From Hymenobacter sp. (GTDB lineage: Bacteria > Bacteroidota > Bacteroidia > Cytophagales > Hymenobacteraceae), in the NCBI GenBank assembly GCA_025354605.1, contig JANXMN010000043.1, positions 1 to 33,961 on the forward strand: 33,961 nt of DNA, in the 5' to 3' direction. A program made the translations under genes and the position numbers. The notes below the pieces were generated by a model that did not search any database, was not told the origin of the DNA, and was given only the letters and a program-made list of their open reading frames with translations. Positions 1 through 33,961 of the stretch are shown in pieces. The first letter of the stretch is position 1; every line of letters begins with the position of its first letter.

Positions 1-970
1 TTTCGGCGTCGATGCCCCCGATTTCGCAGAGGCGCTGCATGGCGGGCAGGGGCTCGAATAGGTTATCGAGCACCGCGCCGAGGCCGTTTTTGAGCACCCG
101 CTGGAAGTTGTCGGCCACGCCGCCGCCGGTGATGTGGGCGATGCCGTGCAACGGCAGGCCGGCATCGAGCAGGGCCGTGATGCCGGGGGAGTAGATGAGC
201 GAAGGCGCGAGCATAGCCTCGCCCCAAGTCGTGGGCGCTTCGCTTAATGAAGAATGAGGAATGAGGAATGAGGAATTGGAGGAGGGTAATTCTTCATTCC
301 TCATTCCTAATTCCTCATTAAGCGCAGCGTCGTGCCAGTTCTCGCCAAACAGCCGTTGCAGGGTTTTGCGGGCCAGCGAGTAGCCGTTGGAGCGGAACGA
401 GGGCGAGCGCAGGGCCACCACGGCGTGGCCGGCCCGAGCGGTTTTGCCGCTCAGGGGCTGGGCCAGGCTGGGGTGCAGCACCCCAATGGCCGTGGAGCAC
501 CAGTTGAAGTTCATCTTGGCACCGGGCCAGCCGCCGATGCGGTTGCCGAGCTCCGCGATTTCGCCGCCCGTGATGGCAATTTTCGCGAAGTTGGCAGCAT
601 CGTGCAGGCCGCGCATCAGCTGGTCCACCACATCGTAGTCGAGGTGGTTCACGTCGATGATGTTGGAGAGGTTGGTGGGCACGAAGCCGGCGGCAATGAG
701 GTCGTCGGCCGTCATGGCGATGAGGTCGTAGCCGAGGGTATCGTACTGGTTGAGGCGCTCGGCCACTTCAATCTTGGTCCCAATGCCGTCGGAGCTGATG
801 CCGAGGCGCTCGGTGCCGAAGCGGATTTCGTTGGAGAAGCCGCCGTCGAGGTCCTGGGCGGGTTCGCCGGGCTGGCCGGCGCGGTTGGCGAAGGTCTTTT
901 TGGCCCAGTGGTAGGCGTTGCGCGAGGCAGCATTGCCTTCTTCGATGGAGTAGCCGGCGGGGTTAGTCAT
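1..970 (-). CDS. purM: Phosphoribosylformylglycinamidine cyclo-ligase (AIR synthetase), C-terminus cut by window edge
   Basis: This enzyme makes aminoimidazole ribonucleotide from FGAM with ATP, the fifth step of purine synthesis in the cytoplasm. About 323 codons are visible, starting at ATG 970-968 and running off the left edge without a stop. The family motifs SSDGIGTK, the TADDL segment, TGGEIAELG and SNGYSLAR are present in order, and the visible end (MQRLCEIGGIDAE) matches the MQxxG region near the family C-terminus. The start codon lies inside the heptamer inverted repeat that separates it from purF. Residues about 217-243 are encoded by a second heptamer element (243-321) and read NEELGMRNEEL followed by NSSFLIPHSSL; no known PurM feature accounts for them. 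The frame stays open through the element, so the gene looks intact. It is the last visible gene of the minus-strand cluster, just downstream of purF. Confidence 0.93.
   Translation of the reverse strand, partial: MTNPAGYSIEEGNAASRNAYHWAKKTFANRAGQPGEPAQDLDGGFSNEIRFGTERLGISSDGIGTKIEVAERLNQYDTLGYDLIAMTADDLIAAGFVPTNLSNIIDVNHLDYDVVDQLMRGLHDAANFAKIAITGGEIAELGNRIGGWPGAKMNFNWCSTAIGVLHPSLAQPLSGKTARAGHAVVALRSPSFRSNGYSLARKTLQRLFGENWHDAALNEELGMRNEELPSSNSSFLIPHSSLSEAPTTWGEAMLAPSLIYSPGITALLDAGLPLHGIAHITGGGVADNFQRVLKNGLGAVLDNLFEPLPAMQRLCEIGGIDAE
243..321. repeat. Heptamer inverted repeat, type A, inside purM
   Basis: The left arm (244-277) and right arm (287-321) are inverted copies built from degenerate heptamers of the form GAGGAAT or GAAGAAT, separated by a 9-base loop. 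The arms are AT-rich compared with the surrounding coding sequence. Read in the purM frame, one arm gives NEELGMRNEEL and the other NSSFLIPHSSL. In the GA-rich sense arm, units 2 and 5 begin with T instead of G, which turns what would be TGA into TTA. The partner arm does not carry the matching change. Confidence 0.9.
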
Positions 971-1126
971 TTAACATTTATCAATTAACATTTAACAATC
1001 GTCCTTTTAGCACTCAGCAGTTATCTACACAGCCTTCCTTCGCTTACTCGCCGCGAACACGCCACGCAGGCGGTTAGGGCGGGACGTCGGACGGGTGTTA
1101 AATGATAAATGTTAAATGTTAAATGA
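968..1126. repeat. Heptamer inverted repeat, type B, between purF and purM
   Basis: Arms 968-999 and 1096-1126 are inverted copies made of heptamers such as TTAAATG, TTAATTG and ATAAATG. A GC-richer spacer of about 96 bases with no recognisable gene separates them. One arm contains the purM start codon as part of a TTAAATG unit. The other arm begins 3 bases after the purF stop codon at 1130-1132. The same type occurs at 26319-26441 and 27113-27220. Confidence 0.85.
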
Positions 1127-1129
1127 CCC

Positions 1130-2632
1130 TTAGTGTTCTGTCGGCGCGGGCGCTTTGGCGCTCACCGACAGGCCCTTTTTCTCTTTTTTACTGGGGCGGT
1201 GGCTGGCGCGCTCCTCCTGCACGTGGCGCAGGTAGTGGGTCACGTCGCCGGTGGGGTACTTGCCCGAGAAACAGGCGAAGCAGCTGCCGCCGTGGCCTTT
1301 CTCGACCGAGAACAGCTCCTCCAAATCGGCCAGGTCCTGGTAGATGACCTTGTCGGCCTCGATGTAGCGGCAGATTTCGTCTTCGGTGTAGTTGGCGGCA
1401 ATCAGCTCGGTGCTCATGGCCATGTCGATGCCATAGATGCAGGGCGACACGATGGGCGGCGCGCTGCTGATGAAGTACACCTCCGAAGCGCCGGCCTCGC
1501 GCAGCAGGCGCACGATGCGCCGCGAGGTGGTGCCGCGCACGATGCTGTCGTCGACCACGGCTACTTTCTTGCCTTCCACGAACTCGCGGATGGGGTTGAG
1601 CTTCTTCTTCACTACGTCTTCGCGCCCGGCCTGGGTGGGCACGATGAACGAGCGGCCCATGTGGTTGTTTTTGACGAGGGCGCGGCGGTAAGGCACACCA
1701 ATGGCTTCGGCCAGGCCCGAAGCGGCGAAGTAGCCGCTGCTCGGCACGTCGATAACCATGTCGGGCTTCAGGCCGGCGTCGGCCACCTTGCGGGCCAGGC
1801 GCTTGCCCAGGCGCACCCGCTCGCGGGCCACCAGCCGGCCGTGAATGACGGAGTCTTCGCGGGCGAAATAGATTTGCTCGAACACGCAGAAGTTCTTGGG
1901 CAGCGCGTAGGGGTTCTTGTAGTGCACCTCAAAGTTGTTGTCGATAAAAATGGCCTGGCCCGGCCCCACGTTCTTCACAAACTCGAAACCGAGGTAGTCG
2001 AAGCAGGTGCTTTCCGACACGAAGGCGAACACCGGGCCCTTGGGCGTGTCGCGGCGGCCCAGCACCAGCGGCCGGATGCCCAGCGGGTCGGTGAAGGCCA
2101 GCAAGCCGTGCCCGGCTATCATGGTGATGGTGGCGTAAGCACCCTTCACCAGCTCCTGCGTGGTCTCAACGGCGTCGAAGATGTCCACCACGCTCAGGTG
2201 GTCGAGGTCTTTCACGCGCAGCTCCGAGGCGAAGGTGTACATGATGAGTTCGAGGTCGTTGGTGGTTTTGGGCAGCACGTGGTATTGGTCGTGCAGGCGC
2301 TTGGCCACCTCGCGGAAGTTGATAACGTTGCCGTTGTGCACCATGGCCAGCCCAAACGGGTAGCTGGTGGTGAAAGGCTGGGCGAGGTCTGAGTCGTTGG
2401 CCCCCTGGGTGGTGTAGCGCACGTGGCCAATGCCGGTGTGGCCCTTCAGCTTCTTCACGTGCTTGGGCTTGAACACGTCGTTCACCAAGCCCTGCCCCTT
2501 GTGCAGGTGAAACGACTCGTCGAAGGTGGCGATGCCGGCCGCATCCTGCCCCCGGTGCTGGAGGGCGGTGAGGCCAACAATCATGTCGGCCACAACATCA
2601 TCGGGACCGTGAAAACCTACTATTCCGCACAT
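1130..2632 (-). CDS. purF: Amidophosphoribosyltransferase
   Basis: This is the committed step of purine synthesis: PRPP plus glutamine gives phosphoribosylamine. The 500-residue protein starts MCGIVGFHG, so removal of Met would expose the catalytic Cys directly; there is no propeptide of the kind found in Bacillus. The class II glutamine amidotransferase domain (LQHRGQDAAG, GHVRYTTQG) is followed by the phosphoribosyltransferase domain with the PRPP loop VAVVDDSIVRGTTSRR near residue 370. The C-terminal GSCFACFSGKYPTGD and other Cys residues (NFCVF, VSPCIYG) resemble the [4Fe-4S] ligands of the Bacillus-type enzyme, so an Fe-S cluster is likely by family knowledge. The C-terminus carries a short Lys-rich, low-complexity tail. 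Heptamer inverted repeats flank the gene on both sides. Confidence 0.97.
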   Translation of the reverse strand: MCGIVGFHGPDDVVADMIVGLTALQHRGQDAAGIATFDESFHLHKGQGLVNDVFKPKHVKKLKGHTGIGHVRYTTQGANDSDLAQPFTTSYPFGLAMVHNGNVINFREVAKRLHDQYHVLPKTTNDLELIMYTFASELRVKDLDHLSVVDIFDAVETTQELVKGAYATITMIAGHGLLAFTDPLGIRPLVLGRRDTPKGPVFAFVSESTCFDYLGFEFVKNVGPGQAIFIDNNFEVHYKNPYALPKNFCVFEQIYFAREDSVIHGRLVARERVRLGKRLARKVADAGLKPDMVIDVPSSGYFAASGLAEAIGVPYRRALVKNNHMGRSFIVPTQAGREDVVKKKLNPIREFVEGKKVAVVDDSIVRGTTSRRIVRLLREAGASEVYFISSAPPIVSPCIYGIDMAMSTELIAANYTEDEICRYIEADKVIYQDLADLEELFSVEKGHGGSCFACFSGKYPTGDVTHYLRHVQEERASHRPSKKEKKGLSVSAKAPAPTEH

Positions 2633-2640
2633 ATCCTGTT

Positions 2641-2739
2641 TAATTATGAGTTATGAATTATGAGTTATGAGTTGGCAAATCGGGAGGCTGAGCCGGGCAT
2701 AAGCCCAACTCATAACTCATAATTCATAACTCATAATTA
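2641..2739. repeat. Perfect 33-bp heptamer inverted repeat, type C, between purN and purF
   Basis: The arm at 2641-2673 and the arm at 2707-2739 are exact reverse complements over 33 bases, with a 33-base GC-richer loop (2674-2706). Each arm is a run of heptamers of the form GAGTTAT or GAATTAT. The inner arm overlaps the 3' end of purN and encodes its last residues (MSYEL) and its stop codon. The outer arm ends 8 bases upstream of the purF start codon, so the structure would lie in the purF leader. Confidence 0.95.
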
Positions 2740-3382
2740 GGTGCTTCAGCGCTTCAGCGTATAGCTCGTGCTCCACGGCCAACCCCCGGCGCTCGACTTC
2801 GGCCAGGGTATCGGCCCCGCGCAAATCCACCGTTTGCTGGGCGAGAATGGGGCCGGTGTCGAGGCCTTCGTCCACGAGGTGCACGGTGATTTTGGTTTCG
2901 GGCAGGTGGTTTTCAAACGCCCACTCGTAGGCGTGCAGGCCCTGGTGCTGCTGGGTATCGGCGGGATGAATATTCAGGATGCGCCCCGCGAAGGGCTGAA
3001 TGAAGGCGGGCGACAGAATGCGCATGTAGCCCGCCAGCACCACCCAATCGGGCTGATACTGCCGGAGTAGCTGGGCGGCTTCGGCATCGAAAGCTTCGCG
3101 CTTGCGGCCCTGGCTGGGCAGCGAGGCCACCGGGCAGCCCCGGGCGGCGGCGGCTTCGAGGCCAAAGGCCCCGGGCTGGTTGCTGAATACGACGACGACT
3201 TCGGCCAGGCCCTGCAGCACGCCGGTTTTGGTGGCTTCCAGCAGCGCCAGCATGTTAGAGCCGCGGCCGGAAAGCAGGATGGCCAGGCGGGCCGGCCTCC
3301 CCCCTACCGGGTACGGTCCCGAGCCCTCGCCAAAAGAGCGGGAAGCGGAATGAAACTGGTCGAATGAGGACAGCAAATTCAT
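2717..3382 (-). CDS. purN: Phosphoribosylglycinamide formyltransferase, folate-dependent
   Basis: PurN transfers a formyl group from 10-formyltetrahydrofolate to GAR, the third step of the pathway. Family motifs are clear: LAILLSGRGSNMLALLEA at the N-terminus, VLAGYMRILSP, the catalytic ILNIHPADTQQHQGLHAYEW region, and VDEGLDTGPIL with the catalytic Asp. I take ATG 3382-3380 as the start. A TTG at 3409 that overlaps the purD stop is possible, but either start leaves about 30 residues ahead of the usual family start. The last five residues and the stop codon come from the type C inverted repeat, so the native C-terminus was probably altered by that element. It follows purD in the same direction. 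Confidence 0.93.
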   Translation of the reverse strand: MNLLSSFDQFHSASRSFGEGSGPYPVGGRPARLAILLSGRGSNMLALLEATKTGVLQGLAEVVVVFSNQPGAFGLEAAAARGCPVASLPSQGRKREAFDAEAAQLLRQYQPDWVVLAGYMRILSPAFIQPFAGRILNIHPADTQQHQGLHAYEWAFENHLPETKITVHLVDEGLDTGPILAQQTVDLRGADTLAEVERRGLAVEHELYAEALKHLIMSYEL

Positions 3383-3405
3383 TGGGTCAGGCAGCGCTTC
3401 TGGTT

Positions 3406-4695
3406 TCAATTTACAACCGAAGCGGTGAGAACCGGCGCGGGGCGTTGGGCAATGTCGGGGCGGAAGTAGGCATCCTGGAACGTGACCCGGGCGCAGGCTT
3501 CGTAGGCCCGGGCGGTGGCTTCCTCCAGGTCCTGGCCGTGGGCCGACAGGACAAGGACGCGCCCGCCGTTGGTCACGATTTGGCCGGTTTCGTCGCGCCG
3601 GGTAGCTCCGTGGTAAGCGCGCACCTCGGGCGGCAGGTTGTCGAGGCCGGTGATGGGGAAGCCGGTGGGAAATTTCGGGGCCGGGTAGCCGCCCGAGGCC
3701 AGCACCACGCCCACGAACGCGCCCGGCCGCTGCCGCACCCCCTGCCGGGCCAGGCTGCTATCAAGGGTCGCTTCGATGAGGGTGAGCAGGCTGCTGTCGA
3801 GGGCCGGCAGCAGCACTTCAGCCTCAGGGTCGCCGAGGCGCACATTGTATTCGAGCAGCTTGGGGCCGGTGGGCGTGAGCATGATGCCAAAGTAGAGGAA
3901 GCCCCGGAACTCGAACTGCTCGTGCCGGATGCCGCGCAGGGTAGGGTCGATGATGTCGCGCCGGATGGCGGCGAGCACGTTGGCATCGGCGAAGGGCACG
4001 GGACAGTAGGCGCCCATGCCGCCGGTGTTGGGGCCGCGGTCGTCGGCCAGCAGCTGCTTGTGGTCCTGCGAGGTGGCCAGCAGCTTGATTTCGTGGCCGT
4101 CGGTGAGGCCAATAATGCTAATTTCGGGGCCGGCCAGCTTTTCTTCAAGCAGGAAGCTGAACCAGCCCGAGTAGCTGCTTTGCAGGTCGTCGAATGCGGC
4201 TTCGGCTTCGACTGGCGACGCGCACACGTACACGCCCTTGCCGGCGGCCAGGCCGTCGTACTTCACCACCACGTGCCCGCCCAGCTCGGCAGCTTTGGCG
4301 CGGGCAGCGGCAATGTTGTCGCTGCGAAAGGCCCAGGCCTGGGCGGTGGCCACGCCGTGGCGGCGCATAAACTCCTTGCTCCACACCTTCGAGCTTTCGA
4401 GCCGCGCCGCCGAGCGCGTAGGGCCGAACACCCGGATATCGGAGCCCGCGAAAAAGTCGGCAATGCCGGCTGCCAGCGGGGCCTCGGGGCCCACCACAAT
4501 CAGCCGGGCCGCGTGCGCCCGGGCAAAGGCCTGCACGGCTTCAAAGTCGAGCGGGTTCACCTCAGGGTGGCTGTTGGGGATGCCCGCGTTGCCGGGCAGC
4601 ACCAGCACCGTGGCCCCGTCGCGGGTCAGCTTTTCGGCCAGGGCGTGCTCGCGCGCGCCGGAGCCGAGGAGGAGAAGGGTGTTAGAGCTGGTCAA
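3406..4695 (-). CDS. purD: Phosphoribosylamine-glycine ligase (GAR synthetase)
   Basis: This ATP-grasp enzyme joins phosphoribosylamine and glycine, the second step of purine synthesis. The N-terminal LLLLGSGAREHALAEKL, VVKYDGLAAGKGV, DDRGPNTGGMGAYCP and LEYNVRLGDPEAEVLLP are standard PurD motifs in the expected order, and the length of about 429 residues is normal. Family alignment places the start a few residues before LLLLGSG. The best candidate is TTG 4695-4693, which overlaps the upstream NTF2-like gene by 14 bases. A longer version from TTG 4743 would add 16 residues with no family support. The stop TGA at 3408-3406 lies 23 bases before the chosen purN start. Confidence 0.93.
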   Translation of the reverse strand: MTSSNTLLLLGSGAREHALAEKLTRDGATVLVLPGNAGIPNSHPEVNPLDFEAVQAFARAHAARLIVVGPEAPLAAGIADFFAGSDIRVFGPTRSAARLESSKVWSKEFMRRHGVATAQAWAFRSDNIAAARAKAAELGGHVVVKYDGLAAGKGVYVCASPVEAEAAFDDLQSSYSGWFSFLLEEKLAGPEISIIGLTDGHEIKLLATSQDHKQLLADDRGPNTGGMGAYCPVPFADANVLAAIRRDIIDPTLRGIRHEQFEFRGFLYFGIMLTPTGPKLLEYNVRLGDPEAEVLLPALDSSLLTLIEATLDSSLARQGVRQRPGAFVGVVLASGGYPAPKFPTGFPITGLDNLPPEVRAYHGATRRDETGQIVTNGGRVLVLSAHGQDLEEATARAYEACARVTFQDAYFRPDIAQRPAPVLTASVVN

Positions 4696-5062
4696 GGAAG
4701 TGAATCGATTTGATGTCCATTCGTTTAATGAAGCCGCCTTCAAACTGGTAAATGTGCGTCACCTGGTTGTCGATGACGACCGCGCCCAATGCGTCGTGGG
4801 CCAACTGGCTTACCCGCGTGGCTACCCGGCCATCGGGCAGCGCATGGTAGGCCAGCGGGGTCATCACCACGTCCACGTCGCGCCAGTGCTGCGTCCAGAA
4901 GCTGCGTAACGCCGGCTTGCCCACCAGATACTGCCCTTGAATGCCGGTGTCCCATTCTACGTCGGCCTGCATCACGGCAAACACGGCCGTCACGTTGCGG
5001 GCGTTGAAGTTCTGGTAAGCCATATCGAGTAAGGCGGTGTAGGTGGGGTCAGCGGCGGACAT
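4682..5062 (-). CDS. NTF2-like (SnoaL-type) small protein inside the pur cluster
   Basis: This is a 126-residue protein with an NTF2/SnoaL-like pattern: an N-terminal helix (YTALLDMAYQNFNARN), then VEWDTGIQG, GKPALRSFWTQHW and a C-terminal beta segment (NQVTHIYQFEGGFIKRMDI). That fold makes a cone-shaped pocket and is used both by enzymes such as isomerases or hydrolases and by binding proteins, so substrate and reaction cannot be told. It lies between the purC-purE fusion and purD on the same strand, and its 3' end overlaps the start of purD, which suggests translational coupling. I know of no established purine role for such a protein. It may be an unrelated gene captured by the operon. Confidence 0.8.
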   Translation of the reverse strand: MSAADPTYTALLDMAYQNFNARNVTAVFAVMQADVEWDTGIQGQYLVGKPALRSFWTQHWRDVDVVMTPLAYHALPDGRVATRVSQLAHDALGAVVIDNQVTHIYQFEGGFIKRMDIKSIHFLDQL

Positions 5063-5065
5063 AGA

Positions 5066-5104
5066 TGCGGATATTGGGAGGGCAGTACCCTCACAATATC
5101 CGCA
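5066..5104. other. Strong hairpin between purC-purE and the NTF2-like gene
   Basis: An 11-base perfect stem (5066-5076 with 5094-5104) encloses a second inverted pair, GAGGG with CCCTC. It overlaps the last codons and stop codon of the purC-purE fusion. No T-run follows in the minus direction, so it does not look like a normal intrinsic terminator. A role in mRNA processing or stability within the operon is an inference. Confidence 0.6.
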
Positions 5105-6509
5105 ATTCCTCGTCGGCAGCTTTCAATTTGGCTTTCGTGGCGTTGATTTCCTGGTTGAGCTGCTCGCGCAGGCGGGGCAGGTTCAGAGCGCGCAGGGCGG
5201 CCTGGGCGGCGTTATCGGGGCGCACCACCGTGAGGTTGGGGGTGCCCGGGGGCATAATGACCGAGGAGTTCAGGTTCATGGCCAGCTCGGCGTAGTCCTT
5301 CCACGGCGGGCAGCTGATGACGGGCACGTTCACATTGGCAGCCAGGGCCCCGCCGAGGCCGTTGCTGAGGCCGGCTACGGCGATGAGCACGCCGGGCTCG
5401 ATGCTGTGGTTCCAGATGTCGGCCATGCCGGCGATTTCTTCGCCGTTTTGGTGGGCCGAGGTCACGCGCATTTGGGTGAAGATGTCGTAGCCCTCGAACT
5501 GCTGGCGGATTTTCTCGCAGTGCTCACGGTCGACCGGTGACCCCATCACGATGTTCACCCAGGCATCCTTGAGCAGACCGGCCTGCACGAGGTTGGCCAG
5601 CAGGCGAGCGCGGGCATCATGGCGGCCGGTGCCGGGAGCGTCGGCGGTTTCGGGCTCGGCAGTGGGCAGGGGCGTGCCGGTGATGCGCTCGTAGATGTTG
5701 AGGTAGCGGCGGCTGGCCTCTTGGGCCACTTCGGGGGTGAGGGCCCGGGGGTACAGGCCGTCCTTTTTATTAGCAATGAGCCACTGTCGGACGTACTCCT
5801 TGTCCATCTGCTCGGCCGTTTCAGGGTTCCGGGCGTAGTCTTCGGCGCTCCAGAAGCGCGAGGAATCCGGCGTATGCATCTCGTCGATGAGAATCAGCTG
5901 GCCATCGAGCAGGCCGAACTCATACTTGGTATCGACCAGAATAATGCCCTTGGCCGCCAGCAGCTCGGACCCAATTTGAAACAGGGCTAGCGACTTCTCC
6001 TTCATCTGGTCGTACAGCTCCCGGCTCACCCAGCCTTCGCTCACGAGGTTTTCGGGGGTGATTTCGCGGTCCGATTCTTCCTTAGTGGTCGGCGTCACGA
6101 TGGGCTCCGGGAACTGCTGGTGCTTGGTGAGGCCGTCGGGCACGGTCACGCCCGAGAAAGTGCGCTGCCCGGCCTGGTAGCCGCGCAGCATGGAGCCGGT
6201 GATGTAGCCGCGCACCACCATCTCCACCTTGATGGGGTCGGCTTCCTTCACCAGCATGGCGTTGGCGTCCACGAGCTTGATGACGTGGTTGGGAATGATG
6301 TGGGCCGTCTTTTCAAACCAGAAATTGGCGAGCCCATTCAGCACCGCGCCCTTATGCGGAATGGCCGTTTCGAGCACCGAATCGAAAGCCGAAAGGCGGT
6401 CGGTAACGATGATGAGGCGGTCGCCGGAGGGCGCACGCAGGCTGTCGCGCACTTTGCCGCGGTGCAGTAGGGGAAGTTGGGGCGAAGCGAAGTGGATGAG
6501 GGTGTTCAT
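5091..6509 (-). CDS. purCE: Bifunctional SAICAR synthase / AIR carboxylase (PAICS-like fusion)
   Basis: This 472-residue protein joins two consecutive purine enzymes. Residues 1 to about 285 are SAICAR synthase (RGKVRDSL, VTDRLSAFD, VVRGYITGSMLRGY, DTKYEFGL, LIDEMHTPDSSRFW). After a linker rich in Pro, Glu and Ala (about 281-300), residues about 316-472 form a PurE-type carboxylase (NIVMGSPVDREHCEKI, MRVTSAHQ, AVAGLSNGLGG, PVISCPPWKDY). The carboxylase half resembles the animal PAICS domain (class II, using CO2 directly) more than the class I mutase, which has SAHRTPE. If so, no PurK is needed. The order of the two halves is also that of animal PAICS. Start ATG 6509-6507 lies 21 bases after the purQ stop. 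It is transcribed with purL and purQ. Confidence 0.93.
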   Translation of the reverse strand: MNTLIHFASPQLPLLHRGKVRDSLRAPSGDRLIIVTDRLSAFDSVLETAIPHKGAVLNGLANFWFEKTAHIIPNHVIKLVDANAMLVKEADPIKVEMVVRGYITGSMLRGYQAGQRTFSGVTVPDGLTKHQQFPEPIVTPTTKEESDREITPENLVSEGWVSRELYDQMKEKSLALFQIGSELLAAKGIILVDTKYEFGLLDGQLILIDEMHTPDSSRFWSAEDYARNPETAEQMDKEYVRQWLIANKKDGLYPRALTPEVAQEASRRYLNIYERITGTPLPTAEPETADAPGTGRHDARARLLANLVQAGLLKDAWVNIVMGSPVDREHCEKIRQQFEGYDIFTQMRVTSAHQNGEEIAGMADIWNHSIEPGVLIAVAGLSNGLGGALAANVNVPVISCPPWKDYAELAMNLNSSVIMPPGTPNLTVVRPDNAAQAALRALNLPRLREQLNQEINATKAKLKAADEELRIL

Positions 6510-6530
6510 TAGCTACGTTTCTGAGAAAGG

Positions 6531-7508
6531 CTAGTGTTGGTTGGCGAGTTGCACTGCTGGAACCGTAGAAGTATTTTTCTGGGCGATGTACGTCACGATG
6601 TTCTTGAAGATTTGTAGCCCCTCCCCTTCCTCGGAAGCATTGGGATTCTGGCGCCGACGGCGCGCCCAGTCCGGGTGGTTATAGGCCGAGAGAAACGCCT
6701 CGGGGTGCGGCATCAGCCCAAACACCTGCCCGGTGGCATCAGTCAGGCCGGCGCAGTTCAGGGCCGCACCGTTGGGGTTGAAGGGGTACACGTCGGTGGC
6801 ATCGCCGTCGGAATCGGCGTAGCTCAGGCAATTCAGGGCACCGGCTTCGAGGGCGGCGCGGGTGGCCGCGTCCGGAACCACCAAACGGCCTTCGCCGTGG
6901 CGCACGGGCACCTCCAGCGTATTAATGCCGGTGAGGAAAGGCGTGCGGCTGGCCGGGTTCACGCGCAGCTTCACCCACCGGTCTTCGTAGCGGCCGCTGG
7001 CGTTGTGGGTCAGGGTGACTTCGGGCGTCACGGCGCCGCCGAGGTTGGGCAGCAGCCCCAGCTTCACCAGCACCTGGAAGCCGTTGCAGATGCCCAGCAC
7101 GAACTTGCCGTTGGCGATGAACTGCTTGATGTCGTCGAGCAGGGTGCGGCCGTCGGCGCTGGTCTGACGGTAGCGCAACTTGTTGGCCAGCACCACGCCC
7201 GAGCCCAGGTCGTCGCCAAAGGAAAAGCCGCCGGGGAAGTTCAGAATGTCGAAATCGTGGATGCTCACCTGCCCGTGCAGCACCTGGTTGAGGTGGACGA
7301 TGGTCGCCTCGGCCCCGGCCAGCCGGTAAGCCGCCGCGAATTCTTCCTCGCAGTTGATGCCAAAACCGGTGAGAATCAGCGCGCGCACCGGCCGGTTTCC
7401 AACGACCAGTTCGGCTTGTGCCGCCGATTGAACTTTATATGCCGCCGCGTTGAGGTTTTGTACCGGAACAGCAGGGCTTTGGACTGAAAACTTTTCGTCT
7501 TGTGCCAT
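6531..7508 (-). CDS. purQ: FGAM synthase glutaminase subunit (PurQ-like)
   Basis: This subunit supplies ammonia from glutamine to PurL for FGAM synthesis. It is a class I glutamine amidotransferase: LILTGFGINCEEEFAAAY, NFPGGFSFGDDLGSG, the nucleophile Cys in VLGICNGFQVL, and the His-Glu pair in LMPHPEAFLSAYNHPDW. At 325 residues it is much longer than the classic small PurQ of about 230. The extra length includes an N-terminal extension of about 40 residues, so it resembles the detached C-terminal domain of a large PurL. Start ATG 7508-7506 shares one base with the purL stop (TAATG), a typical arrangement for translational coupling of subunits. Confidence 0.92.
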   Translation of the reverse strand: MAQDEKFSVQSPAVPVQNLNAAAYKVQSAAQAELVVGNRPVRALILTGFGINCEEEFAAAYRLAGAEATIVHLNQVLHGQVSIHDFDILNFPGGFSFGDDLGSGVVLANKLRYRQTSADGRTLLDDIKQFIANGKFVLGICNGFQVLVKLGLLPNLGGAVTPEVTLTHNASGRYEDRWVKLRVNPASRTPFLTGINTLEVPVRHGEGRLVVPDAATRAALEAGALNCLSYADSDGDATDVYPFNPNGAALNCAGLTDATGQVFGLMPHPEAFLSAYNHPDWARRRRQNPNASEEGEGLQIFKNIVTYIAQKNTSTVPAVQLANQH

Positions 7509-10500
7509 TAACTCAGGTCTGAAGCGTTGGATGTTAAGGCCGGGGCCACACCCAACAGTTGATTTATTGGACCGTTGGTCCAAGCGGCGCGCAGGGCGGC
7601 GGTGTTGGCTGCCAGCACCGGCTGGCCCGCGTGGTGCACGGTCAGCTGGCCGTCCAGCGTCACGCGGCCGAGGCGGGTGGCGCGGTTGCCGAGCAGCTGC
7701 TCGAAGGCTACCACGTCTTCCGGCGCGACCGTAGCCACGAAGCGGGAGTGTGACTCTGAGAACAACTGCACCGTCAGCGGCAGGCCGGCGGCGGGCAATT
7801 CAATGTCAGCCCCGTAGCCGTAGCCGAAAGTGGCTTCGGCCAGCGCCACGGCCAGGCCGCCATCGCTCAGGTCGTGGCAGGATTGGATGAGGCCCCGGTC
7901 GTTGGCCTGGCCCACCAGCATGTACAGGGCCTTAGCGCGGGCGAAATCAACTTTCGGCACGTTGGCCCCCAGCTCGCCGTGCAAGGCGTAGAACTCGGAG
8001 CCGCCCAGCTCATCGTAGGTTTCGCCGAGCAGGTATACCACGTCGTCGGCCTGCTTGAAGTCGGAAGTCACGGCGCGGCGCACGTCTTCCATCTTGGCCG
8101 TCATCGAGTAGAGCACGGTGGGCGGCACCGAAATCTTCACGCCGTCGGCCTTGAAATCGTTTTTCATCGAATCCTTGCCGCTGGTGAGCGGAATGCAGTA
8201 GGCGGCCGTGGCATCGCGCAGGGCCTCGCACATGCGCACCAGCTTGGCCAGCTTCTGCTTGCCATCGGGGTTGCCAATGGGGTCGTACACCGAATCGGGC
8301 ACGCAGAAATTGTCGTTCACCGACCAGAAAATCCCGTCGCCGTGTCTCAGGTTCGGGAGCTTCCCTCCTACTGCAATAATCTGCCGCACGGCTTCGTCAA
8401 ACGAGCCGGCCGACATGTGGTACGCGTCCAAATCGCCGTAGCGCGGGATAATGCCGTTGCTCACGGCTACGCCTTCCCAGCTCTCGAAATTGAAGCGCAC
8501 TACGGCCGCGTCCTGCGGGGCCTGGCCCGTCGCGCCCATCAGCGGCTTCACAATCGTGCGGCCCTTCACCTCGTGGTCGTATTGGCGAATGACCGACTCG
8601 CGCGAGCAGATGTTGAGCGAACACAGCAGTTGCGTCAGCGTCTCCGTGTAGTTTAATGAGGAATGAGGCGTGAGGAATGAAGAATTGACAGCGGCCCTGG
8701 CTAATTCCTCATTCTTCATTCTTAATTCTTCATTCATTCCCGTCCACTCCGCTTCCAGGATTTTGCGCGGCACGCCTTCGTGCAAAAACTCCATGTCCAG
8801 CCGGGCCACCGGCGCACCATCGAAGCGCACATCCAGGAAACCATCGGCAGTGAAGAAGCCAATATCGGTCAGCTCCACTTCCATTTCCTGGCCCAGCGCC
8901 GTGATTTCGGCCATTTTGCCCGGCTCCACCACCAGCGTAAATCGCTCCTGCGACTCGCTCACGAAAATCTCCCAAGGGCGCAGGCCGGGGTATTTGAGCG
9001 GCACGCGCGCCAGCTCCACTACCGCGCCGCCCGAAATGCCGGCCAGCTCACCCACCGACGACGAGAGGCCGCCCGCGCCATTGTCGGTGCTGCATTTCAG
9101 CAGGCCACGCCGGGCGGCCAGCAGGAGGAAATCCATGGCCAGCTTCTGGGTGATGGGCGAGCCGATTTGCACGGCCGTGGCAGGGGCGGTTTCATCAAGC
9201 TCAATCGAAGAAAACGTCGCCCCGTGGATGCCGTCCTTGCCCACCCGGCCGCCGGCCATGATGATGCGGTCGCCAGCATCAATCTTCTTCTCCCACGAGT
9301 CCAACCCGGCAAACTGCATGGGCATCACTGCGCCGGTGCCGCAGTACACCAGCGGCTTGCCGGCGTACCGGTCGTCGAACACAATCGCCCCGTTCACGGT
9401 CGGCACGCCCGACTTGTTGCCACCGTCCTCGATGCCCTTGCGCACGCCTTCCAGAATGCGGCGCGGGTGCAGCTGCCCGGTCAGCAGCGGCCCGTTGTAT
9501 TCTGGGTTGCCAAAGCACAGCACGTTGGTATTGAACAGCAGCCGCGCCCCTCCGATGCCGGTAGCCAGCGGGTCACGGTTGTTGCCCAGAATGCCCGTAA
9601 TGGCCCCGCCGTACGGGTCGATGGCCGACGGCGAGTTGTGCGTCTCCACCTTCCACACAAACAGCGAATCGGCGTTGATGCGCACGGCCCCGGCGTTGTC
9701 GGAAAATACCTTTACCAGCCAGTCGTTGCCATTGGCCCGCAGCTGGCGGTCTACTTCAGAAGTGGCGTCTTTGATGTAGGTTTTGAACAGCGAGTCAATC
9801 TGCTTCTCCTCGCCCGTTTCGGTGTCGCGGTAGTTAATAAGGGCCGCAAACTCCTTGTGCTTGCAGTGCTCCGACCACGTCTGGGCAATGATTTCCAGCT
9901 CGCAATCCGTCGGGTCGGCCGGTAAGCCTGCTGCCTGACGCTCGGCCTGCGTGGCGGGGGCCGCGAAGTAGTCGCGCAGGGCCCGCATCTCCTCCAAGTT
10001 CAGCGCGTAGATGTTTTTCTTCGAAAGCTGCACCAGCTCCGCGTCGCTGCGACCGGTCAGCGAAATCACCTCCGTAATGGCTTCGGCCCCACCGCCGGGG
10101 CGCGGCGTGTAGTCGCGGATGCCGTCGGCCACGCGGCCCACTTCCAACCAGTTGATAAGCTTGTTACCCAGCAGCTCCTCGGCCAGGCGGCGCAGGTTGG
10201 CTTCGGGCAGGTTGTGTTCGAGCAGGTAGAGCTTCTTGCTGAAAATGTGCTGGGTGTGCACGTCGAGCGGCGCGTTCAGCAGGTCAGCCAGGGCGTTCTG
10301 AGCCGAGGTGCCCTCGTCGTCGGTCACGCCGGGGCGGCGCGCTACCAGGATGTAAGTGGCGAAGCCGGGCGCGGCGGTCAGCTCGTTCAGGCGCACGTCG
10401 TGCAGCACCGGGTCGGCGAGGCAGCGGGTGGCGAAATCATGCAGCTGGGGTTCGGTAAGCGGGTAGCGCACCGTGTAAAGGGCCACACTGCGCACCCGGC

Positions 10501-10606
10501 CGGTGGTCAGGCCGAGGTGACGGGCGGCGGCTTCGGCCACCCGCTGGCCGTCGCCGTCGTGCTGGCTGGGTTTCAGCGTGAGCTGGATGGTATGGGTGTC
10601 AGTCAT
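7508..10606 (-). CDS. purL: FGAM synthase synthetase subunit, large type without glutaminase domain
   Basis: PurL converts FGAR, ATP and ammonia to FGAM. The protein has 1032 residues. Residues 1 to about 80 are PurS-like (IQLTLKPSQHDGDGQRV), followed by a linker with SEHCKHKEF and the synthetase core, with KVETHNSPSAIDPYGGAI near 320-335 and MPFAG-like ATP-binding parts beyond. The glutaminase domain is missing here and is encoded by the overlapping purQ. I chose ATG 10606-10604 (MTDTHTIQ) because upstream in-frame codons come only from the type D heptamer repeat. Residues about 624-652 are encoded by a type A heptamer element (8653-8734), giving NEELRMKNEEL and NSSFLTPHSSL, nearly the same peptide as in PurM. 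The reading frame is otherwise intact. Confidence 0.94.
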   Translation of the reverse strand: MTDTHTIQLTLKPSQHDGDGQRVAEAAARHLGLTTGRVRSVALYTVRYPLTEPQLHDFATRCLADPVLHDVRLNELTAAPGFATYILVARRPGVTDDEGTSAQNALADLLNAPLDVHTQHIFSKKLYLLEHNLPEANLRRLAEELLGNKLINWLEVGRVADGIRDYTPRPGGGAEAITEVISLTGRSDAELVQLSKKNIYALNLEEMRALRDYFAAPATQAERQAAGLPADPTDCELEIIAQTWSEHCKHKEFAALINYRDTETGEEKQIDSLFKTYIKDATSEVDRQLRANGNDWLVKVFSDNAGAVRINADSLFVWKVETHNSPSAIDPYGGAITGILGNNRDPLATGIGGARLLFNTNVLCFGNPEYNGPLLTGQLHPRRILEGVRKGIEDGGNKSGVPTVNGAIVFDDRYAGKPLVYCGTGAVMPMQFAGLDSWEKKIDAGDRIIMAGGRVGKDGIHGATFSSIELDETAPATAVQIGSPITQKLAMDFLLLAARRGLLKCSTDNGAGGLSSSVGELAGISGGAVVELARVPLKYPGLRPWEIFVSESQERFTLVVEPGKMAEITALGQEMEVELTDIGFFTADGFLDVRFDGAPVARLDMEFLHEGVPRKILEAEWTGMNEELRMKNEELARAAVNSSFLTPHSSLNYTETLTQLLCSLNICSRESVIRQYDHEVKGRTIVKPLMGATGQAPQDAAVVRFNFESWEGVAVSNGIIPRYGDLDAYHMSAGSFDEAVRQIIAVGGKLPNLRHGDGIFWSVNDNFCVPDSVYDPIGNPDGKQKLAKLVRMCEALRDATAAYCIPLTSGKDSMKNDFKADGVKISVPPTVLYSMTAKMEDVRRAVTSDFKQADDVVYLLGETYDELGGSEFYALHGELGANVPKVDFARAKALYMLVGQANDRGLIQSCHDLSDGGLAVALAEATFGYGYGADIELPAAGLPLTVQLFSESHSRFVATVAPEDVVAFEQLLGNRATRLGRVTLDGQLTVHHAGQPVLAANTAALRAAWTNGPINQLLGVAPALTSNASDLS
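8653..8734. repeat. Heptamer inverted repeat, type A, inside purL
   Basis: Arms 8653-8686 and 8702-8734 are inverted, heptamer-built copies (GAAGAAT or GAGGAAT units) around a GC-rich loop of about 15 bases. Read in the purL frame they give NEELRMKNEEL, ARAAV, then NSSFLTPHSSL. As in the purM copy, units 2 and 5 of the GA-rich sense arm start with T, converting potential TGA codons to TTA, while the partner arm keeps the G-type units. Confidence 0.9.
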
Positions 10607-10689
10607 TGGTGCTTGGTTGTTGGTGCTTAGTGCTTGGCAACTAGAGCTTAGCATTATCACCAAGCACCAACAACCAAGCACCAAGCACC
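10606..10689. repeat. Heptamer inverted repeat, type D, between pyrE and purL
   Basis: The left arm (about 10607-10638) is built of heptamers GGTGCTT, GGTTGTT and AGTGCTT. The right arm (10659-10689) is the inverted equivalent (ACCAAGC, ACCAACA units). The spacer is about 20 bases. One end touches the purL start codon and the other lies 4 bases from the pyrE stop, so the element fills the whole intergenic gap. It is GC-richer than types A-C but has the same 4-5 unit arm architecture. Confidence 0.88.
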
Positions 10690-10693
10690 CTTA

Positions 10694-11323
10694 TCAAAAT
10701 GCCTTTTCCGGCCGGCTGCCCGGCTTCACTAGCGACACGCCGGCGGCGCACAGCGGACAGCTTTCCGGCGCGTAAGTAGCGGCCTGCACCCGCAGCAGCG
10801 CGAAGTGCGGGAAATCGAGCCCGCCCGCGCCGCCGGTGCGGTCAATTAGTGAAGCCACGGCCAGCACTTCGGCCCCGAGGGCGCGCAGCACGCGGGCCAC
10901 TTCGAGGGTGCTTTTGCCAGTCGTCACCACGTCCTCGGCGATAACGACCCGCTCGCCGGGCGTAATGCTGAAGCCCCGCCGCAGGGCCATCTGACCCTCG
11001 GCGTCGCGTTCGGTAAAGATGCCGGGCACGCCCAGCTGCCGGGCCAGCTCGTAGCCAATTACCACACCGCCCATAGCCGGGCCGACCACCACATCGGGCT
11101 GCAGGCCGGCCGCTTGCAGCTGGCCCGCCAGCGCGGCGGCGGCCGGCGCAGCCAGCTCCGGGCGGCGCAGGAAGCGGGCGCACTGCACATACGTATCGGA
11201 GTGCAGGCCCGACGACAGGCGGAAGTGCCCGCGCAGCAGCGCATCTTCCTGCCGCAGCTGCTGCTCCAGCAGCTCGGCATCGAGGGCAATGGTGGGGGCG
11301 AAGGGGTCGGAAGCTTCAGTCAT
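10694..11323 (-). CDS. pyrE: Orotate phosphoribosyltransferase
   Basis: PyrE joins orotate and PRPP to give OMP, the fifth step of pyrimidine synthesis. The 209-residue protein has the core segments GHFRLSSGLHSDTYVQCARF and GPAMGGVVIGYELARQLG, then the PRPP-binding loop RVVIAEDVVTTGKST around residues 125-139. The C-terminal YAPESCPLCAAGVSLVKPGSR is of the variant found in OPRTs that end in a CPLC segment. Start ATG 11323-11321 lies just beyond the hairpin terminator that follows pyrF, so pyrE may have its own promoter or depend on read-through. purL follows after the type D repeat. Confidence 0.95.
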   Translation of the reverse strand: MTEASDPFAPTIALDAELLEQQLRQEDALLRGHFRLSSGLHSDTYVQCARFLRRPELAAPAAAALAGQLQAAGLQPDVVVGPAMGGVVIGYELARQLGVPGIFTERDAEGQMALRRGFSITPGERVVIAEDVVTTGKSTLEVARVLRALGAEVLAVASLIDRTGGAGGLDFPHFALLRVQAATYAPESCPLCAAGVSLVKPGSRPEKAF

Positions 11324-11346
11324 GGGATGCAGAAATTCTTAAATGC

Positions 11347-11372
11347 AAAAAGCCGCGGTGAAGCGGCTTTTT
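11347..11372 (-). terminator. Intrinsic terminator-like hairpin between pyrF and pyrE
   Basis: The stem AAAAAGCCGC / GCGGCTTTTT has a 6-base loop and T-runs on both strands. It lies 3 bases after the pyrF stop codon in the direction of transcription. It should end or reduce transcription from pyrF into pyrE. Confidence 0.8.
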
Positions 11373-11375
11373 GGG

Positions 11376-12155
11376 TCAGGCGGGGGTTGGGCTCGTCACG
11401 GCCCGGAATTCGTTGATTTGTTCTTTCAGCTCGCGGGCGGCGGCCCCGGCGTCGGCGGCCTGCCAGAGGCCGCGGGAGGAGTTTATCAATAGGCCACTGC
11501 CGTCGGTGCGCAGGCCGGCCCGCAGCGTGGCCGATAAGTCGCCGCCCTGCACCCCAATACCCGGCACCAGAAACCACTGCTCGGGGCAGGCGGCGCGCAG
11601 CTTGGCCACGGTGGCTGGCTCGCTCGCGCCCACTACCAGGCCCACCGTCGAGGCGGTCATTTCCTCATCCATCAGCTTGGCCAGGCGGGCCGCCCAGTCG
11701 CTGATGGAGCCGCCCCGCGTCATGGCCGCGTCCTGCAGGCCGTACTGGGGCTTGTTGGATGTTTTGGCCAACGAAAACACCAGCTTGCCCGGCCGCGCAA
11801 AGGGCCGGATGGTGTCGTCGCCCATGTAGGGGTTCACGGTCACGCCGTCGGCCCCCACGATGTCATAAGTGAACTTGGCGTATTGTTCGGCGGTGTTGGC
11901 AATGTCGCCAAACTTGCCGTCCAGTATCACCGGAATGTCTTTGGGAATGGCGCGCACTGTTTGCTGGAGCAGGGCTACTCCGTTTTCACGGCTCAGAAAG
12001 AAAGCAAGGTTGGGTTTGAAGGCGGCCGCGTGCCCGGCCGTTTCGGCGATTACTTCGCCCAGCCGACGGGCCACGGTGGCATCGTCGCCGGTCGGGTCGA
12101 GGCCGACGCAGAGGAGGGAATTAGCAGCTTGAACGCGGGCAATAAGCTTTTGCAT
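11376..12155 (-). CDS. pyrF: Orotidine 5'-phosphate decarboxylase
   Basis: PyrF decarboxylates OMP to UMP. The 259-residue protein has SLLCVGLDPTGDD at the N-terminus, AAFKPNLAFF, and the catalytic signature ILDGKFGDIANTAEQYA, where the Asp-Lys-Asp triad lies. LVVGASEPATVAKLR and FLVPGIGVQGGD follow. The length and these motifs fit the longer type 2 family rather than the compact E. coli form. ATG 12155-12153 is the natural start. The upstream gap of 84 bases contains TACCTTGT on the minus strand (12202-12195), which resembles a Bacteroidota -7 box, so a separate promoter is possible. A terminator-like hairpin follows the stop. Confidence 0.95.
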   Translation of the reverse strand: MQKLIARVQAANSLLCVGLDPTGDDATVARRLGEVIAETAGHAAAFKPNLAFFLSRENGVALLQQTVRAIPKDIPVILDGKFGDIANTAEQYAKFTYDIVGADGVTVNPYMGDDTIRPFARPGKLVFSLAKTSNKPQYGLQDAAMTRGGSISDWAARLAKLMDEEMTASTVGLVVGASEPATVAKLRAACPEQWFLVPGIGVQGGDLSATLRAGLRTDGSGLLINSSRGLWQAADAGAAARELKEQINEFRAVTSPTPA

Positions 12156-12239
12156 GGGAGGGTAAGGGTGGGATTGTGGGACTGAATGAAGCGAACAAGG
12201 TAGCAGCCGCCGGCCAAACCGGCACCACCGCCCGCCCGC

Positions 12240-13088
12240 CTAATTCGTTGGCAGCGCCGCATGCGCCACCTCGGCCGCCAGCCGCGCCGTCAGGCCCGGC
12301 GACAGCCATTCGCCGCTGGCCACCTGCACCGCTTGCGCTCCCACGCGCAGGTAGTCCTGCACATCGCGCAGCGTGAAAATGCCGCCCGTGCCGAAAATAG
12401 GCAGCGTCAGCCGCTCATCATTGGCCAGCTCCCACACGCAGCGCTGGGCCAGCGGCCGCAGGGCTTCGCCCGAGAGGCCGCCCACCAGCGGCGCGGCGGC
12501 GCGGTCGGCGGGCAGGTGCAGCACTTTCAGCGTGTTGGTAGCAGCCAGGGCGGTGGCCCCGCCCTCCTGCGCGCCCAGGGCTAGGCCCCGGATGTGGTCG
12601 GGCCAGGGCGGCAGCTTCACAATCACGGCCGCGTCGTCGCGCAGCTCGTTGCGCACAGCCTCGGTGGCCTCGCGCACAAACCGGGCCGTGACGTCGGCAC
12701 CAGCTCCGCCCGGCGGCACCGTAATGTATACTTCCAGCCCAGCCAGCTGCTCGCCTACTTCCCGTTGCAGGTAGCGCGCAATTTTGCGGAAGCCCGGCAC
12801 GCCCGGCGCGGTGATGCTCACAAACACCGGCACGCCGAAACGGCGCAGCCGCGACAGGTGCTCCTGCACCAGCAGCTCGGCCCCTTCGGTGCGCAGGTCG
12901 GTGCGGTTGAGCAGGGTTTGGTCGGCCACTTGCAGGATGCCGTCGTCGCCGGGCAGGCCGGGGCGCGGCTCCATGGTCACGGTTTTCGTGAAAATCGCGC
13001 CGAGGTGCTCGCAGCCAGGTCCGTCGAGCTCCCACGGAGCCGTGGCCAGGCACACCGGGTTTTGAAGAGTAAGGCGGCCGAGTTTCAT
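12240..13088 (-). CDS. Dihydroorotate dehydrogenase-like FMN TIM-barrel protein with altered active-site loop
   Basis: This 282-residue protein belongs to the PyrD class 1 family by overall pattern: LTLQNPVCLATAPWE, IFTKTVTMEPRPGLP (Lys35), AAVIVKLPPWPDHI (Lys158), AATNTL (Asn185), LVGGLSGEALRP, FGTGGIFTLRDVQDYL and GAQAVQVASG. These are FMN and barrel motifs. At residues 119-128, where the family normally has N-x-S-C-P-N with the catalytic base Cys, it reads LEVYITVPPG, so that loop lacks Cys. It sits at the head of the pyrF-pyrE-pur cluster, which suggests a pyrimidine role. Whether it still oxidises dihydroorotate is uncertain; another PyrD may exist elsewhere. Start ATG 13088-13086 follows family alignment. 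Upstream in-frame codons come from repeat and leader sequence. Confidence 0.8.
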   Translation of the reverse strand: MKLGRLTLQNPVCLATAPWELDGPGCEHLGAIFTKTVTMEPRPGLPGDDGILQVADQTLLNRTDLRTEGAELLVQEHLSRLRRFGVPVFVSITAPGVPGFRKIARYLQREVGEQLAGLEVYITVPPGGAGADVTARFVREATEAVRNELRDDAAVIVKLPPWPDHIRGLALGAQEGGATALAATNTLKVLHLPADRAAAPLVGGLSGEALRPLAQRCVWELANDERLTLPIFGTGGIFTLRDVQDYLRVGAQAVQVASGEWLSPGLTARLAAEVAHAALPTN

Positions 13089-13097
13089 GGCAAAGGG

Positions 13098-13177
13098 GTT
13101 TCTGGTTGCTTGTCGCTGGTTTCTAGTTTGTTCAATTTCAGCACTGGGCCAAAAAGCAAGCTTCTGGTTGCTTGTCC
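13098..13177. repeat. Degenerate heptamer block, type E, upstream of the PyrD-like gene
   Basis: Five heptamers (GTTTCTG, GTTGCTT, GTCGCTG, GTTTCTA, GTTTGTT) run from 13098 to 13132. A 15-base stretch (13100-13114) recurs directly at 13163-13177. Unlike the other elements there is no good inverted partner, so this may be a decayed or single-arm copy. It lies 10 bases upstream of the start codon in the leader. Confidence 0.55.
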
Positions 13178-13316
13178 CCGGCGTAAGCCGAGGTAAGGGT
13201 TTCGGCGGCCACGGTCGGAGAGAGGGTGTTAGTGTCCATCGGTGAATAAGTAATTGAGTGCTTGAACAGCGCATTAGCGCAGGAATGACCGAGTCTATAC
13301 CAACCCGAACGGGCAC

Positions 13317-13344
13317 AAAAAAACCGTTTCAAAATCCGAAACGG
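13317..13344 (-). terminator. Intrinsic terminator in the leader ahead of the pyr/pur cluster
   Basis: On the minus strand CCGTTTC, a 7-base loop and GAAACGG are followed by seven T residues. It is oriented to stop transcription coming from the right, about 230 bases before the PyrD-like start codon. No recognisable protein gene precedes it on that strand, so it terminates either a small RNA or an attenuated leader. Confidence 0.8.
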
Positions 13345-13489
13345 TGGCGGGGCAACAACCAGAAAAAACAACAGAAACAGCGGACGAAAAGTCGGTAAAA
13401 CCAACGGCGGTAAAGACCTTCCGGTCCTCTCGCGGGGCGCTGTTGAGCAGGACCCCACGCTTCATCAACGGGTGTTTGGGTTGAAGCAC
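13345..13489 (-). ncRNA. Candidate structured leader or small RNA upstream of the PyrD-like gene
   Basis: This stretch lies between a good -7 box (13494-13501) and an intrinsic terminator (13317-13344), both on the minus strand, so a transcript of about 170 bases is predicted. It can form competing hairpins: GGTCCT with AGGACC, and GACC-GGAA-GGTC, which share the same bases. A short frame starting at MKRGVLLNSAP runs through it and across the terminator, but I do not recognise the peptide. It may be an attenuator for the nucleotide cluster or an independent RNA. I could not match it to a known RNA family. Confidence 0.4.
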
Positions 13490-13493
13490 GATG

Positions 13494-13501
13494 CAAAATT
13501 A
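13494..13501 (-). promoter_or_regulatory. Candidate -7 box TAATTTTG
   Basis: On the minus strand TAATTTTG matches the Bacteroidota -7 consensus TAnnTTTG exactly. A matching TTTG at -33 is not seen. It would start a transcript near 13488 that runs into the structured leader and the PyrD-like gene. Confidence 0.5.
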
Positions 13502-13728
13502 CCATAGGATTACGCCGAACGGTCTGGTGGTAATGTTAATTTTTTATTGCGTTGGTTTTTTAAAATTTTATTTCTCCTCTAACCAGCTAAGCGAGGGCGT
13601 TTTCGGACACGATACTCCGGTCAAAAAAAATTCAGACACACTTAACCAATTGCTTTGCAAGCAGAAGCCACCGTATCTTTGACTGTTCATTACAAGCCCG
13701 TAAGCAAACACCTTTTTGCATACCGCGC
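13502..13728. other. Intergenic, no gene seen
   Basis: This AT-rich stretch lies between the leader promoter and the terminator after the nuclease gene. Only short, unsupported reading frames are present. It probably holds upstream promoter sequence for the leader. Confidence 0.5.
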
Positions 13729-13772
13729 AAAAAAGCCCCTGAAATAACATAATATTTCAGGGGCTTTTTTTT
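13729..13772 (-). terminator. Bidirectional-looking intrinsic terminator after the nuclease gene
   Basis: A long stem (AAAAAAGCCCCTGAAATA against its complement) around a short AT-rich loop, with T-runs on both strands, lies 21 bases after the nuclease stop codon. It should end the minus-strand nuclease transcript. Confidence 0.9.
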
Positions 13773-13793
13773 AGCCGTTTAAGGTCGTAAAAA

Positions 13794-14684
13794 TCAGCTC
13801 GTGGGGCCGGTATCTACTTTCGACTCGATAGTGTTCTGCACCGTGGTGCTCACCGCCGACAGGATGTCGTAGCCCGTGGCAGCCTCGATGGCATTCACGG
13901 TAGTGCGGTAAGCGCCCCAGCTCGTGCCGATGGAGTTGGTATTGGGCATGTCCACGGCGATGACGCGGGTGCTGGTGGTCACGCGGCTGGCGTCGCCGGT
14001 ACCTACGGGCAGCACTACCAGCACTTTCCAGCAGTTGCTGGGCACCACAATGTGGCCGCTGTTGATGGTGGTGGCGTAGCCGTTCGAGCCGGTGCCGCCC
14101 TGGCCGTAGCTCCCGGCAATGATGTAGCACTCATTGCCAGCGTCTACCAGCGTGCGGGCGTAGCTCTCGAGGCCGGCCCAAGTGCGCTGATTGTTGGTGG
14201 GAGCCTGCGGCATCATATTAGTCATCAGAAACGTGGCCGTGTTGTCGGCCGTCGAGCCGTTGCGGTCGGCGCTGGGGCAGTTGTGGCCCCGGTCGAAGCC
14301 CGAGCCGCTGTAGCTGGTGCTGCCTACGTGGTACCAGCTGCTGGGCAGGGTAGCATCGGCGTTGAAGTTGTCCTGCCGGGCGGTGCTACCGAGCCAGGCG
14401 CTGCTCAGGTGCCAGCTCACCCAGTTCGGCTTGCCCTTGTCGCGGCTATACGAGAGGGTGTACTGGGTTTTGGTCATCAGGTAGTTGTTGGGGGAGCTCG
14501 TGGCATCGGTCACCGCGCCGCTGGGGTTGCCCAGGGCCAGGTTGCTGTCGCGCGTGGCGGCCTCCTGACTGACGACGGTGGCAGTGGGGTTCGAACTGGG
14601 GGCAACCTGGTCGACGCGCGAACAGGAAACAGCCAGAACGGTGAGCAGCGTGAGGCTGCTAATGCGGGTAAGCGTAAGCTTCAT
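13794..14684 (-). CDS. DNA/RNA non-specific endonuclease, lipoprotein
   Basis: This is a 296-residue secreted nuclease of the NucA / Serratia nuclease (ββα-Me) family, cutting DNA and RNA with one Mg2+ ion. The active-site motif is FDRGHNCPSAD with the general base His134. The metal-binding Asn region (TNMMPQAPTNNQRTW, about 155-169) and Glu173 follow. The N-terminus is a lipoprotein signal ending in LAVSC-S, so Cys21 should be lipidated and the enzyme anchored to a membrane, perhaps at the surface. A low-complexity linker of about 40 residues precedes the catalytic domain. Likely roles are nutrient scavenging from nucleic acids or breakdown of extracellular DNA. It is a single gene with its own terminator, lying downstream of the large T9SS protein with a gap of 287 bases. 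Confidence 0.92.
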   Translation of the reverse strand: MKLTLTRISSLTLLTVLAVSCSRVDQVAPSSNPTATVVSQEAATRDSNLALGNPSGAVTDATSSPNNYLMTKTQYTLSYSRDKGKPNWVSWHLSSAWLGSTARQDNFNADATLPSSWYHVGSTSYSGSGFDRGHNCPSADRNGSTADNTATFLMTNMMPQAPTNNQRTWAGLESYARTLVDAGNECYIIAGSYGQGGTGSNGYATTINSGHIVVPSNCWKVLVVLPVGTGDASRVTTSTRVIAVDMPNTNSIGTSWGAYRTTVNAIEAATGYDILSAVSTTVQNTIESKVDTGPTS

Positions 14685-14971
14685 AAAAAGTGTTTTGGAA
14701 AAAGGTCAGAATGATGGCTGCAAAATTCCCACTTTGGTATTACCCCACCACGGCCGCAATGTTACACCTATGTTATCATCCAATCAACTCGCTGATTTAT
14801 AAAATTATGGCATGCCGATACGCTTGTGTCTATATATAGGAACCCCGATTCCCAAAAGCATCCAAAGTATCTTATGAAACAGCCCCGTTAGCAAAGCCGA
14901 CGAGGCTATTCTATCAAAACCCCTCTTCAAAAAAGCTAATTCCATGGCAATCCAAGAAGGCTGCATCCTTG

Positions 14972-17272
14972 TTAGTGATTACTCACTGACAAGCGCTGGG
15001 TAGCCAGGCGTAAGCCCACGTTGTTGCGCAGCACCAGGTGGTACAGGCCGCTGGGCAGCGCCGGCAGCGTCAGTCGGGCACTGGTTTCGGCGAGCCTAGC
15101 CGAGTAAACTATTTGGCCGGTTTCGGAATAGGCCAGCAGCATCCCTCCTCCGGTCGGCAGGTTGCGGTAGTCGAGGTGGGCAGCTTGGGCTGTAGGGGCC
15201 GGGTTAGGGTACACGTCGAACTGCGCGGTAGTAGCCGGCTTGCTCACGGCCAGGGTCACCACCGGCGAAAAGGTTTCTTTCCCGTCCACATCCACCTGCC
15301 GCAGCCGGTAGTAAAGCAGATGGGCGTCGAGGTGGCCGGCTTCAGCATCGCGCAGCTGGTAGTGGCGGGAGCTGCTGCTGCTGCCGGCCGCCGTTACCCG
15401 ACCCACGGGCTGGTAGCCACCATCGCCACGCAGCGAGCGCTCCAACTGAAAGTAGCTGCTGTTTTTCTCCGAAGCCGTGGCCCAGCGCAGCTCTGCGCCG
15501 CCCTCGGCCCACCAGCCGCTGAAGCTGACCAGCTCCACCGGCAGTGGGGCCTGCAGGTTCAGCAGCGGCACGTCCTGCGCGAAGGCGTAATACACCCGAG
15601 TCTTCGAGCTCGCTGCTACTGGACTGGTAACATCGAGCCGCACGTAGGTGAAGTTGCGCGAGGCCAGAAACGACACCTGGCTGCGGTTGCTGCCATCAAG
15701 TAGGGGCACGTTCAGCAGCTCGGTGCCGGTTTTGCTTTCGATGATGCTATTGCTGGCGTCGTAGGTTGAGAGCGTAAGGTTTTTCAGCACGCTGGCATCG
15801 AGCGGGCTCCCATCGTTACTTACTACCATGCCTACCCGGTTGCCAGCCTGGCCCGTGCCATTGAGCTTCACTTCGAGATAAGCCGTGGCCGTATTCACCA
15901 CGGTGAATAAATTGGTGCCGGTAATGCGCAACTCGGCGTAGTCGCCCGCAGAAATGATGGCATCGGCTGCCTTTTCGGGGTTAAGCACGTTGCTCAAGGT
16001 AACGGAGGTAGTCACTACCACCGTGCCGTTCAATACGCTTAGCCCCGCCCCCACTGTTTGCGGGCCACTATTAAAGTAGTCGGTGTTGAGCACGGGGGCC
16101 GCGAAATCAGACAACACCGGATTGATGCCCTGGAAAGCCGCCGGCGACAGGCCGAAGCCGTAGTACACCTGCAAATCGTCGAGCCCGGTGAGCAGCCCGA
16201 TACGCTCAATTTTCACTTCATCGAAAGCCTGCGAGGCCGCGAACGACACTTCGGCCTTGTTTTCCGGCAACAGAGCAAGCTCCAGCGCGCCCAGGCCGGA
16301 TTTGGTTTCTACTAGGTTGCCGCTGCGATAAGTCGTCAGCTTCAGGCCGCTGAGCAGGCCCACGTCGAGGAGGTTGTTCTGGCCCACCACGAAGCCCGCA
16401 TAGTAGCCCACCGGTGCCCCGCTGGCAGGCACCCCGGCCAGCCTAGTGCGCAGGGCGGGGTTGCAGGCCACCGTGAGCAGGCTGCGCAGCACGGCGTAGT
16501 TGTTCAGGTCGTTGTCGGCCACGAAGCGCGGGTTGTCCACGTCGGTATCGAGGCACAGGCCATTGGTCGAGCTGGCGGTGCTGTAGTCGCTGCTGGTAGG
16601 TGCGCTAAACCGCGACAGGTAGCCCACCGGCCGCGTCTGAATACCCGGCCGTACACCGTAGGCGTTATAGATATTGGTGGTGTAGTTGATGCCCACGGCC
16701 CCTTCGATGACGATTTCCACGGCATCGAACGACTTGGTGCTAAAAAACTCCAGCTGCGTGGGCAACGTGCCCACCCCGAGCAAGGCCTGCACCAGCGTGG
16801 CCTGTACCACCTTCGATTCGCGCAACTCGGGCGTGGCCCCGGTGAGGTAGGTGCGCAGCGTGATGGTGCCCAGCGCGCTCACGCTGGGCAGCAGGCCGGC
16901 GGCGGCCGTGGCCAGAATTACTCCGGCCCGATACCCGGCCGGGGCCACCCCCGTTAGCTGTAGCCGCAGTGCCACGGGCACGCCCACGCTGGCCGTGGCA
17001 TCGGTATTCAGTATGGCGTAGGTGCCAAAGTCGCCGTCGCTGGCATTGGCCCCGGCGGTTACGTTGCCACTGCCACTCACCTGCGGCGAAGGCTGCGTAA
17101 CCTGATAAGCATTGCTGCCCGTGGAATAGTAGGCCGCTTGAGCGCCTTGGGCGACGCCGGGATAGCGGGCCAGCACCAATAGCAAGGTTGGCAATACGAA
17201 GCGCATTAATTGGCGCAGCCAAAAGGCCGGGCGAGCAGGTGGACGAATAGCTGGGCGAGGGGATGCGGACAT
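14972..17272 (-). CDS. Large T9SS-exported surface protein with three internal repeats
   Basis: The protein has 766 residues, with an N-terminal signal segment (FVLPTLLLVLARYPGVAQG, about residues 25-43). MRF at residue 23 could be the true start. Three repeats of about 170-180 residues follow (about 45-220, 221-395, 396-580). Each has a YxAGxVV or similar segment, a TY...E.K strand, a SF.AS..FD.V strand and a VYY(G/A)F end. Then comes a FN3-like region typical of these bacteria (LPVELVSFSG, WATASEKNSSYFQLERS, YYRLRQVDVDG). The end is a type A T9SS sorting domain (FDVYPNPAP, LPSGLYHLVL, final strand ATQRLSV), so it should be exported and attached to the surface. The repeats' function is unknown. 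Upstream lies a sigma-54-type element, and the divergent neighbour is a sigma-54 activator. Confidence 0.88.
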   Translation of the reverse strand: MSASPRPAIRPPARPAFWLRQLMRFVLPTLLLVLARYPGVAQGAQAAYYSTGSNAYQVTQPSPQVSGSGNVTAGANASDGDFGTYAILNTDATASVGVPVALRLQLTGVAPAGYRAGVILATAAAGLLPSVSALGTITLRTYLTGATPELRESKVVQATLVQALLGVGTLPTQLEFFSTKSFDAVEIVIEGAVGINYTTNIYNAYGVRPGIQTRPVGYLSRFSAPTSSDYSTASSTNGLCLDTDVDNPRFVADNDLNNYAVLRSLLTVACNPALRTRLAGVPASGAPVGYYAGFVVGQNNLLDVGLLSGLKLTTYRSGNLVETKSGLGALELALLPENKAEVSFAASQAFDEVKIERIGLLTGLDDLQVYYGFGLSPAAFQGINPVLSDFAAPVLNTDYFNSGPQTVGAGLSVLNGTVVVTTSVTLSNVLNPEKAADAIISAGDYAELRITGTNLFTVVNTATAYLEVKLNGTGQAGNRVGMVVSNDGSPLDASVLKNLTLSTYDASNSIIESKTGTELLNVPLLDGSNRSQVSFLASRNFTYVRLDVTSPVAASSKTRVYYAFAQDVPLLNLQAPLPVELVSFSGWWAEGGAELRWATASEKNSSYFQLERSLRGDGGYQPVGRVTAAGSSSSSRHYQLRDAEAGHLDAHLLYYRLRQVDVDGKETFSPVVTLAVSKPATTAQFDVYPNPAPTAQAAHLDYRNLPTGGGMLLAYSETGQIVYSARLAETSARLTLPALPSGLYHLVLRNNVGLRLATQRLSVSNH

Positions 17273-17319
17273 GGTGAAAGGAAAAAAATTGGTGATAAAC
17301 TCTTATTTGTTTATCTAAG

Positions 17320-17335
17320 AGCAATTCCGCAACCA
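17320..17335 (-). promoter_or_regulatory. Candidate sigma-54 (-24/-12) promoter for the large T9SS protein
   Basis: On the minus strand TGGTTGCGGAATTGCT has GG and GC at the required 10-base spacing and matches the TTGC half of the -12 box, though the CAC part of the -24 box is absent. It would start transcription near 17308, about 36 bases before the start codon at 17272. The adjacent divergent gene encodes a sigma-54 activator. Confidence 0.5.
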
Positions 17336-17350
17336 GCCAGGTCCAATTAC

Positions 17351-17414
17351 ACCCACATCCTATTGGGTCAACAATCACCCAGTAGACCACCTCCGCAATT
17401 TTCCCATATGCGGA
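17351..17414. promoter_or_regulatory. Dyads upstream of the sigma-54-like promoter, possible activator sites
   Basis: ACCCA-type half-sites occur at 17351, 17364 (inverted) and 17377, and TCCGCA pairs with TGCGGA across 17392-17414. They lie roughly 20-80 bases upstream of the -24 element, within the range used by enhancer-binding proteins. Function is inferred only from position and symmetry. Confidence 0.35.
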
Positions 17415-17527
17415 AAACCTGTCCAATAATGAGAATTTTCTAATAAATTCCGGCAAATCCAATTTAAAATTATACGCGTATATAGCCCATTTTTGCCTCA
17501 GCAAAACTATCAACCGAGTTTTAAGCC

Positions 17528-17535
17528 TATTTTTG
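17528..17535 (+). promoter_or_regulatory. Candidate -7 box TATTTTTG for the response regulator
   Basis: TATTTTTG fits TAnnTTTG and lies 115 bases ahead of the regulator start codon. No good -33 TTTG at the standard spacing is seen. The 378-base gap between the two divergent genes otherwise holds only the sigma-54-like element and dyads on the other strand. Confidence 0.35.
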
Positions 17536-17650
17536 CGATATGATTTTTCTAATTGCGCCTCTTCGCCTCCACGGTTAAATCTACTTCTCTATCCTGGCAC
17601 CTGCTGGGGTAATTGCCAACCGACGAGCCCACCTCCTTCCGCCTTTTACC

Positions 17651-19009
17651 ATGACCCAGACTCTACCTTTTAAAATTTTTATAGTTGAGGATAACGAGTG
17701 GTACGGCGAGTTGCTGGCGCACCATCTGAGCCAGAATCCGAACCACAACGTGCAGCGTTTCACCACAGCCCGGGCCTGTCTCGAGCACCTGGGCGAGCAG
17801 CCCGACCTCATCACGCTCGATTACTCGCTGCCCGATGCCAAAGGTGAGCAGCTGCTGCGACAAATTCGGGAGCGCCTGCCCGGCATTGAAGTGCTGGTCA
17901 TTTCAGGGCAGGAAGACATCAGCACCGCAGTGAGTATGCTGCGGCAGGGGGCCTACGATTACCTGGTGAAGGACGATAACACCCTCGACCGCCTCTGGAA
18001 CCTGGTGGGCAAGATTGAGCAGCAAACCGGCCTACGCCGCGAAAACACCAAGCTGCGCCAGCAGGTGGGCGCCCGCTACGGGGCCGAGCAGGCCCTGCTG
18101 GGCGAACACGCCTCCATCAAGCAGGTCCGCACGCTCATTACCAAAGCGGCGCGCACGGCCATCACGGTCAGCATCAGTGGCGAAACCGGTACCGGCAAGG
18201 AAGTAGTCGCCAAAGCCATCCACTTTCAGTCGGACCGCGCCGGGCAGGGTTTCGTGGCCGTGAACATGGCCGCCATTCCGCGCGAGCTGGTGGAGAGCGA
18301 GCTGTTTGGCCACGAGAAGGGTGCTTTTACGGGCGCGGTGGCCCGCCGCGTGGGCCGGCTCGAGGAAGCCAACGGCGGCACGCTGTTTCTGGATGAGATT
18401 GCCGACCTCGACCTGAGCCTGCAGGCCAAGCTGCTGCGCGTGCTGCAGGAGCGCGAAGTGACCCGCGTGGGAGGCAACCAGACGATTGCCTTCGACGTGC
18501 GCCTGATTGTGGCCACGCACCGCGACCTGCTGAGCGAGGTACAGGCCGGCCGCTTCCGCGAAGACCTGTACTACCGCCTGCTGGGCCTGCCCATTGCCCT
18601 GCCACCGCTGCGCCAGCGCGGAACAGATACCCTGCTGCTGGCCGACGTGTTCGTGAGCGATTTCTGCCGGCTGAACAACCTGCCGCCCCGTCACTTGGCC
18701 GAGAGTGCCCGCGAGCGCCTCATAGACCACCCTTTCCCGGGCAACGTGCGCGAGCTGAAAGCCGTGGTGGAGCTAGCCACCGTGCTGGCCGACGGCGACC
18801 AGATTCAGGGCGACGACCTGCCGCTACGCGCCACACGGGCACTGGTGGGGGCCGGCAGCAAGCTCTCGCTGCGGGAGCAAACGAGGGCCATCGTGCAGAA
18901 CTGCCTCGACGAGATGGAGGGCGACGTGCTGGCTGTGGCCACCCGGCTAGGCATTGGCAAATCGACCATCTACCGCATGATTCAGCTGCAGGAGCTGCAT
19001 GTGAGCTAG
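17651..19009 (+). CDS. Sigma-54-dependent response regulator (NtrC/AtoC-like)
   Basis: This 452-residue activator has the three classic parts. The receiver domain (residues about 8-125) has phospho-acceptor Asp57 in LITLDYSLPD and Lys in DYLVKDD. The AAA+ domain (about 150-385) has Walker A GETGTGKE, the sigma-54-contacting GAFTGA loop intact, Walker B GGTLFLDEIADL and arginine-finger region FREDLYYRL. A Fis-type helix-turn-helix closes the protein (GDVLAVATRLGIGKSTIYRMI). It should use ATP hydrolysis to open sigma-54 promoters. The hybrid kinase gene follows after 54 bases on the same strand and is the obvious partner. The divergent T9SS gene with a -24/-12-like site is a likely target. Confidence 0.95.
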   Translation: MTQTLPFKIFIVEDNEWYGELLAHHLSQNPNHNVQRFTTARACLEHLGEQPDLITLDYSLPDAKGEQLLRQIRERLPGIEVLVISGQEDISTAVSMLRQGAYDYLVKDDNTLDRLWNLVGKIEQQTGLRRENTKLRQQVGARYGAEQALLGEHASIKQVRTLITKAARTAITVSISGETGTGKEVVAKAIHFQSDRAGQGFVAVNMAAIPRELVESELFGHEKGAFTGAVARRVGRLEEANGGTLFLDEIADLDLSLQAKLLRVLQEREVTRVGGNQTIAFDVRLIVATHRDLLSEVQAGRFREDLYYRLLGLPIALPPLRQRGTDTLLLADVFVSDFCRLNNLPPRHLAESARERLIDHPFPGNVRELKAVVELATVLADGDQIQGDDLPLRATRALVGAGSKLSLREQTRAIVQNCLDEMEGDVLAVATRLGIGKSTIYRMIQLQELHVS

Positions 19010-19063
19010 CAGGCCGCCGCCCCGGCCAGGCTGATTTCAGACTGCCGGATTATCTTTCCCATT

Positions 19064-21931
19064 ATGCGTCGCTTCCGTACTCCGCGCCCGGCCCGTCGGG
19101 CTTCCGTGCCGGCCGCCCGACGGGTGGCCGTGCCCCGGCCCGGCCCCACAGCCAGCCGGCCCCCGGCCTTTAGCCAGGGCCTGGCCGACCAGGTGCCGCT
19201 CATTTTATTTCAGTACGACCTGGTGCAGCACCGGCTGCTGCATTGCAACCGGCACTGCCAAACGGTACTGGGCTTTGCGGGGGCCGAGCTGCTGGCAATG
19301 GGCGACCAGTTTGCGACCTTGCTGCACCCCGAATCGCAGGCCCAGCTACGGCACCCCGACCACCTGCGTCAACTAAGCCAACTCAGCCAACCCAAAACGA
19401 TGAGCTGGGATTGCCGCGTGCGGCACTTCGATGGCACCTGGCGCTGGCTCCGCATCCGCCTGCGGGTGAGCCGGTTCGATGCGACCGGCTATCCCGCCGA
19501 GCTGACCGGCAGTGCCGAAGACGTGACCCGGCACCGGGCCGCCCTGGAGGAACTGCGGCACAACCGCTACCTACTGCGCCGCGTGGTGGATGTGGTGCCT
19601 AACCTGATTACCATCTACGACCTCGCGCTCGGACGCACCATTTACACCAACCAGCAGCTGCGGCCCCTATTGGGCTACACCAGTGAAGAACTGGCCGCGC
19701 AAAACCCGAAAGCGGCTTTTGCTCAACTCTTGCCACCGGAATCGCAAATCAGCGTGCGCGCCCATTTCAATCTGATGCGCACCCTGGCCGATGGCGAAAC
19801 GCGCACCCTCGAATATCAGGCCCACCACCGCGATGGCTCGCCGCACTGGCTGCGGACGACGCACATCCCGTTTCTGCGCGATGAGCAGGGACAGGTGCTG
19901 AGCTTGGTTGGCGTGACTGAGGACGTAACGGCCCGCCACGAGGCCGACGAGCACAATCAGGCCGTGGCCGCCCGCACCGCCGAGCAGCACCGGCTGTTCC
20001 GGCAGGTGATTGATGCCCTGCCCCACCTGGTTTACCTGAAGGATGGCCAAGGCCGCTACTTGCTGGCCAACGAAGCCATGGCCGCCGTGTTCGGCCTCAC
20101 GCCGGAGGCCCTGACGGCCCAGCCGGCCCCGCAGCTGCCCGATGGTGTCGCCGACCTGCAACGCTACCTGGAGCAGGACCAACAGGTGCTGGCCACCGGA
20201 CACGACCTGCAGGTGGAAGAATCGGTGCGGCTGGCCAATGGCGACGTGCAGTGGTTCAGCAGCGTGAAGCGCCTGTTTCGAGGAGCCGATGGGCAGCCCC
20301 GGGTGCTGGGGGTCGACAGCAACATTACCGAGCTGAAGCACACGCAGCAGGCGCTGGAAGCGGCTATTGCGGTAGCGCGGGTAGATGCACAGGCCAAGCA
20401 GGACTTTCTGGCCAACATGAGCCATGAAATCCGCACGCCGCTGCACGGCATCCTGGGCTTGACGGGTGTGCTGGCCAAAACCACCCTCAGCCGCAGCCAG
20501 CACGACTACCTGCGGCTGTTGGGCGAATCGGCCGAGCACCTGCTCACCGTGCTCAACGACGTGCTGACGACCGCGCGCCTCGGGGCCGGCAAGCTGCGCC
20601 CAGAGGCCATGGCCTTCAGCCCCGAAGAACTGCTGCACGGCTGCGTGGCCCTGCTGCGCCCCCGGGCCCGCGAAAAGGGCCTGCGCCTGCGCCTGGGCAA
20701 GCCCACCGCCCTGCCCAAGGTGCTCGGCGACCCGCACCGCCTGCGCCAGGTGCTGCTCAACCTGGTCAGCAACGCGATTAAATTCACGCCGACCGGGGAA
20801 GTGCGCCTCCGCTGCACGCTGGTGGCCGGGCCGGCGCTGGTGCCCGCCTCAGCCGGCACGGTGTGGTTGCGCTTCGTGGTCGACGATACCGGCGTGGGCA
20901 TCGCTTCCGACGTCTTGGACAAGGTATTCGAGCCTTTTGCCCAAGCCGCGGCCAGTACCGACCGGGAGTACGGCGGCTCGGGCCTGGGCCTGAACATTTC
21001 GGAAGGCCTGGTGAAGCTGATGGGCGGCACGCTGCGGGTGAGCAGTGAGGTAGGCAGCGGCAGCACCTTCGCCTTCACGCTGCCCCTGCCGCTAGTGCCG
21101 GTCGACGCTGCCGCAGTGGTGCCGCAGGCGGGCGAAGCGTCGCCCGGCACCGCCCCGCCAACCGGCCGCCTGCTGCTGGTCGAAGACAACCTCGTGAATA
21201 GCCTGCTGGCCGAAACCGTGCTGCGCAACTGGGGCTGGCAGGTAACCACGGCCGCCAGCGGCCCGGCCGCCATTGCCCTCTTCGACCACCGCCCGTTCGA
21301 CCTGGTCCTCATGGACATTCAGATGCCGGGCATGGATGGCGAAACGGCAGCCCGGGCCCTGCGCGCCCACCCCGACCCGACGCGTGCCGCCACCCCCGTC
21401 ATCGCCCTCACGGCGCGTGCCCAGGCCGGCGAGGCCGAGCGTCTGCAGGCCAGCGGCTTTGCGGGCTATCTTGCCAAACCCTACCGCGAAGAGCAGTTGC
21501 TCGATACCATCCGCACCGTACTCAGCCACGGGGCCGAAGCGGCCGGACTGATTGCCTCTCACCCTACTTTTTCTGCGATGTCTTCTGAATTTCCGCTCTA
21601 CGACCTCGTGAATGTGCGCCAGCTAGTGCGCCACGATGAAACCATTGTGCGCCGCCTGGCCTGGGCCTTCATCGAAACCACCCCCGCCATCCTCACTGCC
21701 CTCGACGAAGCCCTGACCGAAGGCAACTGGGAGGCCCTGGGCGATGCCGCCCACCACCTCAAAAGCTCGCTCGACGGCTTGGGGGTGAGCAGTCTGCGCA
21801 CGGTTATCCGCGAAGTGGAAGCCTACGGCGACACCCCGCCCGAGCCTACTCACGCCGCCCGGCAGGTGACGCTGATTCGCACCACTACCGAGCAGGTAAT
21901 GGCCGCCCTGCGCCAGGAATTCCCCGAATAA
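19064..21931 (+). CDS. Hybrid sensor histidine kinase (PAS x3, HisKA, HATPase, REC, HPt)
   Basis: This 955-residue kinase has no membrane segment that I can see, so it is probably a cytoplasmic sensor. The N-terminus is very Arg/Pro-rich (about 1-40). Three PAS/PAC units follow (about 45-160, 165-295, 305-430), and then the dimerisation domain with phospho-His454 in FLANMSHEIRTPLHG. The ATPase domain has its N box (LRQVLLNLVSNAIKFTP) and G boxes (DDTGVGI, GGSGLGLNI). A receiver domain has Asp751 in LVLMDIQMPGMDG. A C-terminal HPt domain has His897 in AAHHLKSS. This is the ArcB/BarA-type layout for a His-Asp-His-Asp relay, ending on Asp57 of the upstream regulator. Its stop directly abuts the GTG of the monooxygenase gene, implying one transcript. 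Confidence 0.94.
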   Translation: MRRFRTPRPARRASVPAARRVAVPRPGPTASRPPAFSQGLADQVPLILFQYDLVQHRLLHCNRHCQTVLGFAGAELLAMGDQFATLLHPESQAQLRHPDHLRQLSQLSQPKTMSWDCRVRHFDGTWRWLRIRLRVSRFDATGYPAELTGSAEDVTRHRAALEELRHNRYLLRRVVDVVPNLITIYDLALGRTIYTNQQLRPLLGYTSEELAAQNPKAAFAQLLPPESQISVRAHFNLMRTLADGETRTLEYQAHHRDGSPHWLRTTHIPFLRDEQGQVLSLVGVTEDVTARHEADEHNQAVAARTAEQHRLFRQVIDALPHLVYLKDGQGRYLLANEAMAAVFGLTPEALTAQPAPQLPDGVADLQRYLEQDQQVLATGHDLQVEESVRLANGDVQWFSSVKRLFRGADGQPRVLGVDSNITELKHTQQALEAAIAVARVDAQAKQDFLANMSHEIRTPLHGILGLTGVLAKTTLSRSQHDYLRLLGESAEHLLTVLNDVLTTARLGAGKLRPEAMAFSPEELLHGCVALLRPRAREKGLRLRLGKPTALPKVLGDPHRLRQVLLNLVSNAIKFTPTGEVRLRCTLVAGPALVPASAGTVWLRFVVDDTGVGIASDVLDKVFEPFAQAAASTDREYGGSGLGLNISEGLVKLMGGTLRVSSEVGSGSTFAFTLPLPLVPVDAAAVVPQAGEASPGTAPPTGRLLLVEDNLVNSLLAETVLRNWGWQVTTAASGPAAIALFDHRPFDLVLMDIQMPGMDGETAARALRAHPDPTRAATPVIALTARAQAGEAERLQASGFAGYLAKPYREEQLLDTIRTVLSHGAEAAGLIASHPTFSAMSSEFPLYDLVNVRQLVRHDETIVRRLAWAFIETTPAILTALDEALTEGNWEALGDAAHHLKSSLDGLGVSSLRTVIREVEAYGDTPPEPTHAARQVTLIRTTTEQVMAALRQEFPE

Positions 21932-23035
21932 GTGTTGCCCGTGCCCCTGGAACCTGCTTTCGACCTGCCCCAGCCGACCCCGCCCATTTACCTCGACACG
22001 GTGGTGATTGGGGCCGGGCAGGCCGGGCTGGCCGCGGCCTACTACCTGCAACAGCGCGGGCAGCCCTTCCGCCTCCTGGAGGCCGCGCCGACGGCGGCCG
22101 CGGCCTGGGCCACCCGCTACGACTCGCTGCGGCTGTTTTCGCCGGCCTGGGCCAGCGGGTTGCCGGGCTGGCCCTGGCCCGGTAACCCTCTCCGCTATCC
22201 CACCCGCGACGAAACGGTAGCCTACCTCCGCGATTACGCCGCGCATTTTGGCTTTACCCTTGACACCGGCCAGCGGGTCAGCCGCCTCGCGGCCGCCCCC
22301 GACGGGGTGGGCTACGCCGTGGATACCGCCGCCGGCCGCCGCTACCTGGCCCGGTGCGTCATCGTGGCGACCGGCCCCTACACCACCCCACGCCGGCCCG
22401 CCTGGGCTGCCGACCTGCCGCCGACAGTGGCCCAACTGCATAGCAGCGCCTACCAGCGCCCCGAACAGCTGCCCGGCACCGGCCCGGTGGCGGTAGTGGG
22501 CAGCGGCAATTCGGCCGTGCAGATTGCCGCCGACCTGGCCGCCACCGGCCGGCGGGTGGAAGTGGCCTTCGATGAGCAGACGCCTTCTTTCCCGAACAAT
22601 AACCTGGTGTGGGCCGGCATGAGCTTGTCGGGCTTCCTGCGGGTGCCGGCCCGCACGACCCTGGGTGCCCGGCTGCGCCGCCAGCCCGAAGGCGTGGTGC
22701 GCCACGACCTGCTCGCGCTGCGCCGCCAGCCCACGGCCCGTTTCGTGGGCCGGGCTGCGGGGGTACTGCCGGGCGGCCGCCTGCAGGGCCAGCAGGCCGC
22801 TACCGCCCCGCTCGATGCGGTGGTGTGGGCCACCGGTTTCCGCCCCGACTACGGCTGGATTGAGCTGCCCATCATCGGCCCCGATGGAGCGCTGCAGCAC
22901 GAGCGGGGCCTCACGGCGGCCCCTGGAGTGGCAGTTTTGGGGCTACCCTGGCTTGATACGCGCAGCTCGGCCCTGTTGAACGGAGCCGGGGCTGATGCCC
23001 GCCGCATCGTGGCCGCCCTGAGTGCCGGGCGCTGA
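21932..23035 (+). CDS. FAD/NADPH-dependent monooxygenase (CzcO / YUCCA-like flavoprotein)
   Basis: This 367-residue flavoprotein has an FAD Rossmann motif (VVIGAGQAGLAAAYYL, about 24-39), a second nucleotide motif for NADPH (VAVVGSGNSAVQIAADL, about 185-201) and the ATG-type motif VWATGFRPDYGW near 305. That pattern fits group B flavin monooxygenases and the related CzcO family. The substrate cannot be told; small amines, ketones or indole compounds are possible by family. The GTG start at 21932 follows the kinase stop with no gap (TAAGTG), so translation may be coupled. Being third in a sensor-regulator operon suggests that it makes or destroys the signal, or responds to it, but that is inference. 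Confidence 0.85.
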   Translation: MLPVPLEPAFDLPQPTPPIYLDTVVIGAGQAGLAAAYYLQQRGQPFRLLEAAPTAAAAWATRYDSLRLFSPAWASGLPGWPWPGNPLRYPTRDETVAYLRDYAAHFGFTLDTGQRVSRLAAAPDGVGYAVDTAAGRRYLARCVIVATGPYTTPRRPAWAADLPPTVAQLHSSAYQRPEQLPGTGPVAVVGSGNSAVQIAADLAATGRRVEVAFDEQTPSFPNNNLVWAGMSLSGFLRVPARTTLGARLRRQPEGVVRHDLLALRRQPTARFVGRAAGVLPGGRLQGQQAATAPLDAVVWATGFRPDYGWIELPIIGPDGALQHERGLTAAPGVAVLGLPWLDTRSSALLNGAGADARRIVAALSAGR

Positions 23036-23051
23036 CTGGCCGACCCGGGCC

Positions 23052-23086
23052 AAGGCCGAAATCTTATTGAAACCTGGCCCGGCCTT
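23052..23086 (+). terminator. Possible terminator after the monooxygenase gene
   Basis: AAGGCC at 23052-23057 can pair with GGCCTT at 23081-23086, followed by TTTTG. The loop is long and another GGGCC pairing competes, so support is weak. It lies shortly after the monooxygenase stop. Confidence 0.35.
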
Positions 23087-23160
23087 TTGTGGTTGAAGCT
23101 CCAGATGCCCGGCCCGGAACGGCAGGGCCCTTATCCAACCCGATTTATTTATCCTAGCTC

Positions 23161-23268
23161 ATGTTTATTTTCATGCTCGGCCTGTTGCTTGCCACGGCTA
23201 TTCTCGCGCTTAAAACTGCTTCGAACGTAAAAGAAATGCTGGTGCCAGTACCCGTGCGCGCCAACTAG
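23161..23268 (+). CDS. Predicted 35-residue single-pass membrane peptide
   Basis: An ATG frame of 36 codons encodes MFIFMLGLLLATAILAL followed by a short polar tail ending PVPVRAN. The first 17 residues form one clear hydrophobic helix with a lysine at its end, and the stop TAG lies just before a strong bidirectional terminator. Small membrane proteins of this kind are often missed. Nothing identifies a family. It stands alone between the monooxygenase and the terminator. The main doubt is whether it is translated. Confidence 0.45.
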   Translation: MFIFMLGLLLATAILALKTASNVKEMLVPVPVRAN

Positions 23269-23276
23269 CCTTCAAT

Positions 23277-23329
23277 AGTTTCGACACAAAAAAAGCAGCT
23301 CTGGGAGCTGCTTTTTTTGTATCGAAACT
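23277..23329. terminator. Strong bidirectional intrinsic terminator
   Basis: A near-perfect inverted repeat (GTTTCGA...TCGAAAC outside, AAAAAAAGCAGCTC inside) has a 4-base loop, with A and T runs on both sides. It separates plus-strand genes on the left from the minus-strand gene on the right and should stop transcription from both. Confidence 0.9.
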
Positions 23330-23352
23330 AGCCTGCGTCAGCAGCTGGACGC

Positions 23353-23742
23353 TTAGCGGATAACGAGCTTGCACATCTGGCTGGTATTATCCGATTCGAG
23401 GCGGACATAGTACAGGCCGTTGGCAAATTTGCTGAGGTCGAGCATTTTGGTATACCGGTCATTGAGCTCGGTGAGCGTTTCACGGTACAGCACCGAGCCG
23501 ATGACGTTGAGAACCGTCAGCTCTACTTTTTTACCTTGCAGGTTGTTAATGGTGAGGTGGACGATACCGGTGCTGGGGTTGGGGTATACCAGCAGGGTTT
23601 TATTTTCGTCGCCGGGCTTGGTTTGCTGCCCGGGGCGATGCCGGGCTACGGCTGCTTCGGCCTTAGCGGCGGGCAGCAGGGGCGCCAGGCCAAGGCCCAG
23701 GCTGGCACCCAGTAATAGTGTAAATAAGTAGCGTTGCATCAT
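23353..23742 (-). CDS. Tiny exported protein consisting mainly of a T9SS sorting domain
   Basis: The protein has 129 residues from ATG 23742. A signal peptide (MMQRYLFTLLLGASLGLGLA to about residue 30) is followed by a short basic linker, then directly by a type A T9SS C-terminal domain: LLVYPNPSTGIVHLTI, VELTVLNVIGSVLY, NGLYYVRLESDNTSQMCKLVIR. There is almost no cargo ahead of the sorting domain. Upstream in-frame codons to 23850 have no family support, and a -7 box lies at 23824-23817, so the shorter start is preferred. It may be a small surface or secreted protein whose fold is the sorting domain itself. Its function is unknown. Confidence 0.85.
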   Translation of the reverse strand: MMQRYLFTLLLGASLGLGLAPLLPAAKAEAAVARHRPGQQTKPGDENKTLLVYPNPSTGIVHLTINNLQGKKVELTVLNVIGSVLYRETLTELNDRYTKMLDLSKFANGLYYVRLESDNTSQMCKLVIR

Positions 23743-23816
23743 ATTGCTCTTGTAGTGAAGCACTAGCCGCAAGGGGCAGGCGCTCAGAATTAACGTTGGA
23801 CAGCGTATTTGGTTTA

Positions 23817-23824
23817 CAAAAATA
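23817..23824 (-). promoter_or_regulatory. Candidate -7 box TATTTTTG for the small T9SS protein
   Basis: On the minus strand TATTTTTG matches TAnnTTTG exactly, 75 bases upstream of the start codon at 23742. The -33 region lacks a clear TTTG. Confidence 0.45.
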
Positions 23825-23919
23825 CGGCATGAAAACCAATGCTTTTGCACGTATATACAAAAACCTCGATGAATCCAGCTTCATTCGCTCTAATTACTGT
23901 TATTTAGCCGACCAAACTT

Positions 23920-25038
23920 GTGGATGTATTACTAATTGGCGGCGGGCTGGCTGGGCTGGCCGCCGCTCTTGACCTGCGCCAGCGCGGCCACCACGTCACG
24001 TTGGTTGAGCGCAAGCACTACCCCTTTCACAAGGTGTGCGGCGAATATGTGAGCAATGAGGTACTGCCCTACCTGCGCCGCCTCGGGGCCGACCCCGCCC
24101 CGCTGGCACCAGCCGAAATTTCGCGCTTCGAGCTGACTTCCCCCGCCGGCCGCAGCCTGCAGAGTCCGCTCGATTTGGGCGGCTTCGGGGTGAGCCGCTT
24201 CGTGCTCGACGATTTTCTGTACCGCCTGGCCGAGGCGAGGGGCGTAGTTTTCCAGTTGAAAAGCACGGTGACGGACGTGGCCTTTGACCCCGCCACCGAG
24301 CGCCACTGCGTGACCCTGGCCGACGGCCGCCAGCTGACGGCCCGGGTAGTGCTGGGCACTTACGGCAAGCGCGCCACCCTCGACCGGCAGCTGCAGCGCA
24401 GCTTTTTCGCCCACCGCTCGCCCTACCTGGGCGTGAAATACCACCTGCGCTTGCCCGGCTTCGCCCGCGACCTGATTGCCCTGCACAACTTTGCCGACGG
24501 CTACGCGGGCATCTCGGCTATCGAAGAGGACAAGCTGTGTTTCTGCTACCTCACCACCCGCCAGAACCTGAAGCAGCACGGCAGCATTCCGGCGATGGAG
24601 GCCGAAGTACTGAGCCGCAACCCGCGCCTGCACGAGATTCTGACTACCGCCGAGGTGCTGTACCCGCAGCCCGAAGTCATCAACGAAATCTCCTTTGCCC
24701 CCAAAAAACCAGTCGAGCAGCACGTGCTGATGTGCGGCGACGCGGCCGGCCTCATTACCCCGCTGTGCGGCAACGGCATGGCCATGGCCCTGCACGGCGC
24801 GGCGCTGGGCGCGGCGGCGGCTCACGATTTTCTGGCCGGCCACACCACCCGCGCCCAGATGGAAGCGCACTACGCCCGCGCCTGGCAGGCGGCCTTTGGG
24901 GCGCGGCTACGGGTGGGGCGGGCGGTGCAGCGGCTGTTTGGCGGGCCGGTGCTGAGCGAGCTGGTAGTGGGCGGCCTGCGCCACTGGCCGGGCGCGGTGC
25001 GCACTCTGATGCAGCGCACCCACGGGCAGCCATTTTGA
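23920..25038 (+). CDS. FAD-dependent oxidoreductase of the geranylgeranyl reductase / aromatic hydroxylase type
   Basis: The protein has 372 residues. The FAD-binding motif VLLIGGGLAGLAAALDLRQRG lies at the very N-terminus, so GTG 23920 is the natural start. VCGEYVSNEVLPYLRRLG (about 40-57) is the substrate-side motif of the geranylgeranyl reductase-like family. The second FAD motif MCGDAAGLITPLCGNGMAMAL is near 270-290. Proteins of this family hydroxylate or reduce lipids and phenols. It stands 175 bases ahead of the type III PKS on the same strand. In Streptomyces the srs locus pairs a type III PKS with a methyltransferase and a flavoprotein hydroxylase to make methoxylated phenolic lipids, so a tailoring hydroxylase role is likely (inference). 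Confidence 0.85.
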   Translation: MDVLLIGGGLAGLAAALDLRQRGHHVTLVERKHYPFHKVCGEYVSNEVLPYLRRLGADPAPLAPAEISRFELTSPAGRSLQSPLDLGGFGVSRFVLDDFLYRLAEARGVVFQLKSTVTDVAFDPATERHCVTLADGRQLTARVVLGTYGKRATLDRQLQRSFFAHRSPYLGVKYHLRLPGFARDLIALHNFADGYAGISAIEEDKLCFCYLTTRQNLKQHGSIPAMEAEVLSRNPRLHEILTTAEVLYPQPEVINEISFAPKKPVEQHVLMCGDAAGLITPLCGNGMAMALHGAALGAAAAHDFLAGHTTRAQMEAHYARAWQAAFGARLRVGRAVQRLFGGPVLSELVVGGLRHWPGAVRTLMQRTHGQPF

Positions 25039-25213
25039 GTCGGCGCTACCCCCCGGCTGCCACCTGACGCCAGAATGTTATTGGTACAATTTTGCTGGAG
25101 CAACCGATAACGGTGCTTGTTTTACCGTACTTACATAAAAACTACGGGGCAGCGGCAGCGGTTACCGCAGCCACGCCCCTCCCCTATTCGACCTTTCCTA
25201 ATCTATTTCCGGC

Positions 25214-26428
25214 ATGCCGAGTTATTTAGGTGCCATCGGCACTGCCAACCCCGTCCACCGCATTGCGCAGTCGCAGATTGCGGACTTTATGGCGCGGGCG
25301 CTGGCTTTTGATGAAAACGGCACGCGCAAGCTGCGCGCCCTGTACCGGGTGTCGGGCATTGAGCACCGCTATTCGGTGTTGCCCGACTACGGCCGGGCGG
25401 TGGGCGAATACACGTTTTTTCCCAATACGGCCACGCTGGAGCCGTTTCCGAGCGTGGGGCAGCGCATGGCGGCCTACCGCCGCGAAGCCCTATCCCTGGC
25501 CCTGGAAGCCGTGCGCGACTCGCTGCGGCAGCTGCCCGACTTCGACCTGACCTCGGTGACGCACTTGGTGACGGTGAGCTGCACGGGCATGTACGCGCCG
25601 GGCCTCGACATTGAGTTGGTGCAGGCGCTGGGGCTGCGGCCCGACGTGCGCCGCACCTGCGTGAACTTCATGGGCTGCTACGCGGCCGTGAATGCTCTGA
25701 AGCTGGCCGACGCCTTCTGCCGGGCCGATGCCGAGGCCCGCGTGCTGATTGTGAGCGTGGAGCTGTGCACGCTGCACTTCCAGAAAAGCCCCGAGGAAGA
25801 CCACCTGGTGAGCAACGCGCTGTTTGGCGACGGGGCCGCCGCCTGCTTGGTGCAGGGCCGGCCCCTGCCCGCCGGCACGCCCAGCCTCGAAATGCAGGGC
25901 TTCCACTGCGGCCTGGAGCCGGATGGCCACGACGACATGGCCTGGCACATCAACGACTTCGGCTTTGAGATGACGCTGAGCAGCTACGTGCCCAAGCTCA
26001 TTCAGCGCGGCATTGGCAAGCTGACCGAGGGGCTGCTGGCCAGCCTGCCGGTGCAGTTGGGCGACATCCGGCATTTCGCCATTCATCCGGGAGGGCGCAA
26101 GATTCTGGAAACCATCGAAACCGAGCTGGGCCTGACCCGCGACGACAACCGCCACGCCTACCGCGTGCTGCGCGACTACGGTAATATGTCGTCGGCCACG
26201 GTGCTGTTTGTGCTGCGCGAGGTACTGGCCGCCGCCACCCCAGCCGACGACGGGGCGCCGGTGCTAAGCTTCGCTTTTGGCCCGGGCCTGACGATGGAAG
26301 CCATGCTGCTGGGCATTTCATTTAACAATTATCAATTAACATTCAACGAGCAGGAGAAAGCAGAAAAGAATAAGCCGGAGGAGTTGACCATTTCTGCGCC
26401 GGCACTCGAACTGTTAAATGTTAATTGA
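25214..26428 (+). CDS. Type III polyketide synthase (chalcone/stilbene synthase family)
   Basis: This 404-residue iterative synthase condenses malonyl units onto an acyl-CoA starter. The catalytic triad is visible: Cys155 in CVNFMGCYAAVNALKLA, His291 in HFAIHPGGRKIL and Asn324 in DYGNMSSATVLFVL. The family C-terminal motif SFAFGPGLTMEAMLL is complete at residue 366. The remaining 37 or so residues (from ISFNNYQ to ELLNVN) and the stop codon are encoded by a type B heptamer inverted repeat and its spacer, and resemble no part of the family. By neighbours (FAD oxidoreductase upstream, methyltransferase overlapping the same element downstream) the product is probably an alkylresorcinol or alkylpyrone lipid. 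No acyl ligase is adjacent. Confidence 0.93.
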   Translation: MPSYLGAIGTANPVHRIAQSQIADFMARALAFDENGTRKLRALYRVSGIEHRYSVLPDYGRAVGEYTFFPNTATLEPFPSVGQRMAAYRREALSLALEAVRDSLRQLPDFDLTSVTHLVTVSCTGMYAPGLDIELVQALGLRPDVRRTCVNFMGCYAAVNALKLADAFCRADAEARVLIVSVELCTLHFQKSPEEDHLVSNALFGDGAAACLVQGRPLPAGTPSLEMQGFHCGLEPDGHDDMAWHINDFGFEMTLSSYVPKLIQRGIGKLTEGLLASLPVQLGDIRHFAIHPGGRKILETIETELGLTRDDNRHAYRVLRDYGNMSSATVLFVLREVLAAATPADDGAPVLSFAFGPGLTMEAMLLGISFNNYQLTFNEQEKAEKNKPEELTISAPALELLNVN

Positions 26429-26441
26429 TAAATGTTAACTG
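26319..26441. repeat. Heptamer inverted repeat, type B, at the type III PKS / methyltransferase junction
   Basis: Arms 26319-26347 and 26413-26441 are inverted copies of heptamers TTAAATG, TTAATTG, ATAAATG and TTAACTG, around a 65-base spacer. The left arm and spacer encode the unusual C-terminal tail of the PKS. The right arm supplies the PKS stop codon (TGA, 26426-26428) and the ATG of the methyltransferase (26432-26434). Confidence 0.9.
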
Positions 26442-27130
26442 AAAGAGCGACTGGTCCCGAGCTGATGGACGACCTGACGCTGGCCACCGACGCCCTGCGC
26501 CAGAACCTCGACGAGCTCGAAACCATCAATGCGTGGCTGGGCGGCTACCAGCCGGTGCTGAATGCCCTGCGCCGACTGCGGCCCCGCTTCCCGGCCGGGC
26601 GGCCTCTGCGCGTGGCCGACCTGGGCAGCGGCGGCGGCGACACCCTGCGCCACGTAGCCCGCTGGGCCCGTAACAGCAATGAGGCGGTGGAACTGACGGG
26701 CATCGACGCCAACGCCTTTATGCTGGAATACGCGGCCGCCAAAAGCCGCGACTTTCCTGAAATCAGCTACCGGCAGTTCGATATTTTTTCCAGGGAATTC
26801 CAGACCGAACCCTTCGATGTGCTCACGTGCAGCTTATTCTGCCACCATTTCACCGACGACGAGCTGGTGATACTATTGCGGCAGTGGCAGCAGCAGGCCG
26901 GGCTGGCGGTCGTCATCAACGACCTGCACCGGCACCCGCTGGCCTACTACAGCATCAAGTGGCTGACGCGGCTGCTGGGCGGCTCTTACCTGGTGCAGCA
27001 TGATGCGCCGCTGTCGGTAGCCCGCGCCTTTCGGCGCGCCGACTGGGAGCGGCTACTGGCCCGGGCGGACATTAAGCGGTACGAACTGCGCTGGTGCTGG
27101 GCCTTTCGCTGGCAATTAATTATCAATTAA
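26432..27130 (+). CDS. SAM-dependent methyltransferase, class I
   Basis: The protein has 232 residues. Motif I is RVADLGSGGGDTLRHVARW (about 62-80), with the acidic motif II residue in ELTGIDANAFMLEYA and motif IV in FDVLTCSLFCHHFTD. This is a Methyltransf_25/UbiE-like pattern. It probably O- or C-methylates the product of the adjacent type III PKS, as SrsB does in Streptomyces (inference by analogy). The ATG lies within the type B repeat 3 bases after the PKS stop; a second start, MDDLTLATDAL at 26465, is possible and would fit the family equally well. The last residues (QLIIN) and stop codon come from the next type B repeat. Confidence 0.9.
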   Translation: MLTERATGPELMDDLTLATDALRQNLDELETINAWLGGYQPVLNALRRLRPRFPAGRPLRVADLGSGGGDTLRHVARWARNSNEAVELTGIDANAFMLEYAAAKSRDFPEISYRQFDIFSREFQTEPFDVLTCSLFCHHFTDDELVILLRQWQQQAGLAVVINDLHRHPLAYYSIKWLTRLLGGSYLVQHDAPLSVARAFRRADWERLLARADIKRYELRWCWAFRWQLIIN

Positions 27131-27220
27131 CATTTATCAGTTAACATTTAACAGCTGTTCAAACAGCGTTGGCTGAGTGTGTTGAACGTCTGTTAAATGT
27201 TAATTGATAATTGTTAACTG
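27113..27220. repeat. Heptamer inverted repeat, type B, between convergent methyltransferase and deacetylase genes
   Basis: Left arm 27113-27153 and right arm 27190-27220 are inverted heptamer runs with a spacer of about 36 bases. The methyltransferase stop TAA (27128-27130) lies in the left arm and the deacetylase stop TAA (27216-27214) lies in the right arm. No other terminator is present between these convergent genes, so the hairpin may serve that role. Confidence 0.9.
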
Positions 27221-28116
27221 TAAAGCGCCGCGGCTACCCGGAAGGTATTGGCGTGGGCTTCTACAATGTCGGCGATGCGCTCGGAGTAGCCGCCGCCCAT
27301 GCACACCACCACCGGCAGCTGCTGCCGATGACAGAGGCTCAGCACCAGCTCGTCGCGCCGACGGCAGCCTTCGCGGCTCAGGGCGAGGTGGCCCAACTTG
27401 TCGGTGGCCAGCACGTCGACCCCGGCCAGGTAGAAAACGAAATCGGGCTGCACTTCGGCGAGCAGGTGGGGCAGCGTGTCGGCCAGCAGCGCCAGATAGG
27501 CCGCATCGTCGGTGCCATCGGGCAGGGGCAGGTCGAGGTCGGACTGCTCTTTGCGGGCGGGGTAGTTGCGGCCGCCGTGCATGGAAAAGGTGAACACGCG
27601 GGGCTCGTGGCGGAAAATGGCGGCCGTGCCGTTGCCCTGGTGCACATCGAGGTCCACAATTAATACCTTATGGGCGTGGCCGTGGGCCAGCAGCCAGGCG
27701 GCGGCAGTGGCCTGGTCGTTGAGCAGGCAGAAACCTTCGCCGCGGTCGCGGAAAGCGTGGTGGGTACCGCCCGCGATGTTGAACGCCACGCCGTGCGCCA
27801 AGGCCCGCCGTGCGCATTCAATGGTGCCGCCCAGGATGGTGACTTCACGCCCGAACAGCGCTGCCGACCACGGGAAGCCGGTGGCGCGCTCCTCCTGCCG
27901 GCTGAGCTGGCCAGCGCGCAGGCGCTGGTAGTAGCCCGCGTCGTGCACGCGCAGGATGTCTACATCGGGCGGCGGCTGAGCCACGAAGAAGTCGGCCGCA
28001 GTGGCCGTGCCCTCGCGCAGCAGCTGTTCGGGCAGCAGCTCGTACTTGAGCATGGGGAAACGGTGGCCGGCCGGCAGCGGATGGGCGTAGCAGGGCGCGT
28101 AGGCAATGGAGAGCAT
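27214..28116 (-). CDS. Histone deacetylase-like amidohydrolase (class IV/HDAC11-like)
   Basis: This 300-residue Zn-dependent deacetylase has the full motif set. AGGTHHAF carries the active-site His pair (119-120). VDLDVHQGNGTA carries Zn ligands Asp157 and His159. LAGVDVLATD carries Asp234. VCMGGGYS lies in the position of the catalytic Tyr. FTFSMHGGRNYPARKEQSDLD is typical of the class IV/bacterial branch. Substrates in bacteria may be acetylated proteins, polyamines or other small acetylamides; the sequence does not decide. ATG 28116 is preferred over an upstream TTG. The gene is convergent with the methyltransferase, so co-transcription with the PKS cluster is excluded. Confidence 0.92.
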   Translation of the reverse strand: MLSIAYAPCYAHPLPAGHRFPMLKYELLPEQLLREGTATAADFFVAQPPPDVDILRVHDAGYYQRLRAGQLSRQEERATGFPWSAALFGREVTILGGTIECARRALAHGVAFNIAGGTHHAFRDRGEGFCLLNDQATAAAWLLAHGHAHKVLIVDLDVHQGNGTAAIFRHEPRVFTFSMHGGRNYPARKEQSDLDLPLPDGTDDAAYLALLADTLPHLLAEVQPDFVFYLAGVDVLATDKLGHLALSREGCRRRDELVLSLCHRQQLPVVVCMGGGYSERIADIVEAHANTFRVAAALYS

Positions 28117-28516
28117 GGGGGGCAAAAATCGGCACGCGGGCCGGAAACACGCCAGTGCGGAGCATGACCAGCTGTTTTTCAGGTCGACGGCCGCACAAAA
28201 TCACCATTCCTTAACACTCAACTGCATAAAGAGGGAAAACCCCGTTTCCAGCCACTAATCAAGGACTTTACCTAAAATGAAAGGTAACTGGGCGGCGGCA
28301 GGCAGCCATAATTCTTCCTCCACGAAAAAAATATTGCCTGTCAGACCACTGCCGGCAGCCGGGGGCTTGGTATTGTGCCTGCCACTGTGCTTCTTGCTGG
28401 CACGAATACGTCCACCAGCTGCTGGCAAAGCTGAGGAAACCCCAGAAACATCACCCAACGCCCCGCCCCCCCGGCCGGGGCGTTGTGCGCTCCGACCGAG
28501 GGGGAGGCGGGCCTGG
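28117..28516. other. Intergenic, no supported gene
   Basis: About 400 bases separate the deacetylase start from the Fe-S protein stop. A GC-rich hairpin (AACGCCCC at 28457-28464 with GGGGCGTT at 28477-28484) lies just after the Fe-S gene and may mark its transcript end, though it lacks a T-run. A long plus-strand frame through this region is antisense to the Fe-S gene and has no family features. Confidence 0.5.
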
Positions 28517-28951
28517 CTAGCCTACGAAGCCGCCCGCCACGTGCGAGCCGTCACAGTAAGGCTTGTTGTTCGAGAGCCCGCAACGGCAAAAAGCAGTGAC
28601 CTTGCTTTTGGAAGTTTCCTGGCCCTGGACATCCTTCACGGTAAGATTGCCGTGCACCAGCAGCGGGCCGTTGGGCACGGGCTCGACCAAATTTCCGGCT
28701 TCCGCCGCGGGACTACTGCCGGCGGTCGGGGCCTCATCGTTTATGAAAAAGCTGAGCGCGCCCGAGGGGCACTGCTGCACCTGGGCCACGATGCGCGCGG
28801 TGGCGGCCCCCGCGATGTTGACCCACGGGCGCTGGCGCGGGTCGAATACCTCGGGCAGGTTGGAGAAGCAGACGCGCGAGTGAATGCAAACCTCGGGCTG
28901 CCAGACTACGGTGACTTCACCATTGGTGTAATGACGGGTGCTGTCTTTCAT
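28517..28951 (-). CDS. Fe-S protein: divergent 4Fe-4S domain plus CDGSH domain
   Basis: The protein has 144 residues from ATG 28951 (MKDSTRHYTNGE). Residues about 5-70 match the divergent single-cluster 4Fe-4S family (Fer4_19): VVWQPEVCIHSRVCFSNLP with Cys22 and Cys28, then QQCPSGALSFF with Cys61. The C-terminal part is a CDGSH zinc-finger-like Fe-S motif, FCRCGLSNNKPYCDGSH, with the 3Cys-1His ligands of a 2Fe-2S cluster. A Ser/Ala-rich linker and a VHGNLTVKD segment join them. This two-domain form is common in bacteria and is thought to act in redox or iron-sulfur handling. The upstream in-frame stretch to 29149 is Arg/Pro-rich and probably not coding. Confidence 0.9.
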   Translation of the reverse strand: MKDSTRHYTNGEVTVVWQPEVCIHSRVCFSNLPEVFDPRQRPWVNIAGAATARIVAQVQQCPSGALSFFINDEAPTAGSSPAAEAGNLVEPVPNGPLLVHGNLTVKDVQGQETSKSKVTAFCRCGLSNNKPYCDGSHVAGGFVG

Positions 28952-29420
28952 AGCGAAACGGGAATGGGAGTGTTGAGCTAAGATAGCAGCAGGAGGCGGG
29001 TACTGAGCCAATGGCCCCGCGCCACTTGGCGCTCGCGGTGGCGGCGAGCAGGTGCGACAACCGAAGCGCGCACGATGCGGGGCAGCGATGCGGGAGCCGC
29101 GATTCCGACGCACCGACGGACCTGCCCAATTGGCGCGTGCGCAATTCAAACCGGTCTATTTTCATCTACCTTAATTCGCATTAGCTTTAATAAGAAAATA
29201 TCTATTAATTGCATCCCATTAACCGCACACTCCAACGGCCACTTGCCAGGTTCCAATTTCCTGAAGTCTGGTGAATTCAGCCGTTGCTCCGCCCAGATTG
29301 AGGGACGGAGGTGGTGGGCAGCGGTAAAGTTCGCGCTGCTACTTCGCCCCGGACCGGCGCGCCTGGGCAAACCCCTCATTGGACAGCCAGTGAGTTCCTA
29401 CATCGATTCTACCCACCCAT
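28952..29420. other. Intergenic between divergent genes, likely promoter region of the injection system
   Basis: About 470 bases hold no convincing gene. A clearly AT-rich block (29155-29220) within GC-rich DNA is the best candidate for a promoter of the plus-strand injection cluster. TAGCTTTA near 29182 resembles a -7 box with one mismatch, but I see no clean pair of boxes. Confidence 0.4.
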
Positions 29421-30005
29421 ATGATTCACCTTGCCCTGCAAGCACTAGTCGCCGAGCTAAATGCGTATCTGAAGCGGGTTTTTAGCCTGCCCGACAGCCA
29501 GCCGCTCGTGCTCCTGACGGCCTTGACCGCACCCGATGGCAGTGCCAACGCCGACAACCTGAACAGACTGTGCCTCACGCTGGTGGGCCTGGAGCAGGAA
29601 ACCACGATGCGCAACGGGGCCGCGGTGCGCATGCAGGGGGGCAGCAATGGCCTGGAGTACACCCCGGGCAACCCGGCGGTACGCCTCAACGTGCGGGTGG
29701 TGCTGGCGGCCAATTTCAGCGACTACCCCGAAGCGCTGAAGTTTCTATCGGCCGCCATTGCCTTTTTCCAGCGCAAAAACGTGCTGACAGCGCAGAATAC
29801 CCCGGCCCTTGATGCCCGGCTCGACAAGGTGATTATCGAGCTTGAAACGGTGGAAACCCAGGAATGGAGCTACCTCTGGGGCATGCTGGGCACCAAGTGC
29901 CTGCCCGCCGTGGTGTATAAAGTACGCATGCTGACCCTGCAGGAAGTGCCCGACGGCCAGGCCCGCCCCGCCATCAGCGCCACCGCACAACAGGCCACTA
30001 GCTGA
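29421..30005 (+). CDS. DUF4255 / Pvc16-like protein of a contractile injection system
   Basis: The 194-residue protein has the DUF4255 pattern: an N-terminal helix (IHLALQALVAELNAYLKRVF), LTLVGLEQETTMRN, an NPAVRLNVRVVLAANFSDYPEALKFL segment and late WSYLWGMLGTKCLPAVVYKVRML. In Photorhabdus virulence cassettes and the antifeeding prophage the equivalent (Pvc16/Afp16) caps the tail tube and sheath and sets length. It is often the first gene of such loci in Bacteroidota, as here. Its stop overlaps the next ATG by one base (TGATG), so the two are translationally coupled. It follows a 470-base gap, consistent with being first in the operon. Confidence 0.85.
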   Translation: MIHLALQALVAELNAYLKRVFSLPDSQPLVLLTALTAPDGSANADNLNRLCLTLVGLEQETTMRNGAAVRMQGGSNGLEYTPGNPAVRLNVRVVLAANFSDYPEALKFLSAAIAFFQRKNVLTAQNTPALDARLDKVIIELETVETQEWSYLWGMLGTKCLPAVVYKVRMLTLQEVPDGQARPAISATAQQATS

Positions 30006-31075
30006 TGCTGCGCTACACCTACCTTCCGGTTTGCACTCTGGCGCAGGAGCACAGCTACTTTCAGCGGCCCGAAACGGCCAGCGTGCGCTTCGTGCCAACG
30101 CCTGATACCGCCGCCCAACTAGCGCGGGCCGGGCTGCTGCTGAAAGCCACCCCCACCGGCCTGACCGTGTTGCGCGCCCTGCCGGTGCCCGGGCCGGGCG
30201 AGGAACCGACCCCGCTGCGGCCCCTACCGAACTTTCTGTTTCCGCTGCGATTCGCGGTACAGCCCTTGGGCGCGTATTTCAGCAATTTCACGGCCCTGCC
30301 CGCGCCGAGCCCGCTGCCCGCAGGCCCGATGATTTACTACTTCCAGGCGGGTGCGGCTGCGCCGGAGGGAGAACTTGTGCTGACCATGCAGCAGGCCCAA
30401 CTGCTGGCCCTCACCCCGCTGACGCTGCGCGTGGCCACTCCCGCCGACACTGGCCCAGCTGCCGAAGAGGAAATTCAGGATTTGGTGCGCCGCAAGTTGC
30501 TGCCGGCGGGCATGCTGCACCGCACTGCCACGGGCCTGAACATCGACCTGCGCGCCTGGGGCACGGGCCACTACCAGCTGCAACGGCACGGGCAGGGCCT
30601 GCTCGACTGCTACGCCGACGACCAGCTGCATGCCCTGCAGGCCTGGGCGGTGCTCGAAATTGACCAGGCCGCGCTGACGGGGAGGGCGTTGAATATTCGG
30701 CTGATGCTGGAGGCCCGGCGCACCCGGTGGCGCTACCTGGTGCGCTACCGCCCGGCCAGCGACCCCGCCCCGGCTACCCCGGAAAACCCCTCGATAAAGG
30801 CCAAGCCGCGCAAAGGCGGCCCCACCGCTCCGGTGCGCTTCGCCATGCCGAAGCAGCAACCGGCTGCTCCGGCCGCCGACGTGGTATTTGAATCGGAAAC
30901 GGCGCTGGCGCTGGCCGAACAGCCGGGCTATGCCTGCACCCTGCACTACACCCTGCACGGCACGCCGATGGAAGTGGCCCTGCCCGCCGCCAAGGGCGAA
31001 GTGCTGTGCCGGCCCGCCGCGCCCGCCACTGACCCGCCGGGCCCGGCCTTTTCCGAAATAGTGGTGCTGCTTTGA
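30005..31075 (+). CDS. Unrecognised protein of the injection-system operon
   Basis: This 356-residue soluble protein has no signal peptide or membrane segment. I do not recognise its family. The N-terminal half (to about 245) has mixed beta-like segments (FLFPLRFAVQPLGAYFSNF, MIYYFQAG, GELVLTMQQAQLLALTP). It is followed by a Pro/Lys-rich linker (about 255-290) and a short C-terminal domain (YACTLHYTLHGTPMEVALPA). Coupling to the DUF4255 gene by TGATG and position directly before the sheath gene suggest an assembly or capping role in the particle. It could also be a chaperone or a baseplate-associated protein. The gap to the sheath gene is 48 bases of pyrimidine-rich sequence. Confidence 0.75.
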   Translation: MLRYTYLPVCTLAQEHSYFQRPETASVRFVPTPDTAAQLARAGLLLKATPTGLTVLRALPVPGPGEEPTPLRPLPNFLFPLRFAVQPLGAYFSNFTALPAPSPLPAGPMIYYFQAGAAAPEGELVLTMQQAQLLALTPLTLRVATPADTGPAAEEEIQDLVRRKLLPAGMLHRTATGLNIDLRAWGTGHYQLQRHGQGLLDCYADDQLHALQAWAVLEIDQAALTGRALNIRLMLEARRTRWRYLVRYRPASDPAPATPENPSIKAKPRKGGPTAPVRFAMPKQQPAAPAADVVFESETALALAEQPGYACTLHYTLHGTPMEVALPAAKGEVLCRPAAPATDPPGPAFSEIVVLL

Positions 31076-31123
31076 TTTTCAGCCGTTTTCTCTCTTTTCT
31101 TCTCCCTTAACCCCTTTTTTTCT

Positions 31124-33748
31124 ATGCAACAGCAAACCCCCGGCGTCTACATCAACGAGATAAACGCCTTTCCCAACTCGGTGGTGGAAGTGGCTACGGC
31201 CGTTCCCGTCTTCATTGGCTACACGGCCAAGGCCAACTACAACGGCGAGGACCTCGCCAACAAGCCCCGGCGGGTGACTTCGCTGAAGGAATTCGAAACC
31301 TATTTCGGCCAGGGCGCGGTGCCGGTGTTCGATTTGCAGGAGCGGGCCGGTACCACCGCCGACCAGAAGGCCGCCCAGGCCCTGCTGGCCGTGCAGCCGC
31401 TGGCGCTGCAAATCCACGACGTGACCGTGTACGGGCCGGGACCGGGCGCGACGGCCATGAAAAACTACTCGCTGGTGCCCGACGACGGCAGCGTTATCTA
31501 CTACCTCTACAACAGCGTGCGGCTGTTTTACCAGAACGGCGGGGCCACCTGCTACATCGTGTCGGTTGGGCAGTATGATGGCGGCGATGGCAGCGACGCC
31601 TCAACGGAAAGCATGTCGTCGGACGGCGACCAGGCAACGGTGAAAAACGCCCTCGGTAACGTGGCCGATACCACGGCCAACGCCCCGGCCGGCAAGCCCA
31701 CGAAAGACCAGTTCATTCAGGCCATCGACTCGCTGATTTACGAGCAGGAGCCCACCATGCTGCTCTGCCCCGATGCCCTGTGCCTGAGCGAGCCCGACTA
31801 TTACACCGTGGCCCAGAAGATGCTGCAGCACTGCAACGAAACCCAGAGCCGGGTGGCGGTGCTCGACGTGTACAAGGGAGCCGTGACCAACCCTATGGAC
31901 CTGAACGGCGACGACACGCCAGTGAGTCGCTTCCGCGAAGGCGTAACCAACAACTACCTGAAATACGGGGTGAGCTACTTCCCGTGGGTGCACACCACGG
32001 TGGTAGGCGAAACCGAAACCACGTTTCAGAACATGAGCAAGAACATGGTGGCCACCGTGAACGCGGCCGCCACCAAAGCCCTGCTCACGGCCCAGACCGA
32101 TGCGCTGGCCAAAATGAACAGCCCCGAGCTGTCGGCTGCCCAGCAGACGCTGCGCAGCGCCGTGGCCTACGCCAACCTGGTGCAGTCGGCTCGCCGCATG
32201 CACGGCCCCTCGCAGGACGACGTGCAGCGCGAAGACGCCGCCCGCATTGCCGCGGCCCCCACCGCGGCCGGCGCCGCTACCACCGCGGCCGCAACCGCCA
32301 CCACCGATGCCACGGCCGCCGCTACGGCGGCCACTGATGCGGCCGCCGATGCCACGAAGCTGGGCGCGGCCATCACCGCGGCAACAACGGCCGTCGCTTC
32401 CGCCGATGCCGCCGCCAAGGCCGTGAGTGCCATCGGGGGCAATGCGATGGCCAAAGCGGCCGAGGCCAGCGCGGCCGTGCTCGCGGCCACCGCCGCCCTG
32501 AACACCGCGACGGCCGCCGCCACTGCCGCCGCCGTCGCGACCCTCTCCGACGACGAGAAGGCGGCCCGGGCGAAGGAAGCCACCGATGCAGCCACGGCTA
32601 CCGCCACCGCGGCTACCACCGCCGCCGCCGCCGCCACGACTGCCGCCGCCGCCGCTACCACCGACGCCAAAGCCGCCGGAGCCGCCAAAGCTGCCGCAGA
32701 TGCGCAAGCGGCCGCCACTACGGCGCTGGCCTCGGTGGGCAGTGCCCAAAGCGAAGCGGATGCCACGAAAAAAGCGGCCCTGGTGACCACTGCAATGACC
32801 GATGCCACCGCAGCCGCCACCGCCGCTACCGCCGCCGCCGACTCGGCTACGACAGCCGCTAAGAATGGCAGCGGCTCGGCCACGGTATTTGCGCTGGCCA
32901 AAGCCGCCACGGATGCCGCCGCCAAGGCCACGGCCGCCCTGACCGTCGATGCCAAAGCCGATGACAAGGCCAAAGCCACGGCCGCCCAAACCGCCGCCCA
33001 AACGGCCAAGGACGCCGCCGACAAAGCCGCCAACGCCGTAGCCGCCCTAAGCGGCCAGCCCCTGACGCCCGCCGAAAAGCAAACCGAGGTAATGCGCCTG
33101 CACAGCGCCCTGCTGGCATCCAACCTCGACTATGCGCGCGTCATCGACAACATTACCCGCTACCGCAACACCCTGCCCGTGGCCCCGGCCATGGCCGGCG
33201 TGTACACGGCCGTGGACACCAACCGCGGCGTGTGGAAAGCGCCCGCCAACGTGGGCCTGAGCGGCGTGACGGCCCCCACCGTGAACCTGAGCGACAACGA
33301 CCAGGCCCGCCTGAACGTGGACGCCGTGTCGGGCAAGTCGGTGAATGCCATCCGGCCCTTCCCGGGGCAGGGCGTGCTGGTGTGGGGTGCCCGCACCCTC
33401 GACGGCAACAGCAACGACTGGCGCTTTGTGAACGTGCGCCGCACCATGATTATGCTGGAGCAGTCCATCAAGCTGGCAGCCCGCGCCTACGTGTTCGAGC
33501 CCAACGACGCCAACACCTGGGTGACGGTGCAGAGCATGATTAGCAACTTCCTCTTCAACCTCTGGAAGCAGGGCGCGCTGGCCGGCTCGAAGCCCGACGA
33601 CGCCTACAGCGTGGCCGTGGGCCTGGGCACCACCATGACGGCCCAGGATATTCTGGACGGCTACATGAACGTGTTCGTGAAGGTGGCCATCTCGCGGCCG
33701 GCCGAATTCATCGTCCTCAGCTTCCAGCAGCAGATGCAGAAGTCCTAA
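31124..33748 (+). CDS. Contractile tail sheath protein with a large Ala/Thr-rich insertion
   Basis: The ends are standard phage-like/eCIS sheath. The N-terminus has TPGVYINEINAFPNSVVEV and VPVFIGYT, with SVRLFYQNGGATCYIVSVG at about 131-149. The C-terminus has GVWKAPANVGLSGV, NAIRPFPGQGVLVWGARTLDG, WRFVNVRRTMIMLEQSIK and FIVLSFQQQMQKS. The sheath would surround the tube and contract to drive it out. Length is 874 residues against roughly 450-550 in common relatives. The excess is residues about 371-647, a run of Ala, Thr, Asp and Lys with no aromatic residue except one Phe. The flanks of the insertion (SAAQQTLRSAVAYANLV and EVMRLHSALLASNLDYARVI) look like helices of the sheath fold. The frame is open throughout, so this is not a frameshift. 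Confidence 0.92.
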   Translation: MQQQTPGVYINEINAFPNSVVEVATAVPVFIGYTAKANYNGEDLANKPRRVTSLKEFETYFGQGAVPVFDLQERAGTTADQKAAQALLAVQPLALQIHDVTVYGPGPGATAMKNYSLVPDDGSVIYYLYNSVRLFYQNGGATCYIVSVGQYDGGDGSDASTESMSSDGDQATVKNALGNVADTTANAPAGKPTKDQFIQAIDSLIYEQEPTMLLCPDALCLSEPDYYTVAQKMLQHCNETQSRVAVLDVYKGAVTNPMDLNGDDTPVSRFREGVTNNYLKYGVSYFPWVHTTVVGETETTFQNMSKNMVATVNAAATKALLTAQTDALAKMNSPELSAAQQTLRSAVAYANLVQSARRMHGPSQDDVQREDAARIAAAPTAAGAATTAAATATTDATAAATAATDAAADATKLGAAITAATTAVASADAAAKAVSAIGGNAMAKAAEASAAVLAATAALNTATAAATAAAVATLSDDEKAARAKEATDAATATATAATTAAAAATTAAAAATTDAKAAGAAKAAADAQAAATTALASVGSAQSEADATKKAALVTTAMTDATAAATAATAAADSATTAAKNGSGSATVFALAKAATDAAAKATAALTVDAKADDKAKATAAQTAAQTAKDAADKAANAVAALSGQPLTPAEKQTEVMRLHSALLASNLDYARVIDNITRYRNTLPVAPAMAGVYTAVDTNRGVWKAPANVGLSGVTAPTVNLSDNDQARLNVDAVSGKSVNAIRPFPGQGVLVWGARTLDGNSNDWRFVNVRRTMIMLEQSIKLAARAYVFEPNDANTWVTVQSMISNFLFNLWKQGALAGSKPDDAYSVAVGLGTTMTAQDILDGYMNVFVKVAISRPAEFIVLSFQQQMQKS
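32234..33064 (+). repeat. Low-complexity Ala/Thr-rich coding insertion in the sheath gene
   Basis: About 277 codons are dominated by GCC/GCT/GCG (Ala) and ACC/ACG (Thr) with spaced Asp, Lys and Glu. Units of the type TAAAAATT and DAAAKA recur irregularly, and no exact DNA repeat unit is conserved for long. The product is predicted to be mostly long helix or coiled coil. Because the codons vary, this is old and maintained rather than a fresh slippage expansion (inference). Confidence 0.85.
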
Positions 33749-33798
33749 CCGGGCCGGCATCCTTTCTCTCAACTCATTAATTCTAAATACCCAAGCTC

Positions 33799-33961
33799 AT
33801 GGCTGGTGAAGCACAAGACGCCGTTTGGCCTCTCCCTAAGTTTTTTTTCAAAGTAGACCTCGGCAACGGCGACAGCGACGTGCCCTTTCAGGAGGTGAGC
33901 GGCCTCGAAACCGAAACCCAGGTTATCGAGTACCGCGCCGGCAACAACCCGGTGTTTTCGA
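33799..33961 (+). CDS. Tail tube protein (gp19/Pvc1-like), C-terminus cut by window edge
   Basis: Fifty-four codons are visible from ATG 33799. The start MAGEAQDAVWPLPKFFFKVDL, followed by VPFQEVSGLETETQVIEYR, matches the T4 gp19-like tube proteins of contractile injection systems, where the N-terminal strand and FQEVSGL are typical. It forms the inner tube that is pushed out by sheath contraction. It lies 50 bases after the sheath gene on the same strand, the usual order. The rest of the cluster is expected to the right of the window. Confidence 0.9.
   Translation, partial: MAGEAQDAVWPLPKFFFKVDLGNGDSDVPFQEVSGLETETQVIEYRAGNNPVFS

Follow-up and report, generated by a model that had tools for sequence, protein, structure and literature searches.

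The purL gene of a Hymenobacter sp. draft genome (assembly GCA_025354605.1) carries, within its reading frame, a palindrome assembled from seven-nucleotide units, which raises the question of how such a sequence comes to lie inside a core enzyme and what keeps it readable. Here, we analyse this element in a 33,961-nt stretch of DNA (contig JANXMN010000043.1; hereafter the window), together with related copies in the same genome and corresponding loci in relatives (G and L labels denote genomes and loci). At a probability of roughly 80%, judged from sequence comparison, the PurL element represents a dispersed palindromic repeat, one copy of which is translated within a length-tolerant linker, its frame kept by purifying selection.

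Structure of the PurL element

The purL coding sequence lies on the minus strand, from its start codon at 10606 to the last base of its stop at 7508, and is open across 1,032 amino acids. Residues 625–651 derive from an in-frame palindrome of AATGARG heptads, which we denote type A, placed between two AIRS-like halves of the protein. The sense arm (window 8702–8734, minus strand) reads AATGAAG AATTAAG AATGAAG AATGAGG AATTA on the coding strand and encodes NEELRMKNEEL (residues 625–635). The loop (8687–8701, minus strand) encodes ARAAV (residues 636–640), and the second arm (8654–8686, minus strand), composed of reverse-complement heptads and an imperfect reverse complement of the first, encodes NSSFLTPHSSL (residues 641–651). 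The element thus lies where the original prediction had placed it, its boundaries (residues 624–652) being correct to within one residue. In the protein, EAEW is followed by TGMNEELRMKNEELARAAVNSSFLTPHSSL and then NYTETL, and close relatives have TKPAAAEPEIPAATDYTETL or similar in place of the insert. An AlphaFold model of PurL was set aside (mean pLDDT 55.7), and Rfam gave no matches above the gathering score within the window.

A second in-frame type A copy (236..329, minus strand; LNEELGMRNEELPSSNSSFLIPHSSLS) lies inside purM, which is cut by the window edge (window 2–970, minus strand), and codes for LNEELGMRNEEL PSS NSSFLIPHSSL. The PurL copy is the weaker palindrome of the two, with an RNA folding z score of −2.8 against −12.5 for the PurM copy, and the best ungapped arm score of its linker was equalled by 1 of 200 shuffles. 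The element is nevertheless far beyond chance, because its sequence recurs both in this genome and in the genus.

Both genes are on the minus strand, with purF and purN (named by eye from translations) between them, and the window holds further heptad palindromes, none assigned to a strand. A TTAACAT-type palindrome is located at the purM start (966..1127), a TTATGAG-type one at the purN–purF junction (2641..2739) and a TTGGTGC-type one touching the purL start codon (10606..10684). Two more of the TTAACAT type, at 26316..26444 between the genes for a type III polyketide synthase and a methyltransferase and at 27127..27217 after the methyltransferase gene, flank the latter. Heptads of non-type-A sequence are likewise multi-copy in this genome, with about 40 places for the TTAACAT type and about 22 for the TTGGTGC type, both hand counts of the match list. 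At the far end of the window (31124–33748), a tail-sheath protein has a Pfam Phage_sheath_1C domain at amino acids 763–868, preceded by a long Ala/Thr/Lys-rich low-complexity stretch; because a Pvc16_N gene lies upstream, the region looks like a contractile injection system locus.

Type A copies and their host genes

The 106-nt PurL element has 106 matching pieces in its own genome, a 5.5-Mb draft that is fragmented (601 contigs, 90.3% complete, 5.75% contamination). Among the fetched loci, excluding the C133 and C46 places and places without two arms, we read 36 two-armed type A copies, of which L074 and L079, with nearly identical flanks, may represent a single locus present on two contigs. 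Thirteen are intragenic, a call made from the flanks alone: these were judged by open frames and codon-position GC on a single strand, and a stop within the element did not disqualify a copy. A further candidate, L088, was dropped from the initial 14 as it sits between convergent genes. All 13 are of 3n length, and 12 are stop-free, the exception being L020. The intragenic copies are shorter than the others (median 77 versus 85, p = 0.02), and a length of 2 mod 3 is found for 9 of the 13 against 9 of the remaining 23.

The hosts comprise PurL, PurM, PurH, a family-9 glycosyltransferase (GT9), an AddB-like nuclease, NAD synthase (NadE), D-Ala-D-Ala ligase (Ddl), a YfhO-like membrane protein, IspG/GcpE, an alpha/beta hydrolase, a MurF–alanine racemase fusion (MurF–Alr), a LytTR response regulator and the host of L020. 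Family matches flank the element on both sides or span it in PurL, PurM, PurH, GT9, the AddB-like nuclease, Ddl, IspG, MurF–Alr and the LytTR regulator; the best match for NadE and YfhO is on one side only, and that for the hydrolase is below Pfam's cut-off. At L020 (G000:C17), the type A copy that interrupts the gene has a stop codon within its loop.

The original prediction had seen it as remarkable that two enzymes of one pathway share the element in the same phase. With 13 of 36 copies intragenic and hosts including PurH, Ddl, IspG and MurF–Alr, the coincidence of pathway loses its force; the shared phase of PurL and PurM proves to be the common case but not a rule, as L011 and L086 use another register. 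These hosts also bear on the idea that the peptide was recruited for a protein function, such as contacts in a PurL–PurM–PurH assembly. Although three purine enzymes of this genome carry the element, as does PurH of G065 and G096, it is also found in Ddl, IspG, MurF–Alr, the LytTR regulator and others, is absent from most relatives read, and gives way in the same PurL linker to palindrome families that encode different peptides (see below), and we regard recruitment as very improbable.

Beyond this genome, type A matches occur in 38 of 120 genomes of the genus (E ≤ 1 × 10⁻⁶) and, family-wide, in 39 of 200, both counts including this genome; the three outside the genus are weak. In PurH, the element is present in this genome, G065 and G096 and absent from the other 28 of 31 loci viewed, G009 having a different, longer loop. 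The PurM loop contains other in-frame heptads in 3 of the 27 named loci read (H. terrenus, H. ruricola and H. elongatus), the two arms of the H. elongatus insert being unlike each other by eye.

Stop-codon avoidance in intragenic copies

The AATGARG heptad contains TGA. Across the 13 intragenic copies of this genome, none of the 14 non-terminal units that fall in frame keeps the G of this triplet, T standing in its place, against all 39 out-of-frame units (p = 4 × 10⁻¹³; two of the 39, in L004, extend beyond the arm). In the copies that use the other register, L011 and L086, T is found in unit 3 and in units 1 and 4, respectively, exactly those that are in frame. Counted by arm, non-terminal T or C is present in 12 of 13 sense arms and in 0 of 13 antisense arms (p = 2.7 × 10⁻⁶), the lone sense arm without it being that of L090, the first half of which is outside the scored run. 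Since both arms belong to one insert, the antisense arm serves as an internal control, and the difference speaks, from sequence alone, for translation and purifying selection. In the other 23 copies of this genome, one arm too short for scoring aside, T or C is present at these units in 5 of 45 arms (p = 8 × 10⁻⁸ against the sense arms).

A stop-avoiding T had been ascribed to two units of the PurL sense arm, an argument that depended on its being lacking in copies outside genes. For unit 2 the argument is borne out, AATT being found there in none of the 45 arms not classed as intragenic, with AACTGAG in L087 as the nearest case. For unit 5, on the loop side, it fails: AATT is found in all 13 antisense arms and all but one of the 13 sense arms and, because it is also present in 41 of 45 non-intragenic arms, this T is uninformative and reflects the consensus rather than stop avoidance.

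In copies from other genomes, G is kept in 79 of 86 out-of-frame units but in only 2 of 32 in-frame units, both of which read as TGG codons. These copies were fetched largely by protein match, which biases them toward open ones, and the counts omit L218, the sole copy not in frame among 43 candidates. Non-terminal T or C is present in 28 of 29 sense arms, 10 of 29 antisense arms and 27 of 68 remaining arms, which still include coding copies missed by the filter (for example, L094 and L106, in long open reading frames). Judged from sequence, it is very probable that type A repeats are translated and that they shape real proteins.

The T-bearing copies may form a mobile subfamily of their own. 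The intragenic loops resemble one another by eye, but the copies read from this genome include none outside genes that bears T. A simple copy-paste subfamily predicts a T-bearing non-genic donor, so that its absence among these copies counts against such a process.

Palindrome families in the PurL linker

Among the 80 named loci, the PurL linker is readable in 72, where it measures 81 nt in 62, 84 nt in 1 and 162–201 nt in 9. All nine long linkers are in frame and palindromic, none of 200 shuffles scoring as well, and they belong to other palindrome families (CCCCTCTCC-type, CCCCTCCCCAAAAGGG-type and GTAGAGACGC-type). Beyond the named loci, heptad inserts are found in PurL of this genome, G068 and G096. 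On the sequences compared here, the PurL linker is a recurrent slot for palindromes of unrelated families. The long insert in G082 PurL, only weakly palindromic, counts against such inserts always being palindromes. At a second PurL position (residues about 937–940), in-frame Pro/Gly-rich inserts with the look of GC-rich palindromes are found in G005, G023 and G035 (L063, L064 and L065).

In a PurL tree with the linker masked, this genome groups by G025, G072 and G073, and G068 by G090, with G096 elsewhere, so that the three heptad carriers lie in three branches with neighbours that do not have the element. The junctions in G096 differ from those in this genome. This genome and G068 share the same junction, but their similarity next to it does not exceed that found elsewhere, and the shared tract extends no further. 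As the junction is common to genomes that are not sisters on the PurL tree, local interspecies exchange may outweigh new insertion.

The shared junction also bears on whether the element is an assembly artefact, contamination or part of a pseudogene. The fragmented, partly contaminated assembly (601 contigs, 5.75%) might suggest as much, as might the PurL of G034 (L052), where a GC-rich palindrome of out-of-frame length leaves two open frames of 678 and 425 codons, possibly a broken gene, a nested insert or a sequencing error. However, the same PurL junction recurs in G068, a single-contig genome, and the PurL reading frame studied here is open over its full 1,032 residues, making an artefact barely credible.

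Palindrome turnover at other sites

In the 80 named loci (1.75 Mb), we counted 249 inverted repeats, against 3 in one Markov resampling, and among those with periodic arms, the period is 7 in 21 of 22, a few of them weakly (L140, L143 and the second L137 row). At the purN–purF junction, a palindrome lies within 170 nt in 32 of the 71 cases read, and the other 39 score none. By reading, 12 are heptads of varied sequence (13 by script, which sorted L145 as a heptad, GC-rich by eye), 19 are of the GTCATG...GAGC type and 1 is GC-rich. The arms here are more alike within an element (0.906, n = 11) than between species (0.720, 55 pairs), a comparison that is only suggestive, since arms were chosen for likeness, which favours the within-element value, and two species with arms under 20 nt were excluded.

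One intergenic slot is palindromic in all 14 genomes read, each with 0 of 200 shuffles as good (of 16 genomes, a flank is missing in G045 and G074). It contains at least five kinds of palindrome: AATGARG (this genome, G072 and G115), GAGTTAA (G073 and G020), GAGTAAT (G009), TGAATGG (G046 and G039) and GTCATCCTGAGC (six genomes). The sister genomes G072 and G073, 97.9% identical across 342 kb of aligned pieces, have wholly different heptad palindromes at this slot (L301 versus L302) between flanks that are 99–100% identical. Most palindromes in the compared stretch are shared. Of 94 in the G072 stretch, 90 are comparable, and 85 of these are the same in G073, seven of them heptads; three were marked by script as another palindrome, comprising the one true swap at the intergenic slot, one partly changed relative and one unchanged palindrome joined by a further one; one is diverged, and one, a non-heptad, faces an empty site. 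The comparison starting from G073 yields one more locus at which the two genomes have unrelated palindromes; its flanks are 91.5 and 94.8% identical. A swap candidate at stretch position 231364 was rejected, since the G072 sequence there is not palindromic (171 of 200 shuffles scored at least as well). In about 400 kb of the two genomes, covering 8 comparable heptad palindromes from G072 and 9 from G073, no empty site was seen to have gained a heptad. These counts indicate that palindrome turnover is slow and that, for heptads, replacement is seen and clean gain is not.

Such interchangeability might be expected if the palindromes were selected as mRNA hairpins, serving as terminators or stabilisers at gene ends and slowing the ribosome at domain linkers for sequential folding, in which case the sequence would be free and only the hairpin would matter. 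The consistently palindromic intergenic slot, with its at least five sequences, fits this proposal, as do the strong RNA folding of three of the four window elements tested (z −8.4, −12.5 and −12.8) and the position of the PurL insert between the AIRS-like halves. However, plain 81-nt PurL linkers (62 of 72) and purN–purF junctions that contain no palindrome (39 of 71) indicate that a hairpin is dispensable there, the PurL copy folds modestly (z −2.8) and the period of 7 is left unexplained; we consider hairpin selection unlikely.

A different proposal is that unrelated palindromes replace one another as whole cassettes at fixed sites, either where genes meet or in the linkers that join domains of essential enzymes. 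This would involve a process acting on the palindromes themselves, such as cutting of the hairpin followed by repair from a different palindrome, or recombination over very short tracts. We put it forward tentatively, as a possibility with the odds against it, because the intergenic slot is occupied in 14 of 14 genomes by at least five sequences and was swapped between G072 and G073, with one further swap in about 400 kb; because heptads and no fewer than three further palindrome types are known from the PurL linker; and because this genome and G068 have the same PurL insert across branches without a longer shared tract. If true, slot exchange would swap protein linkers between species and leave the flanking gene untouched.

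Proposed origin and maintenance

In the reading that we prefer, of a dispersed repeat translated in a tolerant linker, two arms of 4–5 AATGARG heptads mirrored about a short loop would account for about 27 added or replacing PurL residues. Insertions would occur at many places but persist in essential genes only if the protein tolerates a loop, the insert is of 3n length and no stop closes the frame; purifying selection would then maintain the open frame. Template switching from one arm to the other as the DNA is replicated probably preserves the likeness of the arms, a process described for inverted repeats (PMC8604942). For the 7-nt period, a proposal of contact with the polymerase is cited in PMC4679880.

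Neither a clean empty site nor a target duplication was found for these elements: the PurL copy replaces about 40 nt of linker and the PurM copy about 30 nt. CACGAC is seen by eye on either side of the PurM element, but it is uninterpretable as a duplication because target sequence has been lost, and no common duplication is apparent by eye in the list of flanks.

These junctions are relevant to a possible kinship with REP/RAYT elements or MITEs, moved by a transposase acting in trans. Like these, type A is palindromic, dispersed and without a gene of its own, and intragenic REPs are described in PMC3733652. Inverted arms are present, with junctions that replace target sequence and no clean empty site. 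However, among 197 outer 20-nt flanks, GTAG is found in 18 and CGTC in 11, against 6.0% and 5.3% of random 20-mers from the same loci, so that neither tag is enriched. The distribution of PF01797 (Y1 transposase), the one family searched, does not track that of type A: it is found in 75 of 120 genomes, with none in the type A carriers G039 and G046, and the type-A-rich G099 is not among the listed positives. A RAYT/Y1 transposase was accordingly rejected as the mover, and we think a REP or MITE relationship quite unlikely.

Comparison with known systems

The original prediction had likened the PurL and PurM copies in concept to the palindromic elements of Rickettsia (RPEs), and the exonised, in-frame, stop-avoiding nature of type A upholds this likeness. 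RPEs are described as palindromes that occupy metabolic genes in frame, typically in unstructured parts of the protein, with several families per genome (PMC10969869, PMC3733652 and PMC2996958). RPEs and the coding palindromes of Wolbachia share with type A the dispersal of palindromes in frame among unrelated genes, seen here in 13 intragenic copies, 12 of them stop-free. Type A differs in being built of tandem heptads, with arms and loop together spanning about 75–100 bp versus about 150 bp for RPEs, in having a heptad sequence that varies between elements and in occurring in the non-rickettsial Hymenobacter; the likeness drawn here is one of concept. RPE-4 and RPE-6 have been equated with CGTC-tagged repeats (PMC3733652), and CGTC is not enriched at type A ends.

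The TAACTGA heptamer repeats of Beggiatoaceae, Cyanobacteria and Bacteroidetes (PMC4679880) have the same period of 7, lie near gene starts and stops and are sometimes intragenic, one set being in a purC gene of Flexibacter litoralis. They are nearly all direct repeats of one heptamer and, in the main species, mostly upstream of start codons. Type A, in contrast, has inverted paired arms, several heptads and in-frame stop avoidance, and its AATGARG units place it outside the TAACTGA class. REP palindromes, with GTAG/CGTC tags, are also short, numerous and mostly intergenic, with some intragenic copies (PMC3733652), whereas type A ends lack tag enrichment and its occurrence does not follow that of PF01797; by eye, the GTAGAGACGC palindromes of other PurL linkers look like members of the REP class. 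The mitochondrial coding palindromes of Nematomorpha (PMC6649704) are likewise translated inverted repeats, and yeast genes (PMC8604942) show arm homogenisation by template switching. Such cases lie in conserved protein sequence or alter existing repeats, whereas the Hymenobacter palindrome is an added insert.

We found no literature on such elements in Hymenobacter among the matches listed, which were open-licence papers. This genus has many cultured species, and because one PurL linker has been occupied repeatedly by unrelated palindromes, laboratory strains allow a direct test of how selfish or mutational DNA lengthens and replaces protein linkers. In-frame palindromes have so far come mainly from Rickettsia and a few other genomes, and to these Hymenobacter adds palindromes built of heptads, located in core enzymes.
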